From IMG/VR virus record IMGVR_UViG_3300020470_000053, positions 1 through 40,335 of that record: DNA of 40,335 nt. The stretch is one strand, 5' to 3'. The position numbers were made by a program, and so were the translations under genes. This stretch comes from a virus. A model generated the notes under the pieces. The model was not told the origin of the DNA. It ran no database searches and was given only the letters and a program-made list of their open reading frames with translations. Positions 1 to 40,335 of this stretch are shown piece by piece (positions within the stretch are counted from its first letter, which is position 1; every line of letters starts with the position of its first letter).

Positions 1-162
1 GCAACACAAACAGCTGTAGATAAGATTGGTAATAAGAAACCTCCAACTACAGCAGAAAAGGAACCACAAAAACAGGGTAATCAAAGTAAAGGGTTTAATT
101 TACCATCTCTTGGAAGTAGAACTGCAAAGTTGAAAACAGGAACAATTCATAATAAAGAATAA
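1..162 (+). CDS. C-terminal end of a hypothetical protein (5' truncated by window)
   Basis: Frame 1 is open from the first base to a TAA at 160-162, giving about 53 residues that are Lys-, Gln- and Thr-rich and probably disordered. The last residues (LKTGTIHNKE) resemble the end of the next protein (FKTGTIKNPQ), so the two neighbours share a C-terminal tail. The stop overlaps the next start as TAATG, which implies translational coupling. No function is recognised and the N-terminus is outside the window. Confidence 0.7.
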   Translation, partial: ATQTAVDKIGNKKPPTTAEKEPQKQGNQSKGFNLPSLGSRTAKLKTGTIHNKE

Positions 163-458
163 TGAAGAAATCTAATTGGAGAGAGGAACTTGATGCTCCT
201 TCTGCAGTAAAGAAAACTATTAATGAATTTGTTGATGGTGGTGCAGTTACTGTACCTACAGCAGTAGTTGCAACAACAGCAGCTGGAACTGCAACTGCAC
301 CTGCATGGCTTCCTTTGGCTGTAGGAGGTGCTGCTGTTGCTGGCGGACTTGCTGCTACTAGAAAAAAGAAGAAAAAAGAATGTGATGATGATTGTAAAAA
401 GGATAAAGGACATATCCCTTCAAACTTTAAGACAGGAACAATTAAGAATCCACAATAA
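162..458 (+). CDS. Small Ala/Gly-rich membrane protein
   Basis: This 98-residue protein starts on the ATG of a TAATG junction. It has a polar N-terminus, a long Ala/Val/Gly/Thr-rich hydrophobic stretch at about residues 28-65, then a basic patch (RKKKKK) and an acidic-basic patch containing CDDDC. The hydrophobic segment followed by positive charge fits one or two membrane helices with a cytoplasmic tail. The C-terminus repeats the KTGTI tail of the preceding gene. No family is recognised; it could be a virion-associated or holin-like protein, but nothing in the sequence proves it. Confidence 0.65.
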   Translation: MKKSNWREELDAPSAVKKTINEFVDGGAVTVPTAVVATTAAGTATAPAWLPLAVGGAAVAGGLAATRKKKKKECDDDCKKDKGHIPSNFKTGTIKNPQ

Positions 459-492
459 CTTTCCTATATAATATAGAGTTTTTGAACTTAAA

Positions 493-681
493 ATGATTAA
501 TTTTCTAATGCCCATTGCGATCAGTATCATTAATAAGGCTGTAGATCGCATTCCAGATGACCTCGATTCAGTAATTAAGGACTTTGTTATTAAACTTTTG
601 AAGAAGGCTGCTGCTAAAACAGGGAACAAAGTAGATGATGAACTTGTAGTCGCACTACAGAAAGCTCTACTAGAGAGCTAA
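493..681 (+). CDS. Small hypothetical protein, hydrophobic N-terminus
   Basis: A 62-residue protein follows 34 bases of AT-rich spacer that contains a TATAAT-like box (467-472) without a clear -35. Residues 1-14 are hydrophobic (MINFLMPIAISIIN) and the rest reads as an amphipathic helix rich in Asp, Lys and Leu. It precedes a late promoter and structural gene, so it may be a minor structural or lysis-related protein, but no family is recognised. Confidence 0.55.
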   Translation: MINFLMPIAISIINKAVDRIPDDLDSVIKDFVIKLLKKAAAKTGNKVDDELVVALQKALLES

Positions 682-687
682 TAGTTT

Positions 688-695
688 TATAAATA
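688..695 (+). promoter_or_regulatory. T4-type late promoter (TATAAATA)
   Basis: The exact octamer TATAAATA sits 35 bases before the ATG at 730, in the gap after the previous stop. This is the late promoter sequence of T4-like phages (gp55-dependent). It is placed to drive the structural gene at 730. Confidence 0.75.
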
Positions 696-729
696 TCTCT
701 AGAAAAAGAAAATTTATTGGGTAATTAAG

Positions 730-1314
730 ATGTCTCTTTGGGGTAATTCAGACGCAGTTACTGGACTGGCAACGGCAAGATATACTGTCGCTGCTACTGC
801 CGCTGCAAACGGAACTATCACTGTAACAGGAACTGGAAGCTCTTTTGGACTGACTGGTTCTGCAGGTGTAGGTGATATAATTAGATTTGGTGCTGATGCA
901 CGAGGTCGAACTATTAACGTTGGTTCTGGTCATACATATTTTGGTGATGCAGTTATTGTTGCAGTTGCAAATAGTGAGTCTATAACAATTGGTTCAAGTG
1001 CTGGTCTTTCACAGATTGGTTTCACTACTAGTGCAAGATTTAGTCAACTTCCTAAGTCTACTGTACTCGATCCACAATTGAGTCAGAAGAGAACAGATGC
1101 TGATAATACTGTTTATGGTATTTCAACAGCTTCTGGAACAACTTATTCTGCAACACATCAAGGTTGGGTAGGTATTACAACTTATCTTGATACTGATGGA
1201 AATTTAAGAGTGAAGAATGAAGTTTTAGTTGCAATGTCTGGTATAACAACCACTGCTTCTACTCTTGGTAATACACCTTCTATTCCATATCCAACATCTA
1301 GAACTGGTTCGTAA
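730..1314 (+). CDS. Putative virion structural protein
   Basis: This 194-residue protein is rich in Gly, Thr, Ser and Ala, with alternating polar and hydrophobic residues typical of beta-structured virion proteins. It has no signal peptide or membrane helix. It opens with MSLWGNSDAV and carries short beta-like repeats such as TITVTGTGSSF. A T4 late promoter lies directly upstream, which fits a late structural gene. I judge it a structural protein from composition, promoter and general resemblance to cyanomyovirus structural proteins; its place in the particle (neck, tail or head decoration) is not determined. Confidence 0.6.
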   Translation: MSLWGNSDAVTGLATARYTVAATAAANGTITVTGTGSSFGLTGSAGVGDIIRFGADARGRTINVGSGHTYFGDAVIVAVANSESITIGSSAGLSQIGFTTSARFSQLPKSTVLDPQLSQKRTDADNTVYGISTASGTTYSATHQGWVGITTYLDTDGNLRVKNEVLVAMSGITTTASTLGNTPSIPYPTSRTGS

Positions 1315-1330
1315 ATTTATGATTTAAATT

Positions 1331-1702
1331 ATGAAATTTGAACATTTAAATGATGATAATTACTTGATGTTTGCTATTAAACATTATGAAAATCCACAAG
1401 CAGTTACCCAAGAGGACTTCTATGAAGACCTCAAGAAATTTAAGTACATTAAGAGATTACTAAAAAGATATCAGAAGACTGGTGAATTAAAAACTCATCT
1501 TCTTCTGAATCATTTTATTTGTTTGTATAATGTGTTTGATGATGCTGCAACGCCTTTACTTTTCTTTAAGATAGATTCAAATTTACATTCTGTTTTAAAA
1601 ACATTTTTATTATTCTTGCATAGGATACCAGAATATCCTAAGTCTAAGATTCATGATATTAAAGTTGACCTTAAATGTTTAGAGTTACTTAACGATGTCT
1701 AA
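1331..1702 (+). CDS. Conserved-type hypothetical phage protein
   Basis: This 123-residue protein starts 16 bases after the previous stop and overlaps the next start by 8 bases. It is rich in Lys, Leu, Phe and Tyr and appears all-helical, with no signal peptide, membrane segment or metal motif. Its place in a tightly packed run leading into the gp61 primase gene suggests co-transcription with replication genes. No function is assigned. Confidence 0.6.
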   Translation: MKFEHLNDDNYLMFAIKHYENPQAVTQEDFYEDLKKFKYIKRLLKRYQKTGELKTHLLLNHFICLYNVFDDAATPLLFFKIDSNLHSVLKTFLLFLHRIPEYPKSKIHDIKVDLKCLELLNDV

Positions 1703-1922
1703 CGAAAGCAGATTAGAAAAAATGAGAGAATTAGCTCGTGGACTGCGAGAAGAGAATCTTGATGAGATAACAATGTCAGTTGGTGCTGGTGGATATTCTG
1801 CTGCTGCAGATCCTAAAGGCCCTGTTGCTGGATATGATCCAAAGATGTCAACAAATTTATTAAGAAGAAAATCATTAGGTAGGTGGTCTAGATCGCTGAG
1901 GAAGAAGAAAGGTGAGAATTAA
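1695..1922 (+). CDS. Small hypothetical basic protein
   Basis: A 75-residue protein has a charged helical N-terminus, a central glycine- and proline-containing segment (YSAAADPKGPVAGYDP) and a very basic end (SLRKKKGEN). It overlaps both neighbours (8 and 11 bases). The central segment looks like a linear motif that phages might reuse, but that is an impression only. Function unknown. Confidence 0.6.
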   Translation: MSNESRLEKMRELARGLREENLDEITMSVGAGGYSAAADPKGPVAGYDPKMSTNLLRRKSLGRWSRSLRKKKGEN

Positions 1923-2310
1923 CGAACAAGTCTTAGAAAGATTAGAACGTGTAATAGAGACTTTACAGGAAAATAATACAAAGATGGGACAGATGCTTGC
2001 TGTCCATGATGAAAAATTAGACAAACAGGATAGAATAGATGCGGTATTATTTGAGAAAATTGAATCGGTTCATAGAGAGGTCAACCGTCAGAGTGCGGAG
2101 ATTAAAGCAGGATGTGAGAGAGATATTCGGCTCGTAGATAATAGATTACGTGCAATGGAAAAGAAAATGTGGAGCATTGCTGGTGCTATTGCTCTCATTT
2201 CTTTTGTTGTTAGTCCAGTTGGACAAAGAATAATAAGACCAGCATTGACATCAACGATAGAAACGAGTATGATGTCAGAAGTTAGACCACTAATGAGTGA
2301 GTTATCTTGA
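1912..2310 (+). CDS. Coiled-coil protein with C-terminal membrane segment
   Basis: The frame starts at a GTG inside the end of the previous gene. The 132-residue product has a heptad-rich helix over about residues 3-80, then one hydrophobic segment (MWSIAGAIALISFVVSPVG, about residues 84-102) and a short tail. Coiled coil plus one transmembrane helix fits a small envelope-associated or spanin/holin accessory protein; the membrane topology is inferred. It overlaps the primase gene by 14 bases. Confidence 0.6.
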   Translation: MRINEQVLERLERVIETLQENNTKMGQMLAVHDEKLDKQDRIDAVLFEKIESVHREVNRQSAEIKAGCERDIRLVDNRLRAMEKKMWSIAGAIALISFVVSPVGQRIIRPALTSTIETSMMSEVRPLMSELS

Positions 2311-3298
2311 CGACAAATATATTGGTCTCATTTCTCCTAGACTAGAAAAGTTTAAAAGAGTAAAGGGTGGGCTGTATAATTTTCGATGCCCTTATTGTGG
2401 GGATTCACAAAAACATAAGAACAAAGCACGAGGATATATCTACCAAGTAAAGGCAGATTATAATTTCAAGTGTCATAATTGCGGAGTATCAAGATCTTTT
2501 ACCTATTTTTTAAAGGATAGGGATAAGACTTTATACGATCAATATGTCATGGAAAGGTATAGTGAGGGGTTAACTGGAAAGGCAACTGTTACGCCCGAAC
2601 CTAATTTTACATTTAGTAAACCTAAGTTTAAAACTAAAGATATTTGCGATGATCTTGATACTGTATTTGCACTAAATAAAACACATTCGGCCAGATGTTA
2701 TTTGGTCAATCGTGGGATACAAGAAGAGAGTCTTAAGGGTTTTTACTACTGTCCTAATTTTAAAGAGTGGACAAACAAATATAAGAAAACCTTCGATAGT
2801 ATAAAAAATGATGAAGCAAGAATCATTATTCCTTTAAGGAATTCTGATGGAACTTTGTTTGGTTATCAGGGTCGATCACTTGACCCAAATGCCAAGATGC
2901 GTTATATTACTATAATGCTTGATGAAGATCAACCTAAGATTTACGGATTAGATAAAATCAATGAAACAAAACCTATCTACATCATTGAAGGGCCTTTCGA
3001 TTCCACCTTCGTGGAGAACTCGGTTGCTATGTGCGGCTCCGATATTGATATTCGGACGTTTGGTTGGAGCAATTATATTTGGGTTTATGATAACGAACCT
3101 CGCAACAGAGAAATCGTCAACCGAATCTCCAAGTCTCTTGACAGAGGAGATAAGGTTATCATCTGGCCAAGTGAAATAAAACAAAAAGACATTAATGATA
3201 TGATCCTCGCTGGACATAATGTAATGTCTGTATTAGAATGTAATACATATTCAGACTTAGAAGGAACACTTAAACTTACCAATTGGAAGAAGACATGA
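2297..3298 (+). CDS. 61: DNA primase subunit, T4 gp61-like
   Basis: This 333-residue protein matches the length and layout of T4 gp61, which works with the gp41 helicase to lay down RNA primers for lagging-strand synthesis. A zinc ribbon is formed by C31, C34, C59 and C62 (CPYCG and CHNCG). A TOPRIM-type core follows, with the acidic YIIEGPFDSTF motif near residue 230 and a downstream acidic segment (VYDNEP). The start is GTG at 2297 within the end of the previous gene; the end overlaps nrdA as ATGA. The gp41 partner is not in this window. Confidence 0.85.
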   Translation: MSYLDDKYIGLISPRLEKFKRVKGGLYNFRCPYCGDSQKHKNKARGYIYQVKADYNFKCHNCGVSRSFTYFLKDRDKTLYDQYVMERYSEGLTGKATVTPEPNFTFSKPKFKTKDICDDLDTVFALNKTHSARCYLVNRGIQEESLKGFYYCPNFKEWTNKYKKTFDSIKNDEARIIIPLRNSDGTLFGYQGRSLDPNAKMRYITIMLDEDQPKIYGLDKINETKPIYIIEGPFDSTFVENSVAMCGSDIDIRTFGWSNYIWVYDNEPRNREIVNRISKSLDRGDKVIIWPSEIKQKDINDMILAGHNVMSVLECNTYSDLEGTLKLTNWKKT

Positions 3299-5595
3299 GC
3301 GACAGCATCAAAGTTAGAAAACGCAATGGTAGAGGTATCGAACCTCTTAATCTTGAGAAGATGCATAAGATGGTTGAAGAAGCAACCACAGGTTTAGCAG
3401 GAGTATCTGCAAGTCAAGTAGAAATTAATTCTGGTATTCAATTCTATGATGGTATTACTACAGACGAAATTCAATCGATTCTTATTCGGTCTGCCAGTGA
3501 TCTTATCACTCTGGACAATCCTAACTATCAGTTCGTTGCTGCACGACTCTTACTCTTTGGGCTTAGAAAAAACCTTTATAGAAGAATAAGAGAGATGCCT
3601 CCTCTTATTGATCATATTAACAAGTGTGTCGATAATGGAGTATATGATAAAGAAATACTAGATAATTATACAGAAGAAGAACTTCTAACAGCTGAGAAGT
3701 TTATTGATCATGATAGAGACTTGTTATTTACATATGCAGGTCTTAGACAAGTAGTAGATAAGTATCTGGTACAAGATAGAAGTACTGGGAAAGTTTATGA
3801 AAGTCCACAGTTCATGTATATTATGATCGCATTAACTATTTTTGCGAAATATCCACAAGACAAGAGACTCGATTATGTCAGAAGATACTACGACGCAACA
3901 AGCAGACACAAAATCAACATCCCAACACCAATCATGGCAGGGGTGCGAACTCCCATTAGACAATTTGCCTCCTGTGTTCTCGTTGATGCTGATGACACGC
4001 TTGACAGCATCTTCAGCAGCGACATGGCTATTGGTAAATACGTTGCTCAAAGGGCGGGAATTGGTATTAATGCAGGGAGAATCCGTGGCATCAACGCTAA
4101 AATCAGGGGCGGAGAAGTTCAACACACGGGTGTCGTCCCGTTTCTCAAGAAATTTGAAGCGACTGTCAGATGTTGCACTCAAAATGGCATCAGAGGTGGA
4201 TCAGCAACTGTCCACTTCCCAATCTGGCACCAAGAAATAGAAGATATATTAGTTCTAAAGAATAACAAAGGAACAGAAGATAATAGAGTAAGAAAACTTG
4301 ACTATAGTATACAAATCTCAAAATTATTTTATGAAAGATTTATTAGTAACCAAGAGATCACGCTTTTTTCTCCTCATGATGTGCCAGGGCTTTATGATAG
4401 TTTTGGTACAGAAGGCTTTGATGACTTATATGTAAAATATGAACAGGATGAATCTATTCCTAAGACTAAGGTAAGTGCTCAAGAACTTATTCTTAATCTA
4501 CTAAAGGAGAGAGCAGAGACTGGTCGTGTTTATATTATGAATATAGACCATTGTAATAGTCATTCATCCTTTAAGGATCATGTTTACATGAGTAATCTTT
4601 GTCAAGAGATTACTTTACCAACTATACCTATAGGACATATTGATGATCCTCAAGGAGAGATCGCTTTATGTATTTTGTCTGCTATTAATGTGGGTAAGAT
4701 TAATAATGTTAGTGAGTTGGAAGAACTCTGTGACCTATCTGTGAGGGGTCTGGAGGAGTTAATAGACTATCAAGGGTATCCAGTAGAGGCTGCAAGGAAT
4801 TCTACTCTTAAAAGAAGATCTCTTGGAATAGGATATATTGGTTTAGCACATTATCTTGCTAAGAATAATTTGGGATACAATGATCCAAAGGCATGGAAGT
4901 TAGTTCATGATTTGACAGAAGCATTTCAATATTATCTTTTGAAAACCTCTAATGAACTTGCTAAAGAAAAAGGTAAATGTGAATATTTTTATCGAACTAA
5001 GTATGCAGACGGTCTTCTTCCTATAGATACTTATAAGAAAGATGTGGATGACTTAGTACCTAATGACCTATCATTTGATTGGGGAAATTTACGGGAGGAC
5101 ATACTCTCTTACGGGCTACGACACTCAACGTTGTCAGCACAAATGCCATCGGAGAGCAGTTCGGTTGTGTCAAATGCCACTAACGGAATCGAACCCCCAA
5201 GAGATTACTTGTCCATTAAAAAATCAAAGAAGGGGCCTCTTAAACAGATTGTACCATCTTATGGTTCATTGAAGAATGCTTATACTCTTCTTTGGGAAAT
5301 GACAGATAATACAGGATACATTAATATAGTTGCAGTTATGCAGAAGTTCTTTGATCAAGCAATTTCTGGTAACTGGTCATACAATCCAGAGAATTATAGT
5401 GACAATGAAGTACCAGTGTCAGTAATGGCACAAGACCTCTTGACAACATACAAGTATGGATGGAAGACTAGTTACTACCAGAACACCCATGATATGAAGA
5501 CAGATGAGATGGATGATAAAAAGGAAGCACTAGAAGCACTTATTGAAAGTTGTGCTATGGAAGAAGAAGATGACTGTGAATCTTGCAAAATTTAA
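3295..5595 (+). CDS. nrdA: Ribonucleoside-diphosphate reductase alpha subunit (class Ia)
   Basis: The large subunit of class Ia ribonucleotide reductase reduces NDPs to dNDPs. I take ATG 3295, which overlaps the primase stop and has a GGAAG ribosome site, over an upstream TTG at 3283. Visible family landmarks are an N-terminal ATP-cone-like region, the redox cysteine in FASCVLVDADD, the catalytic Asn/Glu region MNIDHCNSHSSF, the second cysteine in SNLCQEITLPT, the radical-transfer tyrosine pair in TSYYQNTHD, and a C-terminal CESCKI cysteine pair for thioredoxin or glutaredoxin. At 766 residues it is full length. A patch at about 3880-4225 is visibly richer in G+C than its flanks. Confidence 0.95.
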   Translation: MSDSIKVRKRNGRGIEPLNLEKMHKMVEEATTGLAGVSASQVEINSGIQFYDGITTDEIQSILIRSASDLITLDNPNYQFVAARLLLFGLRKNLYRRIREMPPLIDHINKCVDNGVYDKEILDNYTEEELLTAEKFIDHDRDLLFTYAGLRQVVDKYLVQDRSTGKVYESPQFMYIMIALTIFAKYPQDKRLDYVRRYYDATSRHKINIPTPIMAGVRTPIRQFASCVLVDADDTLDSIFSSDMAIGKYVAQRAGIGINAGRIRGINAKIRGGEVQHTGVVPFLKKFEATVRCCTQNGIRGGSATVHFPIWHQEIEDILVLKNNKGTEDNRVRKLDYSIQISKLFYERFISNQEITLFSPHDVPGLYDSFGTEGFDDLYVKYEQDESIPKTKVSAQELILNLLKERAETGRVYIMNIDHCNSHSSFKDHVYMSNLCQEITLPTIPIGHIDDPQGEIALCILSAINVGKINNVSELEELCDLSVRGLEELIDYQGYPVEAARNSTLKRRSLGIGYIGLAHYLAKNNLGYNDPKAWKLVHDLTEAFQYYLLKTSNELAKEKGKCEYFYRTKYADGLLPIDTYKKDVDDLVPNDLSFDWGNLREDILSYGLRHSTLSAQMPSESSSVVSNATNGIEPPRDYLSIKKSKKGPLKQIVPSYGSLKNAYTLLWEMTDNTGYINIVAVMQKFFDQAISGNWSYNPENYSDNEVPVSVMAQDLLTTYKYGWKTSYYQNTHDMKTDEMDDKKEALEALIESCAMEEEDDCESCKI

Positions 5596-5597
5596 TT

Positions 5598-6752
5598 ATG
5601 AAAAAAGAGATTAAAGGGGCAACTGTTTTTAATACCAATCAGGTTGACATTAAGAAACAACCCATGTTTTTTGGTCAACCTTTAGGTGTTCAAAGATACG
5701 ATAGCGCTAAATACTTAGTGTTCGAAAAACTCACCCAGAGACAGTTAGGTTACTTTTGGAGACCAGAAGAAGTATCTCTTCAAAAAGACCGTGGTGATTA
5801 CCAGAATTTGAGACCAGAACAGAAACATATATTTACATCAAATTTAAAATATCAGATAATGCTTGATTCGGTACAGGGTAGAGCGCCAGGAATGGCTTTC
5901 TCTCCTTACTGTTCTCTTCCTGAACTTGAAGGATGTATGAATGTCTGGCAATTCATGGAGATGATCCACTCAAGGTCTTATACCTATATCATTAAAAATG
6001 TATACCCTGATCCCTCGGAAGTTTTTGATACTATTATAGATGATGAAAGAATTTTACAGCGAGCTGAATCAGTAACTCAATCATATGATGAATTAATAAA
6101 CCACGCTCATGATTATGATAGTGGTAATATTTGGAGAATGGCTACTGAAGGACATATTAATGGTACGTTCGACAGGTATGAACTCAAACGGAAACTCTAC
6201 AGAGCAGTCGCCAATGTCAATATTCTGGAGGGAATACGATTCTATGTATCGTTTGCATGTAGCTTCGCATTCGGTGAGCTCAAAACAATGGAAGGATCTG
6301 CTAAAATCATATCCCTCATCAGTAGGGATGAGAACCAACACCTCGTCATCACGCAACAAATCCTAAAGAATTGGAGAGAGGGTAATGACGATCCTGACAT
6401 GGCAAAGATTGCTAAGGAAGAAGAAAAGAATGTTATAAAGATGTTTAGTGATACTGTTGATGAGGAGAAGAGGTGGGCAAAGTATTTGTTTAAAGATGGA
6501 TCTATGATCGGTCTTAATGATAAACTTCTATCACAGTATGTTGAATGGATAGCTAACAAGAGAATGAGAGCAATAGGTTTAAAACCTTTATATGATATTC
6601 CTATGAGAAATAATCCTTTACCTTGGACAGAACATTGGATCAGTTCTAAGGGTCTACAGGTAGCGCCACAGGAGACTGAAGTAGAATCTTATATGGTTGG
6701 TGGTATCAAACAAGATGTTAAAAAGGACACATTCAGTGGGTTCCAGTTGTAA
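5598..6752 (+). CDS. nrdB: Ribonucleoside-diphosphate reductase beta subunit (class Ia)
   Basis: This is the radical-generating partner of NrdA, 384 residues. ATG 5598 is two bases past the nrdA stop; an upstream in-frame TTG at 5583 is less likely. The di-iron and tyrosyl-radical region is conserved as MEMIHSRSYTYIIKN, equivalent to E115, H118 and Y122 of the E. coli enzyme, with a later iron-ligand helix SRDENQHL. The protein is class Ia type with an intact radical tyrosine. Its C-terminus (KKDTFSGFQL) is the segment that docks on NrdA. It is cotranscribed with nrdA. Confidence 0.95.
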   Translation: MKKEIKGATVFNTNQVDIKKQPMFFGQPLGVQRYDSAKYLVFEKLTQRQLGYFWRPEEVSLQKDRGDYQNLRPEQKHIFTSNLKYQIMLDSVQGRAPGMAFSPYCSLPELEGCMNVWQFMEMIHSRSYTYIIKNVYPDPSEVFDTIIDDERILQRAESVTQSYDELINHAHDYDSGNIWRMATEGHINGTFDRYELKRKLYRAVANVNILEGIRFYVSFACSFAFGELKTMEGSAKIISLISRDENQHLVITQQILKNWREGNDDPDMAKIAKEEEKNVIKMFSDTVDEEKRWAKYLFKDGSMIGLNDKLLSQYVEWIANKRMRAIGLKPLYDIPMRNNPLPWTEHWISSKGLQVAPQETEVESYMVGGIKQDVKKDTFSGFQL

Positions 6753-6786
6753 AATATGATAAAATATATGAAAGCTTTTGAGATTA

Positions 6787-6993
6787 ATGAGAGCTTATCC
6801 TCCACCATTCCCATCGCATCCCGAATATATGAATGGACGTTTAAAGAAGGTAGACATGGAATCACGCCTTTTAAAGATTAAAAAAGGTATTGATGATCAA
6901 CATTGGTTTCCTGAATGGGATGATAAAGAACGATGGGCTGCTCAAAGGGCCCTTAATTGTGCTTTAGAAGTATTAGATGAGTTTGATTATTAA
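6787..6993 (+). CDS. Small conserved-type hypothetical protein
   Basis: The ATG at 6787 gives a 68-residue protein with a proline-rich start (MRAYPPPFPSHPEY), then a helical segment and an aromatic-acidic motif WFPEWDDKERWAAQRAL. I prefer this ATG over the TTG at 6778 because a GAG ribosome site lies seven bases upstream. It follows nrdB by 34 bases. No function recognised. An overlapping 41-codon frame (6756-6881) was rejected. Confidence 0.6.
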   Translation: MRAYPPPFPSHPEYMNGRLKKVDMESRLLKIKKGIDDQHWFPEWDDKERWAAQRALNCALEVLDEFDY

Positions 6994-7020
6994 GAACTGT
7001 ATCAAGAATTACATAATTAG

Positions 7021-7050
7021 TTGCCTATATAGTTATAAGTGTGTTAATAT
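7021..7050 (+). promoter_or_regulatory. Possible sigma70 promoter before riboswitch
   Basis: TTGCCT (7021-7026) and TAATAT (7045-7050) are 18 bp apart and lie just before the aptamer at 7057. Two or three mismatches to consensus make this tentative; transcription could also come through from nrdB. Confidence 0.35.
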
Positions 7051-7056
7051 GCACAC

Positions 7057-7103
7057 ATCGTTCATCTCATAATTGAGACGCAAGTAAGCCGACTCGGAAC
7101 GGA
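7057..7103 (+). promoter_or_regulatory. Glutamine riboswitch aptamer (glnA / Downstream-peptide type)
   Basis: The segment has the layout of the glutamine-binding glnA/Downstream-peptide RNAs. P1 is CGTTC (7059-7063) paired with GAACG (7097-7101). P2 is TCTC (7065-7068) paired with GAGA (7075-7078). The conserved-type core reads GACGCAAGTAAGCCGACT, close to the family's GACGGAAGTAGG...GGAACG pattern. These RNAs are known from marine cyanobacteria and phages and usually precede short ORFs or nitrogen genes. Here a 55-codon ORF starts 13 bases after P1, and the GGAACGGA of the P1 3' strand could serve as its ribosome site, so ligand binding could control translation. Confidence 0.75.
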
Positions 7104-7105
7104 TA

Positions 7106-7290
7106 CGTTCATCCCATGATTCATTTGCAATCCATTCTTATAGCCGCTTCTTTAACTTGTCCCGAAGCTTATGATCTTGTCGATAAGATGAGAGAGTATA
7201 GAGTTGAGGAAGAGACACGAACTGAAATGATTCAGATCGTGAAAGAAGAAACTGAAGAATGTTGGGACGCAAAAGCCGACTGAAGGAACG
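7106..7290 (+). promoter_or_regulatory. Second glutamine-aptamer-like element split around an ORF
   Basis: The 5' half CGTTCATCCC (7106-7115) directly follows the first aptamer. The matching 3' half, GGGACGCAAAAGCCGACTG then AAGGAACG, lies at 7264-7290. CGTTC (7106-7110) can pair with GAACG (7286-7290) and TCCC (7112-7115) with GGGA (7264-7267), as in the first element. The 55-codon ORF fills the P2 loop: its ATG starts at 7116, just after the 5' strand, and its stop (7281-7283) lies in the 3' core. It would sit 35 bases before the DUF4278 gene. Base pairing is seen; ligand binding is inferred. Confidence 0.55.
7116..7283 (+). CDS. 55-residue peptide nested in the tandem riboswitch
   Basis: ATG 7116 to TGA 7281 encodes 55 residues beginning MIHLQSILIAASLTCPEAYD, followed by a charged helix (EEETRTEMIQIVKEETEE) and ending CWDAKAD. 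The first half is mildly hydrophobic and the second a Glu-rich amphipathic helix. It is the short ORF expected downstream of a Downstream-peptide type glutamine riboswitch. The last codons double as the conserved core of the second aptamer. Function unknown, though such peptides are candidates for nitrogen-status effectors. Confidence 0.65.
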   Translation: MIHLQSILIAASLTCPEAYDLVDKMREYRVEEETRTEMIQIVKEETEECWDAKAD

Positions 7291-7325
7291 GGGCTAAAAA
7301 TCCCTACTACTTTGGAGCAAAGCCA

Positions 7326-7475
7326 ATGGCAAAAGTCACTTATCGTGGTGTCACCTATGACACAGAGAACCGTCCTAATAAGACAGTTCGTTCACAAGAA
7401 CGTCAGGAAGTTTACCGTGGAGTAAAGTTCCTTGTTGATGCAGAAGGACACAAGCGTGTTCTAACAGCAGTTTGA
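7326..7475 (+). CDS. DUF4278 domain small protein
   Basis: This 49-residue protein reads MAKVTYRGVTYDT with a second YRGVKF motif near residue 30, which is the DUF4278 pattern found in cyanobacteria and cyanophages. GGAG at 7312-7316 is a good ribosome site. It follows the second aptamer-like element and is closed by a strong terminator at 7483. Function of the family is unknown; the context suggests expression tied to glutamine level. Confidence 0.75.
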   Translation: MAKVTYRGVTYDTENRPNKTVRSQERQEVYRGVKFLVDAEGHKRVLTAV

Positions 7476-7482
7476 TATTGGT

Positions 7483-7506
7483 GGGGGATTTAATATCCCC
7501 CTTTTT
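7483..7506 (+). terminator. Rho-independent terminator
   Basis: GGGGGAT (7483-7489) and ATCCCCC (7495-7501) form a perfect 7-bp stem with a 5-base loop, followed by TTTTT (7502-7506). It lies eight bases after the DUF4278 stop. Confidence 0.9.
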
Positions 7507-7516
7507 ATTAAAAAGT

Positions 7517-7648
7517 ATGTCTGTATCAGGAAATACACACATTACTTTTATAAATAAAAGTAGTCACCGTAAGGTACAACCAAGGAGAAGTCATGCATTA
7601 GAGCTCCCATATTATGAGTTTAAATTGTTTTTCAATGGAGAAGATTAA
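7517..7648 (+). CDS. Possible 43-residue protein
   Basis: ATG 7517 opens a 43-codon frame (MSVSGNTHITFINKSSHRK...) whose TAA overlaps the next gene's ATG as TAATG, the coupling style used across this genome. There is no obvious ribosome site after the terminator at 7483, and a late promoter octamer (7549-7556) lies inside the frame. It may be real only on read-through transcripts. Confidence 0.4.
   Translation: MSVSGNTHITFINKSSHRKVQPRRSHALELPYYEFKLFFNGED
7549..7556 (+). promoter_or_regulatory. T4-type late promoter (TATAAATA)
   Basis: An exact TATAAATA octamer lies 92 bases before the ATG at 7648 and follows the terminator at 7483. It is placed to drive the Cys-rich small gene at 7648. It also falls inside the possible 43-codon frame. 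Confidence 0.6.
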
Positions 7649-7809
7649 TGCACAATCTTATATCTTTCAATCAGTTAGCGGGATCGAAGCATTTAGAAAA
7701 TACCTTTGATTCACAAAACGATTTAATAAATGAATACTACGAGTGCTTAATCGACTGTGAGGACGACCAGCACATCTGTAAGAGAATCTGTAAGGAGGTC
7801 TTAGTTTAG
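7648..7809 (+). CDS. Small acidic protein with twin CX3C motif
   Basis: This 53-residue protein has GGAG (7637-7640) as ribosome site seven bases before ATG 7648. The C-terminal half holds CLIDC and CKRIC, a pair of CX3C motifs separated by six residues (CEDDQHIC), within a predicted helix. Twin CX3C can form a disulfide-locked hairpin or bind a metal. No known family is assigned. Confidence 0.65.
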   Translation: MHNLISFNQLAGSKHLENTFDSQNDLINEYYECLIDCEDDQHICKRICKEVLV

Positions 7810-7881
7810 TTTTATTAAATTGTAGTTAACTATTCTAAAAACATGCTATTATTTTCACATCCGCCTTAGCCAAGACGTACA

Positions 7882-7889
7882 TATAAATA
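7882..7889 (+). promoter_or_regulatory. T4-type late promoter (TATAAATA)
   Basis: The exact octamer lies 46 bases before the ATG at 7935. The terminator stem at 7891 begins right after it, so late transcripts would start within or just after the hairpin and escape termination. Confidence 0.7.
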
Positions 7890-7890
7890 G

Positions 7891-7921
7891 AGAGGGGCAA
7901 CTAAACCGACCCCTCTTTTTT
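7891..7921 (+). terminator. Rho-independent terminator
   Basis: AGAGGGG (7891-7897) pairs with CCCCTCT (7910-7916) around a 12-base loop and runs into T6 (7916-7921). It ends transcripts coming from the small genes upstream. Confidence 0.85.
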
Positions 7922-7934
7922 GTGAATAGGAAAA

Positions 7935-8279
7935 ATGAAGACACAATCAGCCAAGGCCAAGGGTCGGAACTTACAAAAGTGGGTAGTCAATAAATTAATA
8001 GAAGAATTTGATATACATCCAGAAGATATTAAATCATGTTCAATGGGAGCAGGTGGTGAAGACGTTGTTATGGCAAGAGCTGCACGAGAGAAGTTTCCAT
8101 TTAGTGTAGAGTGTAAGAACGTAGAGAAATTAAATGTGTGGGATGCATATGAACAAGCAAAAGCAAACAGTAGTGGATATGAACCTATAGTGGTGATGAA
8201 AAAGAATCATAAGAAACCACTAGTGGTTCTTGATGCTGAACATTTTATATCAATAGTAAAGGACAATGTTAAGGATTAG
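7935..8279 (+). CDS. PD-(D/E)xK nuclease-like protein
   Basis: This 114-residue protein starts with a basic helix (KAKGRNLQKWVVNKLIEEF). A glycine turn with acidic residues (GAGGEDVVMARAAREKF) is followed by a strand with ECK (FSVECKN), then a helix with EQAK and a strand PIVVMKKN. This order (helix, acidic residue, ExK strand, helix) fits small Holliday-junction resolvase or restriction-type nucleases of the PD-(D/E)xK fold. D in GED and E/K in ECK would be the metal-binding residues. A resolvase or recombination role is inferred. It overlaps the zinc-ribbon gene by 14 bases. Confidence 0.6.
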   Translation: MKTQSAKAKGRNLQKWVVNKLIEEFDIHPEDIKSCSMGAGGEDVVMARAAREKFPFSVECKNVEKLNVWDAYEQAKANSSGYEPIVVMKKNHKKPLVVLDAEHFISIVKDNVKD

Positions 8280-8514
8280 ATGTAAAAATTGTAATAAGGA
8301 ACTTGAAAGTCATCCAACACAAACAAGGTGTTGTGGATGTTCAAACATGACAAGTATTACGGGAGATAATATTTCTGCTCGTGATATGTCAAAGGTTATT
8401 ATGTTGAATAGTAATGTAACCAAAGAAAAGAATAATCTTACTTCTCAAGACCTTCAATGGCAGGAAGAAAGACGTAAACGCAAGGTACGTAGGTTAGATT
8501 ATGAAGTTAGATAA
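8266..8514 (+). CDS. Small zinc-ribbon protein
   Basis: This 82-residue protein begins MLRIRCKNCNKELESH and continues TRCCGCSNMTS; the CxxC and CCGC pairs form a likely zinc ribbon in residues 6-26. A charged helix follows (LQWQEERRKRKVRRL). It overlaps the nuclease-like gene and is likely translated with it, so it may be a DNA-binding partner or simply a cotranscribed regulator. Function unknown. Confidence 0.6.
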   Translation: MLRIRCKNCNKELESHPTQTRCCGCSNMTSITGDNISARDMSKVIMLNSNVTKEKNNLTSQDLQWQEERRKRKVRRLDYEVR

Positions 8515-8517
8515 ATA
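8510..8517 (+). promoter_or_regulatory. Late-promoter-like box (GATAAATA)
   Basis: GATAAATA, one base from the T4 late octamer, lies 24 bases before the fibre gene ATG at 8542 and overlaps the end of the zinc-ribbon gene. Its position and near match suggest a late promoter. Confidence 0.5.
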
Positions 8518-8541
8518 CTAAAAAGTCTAAAGAAGGAAGAA

Positions 8542-10473
8542 ATGGCTGTTCAAATTGATGGTTCTCAAGGTAGTGTGATAGCCACTAGTGGTACTTATAG
8601 TGCTGGTGTTTCTATTGGTGGAACATTAACTTACGAAGATGTAACAAATATTGATGCGGTAGGACTTATAACTGCAAGAAATGGCATAGAGATTGGTGCA
8701 AGGCCAGGTGTTGCAGCGAGTATAAGTGTAGACGGAAATATGATTGTTTCTGGTATTTCTACCTTTAAGGATATTGTTTATGTAGCTGATAAAATTCTTC
8801 ATGATGGTGATGGAAATACTGGAATTAGATTCCCTGCTGCTGATACAATTACAGCACAAACAAGTGGTAGTGAAAGACTTCGCATCCAATCAACTGGACA
8901 AATATTATATTCATCAGCAAGTGGAGATAATCAAATTACTTCCAAGAGAACCAATGCAGCAGGTTCTAATGGAAATTACTTCTTCCATCTAAAAGCATCT
9001 GATAATAATGATAACACAGTAGGAGCACTTGGTTTTCATAGAGAATCCGCAGTAGATGATGCTTATTTTGTAGTACAAACTCGAAATACTGGTGGTTCAA
9101 GTACAGAAAGACTTCGCATCACATCTGATGGCAAAATTGGTATCAACGATAATGATCCAGAAAGAACGATGGATGTTAGAGGATCAAACTGTATGATCCA
9201 ACTTGAGGGAACTGGTGGTAATGGAAGACAATATTCTTTGTGTAGTACAGATGATGCTACAGGTTCTGGAGTTGATGGTGGTCCTTCTGGTACTTTTGCA
9301 ATTTATGATGATACAGCAGGTGCTGCAAGACTTCGTATCGACAAAGATGGTGATACTCATATCATAGGTATTGCAACTGCAAAGGCCTTTTGTCCATCAC
9401 AAGGTCAATTAAGTCATAGAAATTTGATAATTAATGGAGCTATGAGGGTATGTCAACGTGGCGACGGTAATTCTGGTGCTTACGGATATTTTGGAGTAGA
9501 TAGATGGTATAATTTTAATAATGGTGTTGATGAAAATCCAACAATGTATCAAGGAACTGTAGCATCTAGTGGTGAAGCTCCTTGGGATTATGGTTTTAGA
9601 AAGACCTGTAAAATACAAAATGGAAACCAGACAAGTGGAGCAGGTACTTCTGATCAAATATTTGTATCATATGGAGTTGAAGCTTCTGACATGGCAAATA
9701 GTGGTTGGGATTATACATCTACAAGTAGTTACATAACATTATCTTTTTGGGTAAGAGCTAGTGTTGCACAAACTTATTATGGATTTTTAAAAGCACCTGA
9801 TGGCAGTAATTACTTATATCCTTATTCATTTGCTTTATCTGCAAATACATGGACAAAAATAGTTAAAACAATTCCAGGCCATGCAAGCTTAACATTTGAT
9901 GATAATACTAACTTAGGTTTAGAAGTTGGATTTTATTTATTCTTAGGTACAGATTTAACTTCAAGTGGTGCTGCTCTTGATACTTGGGCTGCCTATAGTG
10001 GTGGAACTGCAAGAACACCAGATCATACAAGTACTTGGTATACAACCAATAATTCCACTTTTGAGTTTACTGGTATGCAGCTTGAAGTCGGTCAAGGGCC
10101 TACACCGTTTGAACATTGTCTTTATCACGATGATCTAGTGAGGTGCAATAGATATTATCAACAAATTGCTGTTTCAGGTGATCATGTAATATATGGTTAT
10201 GGAAGGGCTGAAAGTAATGCTGCTAGAGTTGCAATACCTTTGACTACACCATTAAGGGCATCACCCACAGTTACTTGTAGTGCTTCTCGTGCTGTTAAAT
10301 ATGATGGAACTATGAGTCAAACAACTTCAAATCCATCTGTATTTAAGTGGGAAGATGGACAGTCTACTATTATTCTTGATTTTGGTGGTCATAGTAGTTT
10401 AAATCATAATAATTGTTATATAGTGACTTCTGATAGTGGCACTAGATTAAAAATGGAATCTGAGCTTTCATAA
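8542..10473 (+). CDS. Tail-fibre-like virion structural protein
   Basis: This 643-residue protein has an N-terminal module (SIGGTLTYEDVTNIDAVGLI then TAR) shared with the gene at 10521. Beta-rich repeats follow, several ending in ERLRI plus a DG turn (SERLRIQSTG, STERLRITSDG), as in trimeric beta-solenoid fibre shafts. The last 300 residues form a different domain beginning LSHRNLIINGAMRVCQRGD, resembling C-terminal receptor-binding domains of cyanophage fibre proteins. Late-type box upstream and position beside another fibre gene fit a late adhesin or fibre subunit. Receptor specificity is not readable. Confidence 0.75.
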   Translation: MAVQIDGSQGSVIATSGTYSAGVSIGGTLTYEDVTNIDAVGLITARNGIEIGARPGVAASISVDGNMIVSGISTFKDIVYVADKILHDGDGNTGIRFPAADTITAQTSGSERLRIQSTGQILYSSASGDNQITSKRTNAAGSNGNYFFHLKASDNNDNTVGALGFHRESAVDDAYFVVQTRNTGGSSTERLRITSDGKIGINDNDPERTMDVRGSNCMIQLEGTGGNGRQYSLCSTDDATGSGVDGGPSGTFAIYDDTAGAARLRIDKDGDTHIIGIATAKAFCPSQGQLSHRNLIINGAMRVCQRGDGNSGAYGYFGVDRWYNFNNGVDENPTMYQGTVASSGEAPWDYGFRKTCKIQNGNQTSGAGTSDQIFVSYGVEASDMANSGWDYTSTSSYITLSFWVRASVAQTYYGFLKAPDGSNYLYPYSFALSANTWTKIVKTIPGHASLTFDDNTNLGLEVGFYLFLGTDLTSSGAALDTWAAYSGGTARTPDHTSTWYTTNNSTFEFTGMQLEVGQGPTPFEHCLYHDDLVRCNRYYQQIAVSGDHVIYGYGRAESNAARVAIPLTTPLRASPTVTCSASRAVKYDGTMSQTTSNPSVFKWEDGQSTIILDFGGHSSLNHNNCYIVTSDSGTRLKMESELS

Positions 10474-10494
10474 ATTTTCTCTGTGATTTCAACC

Positions 10495-10502
10495 CATAAA
10501 TA
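10495..10502 (+). promoter_or_regulatory. Late-promoter-like box (CATAAATA)
   Basis: CATAAATA lies 18 bases before the ATG at 10521, in the short gap between the two fibre genes. It differs by one base from the T4 late octamer. Confidence 0.5.
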
Positions 10503-10520
10503 ACTAAAAAAATAAGATAA

Positions 10521-12527
10521 ATGGCATTAACAAAGGTTACTGGTCAAGTTATTAATAGTACAACCGATCTCTCGGTAGGTGTAGCGACTGTCGGAGGAGG
10601 GACTAGTACTGGTGATTTATATGTGGTGGGAGTTACTACTTTCTCTGGCGATGTTTCAGTTGGTGGTACATTAACGTATGAAGATGTTACGAATGTAGAT
10701 TCAGTTGGTCTTATAACTGCAAGAAAGGGAATAAGTGTAACTGGTGTTGGTGTTACTATTGCTCTTGGTGGTCTAAATGTTAATGCAGGTATCTCTACTT
10801 TTAATGATGATGTAAAAGTTGGAAGTGGAATAACACTAAGTCCAGATGGAGATTCATATTATACAGGTATCTCTACTTTTAATGATGATGTAAAAGTAGG
10901 AAGTGGTATAACTTTAAGTCCTGATGGAGATTCATATTTTACTGGTATTACTACGATTGCTACTAAATTAGGTATTGGATCAGTTCATCTTGGGGGCACA
11001 GCAACTGATGCATTACTTACTATTAAAGGTGATACTAACACAGCTGCAACACCATCAATTAGATTATTGGATGGTGCAGATGCAAGAGAAGTTTCAATCA
11101 CAAATACATCTGGAGATTTTGTAGCATCAGTTCATGGAGCTGATAATACTGTACATGGTCATCTTAAAGTTTTTGAGAGTGGTATTGTCCAATTTGCAAA
11201 TGGCGGTGCTAGTGGTTCAATCACAGAAAGACTTCGCATTTCAGTAGACGGACAAGTAGGAATATCTAGTGCAGCTCCAGATGCATGGCATTCTACTTAT
11301 ACGTCATTACAAATTCACGATGCTGCTGTCCTATATGGTTCAACAGATGACTCTTTTGTTGGTTTAGGTGCAAACCATTTCCTTAATACAAGTGGTGACT
11401 TTAAATATTCAAAAACTGATTTTGCATCAAGATTTTATCAAGTTAATGGTGAATTTGTATTTGAAAATGTAGCATCAGGGACAGCAGGAAATACCCTTAG
11501 TTTTACAGAAAGACTTAAGATTGATTCAGATGGTGCAATGGAGCTCACCCCTTCGGAAAATACTGGTAATGATGGTTTTACAGTAACACCAAGTGGTGGT
11601 GACACTGCTTCTTATTTTAAAGTTTTAGGAAATCAAAGTACAGGAGCAGCAGACGGAAGAAATGGAGGAGTTGTTACTATTGATGCTAACTACTACGTAT
11701 CAACTTCTACTATTTTTTCTCTAGCAGCTAGAGGTACAAATGTTTATGAAATTTTAGGAAATGGAAACCATAAGATTGGTGGAACTGGTGGCACAGCAGC
11801 AGTATCTCAAACACGTAATCTTAATATTGGTAGTAATTCAGAAGCAAACCTTGCGATTGAAACTCATAATGATGCAACAAGTGAATCTTCAAATATTAGA
11901 TTATATAAGTCAGGTAATACAGGAGCATCACCACAAATTTGTGAGACAGATGATATGATTGGTCAGATAATGGCATATGGTCATGATGGAACTGATTATG
12001 CTAACCAAGCTGCTGGAATAAAATTCAAGGTAGATGGAGCATGTGGTTCTAATAATATTCCTGGCGAACTTTCATTTTGGACTAGTGCTGGAGGAGGACT
12101 ATCAGTTTATAATAGATTAAATATCTCCTCTAAGGGTAATATTGGATGGGGTGGTAATAGTGATTCTAGTACTGCAGTTCAGCAAAGAAAACGTTTCGCA
12201 ACAATTTCCCACTCTGCTAATACAACTTATGATGTAACTATTTGTGAGGATTTTAGTAATAATGATGTGTTAAAATGTGAATATGCTTATTGTTGGAATG
12301 ATGGTGATGGTGGTGCATGGGGAACTGCTATTGTTTGGAAACATCATGATGGTAATGTAGATATAAGATACTTAGGAGAGGAAATTGCTTCTCCTCCATC
12401 ATCATTCGCACTTGTTGTTTCTAGTAGTACTGTTAAAGCAAGAATTGCGTATGGTGGTTCAGGAATGAATGGATATAGAATGTTAAATGTTGAATGTGGT
12501 GGACAATGCACTCCAGCAAACTTCTAA
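10521..12527 (+). CDS. Tail-fibre-like virion structural protein
   Basis: A 668-residue protein shares the N-terminal module of the previous gene (VGGTLTYEDVTNVDSVGLI then TARKG). It then has two near-identical 26-residue repeats, ERLRI/ERLKI turns (ITERLRISVDG, FTERLKIDSDG), and a distinct C-terminal region with AYCWNDGDGGAWG and a cysteine-containing end (LNVECGGQCTPANF). The shared N-terminus suggests that both proteins attach to the same part of the virion while differing at their C-termini, so they may be alternative or neighbouring fibres. Confidence 0.75.
   Translation: MALTKVTGQVINSTTDLSVGVATVGGGTSTGDLYVVGVTTFSGDVSVGGTLTYEDVTNVDSVGLITARKGISVTGVGVTIALGGLNVNAGISTFNDDVKVGSGITLSPDGDSYYTGISTFNDDVKVGSGITLSPDGDSYFTGITTIATKLGIGSVHLGGTATDALLTIKGDTNTAATPSIRLLDGADAREVSITNTSGDFVASVHGADNTVHGHLKVFESGIVQFANGGASGSITERLRISVDGQVGISSAAPDAWHSTYTSLQIHDAAVLYGSTDDSFVGLGANHFLNTSGDFKYSKTDFASRFYQVNGEFVFENVASGTAGNTLSFTERLKIDSDGAMELTPSENTGNDGFTVTPSGGDTASYFKVLGNQSTGAADGRNGGVVTIDANYYVSTSTIFSLAARGTNVYEILGNGNHKIGGTGGTAAVSQTRNLNIGSNSEANLAIETHNDATSESSNIRLYKSGNTGASPQICETDDMIGQIMAYGHDGTDYANQAAGIKFKVDGACGSNNIPGELSFWTSAGGGLSVYNRLNISSKGNIGWGGNSDSSTAVQQRKRFATISHSANTTYDVTICEDFSNNDVLKCEYAYCWNDGDGGAWGTAIVWKHHDGNVDIRYLGEEIASPPSSFALVVSSSTVKARIAYGGSGMNGYRMLNVECGGQCTPANF
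10788..10943 (+). repeat. Tandem 78-bp in-frame repeat in fibre gene
   Basis: Two back-to-back 78-bp units (10788-10865 and 10866-10943) encode the same 26 residues apart from Y/F near the end. Bases differ only at scattered, mostly synonymous sites. This is a recent or conserved duplication of one shaft repeat. Confidence 0.85.
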
Positions 12528-12589
12528 CTTCATGTAGACAAATAAGATTCTTTGTGGTAGTATAAATTATATAAGCATCACTTATTTTA

Positions 12590-12817
12590 ATGATCAAAGA
12601 TGAATGGGATGAGAAGTTAGAACAGAGAACTTCTTTGCTTACCTCATTTAGACGGTTGGATATTGCATTATCAAAAGATGTTTATGAGTTCTGTGAACTC
12701 TTTATTTCTACTGGAAATAAATATTCAACCGATGAAGACGTAAAGGAAAAATTTAATTCATATATTGATGAACGACGTTTCATTAATATGCACACAAATC
12801 ACAATGACGCATCATGA
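12590..12817 (+). CDS. Small hypothetical protein
   Basis: A 75-residue charged helical protein (MIKDEWDEKLEQRT...) opens the sugar-modification region and overlaps the methyltransferase gene as ATGA. No motif or membrane segment is visible. The AT-rich gap before it holds TAGACA and TATAAATT-like boxes with poor spacing, so no promoter is called. Confidence 0.55.
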   Translation: MIKDEWDEKLEQRTSLLTSFRRLDIALSKDVYEFCELFISTGNKYSTDEDVKEKFNSYIDERRFINMHTNHNDAS

Positions 12818-13371
12818 CTACACTAGTATTTGATCAGGAGTTTAACATTGCTCGGGATACTCCTTCTGATATCAATGAGCATATGGAAGTATTAAAAGGT
12901 CTTGCTGATGAAGTAGATCATGTTACTGAGATGGGAACAAGAACAGGAGTTAGTACTCGTGCATTTTTGGCATCCGATGTGACTCTTCGTGCATATGATT
13001 TATTCTTAGATGGTAGATGTAAAGAATTATTCCAACTTGCAAAACAGGAAGGTAAGGACGCTGAATATATAGAAGCGAATGTTTTAGATGTTGAGATTGA
13101 TGAGACTGATCTTCTCTTCATAGACACTTGGCATTGTTATGAACAGTTACGTCTTGAACTAAGAAGACATGCTTCGAAGGTTAAGAAGTATATTGCATTT
13201 CATGACACTCAAACATACGGAACTAGAAGTGAAGAGTTTATGGGAAGAGTTGGTAGTAATGGTTTGTTACCTGCTATTATTCATTTCCTTATAGACACTC
13301 CCAACGAATGGCAGTTCAAGGTTCATAGAACAAACAACAATGGTTTAACAGTTCTAGAACGCATATCTTGA
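12814..13371 (+). CDS. Class I SAM-dependent methyltransferase-like protein
   Basis: This 185-residue protein shows motif I as EMGTRTGVSTRAFL, a following acidic strand (AYDLFLD), and a motif DLLFIDTWHCYEQLRLELRR with a later strand IAFHDTQ. This fits the Methyltransf_24/CmcI-like branch, in which FIDxxHxYE is characteristic; members modify sugars and other small molecules. At the head of the glycan cluster it probably methylates a sugar, but the substrate is not readable. Its end overlaps the -35 box of the next promoter. Confidence 0.7.
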   Translation: MTTLVFDQEFNIARDTPSDINEHMEVLKGLADEVDHVTEMGTRTGVSTRAFLASDVTLRAYDLFLDGRCKELFQLAKQEGKDAEYIEANVLDVEIDETDLLFIDTWHCYEQLRLELRRHASKVKKYIAFHDTQTYGTRSEEFMGRVGSNGLLPAIIHFLIDTPNEWQFKVHRTNNNGLTVLERIS

Positions 13372-13396
13372 CACACTAAAATTTTCTCTGTATAAT
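13368..13396 (+). promoter_or_regulatory. Consensus sigma70 promoter
   Basis: TTGACA (13368-13373) and TATAAT (13391-13396) are separated by exactly 17 bp, both perfect. The -35 overlaps the previous stop codon. It should drive 13421 and the sugar genes using host RNA polymerase early in infection. Confidence 0.85.
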
Positions 13397-13420
13397 ATTT
13401 CTGTTAACCTCACAAGAGAA

Positions 13421-13627
13421 ATGACTCTTACTTCAAAGTTTAAGAAAGACCTAAGCACCCTACGTGCTGCAGCAAACAAGGAGATTTATTTAGATGTCAA
13501 ATATCCAAAACTTTATAAGAAAGTTAAAAGATATTATCAAAATGAAATAGAGTTTACAGAGGAAGATCCAGAATATGATTATAATATGATAGTTGAATGT
13601 CTTGCTGAAGATCTTGTGGAGGTATAA
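13421..13627 (+). CDS. Small hypothetical protein
   Basis: This 68-residue protein is charged and rich in Lys and Tyr (YPKLYKKVKRYYQNEIEF), ending in an acidic helix. It is the first gene after a perfect sigma70 promoter and shares a TAATG junction with the isomerase gene, so it is probably translated with it. No family recognised. Confidence 0.6.
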   Translation: MTLTSKFKKDLSTLRAAANKEIYLDVKYPKLYKKVKRYYQNEIEFTEEDPEYDYNMIVECLAEDLVEV

Positions 13628-13989
13628 TGAATGTAAAGATTAGAAAACCTTGGGGAACGTATGAGGTTCTTCTTGACGAACCTGATTATAAAGTTAAGAA
13701 AATTTATGTAAGACCTTACAAAAGATTTTCACTTCAATATCATAATCATCGAGAAGAACATTGGAATATTGTTGAAGGAATTGGTACTATCACTCAGGAT
13801 GATAAATCTACAACAATAAGAGCAGGAGAATATGCATATATTCCTATAAAACAAATTCATAGACTTGAGGGTGGTTATAAAGGTATTACTTTTATTGAAA
13901 TTCAGAGAGGTATATGTAAAGAAGATGATATAGTAAGGTTGGAAGATGATTTTGGAAGAGATACAGATAAAAAAGTGTCACACCAGTAG
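13627..13989 (+). CDS. Mannose-6-phosphate isomerase type II cupin domain
   Basis: This 120-residue protein matches the cupin isomerase domain of bifunctional GDP-mannose pyrophosphorylase/phosphomannose isomerase. Landmarks are KPWGTYEVLL, the metal-binding cupin residues in LQYHNHREEHWNIVEG, IPIKQIHRLEGG, and the end IEIQRGICKEDDIVRLEDD. It should convert fructose-6-P to mannose-6-P, feeding GDP-mannose. The pyrophosphorylase domain is absent, so the host must supply that step. The promoter at 13990 starts at the stop codon. Confidence 0.85.
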   Translation: MNVKIRKPWGTYEVLLDEPDYKVKKIYVRPYKRFSLQYHNHREEHWNIVEGIGTITQDDKSTTIRAGEYAYIPIKQIHRLEGGYKGITFIEIQRGICKEDDIVRLEDDFGRDTDKKVSHQ

Positions 13990-14018
13990 TTGACCTTTAC
14001 ATCCTTTTTTAATATACT
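13990..14018 (+). promoter_or_regulatory. Sigma70 promoter
   Basis: TTGACC (13990-13995) and TATACT (14013-14018) lie 17 bp apart, each one base from consensus. The gene at 14043 starts 25 bases downstream. Confidence 0.75.
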
Positions 14019-14042
14019 ACATACTATGGTAACTTTAATCAA

Positions 14043-14444
14043 ATGAAAATTGCACTTGCGGCACTACTAGCATTAACCCCTGTTTCTGTTCTTGCTGATG
14101 AATATCAAGAAGGATATTCTTATTCTAAGACTTGTTACAGATCAGAGTATAGAGAAGAGTATGTGCCTGGAACAGAAGATAATCCTGGCTATGTTAGATC
14201 TTGGCAAGAAACTGTTGAGTTTCCATGTGAAAGAAACAAAGCATCTATCACAAGGCCAAGAAGAACAGTAGTAGAAAAACAGTATGAGGTTGATGATAAC
14301 GATTGTACTGATGGTAAGATTGCTGGTGGTATCTTAGGTGGTGCTGCTGGTGCTGCAATGTCAAGAGGTGATGGTCGTTGGTGGGCAATTCCATTAGGAG
14401 TTGTTGGGGGATCAATGATTGGTTGCGACATCGATGGAGGCTAA
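14043..14444 (+). CDS. Exported protein with glycine-zipper segment
   Basis: This 133-residue protein begins with a clear signal peptide (MKIALAALLALTPVSVLA, cleavage before DEYQ). The C-terminal part (about residues 94-126) contains GGILGGAAGAAM and LGVVGGSMIG, a glycine-zipper pattern seen in the Rickettsia 17-kDa antigen type and some outer-membrane proteins. Four Cys residues are present. It should enter the host periplasm or outer membrane, possibly altering the envelope. It is followed directly by the epimerase gene, one base after its stop. Confidence 0.65.
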   Translation: MKIALAALLALTPVSVLADEYQEGYSYSKTCYRSEYREEYVPGTEDNPGYVRSWQETVEFPCERNKASITRPRRTVVEKQYEVDDNDCTDGKIAGGILGGAAGAAMSRGDGRWWAIPLGVVGGSMIGCDIDGG

Positions 14445-15503
14445 ATGACTCAACAAAAAAAGACTGCCCTAGTATTAGGTGCAGGTGGTTTTATTGGTAG
14501 TAATATGGTTAATCGCCTAGTATCTGAAGGGTACTGGGTGCGTGGTGTGGATTTGAAGTATCCTGAGTTCTCTGCTAGTAAAGCAGATGAGTTTGTTATT
14601 GGAGATCTTAGGGATGCTGAAACTGTCCGTAGAGTAATTCGTTTCTCTGGTTATCAGGGAAACTATTATAATCAGATAGAAGATAAGTTCTCTAATCCAT
14701 TTGATGAGATATATCAGTTCGCTGCTGACATGGGTGGTGCAGGATATATCTTTACAGGTGAGAATGATGCTGATATTATGCATAACTCTGCTCAGATTAA
14801 TCTACATCTTTTAAATGAACAATTAGCTTATAATAAATTTAAACAGGAAAATAAGACAAAGATATTCTATTCAAGTTCTGCTTGCATGTATCCAGAACAT
14901 AATCAATTAGATCCTAATAACCCAGATTGTCGTGAAGAATCAGCATACCCAGCAGCCCCAGACTCAGAGTACGGATGGGAAAAACTCTTCTCCGAAAGAT
15001 TATACTTCGCATTTAACCGCAATCACAACATTCCTGTACGTGTTGCTAGGTATCATAATATTTACGGGCCAGAAGGAACATGGGAAGGAGGAAGAGAAAA
15101 GGCTCCAGCAGCAATCTGCAGAAAGGTTGCATCACTACCTTGTGTTGGAGGACCAATTGAAGTATGGGGTGATGGACAACAAACAAGATCCTTTCTTTAC
15201 ATTGATGAGTGTATAGAAGCAACAAGAAGATTAATGGATTCTAATTTCACTGGGCCAGTAAACATTGGTTCAGAAGAAATGGTTACTATTAATGAACTTG
15301 TTACAATTACTGCAAAGGTAGCAGGTACTGCCGTTTCAAGAAGACATGAGTTGAATGCTCCTTTGGGTGTTCGTGGTCGTAATTCTAATAATGATTTGAT
15401 TCGCAAACATCTTAATTGGGATTACTCTATGACGCTTGAAGAAGGCATTAAAAAGACTTATGATTGGATAAGTGATCAAATCAAATTAAAAAAATCAGTA
15501 TGA
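14445..15503 (+). CDS. GDP-mannose 3,5-epimerase-like SDR
   Basis: This 352-residue extended short-chain dehydrogenase strongly resembles plant GDP-mannose 3,5-epimerase, which makes GDP-L-galactose and GDP-L-gulose. It has the NAD motif GAGGFIGSN, DMGGAGYIF, SSACMYPE with the catalytic Cys near residue 147, YGWEK (Tyr about 175, Lys about 179), RYHNIYGPEGTWEGGREKAP with a Lys near 218, and WGDGQQTRSFLYIDECIE. These match the Cys145, Tyr174, Lys178 and Lys217 set of the Arabidopsis enzyme. It overlaps the next SDR gene by 4 bases (ATGA). Confidence 0.85.
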   Translation: MTQQKKTALVLGAGGFIGSNMVNRLVSEGYWVRGVDLKYPEFSASKADEFVIGDLRDAETVRRVIRFSGYQGNYYNQIEDKFSNPFDEIYQFAADMGGAGYIFTGENDADIMHNSAQINLHLLNEQLAYNKFKQENKTKIFYSSSACMYPEHNQLDPNNPDCREESAYPAAPDSEYGWEKLFSERLYFAFNRNHNIPVRVARYHNIYGPEGTWEGGREKAPAAICRKVASLPCVGGPIEVWGDGQQTRSFLYIDECIEATRRLMDSNFTGPVNIGSEEMVTINELVTITAKVAGTAVSRRHELNAPLGVRGRNSNNDLIRKHLNWDYSMTLEEGIKKTYDWISDQIKLKKSV

Positions 15504-16348
15504 GAATTACTATATTAGGCTCCAGTGGTCAGGTAGGGGCATACCTAACTGAACATCTTCGCAACAAGGGACATGAAGTTAATGAATTTGATATTGTTAA
15601 TGGAAGACATCACGATTTAACTGAGATTCCTAATCCAGAACTTCATCGTTTGATAATGCAGAGTGACTTTGTTTTCTTTCTTGCATTTGATGTGGGTGGT
15701 TCTCATTATCTTAAGAAGTATCAGCATACATTCAAATTCATTGACAACAATGGTAGAATGATGGTAAATGTATTTGGTCTTTTAGAGAAATACAATAAAC
15801 CATTTGTCTTTGCATCATCTCAGATGAGTAATATGTCATACTCACCTTACGGTGTTATGAAAAGAGTGGGTGAACTCTACACTAAATCTTTAAATGGATT
15901 GATTGTAAAGTTCTGGAATGTATATGGAATAGAAAAAGACATGGAAAAGGCCCATGTTATTACAGATTTTATTCATAAGGGATTTGAAACTGGTACTATT
16001 GATATGATGACAGATGGCACGGAACAGAGGGAATTTTTATACGCTGAAGATTGTTGTGAAGCGTTGGAAACGATCATGGAAGAATATACTTCTTTCACTT
16101 CTGACGACGAGCTTCATATTACTTCTGGTATCTCTACAAGTATTTTGGGCATTGCACGAACGATTCAATCCTTATTTAAAGAGATTGGTAAAGAGGTGGG
16201 TGTTTCCCCGTCACCGTCGAAGGATGAGGTGCAGAAGGACGCTAGAAATGTACCAGACCCATACCTTAGAAAATGGTGGGAACCAAAAACATCTGTTAAT
16301 GATGGAGTCAGAAAAGTATTTGAGGCAATGAAACATGATTGGATTTGA
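15500..16348 (+). CDS. NAD-dependent sugar epimerase/reductase (SDR)
   Basis: This 282-residue SDR has the nucleotide motif GSSGQVGAYL and a YGVMK Tyr-Lys pair near residue 118, with FASSQMSN before it. It is shorter and more diverged than classical GDP-fucose synthase or dTDP-rhamnose reductase, which it resembles in place and size. The ending (WWEPKTSVNDGVRKVF) is typical of this fold. It likely acts on the 3,5-epimerase product or a related nucleotide sugar; the exact reaction is open. It overlaps the GT11 gene by 14 bases. Confidence 0.7.
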   Translation: MRITILGSSGQVGAYLTEHLRNKGHEVNEFDIVNGRHHDLTEIPNPELHRLIMQSDFVFFLAFDVGGSHYLKKYQHTFKFIDNNGRMMVNVFGLLEKYNKPFVFASSQMSNMSYSPYGVMKRVGELYTKSLNGLIVKFWNVYGIEKDMEKAHVITDFIHKGFETGTIDMMTDGTEQREFLYAEDCCEALETIMEEYTSFTSDDELHITSGISTSILGIARTIQSLFKEIGKEVGVSPSPSKDEVQKDARNVPDPYLRKWWEPKTSVNDGVRKVFEAMKHDWI

Positions 16349-17189
16349 TTCTATAGGTAAAATGGGTCGTCTGGGAAACCAGATGTTTCAACATGCTGCA
16401 GTAAAAGGTATTGCAAGAAAGAAAGGATATAAGTATTGTATTCCTCCTAGAGATCCATCACAACAGATTGATAACTATGGACTTCTTGATGCATTTGAAA
16501 TGAAGAATGTAGATGCAATAAAGTATTGTTGGAATTATGTTCCAGCACAAGAAAGGTTCTTTCATTATGATGAAGAACTTATGGATGTTTGTCCTGATGG
16601 TGTAGATGTTGCTGGATTTTATCAATCAGAAAAATATTTTAAACATTGTGAGGAAGAATTACGTGAAGATTATACATTCAAAGATAATTGGTTAGAACCT
16701 GCTAAAGATTTTATGAAACAGTTTGAAGGTAAAGAAGTTGCCTTCCTTCATGTTCGTAGAGGAGATCCAAACTTAACTGATAAGAGGGGTTTTAAATGGG
16801 CATATGTGAATCTTCAAGATCAACATCCTACTCAACCTATTGAGTATTATGAAAAAGCATTAACTTATTTACCAGAGGAGATGCCAATCTTGGTATTCTC
16901 TGATTCAATTGAATGGGTAAAGGAACAACCATTCTTTCAAAAGGATAGGTTTATGTTTTCTGAACCTGAAGATAAACATGACGATGGTGCATTGGTTCCT
17001 TATATGGACTTATGTTTAATGAGTCTATGTCAACATGCCATTATTGCAAATAGTTCTATGAGCTGGTGGGGTGCATGGTTACAAACCAACCCAGATAAAA
17101 AAGTTATTGCACCTAAAATGTGGTTTGGTTCTGCTTACCAATTCCACGATACTAAAGACCTTTATTGTCCCAATTGGACTGTGATATAA
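16335..17189 (+). CDS. GT11 alpha-1,2-fucosyltransferase-like protein
   Basis: This 284-residue protein carries the family 11 landmarks MGRLGNQMFQHAA at the N-terminus, HVRRGD near residue 140, LVFSDSIEW and SSMSWWGAWL. GT11 enzymes move L-fucose (or L-galactose) from GDP onto galactose in alpha-1,2 linkage, as in blood-group H synthesis. GDP-L-galactose from the epimerase at 14445 is a plausible donor, because fucosyltransferases can accept it. The gene ends with TAATG into a membrane microprotein. Confidence 0.85.
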   Translation: MIGFDSIGKMGRLGNQMFQHAAVKGIARKKGYKYCIPPRDPSQQIDNYGLLDAFEMKNVDAIKYCWNYVPAQERFFHYDEELMDVCPDGVDVAGFYQSEKYFKHCEEELREDYTFKDNWLEPAKDFMKQFEGKEVAFLHVRRGDPNLTDKRGFKWAYVNLQDQHPTQPIEYYEKALTYLPEEMPILVFSDSIEWVKEQPFFQKDRFMFSEPEDKHDDGALVPYMDLCLMSLCQHAIIANSSMSWWGAWLQTNPDKKVIAPKMWFGSAYQFHDTKDLYCPNWTVI

Positions 17190-17341
17190 TGAGAACACAA
17201 ACTAAAGAAAACTATTATTATTTTTTCTGGATTGTTGCTATGATTGCTTTTATAGTTCCACAAGTAATTACTGCATTTGCATATCATAGACTTGCTGATC
17301 ATTTGGATGGATCTATAAAAGTAGAGGTGATTAATAAATGA
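17189..17341 (+). CDS. Small membrane protein between GT11 and GT6 genes
   Basis: A 50-residue frame shares its ATG with the GT11 stop (TAATG) and its TGA with the GT6 start (ATGA). It has one hydrophobic segment (YFFWIVAMIAFIVPQVITAF) at about residues 11-30. A membrane tether for neighbouring glycosyltransferases or an unrelated small membrane protein are both possible. The tight double coupling supports that it is real. Confidence 0.6.
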   Translation: MRTQTKENYYYFFWIVAMIAFIVPQVITAFAYHRLADHLDGSIKVEVINK

Positions 17342-18054
17342 AAGTTGCCCTCGTTTTTATAGGAACTGATAAGTATCTAAAGTTCCTTCCAAAGTGGTAT
17401 GAAACTTGTGAAGATAAATTTCTTCCAGGCATTCAAAAACAATACTTCATTTTTAGTGATGGAGATTTAATTGATATTCCTGATAATATGAGTTTCTATT
17501 ATTCAGAACATAGACCTTGGCCTTTTATTACTCTTTTGAGATTTAATACTATTCTCAAAGCAGAGAAAGAATTAAAGGAATATGATTGGGTTGTTTTCTT
17601 GGATGCTGATATGGTTGTTCTTGATACTGTAACTCCAGAAGAAATTTTCACGGATAAACCTTACATTGGTGTTCATCATCCTTGTCATTATCTTGGTATG
17701 TCTCCACACAATGAACCTCCTGGCGCATTTGAAACTAATATTAAGTCTAAGGCTTGTATTAAACCACAAGATGATACATCAGTTTATTTCCAAGGATGTT
17801 TATGGGGTGGTAGAGTACCAGAAGTTATTGATATGATGTTAGAATTGGCTAAGAGAACAACTATTGATCTCAATGCTGATTATATTGCAGTATGGCATGA
17901 TGAGTCTCAGATGAATAAGTTCTTTGCAGAACGTCGTGATGAGGTTAATGTATTACATCCTGCCTTTGCTTACCCAGAAGACTTTGCTTCTTCTTGTGAC
18001 TTTGAACCTAAGATAGTTCATGTATCAAAAGACAACTCAAAGTATCACAAATAA
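17338..18054 (+). CDS. GT6 (ABO blood-group type) glycosyltransferase
   Basis: This 238-residue protein matches glycosyltransferase family 6, which adds Gal or GalNAc in alpha-1,3 linkage, often to Fuc-alpha-1,2-Gal. Landmarks are RPWPFITLLRF, the metal-binding FLDADMVV (DAD), FQGCLWGGR and the acceptor/nucleotide segment AVWHDESQMNKFF, where many bacterial GT6 proteins carry NxN instead of DxD. The length matches the catalytic domain without a stem. It follows GT11 and a microprotein and overlaps the kinase-like gene by 35 bases. Confidence 0.85.
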   Translation: MKVALVFIGTDKYLKFLPKWYETCEDKFLPGIQKQYFIFSDGDLIDIPDNMSFYYSEHRPWPFITLLRFNTILKAEKELKEYDWVVFLDADMVVLDTVTPEEIFTDKPYIGVHHPCHYLGMSPHNEPPGAFETNIKSKACIKPQDDTSVYFQGCLWGGRVPEVIDMMLELAKRTTIDLNADYIAVWHDESQMNKFFAERRDEVNVLHPAFAYPEDFASSCDFEPKIVHVSKDNSKYHK

Positions 18055-18871
18055 ATTAGAGACTGGTTTATCAGGATGTAGTCTTGAGTTGATCAATGAT
18101 AGGGTGTTGAGAAAACATTCACCTTCCATTGAATATAACTCAAGACTTTTAATGCAGGCTGAGAAACAGAAAGTATTTTCAAATAGAATTTATAAGAATG
18201 TAGATGCTCCTAAAGTATATGATATTCAGAGTGATTACTTTGATATGGAATACATTCCTGGCAATACATTCTCAGAGTTTTTCTCTACAGCATCTGTGAA
18301 TGATGTCGAGTTTGTAGTTCAGACTTTATTTGATTACTTTGATTCTTTAATATCTACTTCACGGATGGTAGATGCTACAAATAAAATATTAAAAAAATTA
18401 GATAGTCTAAAAGAAAAAACTTTCCACAAAGAATATATTGAATTCTTAAGAAAATATGTAGAATCAAATAAGATAATAGTTCCTCATACTTTTTGTCATG
18501 GTGATTTAACTTTTTCTAATATTATATTTCATAAGAATAGATTATTTTTTATTGATTTTCTTGATTGCTATGTCGATACATTTTTATCTGACCTAGTGAA
18601 AATAAAACAAGATCTTGATTATTTCTGGGCACTAAAGACTTGGAATGTTCATACACATAGATTAGAACAAATATATCGATTTGCATGGAATGAACTTGAG
18701 AATAGATACTCTTCTTTTATGTATGAACCTTTTGATATTCTTGATGTAATGAATATTTTGAGGATAGAACCATACTTGACTTCCGAGGATCAAAGAGTTA
18801 TACTAGATAGGATTATAAAATCGACTAAAATATATGCGAACTTTATTAGTTCCAATGGCGGGCCGATCTAG
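18020..18871 (+). CDS. Aminoglycoside/choline-kinase-like phosphotransferase
   Basis: This 283-residue protein has the kinase core CHGDLTFSNII near residue 160 (HGDxxxxN) and FIDFLDC, the Asp of the metal-binding loop, about 15 residues later. This is the APH/choline/ethanolamine kinase fold. With the nucleotidyltransferase-HAD protein next door it parallels LicA-LicC type phosphocholine or analogous cytidylyl pathways, so it may phosphorylate a small head group for glycan decoration. The substrate is unknown. It overlaps both neighbours (35 and 38 bases). Confidence 0.7.
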   Translation: MYQKTTQSITNKLETGLSGCSLELINDRVLRKHSPSIEYNSRLLMQAEKQKVFSNRIYKNVDAPKVYDIQSDYFDMEYIPGNTFSEFFSTASVNDVEFVVQTLFDYFDSLISTSRMVDATNKILKKLDSLKEKTFHKEYIEFLRKYVESNKIIVPHTFCHGDLTFSNIIFHKNRLFFIDFLDCYVDTFLSDLVKIKQDLDYFWALKTWNVHTHRLEQIYRFAWNELENRYSSFMYEPFDILDVMNILRIEPYLTSEDQRVILDRIIKSTKIYANFISSNGGPI

Positions 18872-19889
18872 TCGGTTCCCTAACCTGAGACCAAAGTGGC
18901 AACTGACTCATCCCATGACGAATCGTTTCATGGTTACAGAAGCTATTTTGGGATTGAATTTAGATTTCTTTGATAACATATATTTTATTTGTCTTCAGGA
19001 ACATGAGGATAAGTATCATTTTATGAAAGGGTTTGTTAGTGAATTAGATGAACTAGGACTTAGAGAGAAATCAAATATAGTTTTATTGCCAGAACAAACT
19101 CAATCTCAATCAGAAACTGTTTATACTTTTTTGAGTGGACAAAAATTAGAAGGATTTGTTTTTATAAAAGACTCTGATGGTTTCTATCGGTGTGATGTAG
19201 AGGAAAGAAATCAAGTCGCATATTTTGACTTGAATGATATGGATAATATTAATGCTAAGGCCAAGAGTTATGTTGAACTTGATATTAATAATGTCCTAAC
19301 AAATATTGTAGAGAAGAAAGTTATTAGTTCTACATTCTCTAGTGGTGGATATGGATTTGCTGATGCTAAAGAATTTTGTAGTACCTATGAGAAACTACAA
19401 GACATGGAAGGTGAATGTTATATCAGTCATGTAGTCTTTGAGATGATGTTGAATGGTTCTACATTCTATGGAACAAAAACATCTGATTTTAAGGATTGGG
19501 GAACACTTGATGCTTGGAACAAATACAAGTCTCAATATAAGTGTCTCTTTGTAGATATTGATGGAACCCTAGTTACCAACTCATCTATCCATTTCCCCCC
19601 TTACGTGGGGTCTGGCGAACCTCTCACAGAGAATATAGAATACTTAGCGAACCTACATGAAAGTGGTAAAGTTAAAATAATTTTAACTACAAGTAGACCA
19701 AATAGATTAAGACAAATAACGTTAGCAGAACTACAAGCAAAAGGTATTCCATATGATGAACTTATAATGGGATTACCTCATTGTCAGAGAGTTCTTGTTA
19801 ATGATTTTGCTAAGAGTAATCCGTACCCCTCGGCTACTGCTATAAATATGCCTAGGAACCAAGACATTTTGAAGGAGTTTTTATCATGA
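18834..19889 (+). CDS. Nucleotidyltransferase-HAD phosphatase fusion
   Basis: Residues 1 to about 235 form a sugar-/head-group nucleotidyltransferase with the N-terminal signature LVPMAGRSSRFPN...PKW. A HAD-type phosphatase domain follows from about residue 236, opening CLFVDIDGTLVTN, with a later TTSRPNR and VNDFAKSNP motif. Such fusions activate a substrate with NTP and process a phosphorylated product. Placed after a choline-kinase-like gene it suggests a small phosphorylated or cytidylylated decoration on the phage-directed glycan. The overlap with the next gene is ATGA. Confidence 0.75.
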   Translation: MRTLLVPMAGRSSRFPNLRPKWQLTHPMTNRFMVTEAILGLNLDFFDNIYFICLQEHEDKYHFMKGFVSELDELGLREKSNIVLLPEQTQSQSETVYTFLSGQKLEGFVFIKDSDGFYRCDVEERNQVAYFDLNDMDNINAKAKSYVELDINNVLTNIVEKKVISSTFSSGGYGFADAKEFCSTYEKLQDMEGECYISHVVFEMMLNGSTFYGTKTSDFKDWGTLDAWNKYKSQYKCLFVDIDGTLVTNSSIHFPPYVGSGEPLTENIEYLANLHESGKVKIILTTSRPNRLRQITLAELQAKGIPYDELIMGLPHCQRVLVNDFAKSNPYPSATAINMPRNQDILKEFLS

Positions 19890-20884
19890 AAATATTAATC
19901 ACTGGCGCTGCAGGTCAGATTGGATCAGGTTTAGCAAGACTCCTTATAGAGAAAGGACACGACTTAGTTCTTTGTGATAATCTTCGTAATGGTTATGCAG
20001 AGAATTTAAAAGACGATGCTAATGAATACATCGCACCCTTTTACCAAACTGATATCACGACTTTCAACTTCCTTAAGTGGTGTGGAGGGGAGTACGATGT
20101 TATTATACATCTTGCTGCTATCACTTCCCTTCCTGATTGTGAAAGCAATCCATTGGAAACTATTTCCATTAATGTTCAGGGAACTGCAAATGTTTTAGAG
20201 TTTGCTAGAAAGTTTAAAGTACCTCATGTTATATTTGCTAGTACAAGTGCAGTATATGAGAACAATGATGTTGAAGTCTTTACAGAAGATTTAGATGTAA
20301 ATCCAAGACTATATTATTCATTGTCTAAAAAGATGTCTGAGGAGTTAGTTGAATCATATAGAGAGAACTATGGTTTAAATGCAACTATCTTAAGGTTCTT
20401 TAATGTGTTTGGTCCTGATGGAGATCAGACAAGACCTAATCCACCACTATTAAACTTTGTTTATAGGGAGTTGAGTAAAAATAAAGCACCTGTATTAAGT
20501 GGAGATGGTGAACAAGTTAGAGACTTTATTTGGGTAGAAGATATTGTTTCCATGTTAGAAGTTTGTATGAGGAAACAACCTAACGATGTTTTCAATGTAT
20601 GTACAGGAAAAGCAATAAGTGTTAATCAGATTGCTCAGTGGGTTGCTGAGGCAATGGGTAAAGAACATATTGGTTTAAAACATAAACCTGCTGGAGATCT
20701 CTGGGATACATATCCAGAAATGTTTAAAGGAAAGTATCCTTTGAATAAGGATATTGTTGCTAAGGAAACTACTAGGTACTCTAAAGGATCTTATCAGAAG
20801 GCAAAAGATCTTCTTGGATGGGAACCTAATACTGATATAGAATCATTAGTTAAAAAAGTAACTTTGCAAATTGGTAATGTATAA
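19886..20884 (+). CDS. UDP-glucose 4-epimerase-like SDR
   Basis: This 332-residue extended SDR shows GAAGQIGSGL for NAD binding, IHLAAITSLP, FASTSAVYENN, the Tyr-Lys pair YYSLSKK (about residue 148-155), FFNVFGPDG and VRDFIWVEDIV. Layout and length fit UDP-hexose/HexNAc C4-epimerases and related 4,6-dehydratases, so UDP-galactose or UDP-GalNAc supply for the GT6 enzyme is a plausible role. Exact substrate is not fixed by the sequence. Coupled to the upstream fusion by ATGA. Confidence 0.75.
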   Translation: MKILITGAAGQIGSGLARLLIEKGHDLVLCDNLRNGYAENLKDDANEYIAPFYQTDITTFNFLKWCGGEYDVIIHLAAITSLPDCESNPLETISINVQGTANVLEFARKFKVPHVIFASTSAVYENNDVEVFTEDLDVNPRLYYSLSKKMSEELVESYRENYGLNATILRFFNVFGPDGDQTRPNPPLLNFVYRELSKNKAPVLSGDGEQVRDFIWVEDIVSMLEVCMRKQPNDVFNVCTGKAISVNQIAQWVAEAMGKEHIGLKHKPAGDLWDTYPEMFKGKYPLNKDIVAKETTRYSKGSYQKAKDLLGWEPNTDIESLVKKVTLQIGNV

Positions 20885-21509
20885 TAGACTTTTAAATCGT
20901 TCTGATCTTGCAGACTTCCAGAAAGAAGTTGATGATGAGAATTACAAAGAAAGATTTCCTCATAGAGATCTATGGGATAATCATCCAGACGCTATTCTAA
21001 AATGGATATCTATTCTTAGAGAATTTAAATCATTAGGTGGTGAGAATTTAAAGGTGGTTGATCTTGGGGCTGGCCCTGCTTCTCTTCCACATATTATTTC
21101 AAGTTTAGGTCATGATGTAACTGCGATTGATATTACAGACATCGATCATCTTATCAATCAGAGTTTAGTTAAGATGGTTCTGGGTGATGTATTACATGAA
21201 CTAAAAGTAATACCTCCAGAATCTGTTGATGTTTTTATTGATTCTTGTGCTGTTACTCATTTTGCTCCTTCTCAAAATACAGGATGGAAACAAGTTGCTG
21301 AGGGTGTCAGTAAGGCATTAAAACCTGATGGTAAATTTATTCTGTCTTCTGATGTTGATTTAGGAGCAGTTGATGGTGAGTTTATTAGTCCTCAAAGAAT
21401 TATTGAAATTATGGAAGAGAATGATTTGAATCTAATGCATCCTTACAAAGCAGTTGGAACAGATTTTGACACACCTTGGCCTGTAGTTACCCTTGCATTT
21501 AAAAAATGA
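20877..21509 (+). CDS. Class I SAM-dependent methyltransferase
   Basis: I take the ATG at 20877 (MYNRLLNR) rather than the in-frame TTG at 20871. Motif I reads VVDLGAGPASLP, followed by VTAIDITD, GDVL and DVFIDSCAVTH, then LKPDGKFILSSD, a standard Rossmann methyltransferase. The product is about 210 residues. The position between the epimerase and glycosyltransferase genes suggests methylation of a sugar or nucleotide sugar. It overlaps the upstream gene by 8 bases and the next by 4. Confidence 0.75.
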   Translation: MYNRLLNRSDLADFQKEVDDENYKERFPHRDLWDNHPDAILKWISILREFKSLGGENLKVVDLGAGPASLPHIISSLGHDVTAIDITDIDHLINQSLVKMVLGDVLHELKVIPPESVDVFIDSCAVTHFAPSQNTGWKQVAEGVSKALKPDGKFILSSDVDLGAVDGEFISPQRIIEIMEENDLNLMHPYKAVGTDFDTPWPVVTLAFKK

Positions 21510-22267
21510 GAATAGCATTATTATTATCTGGACAACCTCGTTTTGTTGAGGAGGCTGCACCTTATATCCTTAAGAATGTATGTGAAGGATATAATGTAGA
21601 TACATTCTGTCATTTCTGGTTTGATGATGACTTACAAACGAAACCATATAAGTTTGGTGAATGTAATAAAGGTGAGTGGCATAAACAACGTATCTCTTCA
21701 AATGCATTAGATAAGGCAAATGAGATTTATAAACCAATAGATCTTACTGCACAGACAAGTAAGTCGTTTACAGATTCCTCTGTTCCTTTTGAAGAATCTC
21801 TAAACAGATATTGGTATGGTGCAAAAGAAGATCCAGATCCAGAAAATTTTAGACGGACAAATATTAATAACTGTCTTTCATATTTTTATAGTTTGAATGA
21901 GGTTAATAAGGCAAAGAAATTATATGAATATGCCAATGATTTCAAATATGATTGGGTTGTTAGATGTAGAACAGATACTATGATACATACTAAGATTCCT
22001 TTTGAACAATTAAATCCATCCGTGATTAATTTCTCTAATCTTCAAGGACAACCTGACGGTATGATAAATGATTGGTTTGATTTTGCTGGTTCAAAAGAGA
22101 TGGATGCTTTTATGAGTGTCTTCCCAGTATGGCAACTGATACTAGAGAAATGCTTGAGGGAAAATAATGGTGCATATTGTCATGAACTTATGCATCGTAA
22201 GATGGTTGACTCCTTTGGTATAGGTATTCAAGGTCATCCTATACAAATTACATTACCTAGATTCTAA
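21506..22267 (+). CDS. Glycosyltransferase-like protein, SGQPRF type (copy 1)
   Basis: This 253-residue protein starts MRIALLLSGQPRFVEE and carries VVRCRTDTM near residue 152, an Arg-x-Arg-Thr-Asp motif like a DxD-region strand. It pairs with the next protein, which opens with the same kind of motif (FAGQPRF) and has RMRTDL. Both look like GT-A fold transferases of uncharacterised families in marine phages and bacteria. Donor and acceptor unknown. Ends with a TAATG junction. Confidence 0.6.
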   Translation: MRIALLLSGQPRFVEEAAPYILKNVCEGYNVDTFCHFWFDDDLQTKPYKFGECNKGEWHKQRISSNALDKANEIYKPIDLTAQTSKSFTDSSVPFEESLNRYWYGAKEDPDPENFRRTNINNCLSYFYSLNEVNKAKKLYEYANDFKYDWVVRCRTDTMIHTKIPFEQLNPSVINFSNLQGQPDGMINDWFDFAGSKEMDAFMSVFPVWQLILEKCLRENNGAYCHELMHRKMVDSFGIGIQGHPIQITLPRF

Positions 22268-22956
22268 TGAAAATTGCACTTTGTTTTGCTGGTCAACCAA
22301 GATTTATTGACCGTATGAATTTTGATAACCTTACTAAAGATCATGAGGTTGTTACTTATGCTCATTTCTGGTGGGATGAAAGTTATAGAGGAGATTTCTT
22401 TGCTTGGAATAGTAATCTGAAGTATCCAGATGACTATGATCCTATTGCAGATTTTGAAGAGAAGATGAAACCAAAGGGTTTAAAATGGGAAGAGTATCCT
22501 AAGTTTGATCTCTCTGGTTTTAAGATGGTAAGTCAGATGGAGTTCCCTCTTGATGATACTGTTGTAAGGCAATCTATATTCAGACAGAAATGTCAGTGGA
22601 CATCTGTAAAGAATGCTGTTAATATGGTTGATGAAGATTTTGATCTTGTTATTAGAATGAGAACAGACTTAGAGTTTCCTGAAAGAGTTCCTCTAGAAGA
22701 ATGTAAAGGTGATGGTTTGTCTATGATGAATGGTGCAATGCAAGCAGGTGCTGGTAGAGAATATTGTGATTGGTTTTATTGTGGCCCTGTAAATAGAGTA
22801 CAACAATTTGATCCATTAAAAGTTTATGATGAGTTTTATAAGGATGGTATTAGACATATGCATGAACTTGTAAGACAGACTCTTGCTAGTTTACAAATAC
22901 CACATAGAGTGTTAGACTTGAAGGCATGGATGACTGATCGGAGTAAGGTAAAATGA
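22267..22956 (+). CDS. Glycosyltransferase-like protein, SGQPRF type (copy 2)
   Basis: This 229-residue protein begins MKIALCFAGQPRFIDRM, shares HFWW/HFWF and R(C/M)RTD signatures with the preceding gene, and is probably a diverged paralogue. The paired arrangement suggests two sequential sugar transfers. No signal peptide or membrane helix. It overlaps the next gene as ATGA. Confidence 0.6.
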   Translation: MKIALCFAGQPRFIDRMNFDNLTKDHEVVTYAHFWWDESYRGDFFAWNSNLKYPDDYDPIADFEEKMKPKGLKWEEYPKFDLSGFKMVSQMEFPLDDTVVRQSIFRQKCQWTSVKNAVNMVDEDFDLVIRMRTDLEFPERVPLEECKGDGLSMMNGAMQAGAGREYCDWFYCGPVNRVQQFDPLKVYDEFYKDGIRHMHELVRQTLASLQIPHRVLDLKAWMTDRSKVK

Positions 22957-23873
22957 AGATTGTTATTTGGGGTTATCCTTTAAACAGTCATACCCATTCC
23001 TATATTCATAGTTCTTTTTATAAAGCATTTAAATATCTTGGTCATGATGTTTACTGGTTTCATGATGATGAATATCCAGAAGACTTTGACTTTGATAACT
23101 GTATCTTCTTAACTGAAGGTTTTGCTGATAAGAAGATTCCTCTTAAAGAAACAAGCACATACTATGTACATGTTTGTGTTAATCCTCAGAAGTATCTTGG
23201 TAAAGTAAAGAGACTTATTGATGTTCGATACTTGCAAGAGAGTATGGACAATGATAATTATGACTTTGTTTTAGATAGGGATAACTGTACTGAACTGGAT
23301 ACTGGTGTTTTATATGACAACAAGTTTTCCAATTCAGATTATGAGGTTATCTATTGTGGATGGGGAACTGACCTATTGCCACATGAGATAGACTTTAATT
23401 GGATTAATTATCCTAGAGAAAAGGTCTATTACTTTATAGGTAGTACATCTGGTGAAGGTAGATTTGCCAATGCTCATCTTATTAATGAGTTTGCTGGGTA
23501 CTGTCAGGATGCAGGCATTAAGTTTTCTTATGTGAATCCTTGGGTAAATCCTGTGACTGATGAGGAGAATCGTTGGTTAGTTCAAAGGAGTTTTATGTCT
23601 CCTGACTTTAGGAATGCTACTCATAAGAAATGGGGTTATCTAGCCTGTCGTCTTGTGAAAAGTATTAGTTATGGTCATGTTGGAATCACAAACTCACCGA
23701 TCAATGCTAAGTTCATAGATGATACTGTCATTTGTAAACCAACTGTTCGTGAAATGTTTGATGAGGGTATGAAGTATAAAGATGATAAAGAATTAATAAG
23801 ACATCAAATGGAAGTTGTAAAATTCAAACATACATATGTTAATCGTGTAAACGGAATGTTAAAAGTATTATGA
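22953..23873 (+). CDS. Probable GT-B type glycosyltransferase
   Basis: This 306-residue protein begins MKIVIWGYPLNSHTHSY with a Rossmann-like first strand and helix. The C-terminal half has YFIGSTSGEGRFAN and a helix-rich segment (KKWGYLACRLVKSISYGHVG then ITNSPI) that resembles the donor-binding domain of GT-B enzymes. The family number is not certain. It lies within an unbroken chain of overlapping glycosyltransferase genes. Confidence 0.55.
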   Translation: MKIVIWGYPLNSHTHSYIHSSFYKAFKYLGHDVYWFHDDEYPEDFDFDNCIFLTEGFADKKIPLKETSTYYVHVCVNPQKYLGKVKRLIDVRYLQESMDNDNYDFVLDRDNCTELDTGVLYDNKFSNSDYEVIYCGWGTDLLPHEIDFNWINYPREKVYYFIGSTSGEGRFANAHLINEFAGYCQDAGIKFSYVNPWVNPVTDEENRWLVQRSFMSPDFRNATHKKWGYLACRLVKSISYGHVGITNSPINAKFIDDTVICKPTVREMFDEGMKYKDDKELIRHQMEVVKFKHTYVNRVNGMLKVL

Positions 23874-24589
23874 CGTTAGGTGTATTTCATCAGGTTTTTA
23901 ATCAACCTAAAGCAACAGAGGAAGCTATTAAAAGTTTCCGACAATTTCATCCAAAGAATCCTTACGTATTGATACGTGATGGTGATAATGGAGAGGACTT
24001 CTCTGGTATCGCTAAAGAATATGATTGTCTTTATCTTACTGAAGAAAAGAATCTTGGTTATAGAGATCATAATCATCAGTCTGGTATCTATGGTATGACA
24101 AAGGATGAGGTTCTGATATGGTTAGAACGATTCAGAATGGCATGTACTCTTTGTAATACAGATCATATTATTATGATGGAAGATGATGTTCATATCAGAG
24201 GAGAGATTCATGTACCAGAAGATTGGCAGTTTGCTGGTCAAGCAAAGCCAGGCAATTTGTTACAAGAACCTTTCATGGATTATCTAACGGAGAAATATGG
24301 TGTAGAATGGAACGTTAATTATTATGGTACAGGTGGGGGAAGTATATTTAATGCTAAGACTTTCTTAGAAAATTACGAGAGAGTTATTCCTATCTTTGAA
24401 GAAGAGTTTGATTTCATTAAAAGAGATTTGTGTGGTAATTTAGGATGGGTAGATGTATGGATGCCTATGTATTTCTTTCTTTGTGGAAAGGAGTATAGAC
24501 ATAACAGTCTTCTTACAGAGACTACATCAAATCCTATCTGGCAAATTTCTAAAGAACCTATCGTTCATCAATACAAGGTGCATTACTGA
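23870..24589 (+). CDS. GT-A type glycosyltransferase
   Basis: This 239-residue protein has an N-terminal GT-A start (MTLGVFHQVFNQPKATEEA) and an acidic metal-binding motif in HIIMMEDDVHIRG near residue 100. A later YGTGGGSIF and LGWVDVWMP fit acceptor and catalytic loops. It is a soluble transferase without membrane segments. Sugar specificity unknown. It overlaps the upstream gene by 4 bases and shares one base with the next. Confidence 0.65.
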   Translation: MTLGVFHQVFNQPKATEEAIKSFRQFHPKNPYVLIRDGDNGEDFSGIAKEYDCLYLTEEKNLGYRDHNHQSGIYGMTKDEVLIWLERFRMACTLCNTDHIIMMEDDVHIRGEIHVPEDWQFAGQAKPGNLLQEPFMDYLTEKYGVEWNVNYYGTGGGSIFNAKTFLENYERVIPIFEEEFDFIKRDLCGNLGWVDVWMPMYFFLCGKEYRHNSLLTETTSNPIWQISKEPIVHQYKVHY

Positions 24590-25440
24590 TGTCTAATAAA
24601 ATTACTTTTGGTTATATTGTTGGTGGTGAAGACAAACACTACAATAATTTAATAAGATCTCTTGGTTCATTAGAACGAATTGAACAACCTCATGATGTTG
24701 TCATCCTTGATGCTGATAGTCGTCTAGAAGCTGATGAAGACAGACCAAATATCCGTATCATTCCTTTTCCTGTAGATGAGGCTAAAGGTGAGGGTTGGTT
24801 TAAACCACATTACTGGCAGATGAGATATCATTTAAACAAGTATGTGGAGACTGATCATTGTTTCTATATGGATACTGACACGGTGATTGTTAATGATCGT
24901 GTAGATGAACTTATTGAGGAAGCAGAAGATGACTTTCTTATTTGTCGTCACTGGTGGGTTCCTCAATTAAAAGATTATCTAGAAAGAGTTCGTGTCAATA
25001 TTGGTTTGGTATCACATCTTATTGAAGAAAATAATGTAGAGATTCCTTACTTTGCTTCTGGACTTTTCTTATTCCAAAAAGAAAAACATGATCATATCTT
25101 TGACACCTATCATAAGAAATTTGATAGTGTATTTGCTTCTATGCCAAATAATGCTCAAGGTATTACAGATGAATTACTTTTATGTTTAACTCTCAATGAG
25201 ACTGGTGGATATAGAACAACTAATGGTTCTATGAATCATAGTTCAGAACAAGAACAGATGCCTTTAAAATTTAATGCTGGTACATTTTGGGGTAAGAATC
25301 CTCAAGATGAATTATATAAAAAAGTATTTGCATTCCATAATGATCTTCTAGAGTTTCCAACTCTTAGTTATTTTAGAACTAATTTTGATGATGAGAATTT
25401 CATCAAAAACTTTAAAGAAGTTTGCTACGTTGAAGAATGA
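24589..25440 (+). CDS. GT-A glycosyltransferase with DTD motif
   Basis: This 283-residue protein begins KITFGYIVGGEDKHYNN and carries HCFYMDTDTVIVND (DxD as DTD, near residue 96). The layout resembles GT8-like or capsular glycosyltransferases with a variable acceptor-side C-terminus (FASGLFLFQK, ITDELLLCL). The gene joins the GT4 gene by ATGA overlap. The sugar donor is not readable. Confidence 0.65.
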   Translation: MSNKITFGYIVGGEDKHYNNLIRSLGSLERIEQPHDVVILDADSRLEADEDRPNIRIIPFPVDEAKGEGWFKPHYWQMRYHLNKYVETDHCFYMDTDTVIVNDRVDELIEEAEDDFLICRHWWVPQLKDYLERVRVNIGLVSHLIEENNVEIPYFASGLFLFQKEKHDHIFDTYHKKFDSVFASMPNNAQGITDELLLCLTLNETGGYRTTNGSMNHSSEQEQMPLKFNAGTFWGKNPQDELYKKVFAFHNDLLEFPTLSYFRTNFDDENFIKNFKEVCYVEE

Positions 25441-26405
25441 AGATTGCTTTAGTAGGGCCAGGTATCATTGAGATACCACCTAAAGGTTGGGGTGCTGTAG
25501 AGTCTCTCATATGGGACTATGCAACTGAACTGGGTGAGTTAGGTCATGAAGGTAGTATTATTAATACTCCTGATAGAGATCAAATAATCAGAGAACTAAC
25601 TGCTGAACCATTTGATTATATTCATGTTCATTATGATGTTTTCTATGACATGATGGATCTTATACATGAGAAATGTCCTAATGCAAAGTTAGCAATCAGT
25701 TCTCATTATCCATACATTGATCAACCAGACAGACATCCTTATGATGGATATGATAAGATATATAAGTGGTTGATAGATAATGATAAGTATTATAATTTTT
25801 GTATCTCTTATAAGGATTATGAAACTTATAAGAAAGATGGAGCACCATTAGATAAACTTTTAGTATGTCCTAATGGAGCACAACATAGAGACTATAATTT
25901 CCAAGAGAATCCAGTTAAACCAGATTGGACTTTATATCTTGGAAAGATAGAACCAAGAAAGAGACAACATGTTTATCAATGCATATATGGTATTGAGTTT
26001 GTAGGACACTATACGAATACTACAAGTTTTAATCCACAACTAAAAGATTATCTCGGTGAATGGGATCATCAATATAAGTTGCAACATGTTAGTGATTATG
26101 GTAATATGATGTTGTTATCTGATGGCGAGAACGGAACACCTCTCGTTATTAAAGAAGCTTTAATTGCTGGACTTGGTGTTGTTGTATCTAAATATGCAGC
26201 ACATGATCTAGATAAGTCTTTACCGTTTGTGACAGTTATTCCAGATGATAAATGGAATGATATTGAATATGTTTCTGAAGAACTCAAAAGAAATAGAGAG
26301 ATCTCTGTTACTATGAGAAAAGATATTCGTCAGTATGGTGTAGATAATTTCTCTTGGCAGGTGTTAGTCAAGAAGTACGTTGAAAACATTGAAGGTATGC
26401 AATGA
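25437..26405 (+). CDS. GT4-type glycosyltransferase (tandem copy 1)
   Basis: This 322-residue protein opens MKIALVGPGIIEIPPKGWGA, the N-terminus of many GT4 enzymes, and has LYLGKIEPRKRQ and a donor-site helix in SDGENGTPLVIKEALIAGLG, with the conserved Glu about 25 residues before the middle of the C-terminal domain. It is about 60% of typical GT4 length. The next gene repeats the same plan (GPGLMPIPPKGWGAVES), so the pair arose by tandem duplication. It overlaps its neighbours by 4 bases each. Confidence 0.75.
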   Translation: MKIALVGPGIIEIPPKGWGAVESLIWDYATELGELGHEGSIINTPDRDQIIRELTAEPFDYIHVHYDVFYDMMDLIHEKCPNAKLAISSHYPYIDQPDRHPYDGYDKIYKWLIDNDKYYNFCISYKDYETYKKDGAPLDKLLVCPNGAQHRDYNFQENPVKPDWTLYLGKIEPRKRQHVYQCIYGIEFVGHYTNTTSFNPQLKDYLGEWDHQYKLQHVSDYGNMMLLSDGENGTPLVIKEALIAGLGVVVSKYAAHDLDKSLPFVTVIPDDKWNDIEYVSEELKRNREISVTMRKDIRQYGVDNFSWQVLVKKYVENIEGMQ

Positions 26406-28177
26406 AAATTTCTATTGTTGGGCCAGGTCTAATGCCTATCCCACCCAAGGGTTGGGGTGCTGTAGAGTCTCTTATATGGGATATGGCTAATGCCCTGAAG
26501 GCATTAGGACATTCAGTTCAGATTATTAATACTACGGATGGTAATAAAGTTCTTGCTTCTATCGAAGAATATAATCCAGACTTTGTTCATATTAACTATG
26601 ATGATTTTATAGTACTGTATCCTCATATTAATAAACCAAAGGCAATGACATCACACTTTGGTTATCTGGAACGTCCAGACATGATGAGTGGTTATGTTAA
26701 TATCTTTAATAAGTTTGCTGAATTAAAACCAAATGTATTCTGTCTATCAGAAGGAATAAAAACTGTCTATAAAATCTTTAGTGATTTTCCTGTAGATAAA
26801 TTATTTGTTACTCCTAATGGAGTTAACATAGATGCTTTTAATTTTAAAGAAGAACCAGAACATCCACATCGGAGTATGTATCTGGCAAAGGTAGACTATC
26901 GTAAGAGACAACATCTATTTCAAAACATAGACAGTCTTTGGTTTGCAGGTAATATTGTTGACGAGAGATATGATACTAAGAATAATTATCTTGGTGAATG
27001 GTCTAAGGAACAGTTATATAAAGAACTAACAGACTATGGTAATCTTGTATTACTTTCTGATGGTGAAGCACATTCTCTTGTTATCATGGAGGCATTTGCT
27101 GCTGGACTAGGTGTAGTGATTAGTGAGTTTGCAAAGGCAAATCTAGACTTAGATAAAGAATTTATTACAGTTATACCTGAGAAGAAGATTAAAGATATAG
27201 AGTATGTTGAAGGTCAGATCATAAGGAACAGAGAGTATTCTATTAAACATAGAGATGAGATACGTGAGTATGCAAAACAGTTTGATTGGAAGAATGTTTT
27301 AGCTAAACATTATATCCCTGCAATAGAAGAACTAATTGTTAGATTACCTGAGAAACCAAAACCAGAACCTATTGTTCCTTCTTATTCTATGGATAAGAAT
27401 AAGGCTGCATATAAGTTAAAAGGTTTTGGGCCTTTGTATTACATTAACCTTGATGGTCAACCAGAAAGAGATACTGAGATGCAATCCATGTGTAAGTATT
27501 GGGAATTAGAACCTACTCGTATCTCAGCATTTGATGGAAGAGAAGATAAGTTAGAACATATTCTTGAAGGTAATTATCCAGAAGGTGTTACATCTGGTGA
27601 GGTTGGATGTGTTACATCTCATCTTAAGGCAATTAAGCATTGGTATGAAACATCTGATAGTCCTTATGGTATCTTTGCAGAAGATGATGTAAGTTTTGAT
27701 ACTGCTAGGTTCTGGAAGTTTGATTGGAATGAATTTATGTCAAAGGTTCCATATGATTGGGACTGTATTCAATTGGCTATTATTAATCCTGGCGTAGTGT
27801 ATGCTCATATGCACGCTCGTTGGGTGAATGATTTTTCTACTGCATGTTTTATGGTTACTAGACATCATGCTAAGAAACTTATAGAACATCATTGTGTTGG
27901 TGATAAGTTCCGTTTAGATCAAGGAGTTAAACCTAGAGCTGTTGCTGATGATCTTATATACAATTGTGGTAGAACATATGCTATACCTTTGTTCCATTAT
28001 AAGATTGAGTTGGGTTCTTCTATTCATCCAGATCATCTAGAAGTATTCCATAAAGGAAGTCATGAAGGCATCCTTAATCATTGGAGAGAATCACTTGCCC
28101 AGATGGAAGATCAGACTGTATTATTCAATTATGATCCTTATATGGGACGTATTCCACCTGAGTGTGAAGGTAAATAG
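26402..28177 (+). CDS. GT4-GT25 two-domain glycosyltransferase (tandem copy 2)
   Basis: A 591-residue fusion: residues 1 to about 315 form a GT4 domain matching the preceding gene (start MKISIVGPGLMPIPPKGWGA, later SDGEAHSLVIMEAFAAGLG), then a proline-rich linker (about residues 320-340), then a GT25-like domain from about residue 343 (YYINLDGQPERDTEM, FDGREDK, GEVGCVTSHLKAIKHW, GIFAEDDVSF). GT25 proteins transfer galactose or glucose in LPS assembly. Fusion of two transferase activities implies sequential addition. It is the last gene of the glycan cluster. Confidence 0.8.
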   Translation: MKISIVGPGLMPIPPKGWGAVESLIWDMANALKALGHSVQIINTTDGNKVLASIEEYNPDFVHINYDDFIVLYPHINKPKAMTSHFGYLERPDMMSGYVNIFNKFAELKPNVFCLSEGIKTVYKIFSDFPVDKLFVTPNGVNIDAFNFKEEPEHPHRSMYLAKVDYRKRQHLFQNIDSLWFAGNIVDERYDTKNNYLGEWSKEQLYKELTDYGNLVLLSDGEAHSLVIMEAFAAGLGVVISEFAKANLDLDKEFITVIPEKKIKDIEYVEGQIIRNREYSIKHRDEIREYAKQFDWKNVLAKHYIPAIEELIVRLPEKPKPEPIVPSYSMDKNKAAYKLKGFGPLYYINLDGQPERDTEMQSMCKYWELEPTRISAFDGREDKLEHILEGNYPEGVTSGEVGCVTSHLKAIKHWYETSDSPYGIFAEDDVSFDTARFWKFDWNEFMSKVPYDWDCIQLAIINPGVVYAHMHARWVNDFSTACFMVTRHHAKKLIEHHCVGDKFRLDQGVKPRAVADDLIYNCGRTYAIPLFHYKIELGSSIHPDHLEVFHKGSHEGILNHWRESLAQMEDQTVLFNYDPYMGRIPPECEGK

Positions 28178-28262
28178 ATGTAAAGGAACTATAAAAAGAA
28201 TATAAAATTTATAGATATTTTATATAACTAATGTTATAGTTTGCACACATACATAGAGGACA

Positions 28263-28502
28263 ATGATTAACCTAGACCAAAAGTACGAGTCTTACGTAAG
28301 ATGTGGAGATAAAAAACTTCGTATTGATGGTATAGAGGAACGTGTAAGGGGATATGGCTATACTGATAACGGAAAAGATATAGATGGATACTATCTCCTG
28401 ACAGATAACTATACTCTTTACTATAATAGGGACGAACAGTTCATTAAAATGGAAGCACTTAGGGAACTGTCACAAGCCCCCTTGACATCTGTAGAAGTCT
28501 AA
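28263..28502 (+). CDS. Small hypothetical protein
   Basis: This 79-residue protein has ribosome site AGAGGA before ATG 28263. It is rich in Tyr, Asp and Gly (NGKDIDGYYLLTDNYTLYYN), probably beta-structured. An 8-bp AT-rich inverted repeat (TATAAAAT 28201-28208 and ATTTTATA 28217-28224) sits upstream. Its 3' end contains the -35 of a sigma70 promoter. No function recognised. Confidence 0.55.
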   Translation: MINLDQKYESYVRCGDKKLRIDGIEERVRGYGYTDNGKDIDGYYLLTDNYTLYYNRDEQFIKMEALRELSQAPLTSVEV

Positions 28503-28510
28503 GGTATAGT
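28482..28510 (+). promoter_or_regulatory. Sigma70 promoter for the leader RNA
   Basis: TTGACA (28482-28487) and TATAGT (28505-28510) lie exactly 17 bp apart. The box overlaps the end of the preceding gene. The start site would be near 28517, at the 5' edge of a strong hairpin. Confidence 0.8.
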
Positions 28511-28552
28511 TATAACCGTAATCAACTGGCACACAGCTGAATGTGACAGTTG

Positions 28553-28560
28553 TATAAATA
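28553..28560 (+). promoter_or_regulatory. T4-type late promoter (TATAAATA)
   Basis: An exact TATAAATA octamer lies directly after the first hairpin of the leader and 123 bases before the porin-like gene. Late transcripts would start near 28567, before the terminator. Confidence 0.75.
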
Positions 28561-28594
28561 ACTTTACATAACAACGGGCCCGAAATAATCGTAC

Positions 28595-28657
28595 CCCTGC
28601 GTAAGATGTAACAAAAAGTTTCCCATGTCGGGGAGGCTATCATCCGCAGGGTTTTTT
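28595..28657 (+). terminator. Terminator-like hairpin upstream of porin-like gene
   Basis: CCCTGCG (28595-28601) and CGCAGGG (28645-28651) form a 7-bp stem followed by TTTTTT (28652-28657). The loop is unusually long (43 bases) and holds a TCCC/GGGA hairpin (28621-28634). No gene stop lies upstream within 90 bases, so this looks like an attenuator rather than an end-of-gene terminator. Confidence 0.6.
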
Positions 28658-28683
28658 CTTTGCGAGATACTTAACAAAAAAAC

Positions 28684-29070
28684 ATGTCTATTAAATCAAC
28701 AATCGCTGCAGTAGCAGCATCTCCATTCCTTCTCGCTGGTGCAGCTTTTGCTGGTCCATACGTGAACGTTGAGAGCAATATCTCATATCCTGATGGAGAT
28801 TATTCTGGTGCTACAACTGATCTAGCAATCGGTTACGAAGGCCAAGCTTCTGAGAAAGTTGCTTACTACGTACAAGGTGGTCCTTCATTCGTCGCTGTAG
28901 ACGGAACTGATGGTTCTGAAGGTGAGTTCTCTGGTAAGGCTGGACTTTCTATTGCTGCTACAGATTCTCTAGGAGTCTATGGTGAGCTTTCTGGAATCAC
29001 AGACGAAGATTCTTCAGGTGACGACATCGTTAACTGGGGTGCTAAAATCGGTGCTAAGTTCACATTCTAA
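28684..29070 (+). CDS. Porin-like outer-membrane beta-barrel protein
   Basis: This 128-residue protein has a signal peptide (cleavage after FLLAGAAFA, before GPYVN) and alternating residues typical of small barrels, ending in a terminal Phe (AKFTF), the outer-membrane sorting signal. It opens with VNVESNISYPDGDYSG. About 107 mature residues would make an 8-strand barrel. It likely inserts in the host outer membrane. No canonical ribosome site is visible just before the ATG, and a terminator-bearing leader lies upstream. Confidence 0.65.
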   Translation: MSIKSTIAAVAASPFLLAGAAFAGPYVNVESNISYPDGDYSGATTDLAIGYEGQASEKVAYYVQGGPSFVAVDGTDGSEGEFSGKAGLSIAATDSLGVYGELSGITDEDSSGDDIVNWGAKIGAKFTF

Positions 29071-29092
29071 TCTCTAATTAGATAACCCTAAG

Positions 29093-29123
29093 AGACCCTC
29101 TGCATTGCAGGGGGTCTTTTTTT
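29093..29123 (+). terminator. Strong rho-independent terminator
   Basis: AGACCCTCTGC (29093-29103) pairs with GCAGGGGGTCT (29107-29117) in an 11-bp stem with one G-T pair and a 3-base loop, followed by a run of seven T (29117-29123). It ends the porin-like transcript. Confidence 0.92.
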
Positions 29124-29133
29124 ATGTTATAAT
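29105..29133 (+). promoter_or_regulatory. Possible promoter overlapping the terminator
   Basis: TATAAT (29128-29133) is perfect and TTGCAG (29105-29110) lies 17 bp upstream but matches the -35 consensus only at TTG. It would start a transcript near 29140 and include the structured leader at 29156. Confidence 0.45.
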
Positions 29134-29155
29134 TAATAATGTCATAAGGCGTTCG

Positions 29156-29217
29156 CTACCTTTGACTGCTGCAATCCCCTTTGGTAGTTTCAGGATTGGA
29201 GGCGATAGGAAACTACC
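29156..29217 (+). promoter_or_regulatory. Pseudoknot-capable leader upstream of small membrane gene
   Basis: GGTAGTTTC (29183-29191) pairs perfectly with GAAACTACC (29209-29217). CAATCC (29172-29177) pairs with GGATTG (29193-29198), which lies in the loop of that hairpin, so the two stems interleave as an H-type pseudoknot. CTACC (29156-29160) can pair with the same GGTAG (29183-29187) as an alternative. The structure ends 18 bases before ATG 29236. Pairing is seen; regulation is inferred, and no known riboswitch family is recognised. Confidence 0.5.
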
Positions 29218-29235
29218 TACCACTTATTAAGCATT

Positions 29236-29439
29236 ATGAAATTCGAAGATTACTATAAAGAATTTTGTGAAGTTCTTGGACATCCATTATGGATGATTCC
29301 TACATTCATGATTGGGTTCTTTTTTATGGTAGAAGTAATGCATACCAGATACCATGCTGATGGGAATCATGATGCACATGGTTTCTGTGGTAGACAGGAA
29401 TGGGTAAAAGATTTACAAAGACAAGTCGATAATTATTAA
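29236..29439 (+). CDS. Small single-pass membrane protein
   Basis: This 67-residue protein has one hydrophobic segment (about residues 16-34, PLWMIPTFMIGFFFMVEVM) and a histidine-rich loop after it (HTRYHADGNHDAHGFCGR). The His and Cys residues could bind a metal, but no family is recognised. No canonical ribosome site precedes it; the pseudoknot-like leader may control access. Confidence 0.6.
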   Translation: MKFEDYYKEFCEVLGHPLWMIPTFMIGFFFMVEVMHTRYHADGNHDAHGFCGRQEWVKDLQRQVDNY

Positions 29440-29507
29440 CATAAGTTTACATTATGTGTGTCATAAGTGTTACTTTTTACTGTTCGGACATCCGAATGTA
29501 AAGTTTC

Positions 29508-29536
29508 TTGACAAAATTTAATCTTTTATATATAAT
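29508..29536 (+). promoter_or_regulatory. Consensus sigma70 promoter for hli genes
   Basis: TTGACA (29508-29513) and TATAAT (29531-29536) are separated by exactly 17 bp, both perfect. They lie 25 bases before the first hli ATG at 29561. Strong early expression by host polymerase is expected. Confidence 0.88.
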
Positions 29537-29560
29537 ATTGTTACGTTTCTTAATGAACGA

Positions 29561-29770
29561 ATGACAACTTCAACAGACAGTATGAAGCGTTATACTACTA
29601 CTGAGTATGGTAAACAGAATATGTTTGCTCATGAACCTCAAGTAGAAGTTCTTGACGTTAATTACTGGGAGAATGCAGAACAAACTAATGGTCGCTTAGC
29701 GATGATTGGATTCTTTGCAGCAATCCATAACTACATCCTTACTGGGATGGTTATACCTGGCATCTTTTAG
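29561..29770 (+). CDS. hli: High-light-inducible protein (Hli)
   Basis: This 69-residue protein ends in the single chlorophyll-binding helix ENAEQTNGRLAMIGFFAAI, followed by a GMVIPGIF tail typical of cyanobacterial and cyanophage Hlips. The motif ExxNGRxAM is complete. Hlips protect photosystem II and chlorophyll pools under stress; phage copies sustain host photosynthesis during infection. A perfect promoter precedes it, so it should be expressed early. Confidence 0.95.
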   Translation: MTTSTDSMKRYTTTEYGKQNMFAHEPQVEVLDVNYWENAEQTNGRLAMIGFFAAIHNYILTGMVIPGIF

Positions 29771-29848
29771 ATACAAAGGTCTCTTACACCACTCGCACAG
29801 CGAGTTACTTTCTAACCCTATTACAAATCAAACGAAAGGAGAAAAACA

Positions 29849-29956
29849 ATGACACCCGAAGCAGAAAAGTTTAATGGCTGGATGGCCATGATCGGAATAG
29901 TAGCAGCACTAGGAGCCTACTCATTCACAGGACAAATCATTCCAGGCATATTCTAA
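29849..29956 (+). CDS. hli: Short Hli-like protein lacking the motif Arg
   Basis: A 35-residue protein has GAAAGGAG as ribosome site and reads MTPEAEKFNGWMAMIGIVAA. It keeps Glu and Asn of the ExxNGRxAM motif but has Trp where Arg is expected. The tail FTGQIIPGIF matches the first Hli. The Arg normally pairs with the partner helix's Glu, so loss is unusual. The stop overlaps the next ATG (TAATG), so the next Hli-like protein is translated from the same ribosomes. Confidence 0.85.
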   Translation: MTPEAEKFNGWMAMIGIVAALGAYSFTGQIIPGIF

Positions 29957-30066
29957 TGGACACTACAAGTAATATAGAAATTTGGACAAGAGCAAACGGT
30001 AGGTTTGCAATGATGGCATTTTGGGCTATCGTAGGTGCTTATACCCACTTCAAATATTTTACATAA
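29956..30066 (+). CDS. hli: Short Hli-like protein lacking the motif Glu
   Basis: A 36-residue protein (MDTTSNIEIWTRANGRFAMM) has the Asn and Arg of the Hli motif but Thr in place of the Glu chlorophyll ligand. The helix continues as AFWAIVGAYTHF. It is translationally coupled to the preceding gene, which lacks the Arg instead, so the two defects are complementary. Confidence 0.8.
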   Translation: MDTTSNIEIWTRANGRFAMMAFWAIVGAYTHFKYFT

Positions 30067-30106
30067 CTAAATACTTACTCGTAACTTTATCAGAAAAGGA
30101 AAACAA

Positions 30107-30304
30107 ATGGGCGACTTAGTAGCCGCATCAGATAGTATATCTCCATTAACAGCAATTCTATGGTGTTTTTATCCCATGGCTGCTTTAGTATTGGTTGAAC
30201 TCATTATGAGAGCAATCAATGATGATGACGATGATGATTTCCAAGGAGGTAAAGGAGTTCGTGTTAGACAAATGCAACCAGTCGCAGTCCCATCAGGAAC
30301 ATGA
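30107..30304 (+). CDS. Small membrane protein with acidic tail
   Basis: This 65-residue protein has one hydrophobic helix (ILWCFYPMAALVLVELIM, about residues 18-35), then a run of Asp residues (NDDDDDDF), GGKG, and a basic-to-proline tail. It sits among hli genes and shares its stop with the next hli start as ATGA. A CTAAATAC late-type box lies near 30067. Function unknown; association with thylakoid proteins is a guess from context. Confidence 0.65.
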   Translation: MGDLVAASDSISPLTAILWCFYPMAALVLVELIMRAINDDDDDDFQGGKGVRVRQMQPVAVPSGT

Positions 30305-30423
30305 TTGATTGGTCTCACCCATACTGGCGATTCGCTGAACGACTTAATGGTCGTTTAGCAATGGTCGGTGTAGTTATCTTAGTTTTAAAAAAATGCACTT
30401 TATACTTTTTGGCTGCATCTTAG
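30301..30423 (+). CDS. hli: Short Hli-like protein with complete motif
   Basis: ATG 30301 (overlapping the previous TGA) gives 40 residues, MIDWSHPYWRFAERLNGRLA and MVGVVILVLKK, with the full ERLNGR motif. The helix is followed by a seven-A run (30387-30393) and a short tail CTLYFLAAS. A frame -1 to it begins at ATG 30393 and continues as a hydrophobic peptide, so a frameshifted longer product is conceivable. Confidence 0.75.
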   Translation: MIDWSHPYWRFAERLNGRLAMVGVVILVLKKCTLYFLAAS

Positions 30424-30467
30424 CAGCAACTGCATATACTAATGTATTTTCATTTGTATTCCAATGA
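30393..30467 (+). CDS. Possible 24-residue membrane microprotein
   Basis: ATG 30393 lies inside the end of the preceding hli gene and encodes 24 hydrophobic residues (MHFILFGCILAATAYTNVF...). Its TGA overlaps the next ATG as ATGA. It could be a coupled microprotein or the -1 frameshift extension of the hli gene at the A7 run. It has no ribosome site of its own beyond an A-rich stretch. Confidence 0.4.
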   Translation: MHFILFGCILAATAYTNVFSFVFQ

Positions 30468-30577
30468 TACCATTAGAAGTACTTTTAAATTCAATACCTC
30501 CAGGCTCTAGAGATCTTTTAGAGTTTGGATTTTTTGTTTGTGTAGGAATAACAGCAGGTTCACTAGGAATAATATGA
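30464..30577 (+). CDS. Small membrane microprotein
   Basis: ATG 30464 to TGA 30575 encodes 37 residues with an N-terminal polar part (IPLEVLLNSIPPGSRDLLE) and one hydrophobic helix (FGFFVCVGITAGSLGII). Both ends overlap neighbours as ATGA. Coding is supported by that double coupling rather than homology. Confidence 0.5.
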   Translation: MIPLEVLLNSIPPGSRDLLEFGFFVCVGITAGSLGII

Positions 30578-30759
30578 CTGTAGAATATCTTAATCAAGTT
30601 GTAGACCAAGTAGGTTTGAGACAACAAGCGGTAAAAATATTATATAAAAAGTTTGGAAATGATCAGAAGATATATGAATGTGCTGATGAGTGGTCAAAGA
30701 AACAAGCTACTACCAGTGGTATAGTAGATTATTATAAAGCTTACTTTGGTTCTAAATAG
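30574..30759 (+). CDS. Small helical hypothetical protein
   Basis: ATG 30574 gives 61 residues (MTVEYLNQVVDQVGLRQQAV...), a charged helical protein with no motif seen. It is the last in the chain of ATGA-linked small genes starting at 30107. An in-frame upstream start was not used because the ATG coincides with the previous stop. Confidence 0.6.
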   Translation: MTVEYLNQVVDQVGLRQQAVKILYKKFGNDQKIYECADEWSKKQATTSGIVDYYKAYFGSK

Positions 30760-30779
30760 AATGAGTTATTCTTATTCTT

Positions 30780-31235
30780 ATGCCTGAAGACATAAAGGAA
30801 GAAGTAGTCGAAGAGACTAAAGAAGAAGAAAAGAAAGGTGTCTTTGGTAAGATCAAAGATAAGATTCTTCCAGATCAAGATGAGCAAGCTGCTATCATTA
30901 GTACATTTGTACGGCTCGGCGTGTTGGTTTGGAGCGGCGGAATATTGACTTTAAATTACGTAGCCATACCTGGCGTTCCTCAACAGAAAATAGATCCGAC
31001 ATTTATAGCCTCAGTTTTTACAGGCGTGCTAGCGAGCTTTGGCATTCAAACTGCTAGTAAGAAAGGTGACGGTACTATGAAGATGAATGGTAATGGTAAT
31101 GGTGCAGGTCAAGTTACTAAAAAGGAAATGGAAGAACTGTTGGCAAAATCTGCTTCTAATGGACCCACTCAGACTATTAGAATTGAACAGGCTCCTTTAA
31201 AAATTACTACTGATCAGGAACCTTACAAACTTTAA
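30780..31235 (+). CDS. Membrane protein with two hydrophobic segments, holin-like
   Basis: This 151-residue protein has an acidic-basic N-terminus (EEVVEETKEEEKKG), two hydrophobic segments (about residues 38-62 and 73-91: GVLVWSGGILTLNYVAIPGV and FIASVFTGVLASFGIQ), and a polar C-terminus with NGNGNG. Two short transmembrane helices with a charged N-terminus fit a phage holin, but no catalytic motif proves it. A visibly G+C-richer patch lies near 30910-31045 within the gene. Confidence 0.55.
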   Translation: MPEDIKEEVVEETKEEEKKGVFGKIKDKILPDQDEQAAIISTFVRLGVLVWSGGILTLNYVAIPGVPQQKIDPTFIASVFTGVLASFGIQTASKKGDGTMKMNGNGNGAGQVTKKEMEELLAKSASNGPTQTIRIEQAPLKITTDQEPYKL

Positions 31236-31277
31236 GAGAACATTAACTGTGTAAATATCTAATACCATTGACATATA

Positions 31278-31286
31278 TGGTATAGT
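31278..31286 (+). promoter_or_regulatory. Possible extended -10 promoter
   Basis: TGGTATAGT (31278-31286) matches an extended -10 (TGnTATAAT) with one mismatch. TTGACA (31268-31273) is too close to act as -35, so it would work alone. It lies about 43 bases before ATG 31329. Confidence 0.4.
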
Positions 31287-31328
31287 AGAGAAGTAATTAT
31301 ATACAATTAAGTCGTTCGAACTGAAAGT

Positions 31329-31481
31329 ATGAGTGTTATCATCTACCAAGAACATTGTGAGTTCTTAGAGAAAGAAAACAAAAAACTCAAAAGAGAAATT
31401 AGTTTTCTTAGAACTCAATTAGAACTTAAGACTTATGGTCGTATAAAACCCTTTAAGTCCAAAGATAATGAAAGCTATTAG
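31329..31481 (+). CDS. Small coiled-coil protein
   Basis: This 50-residue protein (MSVIIYQEHCEFLEKENKKL...) has a leucine-heptad helix over about residues 12-33 and a basic end. It overlaps the next gene by 14 bases. No function recognised; a small regulator or structural helper is possible. Confidence 0.6.
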   Translation: MSVIIYQEHCEFLEKENKKLKREISFLRTQLELKTYGRIKPFKSKDNESY

Positions 31482-31632
31482 ATGGACTGCTCAGATATTA
31501 CTTGAGTCAAATAGGTTACAAAAGGTTGAGTTCCTTTGTAATTCTAATCTGAGACAGGATGCTGAACAAAGATGTAAATCATTGTTTGGAGTTTCAGATG
31601 TCAGACAATTGACTAGGGTATGGGGTTCCTAA
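31468..31632 (+). CDS. Small hypothetical protein
   Basis: ATG 31468 encodes 54 residues (MKAIRWTAQILLESNRLQKV...), a helical basic protein with two Cys and the end RQLTRVWGS. It overlaps its upstream neighbour by 14 bases, the usual style here. Nothing further is visible. Confidence 0.55.
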   Translation: MKAIRWTAQILLESNRLQKVEFLCNSNLRQDAEQRCKSLFGVSDVRQLTRVWGS

Positions 31633-31693
31633 CCTAGTCAGTGAGTCCACACACAAATAGGTATTTTTTACTACGGTACGGTCTAAATAGTGT

Positions 31694-31699
31694 TATAAT
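31694..31699 (+). promoter_or_regulatory. Possible -10 box before GTG gene
   Basis: TATAAT (31694-31699) lies 24 bases before the GTG start at 31723. No convincing -35 is seen 17 bp upstream. A TCTAAATA late-type box (31682-31689) is adjacent and may be the real signal. Confidence 0.35.
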
Positions 31700-31722
31700 A
31701 TGCGAGCCCACGGCTATAAATC

Positions 31723-31881
31723 GTGTCTCATTACACAGTCGGTTATCACGACACACAATTGCATCATCTAGAGATTTGCGAATACGCAGATGATGCTTAC
31801 GAAGCAATAGAACACAGTAAAGAGGATGTTTCCTATCTAAAGGAACATCCTCATTTTATTGACTATTGTTTAAAGGAGTAG
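31723..31881 (+). CDS. Small hypothetical protein with GTG start
   Basis: GTG 31723 to TAG 31879 encodes 52 residues rich in His, Asp, Glu and Tyr (MSHYTVGYHDTQLHHLEICE...). An in-frame stop at 31717 excludes an upstream start. The stop lies four bases before the plastocyanin gene, so the two are probably cotranscribed. The His and acidic content could bind metal, but no family is recognised. Confidence 0.65.
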   Translation: MSHYTVGYHDTQLHHLEICEYADDAYEAIEHSKEDVSYLKEHPHFIDYCLKE

Positions 31882-31885
31882 TATA

Positions 31886-32266
31886 ATGTCAACAATAACA
31901 AAACATAAACATGAAATCATGTGGTGGATGAGTAGACTAACAGTGATGGTAGTATCACTATTCCTTTCAATGACTTTAGCAGCACAAGCATATGCTGCAG
32001 AAATACAGATGGGTTCAGGAGGCATGTTAGTCTTTGAACCATGTGAACTAACGGTTGCCGTTGGTGAAAGTGTTACCTTTGTTAACAACGAACTACCTCC
32101 ACATAATGTAATGTTTGATGAACCTTATCAAGAAATGTCTCATAGTGATCTAGCATTTACATCTGGTGAAACTTTTGATGTTACTTTTGATACAGCAGGT
32201 GATTACTACTTCCAATGTGATCCTCATGCTGGTGCTGGTATGAAAGGAGTTATACACGTTAAGTAA
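31886..32266 (+). CDS. petE: Plastocyanin
   Basis: This 126-residue protein has a signal for lumen export (about residues 15-38, ending AQAYAA before EIQMGS). The mature domain carries the type 1 copper ligands: His in NELPPHNVMF, and Cys, His and Met in FQCDPHAGAGMKG. It shuttles electrons from cytochrome b6f to photosystem I. Phage copies are known in cyanophages and help keep electron flow going. It is coupled to the next gene by TAATG. Confidence 0.92.
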   Translation: MSTITKHKHEIMWWMSRLTVMVVSLFLSMTLAAQAYAAEIQMGSGGMLVFEPCELTVAVGESVTFVNNELPPHNVMFDEPYQEMSHSDLAFTSGETFDVTFDTAGDYYFQCDPHAGAGMKGVIHVK

Positions 32267-32463
32267 TGAATGAATTTACCTTTACTGATGAGGAACTTCA
32301 GTGCTTACGAGTGTGTTTACAGAATGCACCAGCACCATATGATATAACATTAAAGAAGTTAGTATCTGAAATTGAAGATAAGATCGGTCTTCCAATTAAA
32401 CCAAAGGTAGAACCATTAAGGATGCCTAAGTATGATCTAACAAAATATGGAATAACAGATTAA
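32266..32463 (+). CDS. Small hypothetical protein
   Basis: This 65-residue protein (MNEFTFTDEELQCLRVCLQN...) starts on the plastocyanin stop (TAATG) and ends two bases before purM. It has an acidic helical N-terminus with two Cys and a proline-rich middle (LPIKPKVEPLRMPKY). Possible regulator; function unknown. Confidence 0.55.
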   Translation: MNEFTFTDEELQCLRVCLQNAPAPYDITLKKLVSEIEDKIGLPIKPKVEPLRMPKYDLTKYGITD

Positions 32464-32465
32464 TT

Positions 32466-33395
32466 ATGAACTATAAAGATGCAGGTGTTGACATTGATGC
32501 TGGTAATGTTTTTGTTGAGAACCTAAAAAAGAGAGTACCCCACATAGGGGGATTTGGTGGTATGTTTAAAGTACCTGCTGGATACGAGAGACCTATATTA
32601 GTTTCTGGTACTGATGGTGTAGGTACTAAGATGAATATATGCAGAGTTGCTAATGATTATAAAACCATTGGTATGGATCTAGTTGCCATGTGTGTCAACG
32701 ATGTTATCACTTGTGGTGCTAAACCATTATATTTTTTAGATTATATTTCTACACCAAAGTTAAATTCTGAAGTGGAAGATATAGTTGATGGTATTATAGA
32801 AGGATGTAAGATAGCAGAAGTAGAACTTATTGGTGGAGAGACAGCAGAACATTTTAGACAAAGGGATTATGATCTTGCTGGTTTCTGTACTGGTATTGTC
32901 GAGGAGAATGAAATAATAGATGGTAAGTTAATTGAGAAAGGTGATGTAGTTATTGGTATAGAGAGTAGTGGTCTTCATAGTAATGGATATACATTGATTA
33001 ATGATATGCTCTGGAGACATAAGATATATTGGAAAGATACTCCTGAGTTACTTAATACTACTCACATATATTCACCTTTAATAAAAGATCTATTGAGAGA
33101 TTTTCCTATCCTTGGTATGTCACACATTACAGGTGGTGGTATTCCAGAGAATCTTCCACGTTGTATTCCTGATGGATTAACTGCAAGAGTTGATTATAAT
33201 TCTTGGACACTACCACACATCTTTAAGAAGATTCAACTTGCTGGTGAGATACCAGAGGAAGAAATGAAGAGAGTATTCAATCTTGGTATAGGATACTGTT
33301 TAGTAGTTCCTGAAGAAGTATCAACAGATATTCAATTAAAAATACACGGTCACGGATATAAGTCTTGGGTTATCGGAGAGATATCTGATATATAA
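32466..33395 (+). CDS. purM: Phosphoribosylaminoimidazole synthetase (AIR synthetase)
   Basis: This 309-residue protein is a slightly short PurM, which converts FGAM to AIR in purine synthesis. It has MNYKDAGVDIDAGNV, SGTDGVGTKMNI (ATP binding), LVAMCVNDVITCGAKPL, LIGGETAEHF, ESSGLHSNGYTL and HITGGGIPENLPR. Phage purine genes supply dATP/dGTP and ATP during infection. A CCCC-ACATA-GGGG hairpin lies in the 5' part (32538-32550). It follows a small gene by two bases. Confidence 0.95.
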   Translation: MNYKDAGVDIDAGNVFVENLKKRVPHIGGFGGMFKVPAGYERPILVSGTDGVGTKMNICRVANDYKTIGMDLVAMCVNDVITCGAKPLYFLDYISTPKLNSEVEDIVDGIIEGCKIAEVELIGGETAEHFRQRDYDLAGFCTGIVEENEIIDGKLIEKGDVVIGIESSGLHSNGYTLINDMLWRHKIYWKDTPELLNTTHIYSPLIKDLLRDFPILGMSHITGGGIPENLPRCIPDGLTARVDYNSWTLPHIFKKIQLAGEIPEEEMKRVFNLGIGYCLVVPEEVSTDIQLKIHGHGYKSWVIGEISDI

Positions 33396-33417
33396 TAATG
33401 AACCTGCCAGTGTTCTA

Positions 33418-33627
33418 ATGAAACCTGATAAATTCTCTCTTAATAGTCCCGAAAAAGAATTCATGTATGAACAGATGTCAAGAGAGATTGATGAATATGA
33501 TGACATGGATGAATTGAAATCTGATTTCAAACAATGGATCAGATTGTGTCTTAAACAAAAGGAAATGGCTGAGGATCTATTAAAATCAAGTTTACAAAGT
33601 GAAGTACATGAATCAACAAAAAATTAA
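33418..33627 (+). CDS. Small acidic hypothetical protein
   Basis: This 69-residue protein (MKPDKFSLNSPEKEFMYEQM...) is charged and helical, with a long acidic segment (REIDEYDDMDELKSDF). It overlaps the DUF2997 gene by 20 bases. No motif recognised. Confidence 0.55.
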   Translation: MKPDKFSLNSPEKEFMYEQMSREIDEYDDMDELKSDFKQWIRLCLKQKEMAEDLLKSSLQSEVHESTKN

Positions 33628-33829
33628 GTTTACTATCAGACAAGATGGGTTAGTTACGGAAGAAGTTTTCGGTGCTATAGGTAATGAATGTCAAGATATA
33701 ACTAAATCTATAGAAGAGAAACTTGGTGATGTTACCTATATAGAAACTAAACCAGAATACTATCAACAAAAAAATGTCACACTTCAGTACGATAAAAACC
33801 AAGATCAAACACAAACCACAACTAATTGA
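33608..33829 (+). CDS. DUF2997 domain protein
   Basis: ATG 33608 (I prefer this over the GTG at 33599) gives 73 residues: KIKFTIRQDGLVTEEVFGAI, GNECQDITKSIEEKLGD and a YIETKPEYY motif, the pattern of the cyanobacterial DUF2997 family. In cyanobacteria this family lies beside the Ycf35 (DUF1257) gene, as it does here, so the pair was probably acquired together from a host. Its 3' end overlaps the ycf35 start by 56 bases in another frame. Biochemical role unknown. Confidence 0.8.
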   Translation: MNQQKIKFTIRQDGLVTEEVFGAIGNECQDITKSIEEKLGDVTYIETKPEYYQQKNVTLQYDKNQDQTQTTTN

Positions 33830-34157
33830 AGCATTAGAACTACTACAGTATAATGTGGATGTTGATGTTAAGTTAGAGAATCCTCTTGATCATGAACACA
33901 AACAATGGAATGTTGATGTTGCTGTTGGTGATGACATTGGATTTAGACTTAACAAGGAAGGTGTTTATGAACTTGTTACAGATCTTGAAACTTGGAGTCA
34001 ACCTATTCCACCAGAAAGATTCATTGATAAGGTTACTCAACAGTATGCTAGAATGACTGTACATAATAGTGTTAAGGAAATGGGATTCCAAGTTGAAGAG
34101 GAATGGGAAATGGATGATAACTCTATTGAATTGGTTGTGACAAGATGGGTGACGTAG
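33774..34157 (+). CDS. ycf35: Ycf35 (DUF1257) family protein
   Basis: This 127-residue protein matches the cyanobacterial and plastid Ycf35 family: MSHFSTIKTKIKHKPQLIEA, DDIGFRLNKEGVYELVTDL, SQPIPPERFIDKVTQQYA and a C-terminal VVTRWVT. Its function is not established in plastids or cyanobacteria. It overlaps the DUF2997 gene by 56 bases and the next small gene by 13. It is an auxiliary gene of likely host origin. Confidence 0.8.
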   Translation: MSHFSTIKTKIKHKPQLIEALELLQYNVDVDVKLENPLDHEHKQWNVDVAVGDDIGFRLNKEGVYELVTDLETWSQPIPPERFIDKVTQQYARMTVHNSVKEMGFQVEEEWEMDDNSIELVVTRWVT

Positions 34158-34255
34158 TATGGTCAGTTAACATACTGACCGCTCTCTTACTCATTAGTGT
34201 TAGTATTGTGATATACTACATATTAATGTACGACACCTTCTATCCTAATGATTAG
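34145..34255 (+). CDS. Small single-pass membrane protein
   Basis: ATG 34145 to TAG 34253 encodes 36 residues, MGDVVWSVNILTALLLISVS then IVIYYILMYDTFYPND. One hydrophobic helix spans about residues 8-28. It overlaps both ycf35 and the next gene (13 and 8 bases). The size resembles small photosystem subunits, but the sequence matches none of them that I recognise. Confidence 0.55.
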   Translation: MGDVVWSVNILTALLLISVSIVIYYILMYDTFYPND

Positions 34256-34574
34256 GTTACTTCCTGATGTTTTCTATTCAACTAAGTATCAACCTTGGGT
34301 GTTACCTGAGAAGTATGGCAGTCAATGGGATACTGAAAAACATAGAGAGGATAGAGCAAAGAATCAGAAGAAACTTCAATATGATAAAGATCGCATGATG
34401 CATGGGTCTGATGTGACAGGACATTCTCCAGATAGCCCTACATATAAAAAGTTTAAAGAGAAGGGTAATGTAGCAAAAGATAAATTACGTAGTGATACTA
34501 GAACTAAAGGTGTTAAGTTTTATGACAAGAAAGGAACGGGTAGAATAAAGGATGGTAAGAAACATTATGACTGA
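34248..34574 (+). CDS. Basic hypothetical protein
   Basis: This 108-residue protein begins MIRLLPDVFYSTKYQPWVLP and is then strongly basic and polar (HREDRAKNQKKLQYDKDR, GRIKDGKKHYD). It may bind nucleic acid or be disordered. No domain recognised. It overlaps the next gene by 8 bases. Confidence 0.55.
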   Translation: MIRLLPDVFYSTKYQPWVLPEKYGSQWDTEKHREDRAKNQKKLQYDKDRMMHGSDVTGHSPDSPTYKKFKEKGNVAKDKLRSDTRTKGVKFYDKKGTGRIKDGKKHYD

Positions 34575-35085
34575 ACATTCACAAGAAACTAAGATAGCAA
34601 TTCTTGAAGCAAAAGTTGATCATATGATGGGTCATGTGACTGAATTGACTAAAAGAGTACGTGCCGTAGAAAAGGTATGTGCTATTGTTAGTGCTGTTGG
34701 TATTGCAGGTGGTGGTATTGTTGGTACTACTGTATTAAATCCACAGAAGGCAGAAGCATGTTCACTACCTGCGGATGGATCAGAATTTGTTTGTCCACCT
34801 CATACTGGTGTGTTAGAGAAACCTGTTGCAGTTTCTATACCAGAGGAGGAAGAAGATATACCTTATACTAATACTGTTACGTTATATGACAGTAGAATAG
34901 CGCATATGGGGCATTCATTTCCCACTGCAGGTGAATGGATACAAAAGATGAGAGAACGTGAATCAAGAATTCAGAGAACTCCAGTAGAGGAGATGATAAA
35001 TAATACACTTACTGATTACCAAAATGGGAGCAATGACCCCACCGAGCAGGAAGTCCTGCTACAACTTCCGAGTGACGGAGATTAA
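34567..35085 (+). CDS. Coiled-coil membrane protein
   Basis: I start at ATG 34567 (alternative ATG 34552). The 172-residue product has an N-terminal helix (about residues 5-36), a hydrophobic segment (VCAIVSAVGIAGGGIVGTTV, about residues 37-56), then a polar region with an EEEEDIPY patch. A layout of coiled coil then membrane segment also occurs in the protein at 1912. Function unknown. Its 3' end overlaps the nuclease gene by 62 bases. Confidence 0.55.
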   Translation: MTEHSQETKIAILEAKVDHMMGHVTELTKRVRAVEKVCAIVSAVGIAGGGIVGTTVLNPQKAEACSLPADGSEFVCPPHTGVLEKPVAVSIPEEEEDIPYTNTVTLYDSRIAHMGHSFPTAGEWIQKMRERESRIQRTPVEEMINNTLTDYQNGSNDPTEQEVLLQLPSDGD

Positions 35086-35521
35086 CCGTGTTCTTGACGG
35101 CGATACTATTGATGTCACCATTGATCTCGGTTTTGATTTATTCAAGAAAGAAAGAGTTAGAGTTGCAGGAGTTGATACGCCAGAAAAGAGAACAAGAGAC
35201 CTTGAAGAGAAGGCACTGGGAATAGATGCTACTAACTGGTTGAAGAAGAAGTTAGAAGATACTATTGCAGGAGATGGAGATGAACTTACTATTCGTACCG
35301 AACTTGTAGGTGGTATGGGTAAGTACGGTAGACTTCTAGGATGGTTATATATAAATGAAGATCTTGTTTCACTTAACGAACAAATGATTGACGAAGGTTA
35401 TGCTTGGGCATATGATGGTGGAACAAAACAAAAAGACTTCGAAACCTTACGTGAAATTCGTAGAGCCCACGGTAGTTTAGAACCTGAAGAGGGAGACGGA
35501 TTGCCTGAAACTTTAATTTAA
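35024..35521 (+). CDS. Staphylococcal-nuclease-like (SNase) protein
   Basis: A 165-residue protein has the SNase core: VLDGDTIDVTIDLG, VRVAGVDTPEKR (Asp, Glu and Arg of the active site) and KYGRLLGWLY, with the second catalytic Arg. It should cut DNA or RNA with Ca2+. No signal peptide is visible, so it probably acts in the cytoplasm, perhaps degrading host nucleic acid. Start could be 35024 or 35033. It overlaps the membrane-protein gene by 62 bases. Confidence 0.85.
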   Translation: MGAMTPPSRKSCYNFRVTEINRVLDGDTIDVTIDLGFDLFKKERVRVAGVDTPEKRTRDLEEKALGIDATNWLKKKLEDTIAGDGDELTIRTELVGGMGKYGRLLGWLYINEDLVSLNEQMIDEGYAWAYDGGTKQKDFETLREIRRAHGSLEPEEGDGLPETLI

Positions 35522-35530
35522 TGTAATATT

Positions 35531-35794
35531 ATGCCTGTATACAGAGATTATGAGATTAGAATTAATCTCAATGAATTGATCGAAAAAAGAATACCTTGTT
35601 GCGATCTTCTGCATCCTGACCATTGTTTTTCTGCAGATCAGATATCACAAATTGCTCATGATATTAATATGGATCTGGATTTACATCCAGTCTATCATCA
35701 AATTGATGAACATATTATGAGGTATGTAAAAGCAGCAGGGATAGATAACTCAGATCACTGGGTTGAAAAAAAATTACCAGATTTAAAGGAGTAA
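35531..35794 (+). CDS. Small hypothetical protein
   Basis: This 87-residue protein begins MPVYRDYEIRINLNELIEKR and contains a CC pair and several His residues in the middle (IPCCDLLHPDHCFSADQ). It is polar and helical overall. The Cys-His cluster may bind metal. Function unknown. Confidence 0.55.
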   Translation: MPVYRDYEIRINLNELIEKRIPCCDLLHPDHCFSADQISQIAHDINMDLDLHPVYHQIDEHIMRYVKAAGIDNSDHWVEKKLPDLKE

Positions 35795-35798
35795 ACTA

Positions 35799-36011
35799 AT
35801 GCACCATAATCATACTATTGCAGAACTGCCTCTGCCTAAAGTTGAATTGCCATCAAAGGTAACAGAAATAATAGAAACTGTACCAGAAATACAACAAGCT
35901 CTAGAACCAGAACCATCAGGACTTAATTGGTATCAGGGTGTAGGTATAGTAGCTTTAGTTGTTATAGTTGCAGCTGCTATCAAGAAATATGGTTGTTGTA
36001 AAAAGAAATGA
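35799..36011 (+). CDS. Small single-pass membrane protein
   Basis: A 70-residue protein has a His-rich start, a charged helical middle and one hydrophobic segment (YQGVGIVALVVIVAAAI, about residues 45-62) with a basic Cys-containing tail (KKYGCCKKK). It overlaps the next gene by 4 bases. Function unknown. Confidence 0.6.
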   Translation: MHHNHTIAELPLPKVELPSKVTEIIETVPEIQQALEPEPSGLNWYQGVGIVALVVIVAAAIKKYGCCKKK

Positions 36012-36184
36012 CAAAAGATTCTTCAACACTTTTATTCAGTAAAATAAAAGAGACTGCTCATAACATCAAGGAATGGGATAAGAAATGGGCAAGAAAGATT
36101 CAGGACAAGTTTAACTTGACTGATTATCAGATGCTTTGCCTTTCATTTGCTAAGGGTGTTATAATAGGGGCGATTATTTTATAA
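36008..36184 (+). CDS. Small basic hypothetical protein
   Basis: ATG 36008 gives 58 residues (MTKDSSTLLFSKIKETAHNI...) with a basic helix (DKKWARKIQDKFNLT) and a short hydrophobic end (SFAKGVIIGAIIL). The previous stop overlaps it as ATGA. It may be membrane-peripheral. No family recognised. Confidence 0.6.
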   Translation: MTKDSSTLLFSKIKETAHNIKEWDKKWARKIQDKFNLTDYQMLCLSFAKGVIIGAIIL

Positions 36185-36185
36185 T

Positions 36186-36470
36186 ATGACTGTACACCGA
36201 ATTAGGTTATCGAAAATGCAAAAAATTATCAATGTACTTGCTCTTGCGTCTAGCGTTGTATCTCTTGCCGTTGTTGGCACTGGTGCTTACGTTTATGTAC
36301 AAAGGGATGCAATCATAGAAAACATCAAGGAGAAAGCAATGGAATCAGTTCTTGGTGGTGCTGGATTAGGAGGATCTCTTGGTGGAGATACTCTTCCTTT
36401 AGGAACTAATGATCTTGCCGCACCTCAAGCACCACAGGCTTCTCTTCCTGAACCACCTGTACAATTCTAA
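36186..36470 (+). CDS. Membrane protein with Gly/Pro-rich tail
   Basis: This 94-residue protein (start 36186, alternative Met at 36216) has a basic start, one hydrophobic segment (NVLALASSVVSLAVVGTGAY, about residues 16-35), a short helix, then a Gly-rich stretch (GGAGLGGSLGGD) and a Pro-rich end. Structural or envelope-linked role possible. It joins the next gene by TAATG. Confidence 0.55.
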   Translation: MTVHRIRLSKMQKIINVLALASSVVSLAVVGTGAYVYVQRDAIIENIKEKAMESVLGGAGLGGSLGGDTLPLGTNDLAAPQAPQASLPEPPVQF

Positions 36471-36733
36471 TGGACATACAAAAAGTTGCTAGTACTGGAA
36501 CTGCCGTCGCCGTAATAGGTGGCGGTTCCATATTTGGTGGTAACTATGCTATTGATCAGGCAACTGGTGGACCTGAGAAAAGAATCAAAGCAAAACAATC
36601 AGAACTTCAACTCATAGTAAGAGAAGAAGTTCGTAGTGCTTTAAGAGAGATGCTACCTACATCAACAGGTGGTGTTATGAGAATAGATCAACCACAAGAC
36701 TACAGACAAGAGATTCCTAATGGAACTAAATGA
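36470..36733 (+). CDS. Small hypothetical protein
   Basis: An 87-residue protein has a Gly-rich N-terminal segment (AVAVIGGGSIFGGNYAI) and a charged helical middle (KRIKAKQSELQLIVREEVRS). The stop overlaps the NifU-like gene by 14 bases. No known family. The Gly-rich start could be membrane-associated. Confidence 0.5.
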   Translation: MDIQKVASTGTAVAVIGGGSIFGGNYAIDQATGGPEKRIKAKQSELQLIVREEVRSALREMLPTSTGGVMRIDQPQDYRQEIPNGTK

Positions 36734-36959
36734 TTTAAATGTGAACAATGTATTAGATGAGATACGACCTTACATTGAAGCGGATGGTGGTTATCTTGAA
36801 TACATTGCAATAGATTATCTTGATGAAGGCCCTATTGTTATGGTTAGAATGTTAGGTGCATGTAGAGGTTGTTCTATGAGTGAACAAACTATGACTATGG
36901 GTATAGAAAAATTAGTTAAGGAAAGATTTCCTGAAGTTCAAAAAGTTATATCTGTTTAA
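36720..36959 (+). CDS. NifU-like Fe-S cluster scaffold domain
   Basis: This 79-residue protein is the NifU C-terminal (Nfu) domain: VLDEIRPYIEADGGYLEYIA, IVMVRMLGACRGCSMSEQTM with the CxxC cluster ligands, and MGIEKLVKERFPEV. Nfu proteins carry Fe-S clusters to apo-proteins. In the phage it may support cluster-dependent host photosystem I or other redox proteins. The stop is three bases before a convergent minus-strand gene, with no terminator hairpin visible. Confidence 0.9.
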   Translation: MELNDLNVNNVLDEIRPYIEADGGYLEYIAIDYLDEGPIVMVRMLGACRGCSMSEQTMTMGIEKLVKERFPEVQKVISV

Positions 36960-36962
36960 ATT

Positions 36963-37892
36963 TTATTTGTTCTTCTTTTCATATTCTTTTTTCTTTTTTT
37001 GTTGTTCTTTCTCTCTTTTCTTTTCAGATTTTATTCTTTCAGCATGTTGTTTAGCAAAAGGGATTCCAAGTAAACCTTTCTTTACTCTATACTCATTAGT
37101 TCTTAATTCAGATTGAGTAGGTTTATAAGGAGTCTTACCAAGTGCTTTATTTACTTTACCTAATACTTGTTTAATTGCAGGTTTAAAAACCCTTAGTAGT
37201 AAATCTGCTAGGGGTTTTGCTAATAGTGCAGAAGCACCAGCCACTGCCGCTATGGAAGCCGTTGTTGTAGCAACTTGTGCAGAGGGTAGGTACTGTTCTA
37301 CTACATTGATAGGTTCATACAATTCTACACATACCCATGTTCCTTGTGGTGTCTTTTGTAATTCATGACCCACTACTTTTTCTTTTTCACTAGGCCCTAT
37401 TGCACCAATACGTAGTGACTGAGGGCCAGGACAGTCTATTTCTTCTTTTGTTTTAGGTAATTCTGGTGTCTCTGGTGTATTAATTTCTGGTTCTGGTGGT
37501 GGTGCAACAGGAGGTGCTTTAGATTCATAAGTCATAACCAATTGATCTGGTTCATAATTCATTGCATCATAAGTTGGATATGTACCATCAGGACACAATG
37601 TCATTGCATTCCCTTCATCATTATTAACTAGATTCTTATCTATTGGTACATTATTTTTGTGTCTCTTATCATCTTTGTGCATCTTTACACAACCAGGCAT
37701 ATCTACAATTGGATTACCAATTTGAACAACTACTGGTGGAATTAAGTGATTAATACTTGGTTGTGTAACCATCCAAGATGGAATATAAACATTTGGAATA
37801 TTACTAGTATAGGTTTCTGCAACTTTAATATTCTGAACATTCCATATATTCCTATTACCTATTTCATTAATTTCAATGTTAGGTATACTCAT
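36963..37892 (-). CDS. Minus-strand operon protein 4 (proline-rich, basic tail)
   Basis: This 309-residue protein is the last gene of a four-gene minus-strand operon. It has a polar N-terminus, a proline- and glutamate-rich stretch (APPVAPPPEPEINTPETPE), a hydrophobic segment (TTTASIAAVAGASALLAKPL, about residues 208-227), and a very basic Lys-rich C-terminus (KKREKEQQKKKKEYEKKNK). Structural or envelope protein is a guess. It is coupled to the gene before it by TAATG. Function unknown. Confidence 0.6.
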   Translation of the reverse strand: MSIPNIEINEIGNRNIWNVQNIKVAETYTSNIPNVYIPSWMVTQPSINHLIPPVVVQIGNPIVDMPGCVKMHKDDKRHKNNVPIDKNLVNNDEGNAMTLCPDGTYPTYDAMNYEPDQLVMTYESKAPPVAPPPEPEINTPETPELPKTKEEIDCPGPQSLRIGAIGPSEKEKVVGHELQKTPQGTWVCVELYEPINVVEQYLPSAQVATTTASIAAVAGASALLAKPLADLLLRVFKPAIKQVLGKVNKALGKTPYKPTQSELRTNEYRVKKGLLGIPFAKQHAERIKSEKKREKEQQKKKKEYEKKNK

Positions 37893-38791
37893 TAGTCTTT
37901 AGTATTTCCAATAGAGAATGTTCCTAGATCTTCTGCAGTACCATTTGCTTGAACTTCTTGAGGTTGTTCTTCTTTAATCTCATTAGTGCCAAGACTATGC
38001 ATATGAGGAGTTACTACACCAGCAGGTTGTACTAACATAACATCAGCACATACACTATAGTATGGTGACTTAGGATGGAACATTATTCCAGCCTTTTTAA
38101 GTTCACCACAGTTCTTAAGTCTTGCTAATTCAAAGTCTAATCTTTTATTTGCAGTCAATTGTACCATTTGATTGATACTTGCCTGTGCTGCTTGTTTACA
38201 TTGTTCTTGTAACGTTTTATCTAATGGTCGTGACCAAGTAGCAGAGACACCTACTGATAGATTATAATTGTCTGTCTGATTCGTTCTTGTTGGCATGTAA
38301 TATAATATTTGGCCTGGATTATCTGGTATACCATCGTCATCATTGTCTGCCATATTATATACTGGATCATCATAGTATGCCTCATAGGGCCGCTTAAAAG
38401 CCATGCCTCCAGTCACATAGGGTGTGATATTCATAGTCGCACCTTGGCATTGTATACCATTACCATAAGTATTAGTTATGTATGGGCCCTGTAACACCTG
38501 TATAGCTTGATTGGTTACTGAGCCAGAGGAATTAGCTATTGGATTAGCCGTAGCACTAACACCACCAACGTCTGTTGCCAATGCGGCCGTCGGACTTAAC
38601 AATGATAGTACTAATGTACCTATTGCGTAAACGTGCTTGTTGTGTCGGTGACGCTTTGGATAGTTGTTGTTCTTTGTATTATTGTCTGATTCTGAAGGCC
38701 TGGCCCAGCGTAACTTTCGGTGAATTGAAAGGCCCCTCCTGGCGTTGTCATGTTGAATGTTGGTTTGTTGTCTAGATCCAATCCTGTCCAT
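37892..38791 (-). CDS. Minus-strand operon protein 3 (exported, Cys-containing)
   Basis: The frame opens at ATG 38791 and gives 299 residues, but the signal-like hydrophobic segment (YAIGTLVLSLLSPTAALATD) sits at about residues 55-74, after a basic Arg/Asn/His-rich extension that lies over the previous gene in another frame (overlap 172 bases). No ATG, GTG or TTG lies between. The rest contains NADNDDDGIPDNPG, resembling a calcium-type Asp loop, and about four Cys. Likely exported; the true start is uncertain. Confidence 0.55.
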   Translation of the reverse strand: MDRIGSRQQTNIQHDNARRGLSIHRKLRWARPSESDNNTKNNNYPKRHRHNKHVYAIGTLVLSLLSPTAALATDVGGVSATANPIANSSGSVTNQAIQVLQGPYITNTYGNGIQCQGATMNITPYVTGGMAFKRPYEAYYDDPVYNMADNDDDGIPDNPGQILYYMPTRTNQTDNYNLSVGVSATWSRPLDKTLQEQCKQAAQASINQMVQLTANKRLDFELARLKNCGELKKAGIMFHPKSPYYSVCADVMLVQPAGVVTPHMHSLGTNEIKEEQPQEVQANGTAEDLGTFSIGNTKD

Positions 38792-39066
38792 GTCGAAGTC
38801 ACTCCATCTATAGTCATTGTTGTTGTACTAACATCTGCAGGAGATAATCCCCCGTCGTTTTCTACTTCTATGCCCGTGCCAGTTACCGTATACTGCCAGC
38901 CCGTGGCATAGTCCATTGAATTTATCGTTTCTGTCACTGTACTAGTCGTCTCGGTGTGACTAGTCATCGAGCCCTGAGTGAAATTCGGCACAACTGGGAC
39001 AGCACTCACACTCTGGGGTATGAGTGCAGTCAATACAGTCGCAATGGTCACACTTAATTTTCTCAT
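38620..39066 (-). CDS. Minus-strand operon protein 2 (exported, beta-rich)
   Basis: This 148-residue protein has a signal peptide (MRKLSVTIATVLTALIPQSV then SA) and a Thr/Ser-rich beta region (YTVTGTGIEVENDGG, GGAFQFTESYAG). The same elements occur in the first operon protein (YTVSGSNIKV, GSAFSFSESWTQ), so the two are paralogues. The gene is visibly G+C-rich compared with its surroundings. Its end overlaps the next gene by 172 bases. Confidence 0.6.
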   Translation of the reverse strand: MRKLSVTIATVLTALIPQSVSAVPVVPNFTQGSMTSHTETTSTVTETINSMDYATGWQYTVTGTGIEVENDGGLSPADVSTTTMTIDGVTSTWTGLDLDNKPTFNMTTPGGAFQFTESYAGPGLQNQTIIQRTTTIQSVTDTTSTFTQ

Positions 39067-39074
39067 GACTCATT

Positions 39075-39599
39075 TTAGTGTCCTACTGTTATTTCACTAA
39101 CAAATTGGCCAGTAGCAGAAGTGCCCGCCCCGCCAGCGGTTAGCGTGGTCACACCCGCTGAGGTAATCGTGCCAGCAAGAGTACCTGCAACGCCGCCAGA
39201 CATCGTTAAAGTATTACCGTAAGCAGGCATGTCAGCTACGACACCAGCAGTTACATCAACACCTGCACCTATAGCAGCAGTAGCGTCGCCTTGAGTCCAA
39301 CTTTCCGAGAAGCTGAAGGCAGATCCAGTTGTATTAATATCGTATGCACCAACGTCTAGTGTTGCTGCTGTAGTAGCAGTACCAGCAGTTAGTTTTCCAA
39401 AGTGCTGATCAGTAGCTACTTTGATATTAGAACCAGAAACTGTGTACGTTGAGCCTATTCTTTGAGCGTCAGTATAAGCCCCATTGACCACCAGTTGAGT
39501 TGAACTGGTCAGTTTATGAGTCAGGTCAGCACGGGCTGGTGCTGATACAAACCCTGTCATCAAAAGCATAGCAAGAGTTAGAAAACCCTTTTTCTTCAT
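39075..39599 (-). CDS. Minus-strand operon protein 1 (exported, beta-rich)
   Basis: This 174-residue protein is the first gene after a late promoter on the minus strand. A signal peptide ends after VSAPARA (before DLTHKL). The rest is rich in Thr, Gly and Ala with alternating beta-like patterns (AGTLAGTITSAGVTTLTAGG). It is paralogous to the next gene. It could be a virion or outer-membrane protein; no family recognised. Confidence 0.65.
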   Translation of the reverse strand: MKKKGFLTLAMLLMTGFVSAPARADLTHKLTSSTQLVVNGAYTDAQRIGSTYTVSGSNIKVATDQHFGKLTAGTATTAATLDVGAYDINTTGSAFSFSESWTQGDATAAIGAGVDVTAGVVADMPAYGNTLTMSGGVAGTLAGTITSAGVTTLTAGGAGTSATGQFVSEITVGH

Positions 39600-39622
39600 T
39601 TTCTCATATCTCTAAGTAAATG

Positions 39623-39630
39623 TATTTATA
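39623..39630 (-). promoter_or_regulatory. T4-type late promoter, minus strand
   Basis: TATTTATA on the plus strand is TATAAATA on the minus strand, 23 bases before the ATG at 39599. It should drive the four-gene minus-strand operon late in infection. Confidence 0.8.
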
Positions 39631-39681
39631 GAAATAATACTTAATACATATTTACTATAGAGTTCGGGTATCATTTGATAC

Positions 39682-39710
39682 TTGCCAGATGCGTAACAAA
39701 AGTTTATAAT
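39682..39710 (+). promoter_or_regulatory. psbA promoter (sigma70 type)
   Basis: TTGCCA (39682-39687) and TATAAT (39705-39710) are separated by exactly 17 bp. The start site would be near 39717, giving a leader of about 146 bases before psbA. An AATAAATA sequence overlaps the -10, so late transcription from the same place is possible. Confidence 0.8.
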
Positions 39711-39740
39711 AAATAACCTTGGCTGTTTTGCCATTACATG

Positions 39741-39814
39741 CTCCCGTTAACCGAGACCTATGGGAGAATAAATTACGTCTCTCATCCTACCTGTAGATTC
39801 GAGGGTACTACAGG
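39741..39814 (+). promoter_or_regulatory. Structured psbA 5' leader
   Basis: Three inverted repeats are present: CTCCC (39741-39745) with GGGAG (39762-39766); GAGAC (39753-39757) with GTCTC (39777-39781), interleaved with the first; and CCTGTAG (39790-39796) with CTACAGG (39808-39814), a clean 7-bp stem with an 11-base loop. The first two cannot both form as simple hairpins. They lie about 50-120 bases before ATG 39863 and may affect translation or RNA stability. Confidence 0.5.
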
Positions 39815-39862
39815 AACCTAAGTTTCGCTGACTCCCTATCAGCCCTACTTACAGTTGGACTA

Positions 39863-40335
39863 ATGACAACTCTTCAAAGAAAAGAGAGCTCATTATTAGC
39901 TGGATGGCCTCAGTTTTGCCAGTGGGTAACATCAACCGAGAACAGAATTTATGTCGGTTGGTTCGGGGTTCTTATGATCCCATGTTTACTTGCTGCAACA
40001 ACTTGCTTCATCATTGCTTTTATTGCTGCTCCTCCCGTCGATATTGACGGCATCCGTGAACCTGTTGCAGGTTCTTTCATGTATGGAAACAACATCATCT
40101 CTGGTGCTGTAGTTCCATCTTCCAATGCTATTGGACTTCACTTCTATCCCATCTGGGAAGCTGCTACTCTAGATGAGTGGTTGTATAATGGAGGCCCATA
40201 TCAGTTGGTAATCTTCCACTTCCTTATTGGAATCTCTGCTTACATGGGCAGACAGTGGGAACTATCATATCGTTTAGGTATGAGACCTTGGATCTGTGTT
40301 GCATATTCTGCACCAGTATCTGCTGCTTTCGCAGT
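39863..40335 (+). CDS. psbA: Photosystem II D1 protein (3' truncated by window)
   Basis: ATG 39863 opens a frame running past the window end with 157 full codons. The product begins [18 protein letters not shown] and contains the D1 sequence [55 protein letters not shown] and [16 protein letters not shown]. Gln at the standard position 130 (MGRQWEL) matches the D1:1 form. Phage D1 replaces damaged host D1 to keep photosystem II active during infection. A 17-bp-spaced promoter and a structured leader precede it. Confidence 0.97.

Follow-up and report, generated by a model that had tools for sequence, protein, structure and literature searches.

A conserved half-motif high light inducible protein encoded behind a second Hli in a cyanomyovirus fragment and in ocean phages

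Half-motif Hli proteins in known phages and in the window

Single-helix high light inducible proteins (Hlips) that pair as heterodimers have been described both in Synechocystis, where HliC associates with HliD, and in plants, where OHP1 associates with OHP2 (PMC12142464). Hlips dimerise and bind four chlorophylls and two carotenoids (PMC12142464), and a structure of ChlG2-HliD2 is also available (PMC13297055). The Glu and Arg of the ExxNxR chlorophyll-binding motif have been called ubiquitously conserved across the LHC superfamily (PMC3020630). Likewise, HliC and HliD are both described as carrying the chlorophyll-binding motif, whereas half of it is lost in the pair of proteins reported here. 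Among phages, the hli03-hli04 genes of P-SSM2 and P-SSM7 (PSSM2_274-275 and PSSM7_215-216; T4-GC 267 and 270) resemble this pair in their order, in their one-base overlap, in the Arg-to-Trp change of the first protein and in the absence of Glu from a second protein that retains Arg; their second protein, in contrast, keeps a TGNLIPG tail and has Leu, and not Thr, at the Glu site. The nearest match to both proteins in the annotated collection is the hli pair of marine virus AG-345-E08 (locus L008; 91% and 75% identity), whose second protein has Gln at the Glu site where ours has Thr. The Hlis of the podophages P-SSP7 (hliP) and P-SSP3 belong to the same FNGW class as the first protein, with 77-80% identity, but unlike it they are the only Hli of their genomes.

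The window, that is, the whole stretch of 40,335 nucleotides analysed, is identified as a T4-like cyanomyovirus fragment by its nrdA, nrdB and primase matches. PHROG 178 and profile searches detect four Hli genes in its hli cluster, all on the plus strand, and directly 5′ of them lies a candidate sigma-70-type promoter (TTGACA-17-TATAAT; 29508..29536, plus strand), recognised by consensus match (12/12). The cluster starts with a 69-aa Hli bearing the full motif (E, N and R; 29561..29770; PHROG 178, E=1e-22) and includes a short Hli (30301..30423) that also has E, N and R, is devoid of the C-terminal half and resembles hli06 of P-SSM2. These two full-motif members were absent from an earlier note on this DNA, which had dealt with the two genes between them. 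The first of the latter, coding for a 35-aa protein (29849..29956), is preceded by an AAAGGAG ribosome-binding site (29835..29841) and overlaps by one base the gene of a 36-aa protein (29956..30066), through a TAATG stop-start (29954..29958).

The ExxNxR motif is incomplete in both products, with coordinates and residues as the earlier note had given them. The 35-aa protein, MTPEAEKFNGWMAMIGIVAALGAYSFTGQIIPGIF, keeps Glu (E6; 29864-29866) and Asn (N9) and has Trp (W11; 29879-29881) at the site normally occupied by Arg, and the 36-aa protein, MDTTSNIEIWTRANGRFAMMAFWAIVGAYTHFKYFT, has Thr (T11; 29986-29988) at the site normally occupied by Glu and keeps Asn (N14) and Arg (R16; 30001-30003). Both match PHROG 178 'high light inducible protein' (E=3.2e-18 and E=3.5e-5, respectively), the 36-aa protein scoring under the Pfam Chloroa_b-bind cut-off. 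In addition, the 36-aa protein ends in YTHFKYFT in place of the TGxxIPG tail, an aromatic end that is a trait of its subclade. Both ORFs are real genes, since their relatives show dN/dS values of about 0.11-0.13 and dozens of contigs have the two genes in this order.

Relatives were collected by gathering Hli-cluster loci from annotated phages, viral contigs and bacterial genomes via degenerate DNA patterns, and by a profile search over all six-frame ORFs of these loci. The resulting set comprises 1010 Hli ORFs and 636 distinct cores, of which 393 have both Glu and Arg, 153 just Glu and 90 just Arg, and large selected Hli subclasses in which one of these two residues is missing are present in marine picocyanobacteria and their phages. 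In this profile search of the collected loci, none of the 636 distinct cores lacked both residues; two cores initially flagged as double losses turned out to be Glu+Trp Hlis cut at contig starts. Measured by branch length, the absence of double losses is not significant (P 0.19-0.36), and it is often expected by chance because the loss of Glu has a single origin.

The Arg-less FNGW class

By its sequence, the 35-aa protein is an ordinary member of an Hli class, 'FNGW', in which Arg is changed to Trp and which corresponds to the cyanophage core cluster hli03. A large class of annotated Hlis has the Arg-less motif as its norm (276 of 936 Hli ORFs, from a sample selected in part by the same motif), so that the motif marks a subclass, not exclusion from the Hli/Hlip proteins. 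Arg has been lost in several Hli lineages, with 8 changes on the best tree. Glu, Asn and Gly are invariant in the FNGW class (Glu and Asn across 246 sequences), the invariance of Asn and Gly alone being independent, because the class is defined by Glu and Trp.

Several observations bear on whether this class requires a Glu-less companion. The sole Hli in the whole genomes of the podophages P-SSP7 and P-SSP3 is of the Arg-to-Trp FNGW type, which contradicts the idea, put forward in the earlier note, that an Hlip present in single copy would normally carry Glu as well as Arg. Many Prochlorococcus genomes carry an FNGW Hli, and a Glu-less Hli lies nearby in 0 of the 32 such loci flanked by 1.5 kb or more on each side. 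Among viral contigs selected for the FNGW motif, about a quarter have a Glu-less Hli as the following gene and about a third a full Hli; in another third, no Hli follows. In addition, hli03 is a core gene in all 16 cyanomyoviruses of one comparison, whereas hli04 (T4-GC 270), to which the Glu-less proteins of P-SSM2 and P-SSM7 belong, is among the sporadically distributed Hli clusters (PMC3037559). The occurrence of FNGW Hlis alone in podophages and hosts, together with the core status of hli03 versus the sporadic distribution of hli04, indicates that the Arg-less protein is independent of the Glu-less one. The residue behind the Trp is Met in 87 of the 98 FNGW Hlis that precede a Glu-less gene, versus 9 of 98 viral ones that do not; this residue could be either a lineage mark or a co-adaptation.

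The Glu-less clade and its gene neighbourhood

The 36-aa protein belongs to the Glu-less RANGR clade. In a tree computed without the trait columns, all Glu-less proteins, together with the host relatives without Asn, form one clade (22 representatives, support 100/99). Arg is invariant in 119/119 distinct Glu-less gene sequences, in which it is specified by four synonymous codons, and Gly is also invariant; the Glu site holds ten different amino acids, Q being the commonest. Thr at this position, as in the window, is rare (5 of about 138 Glu-less ORFs, one of these with Gln at the Asn site). Gln at the Glu site could still ligate magnesium. Purifying selection acts on both classes (dN/dS 0.11-0.13), the value for the Glu-less class being 0.13, and, together with the invariance, it would agree with functional retention of one half of the motif.

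The RANGR form of the Glu-less Hli is seen in phages only: 151 Prochlorococcus genomes contained no R-A-N-G-R-x-A-M site, and the 3 detected in 151 Cyanobiaceae genomes all lie within Glu-keeping proteins. Host relatives read SNKxILERSIGRPAM and, in some Prochlorococcus, adjoin FNGW Hlis from behind, which suggests that the pairing may predate the loss of Glu. Two Prochlorococcus loci, L480 and L481, encode host Hlis with N/I/R and D/I/R for E/N/R, so that both chlorophyll ligands are changed and Arg is kept; these Glu-lost host relatives have no Hli directly upstream.

A search for the same paired losses in other cyanophages, proposed in the earlier note as a check, revealed that they recur widely and that the pair is common in ocean phages. 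A Glu-bearing Hli lies directly upstream of every phage Glu-less gene with readable upstream DNA (134-135/134-135), with 0 of these 134-135 cases away from one. This neighbour is Arg-less in about 105 cases, or 106 in one count, and a full Glu+Arg Hli in 29. Among the latter, the complete podophage genome NATL1A-7 contains only a full-motif Hli and a Gln-substituted partner, and 9 of the 29 are flanked on each side by 1.5 kb or more, with no Arg-less Hli in the DNA available. Moreover, near-identical Glu-less proteins are found with either kind of partner, e.g., at loci L031 (E/W) and L075 (E/R). The pooled association of an Arg-less first gene with a Glu-less second gene gives an odds ratio of 9.7, which is not taken at face value because the Trp or the Glu-less motif had served to select some of the sets; in the Hli-tail sample, picked irrespective of Glu or Arg, an Arg-less Hli precedes 7/8 Glu-less versus 13/28 Glu-bearing second genes (odds ratio 8, p=0.053).

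The one-base stop-start overlap is present in 88 of 111 distinct Glu-less pairs, and 96 of the 111 second genes have no Shine-Dalgarno-like motif. In the window, only a weak AGG stands upstream of the start of the 36-aa gene, so its translation is probably dependent on coupling. Full-motif second genes overlap the previous Hli in the same way (65 of 105 in viruses and 17 of 27 in hosts), and TAATG as a feature special to this pair is thus ruled out. The related proposal that this junction would yield equal amounts of the two proteins had to be rejected, since tandem Hlis of every kind commonly show the overlap and a 1:1 ratio does not follow from coupling.

The earlier note had further suggested an obligate complementary heterodimer, in which each protein would need the other and a single Glu-Arg salt bridge would hold them together. 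The prevalence of Arg-less Hlis ahead of Glu-less genes (about 105 of 134), the bias in the Hli-tail sample and the Met after Trp all speak for such a dimer, but we regard it as very improbable: P-SSP7 and P-SSP3 have no Hli other than the Arg-less member, and hosts also carry this member with no Glu-less Hli, which refutes an obligate rule for it, and 29 Glu-less genes, including that of the whole genome NATL1A-7, stand behind full Glu+Arg Hlis. In addition, the loss of Glu corresponds to a single clade, so that co-loss is not testable by independent events. What stands of the suggestion is the recurrence of the paired losses and the constant position of the Glu-less protein, which, when each protein was looked for alone in other phages, was behind an Hli in every case with readable upstream DNA, as opposed to the Arg-less one. 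The dependence, if any, would therefore be one-way, the Glu-less Hli going with a Glu-bearing Hli that is usually, not always, Arg-less.

Possible partners of the Glu-less protein

A conserved half-motif Hli, coupled to another Hli and seen in its RANGR form in phages only, is a real and modestly new finding. As to its role, we give about an even chance to the reading that it is a half-motif phage Hli, coupled in translation, that would pair facultatively with Glu-bearing Hlis as Arg donor. What the sequences show directly is the order of the genes, the geometry of their coupling, the lost motif residues, selection on those that are retained, and the clade. The 35-aa and 36-aa genes would be part of a cyanomyovirus hli operon, in which the former would provide an Arg-to-Trp Hli of the standard, host-derived kind, able to act without the 36-aa type in other phages and hosts, and the latter a Glu-less Hli made by translational coupling to a Glu-bearing one. 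The 36-aa protein would most likely pair facultatively, either with its 35-aa neighbour or with full-motif Hlis of the operon or the host, the Glu-bearing Hli presumably having other partners as well. It would give the dimer its invariant Arg and one Asn chlorophyll site, and no Glu site. By analogy with the Synechocystis Hlips, from which dimerisation, pigment number and photoprotective role are carried over, the mixed dimer might have fewer or altered chlorophyll sites and might, in the infected cell, fine-tune quenching or the binding of chlorophyll close to photosystem II.

Work on LIL3 bears on this reading in two ways. Changing its Glu or Arg weakens chlorophyll binding five- to six-fold and changing its Asn abolishes it, and the E171 or R176 mutants form no dimer, even with the wild type (PMC6320596). 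By analogy, these results support the notion that half-motif proteins would be poor homodimers. On the other hand, a mixture of mutant and wild-type LIL3 would keep one E-R pair and yet yields no dimer, so one salt bridge may not suffice. The failure of these single-residue mutants to pair with the wild type, together with the presence of L480 and L481 without an upstream Hli, counts against facultative pairing. The fixed gene order also counts against it, as it may simply be inherited, given that the Glu-less clade arose once and that ILERSIGRPAM relatives already stand behind FNGW Hlis.

Inheritance of the adjacency is part of a somewhat unlikely alternative, neutral drift in a redundant multi-copy hli family, any copy of which could afford to lose one residue because other copies, or host Hlis, supply full motifs. 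It would account for the full-motif Hlis in the same cluster, the ten residues at the Glu site, the repeated losses of Arg and the non-significant absence of double losses. Drift, however, is at odds with the dN/dS values of 0.11-0.13, with the residues that stay fixed in each class (Arg and Gly in the Glu-less one; Glu, Asn and Gly in FNGW), and with a coupled position that is constant while the upstream partners vary (E/W, E/Q and several E/R types). It is quite unlikely that the Glu-less protein is instead a helix that does not dimerise or is poorly pigmented, with D1, chlorophyll synthase or an assembly factor of photosystem II as its partner; replacement of the TGxxIPG tail by an aromatic end in the window's subclade and the loss of Asn, another chlorophyll ligand, in host relatives would agree with such a partner, against which stands the constant coupling to an Hli gene.

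A further reading, which we consider unlikely, would make the protein a dedicated cyanophage Arg-donor half-Hli, always co-translated with a Glu-bearing Hli, so that phage dimers with one Glu-type chlorophyll site, and not two, would quench or pass chlorophyll unlike host Hlips. In any case, a natural half-motif pair represents a simple test of how many salt bridges and ligands are needed per Hlip dimer, and a way to ask if phages change the pigment stoichiometry of photoprotective complexes.

Other elements of the window were noted along the way. At 30393-30467, the ATG that follows a run of seven A opens a hydrophobic ORF of 24 aa, which overlaps the short Hli (30301-30423) at its end, and tiny overlapping ORFs continue in a chain as far as 30577; a strong terminator-like stem-loop with a T run lies at 30499-30529, within a small ORF (30464-30577) matching PHROG 17067. 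Further away, a big block that reads as sugar epimerase and glycosyltransferase-like genes occupies 12.8-28.2 kb, from the nrd genes to the hli/petE region, the plastocyanin gene petE is found at 31886-32266, and the 5′ part of what reads as a psbA-like gene extends from 39863 to the end of the window.
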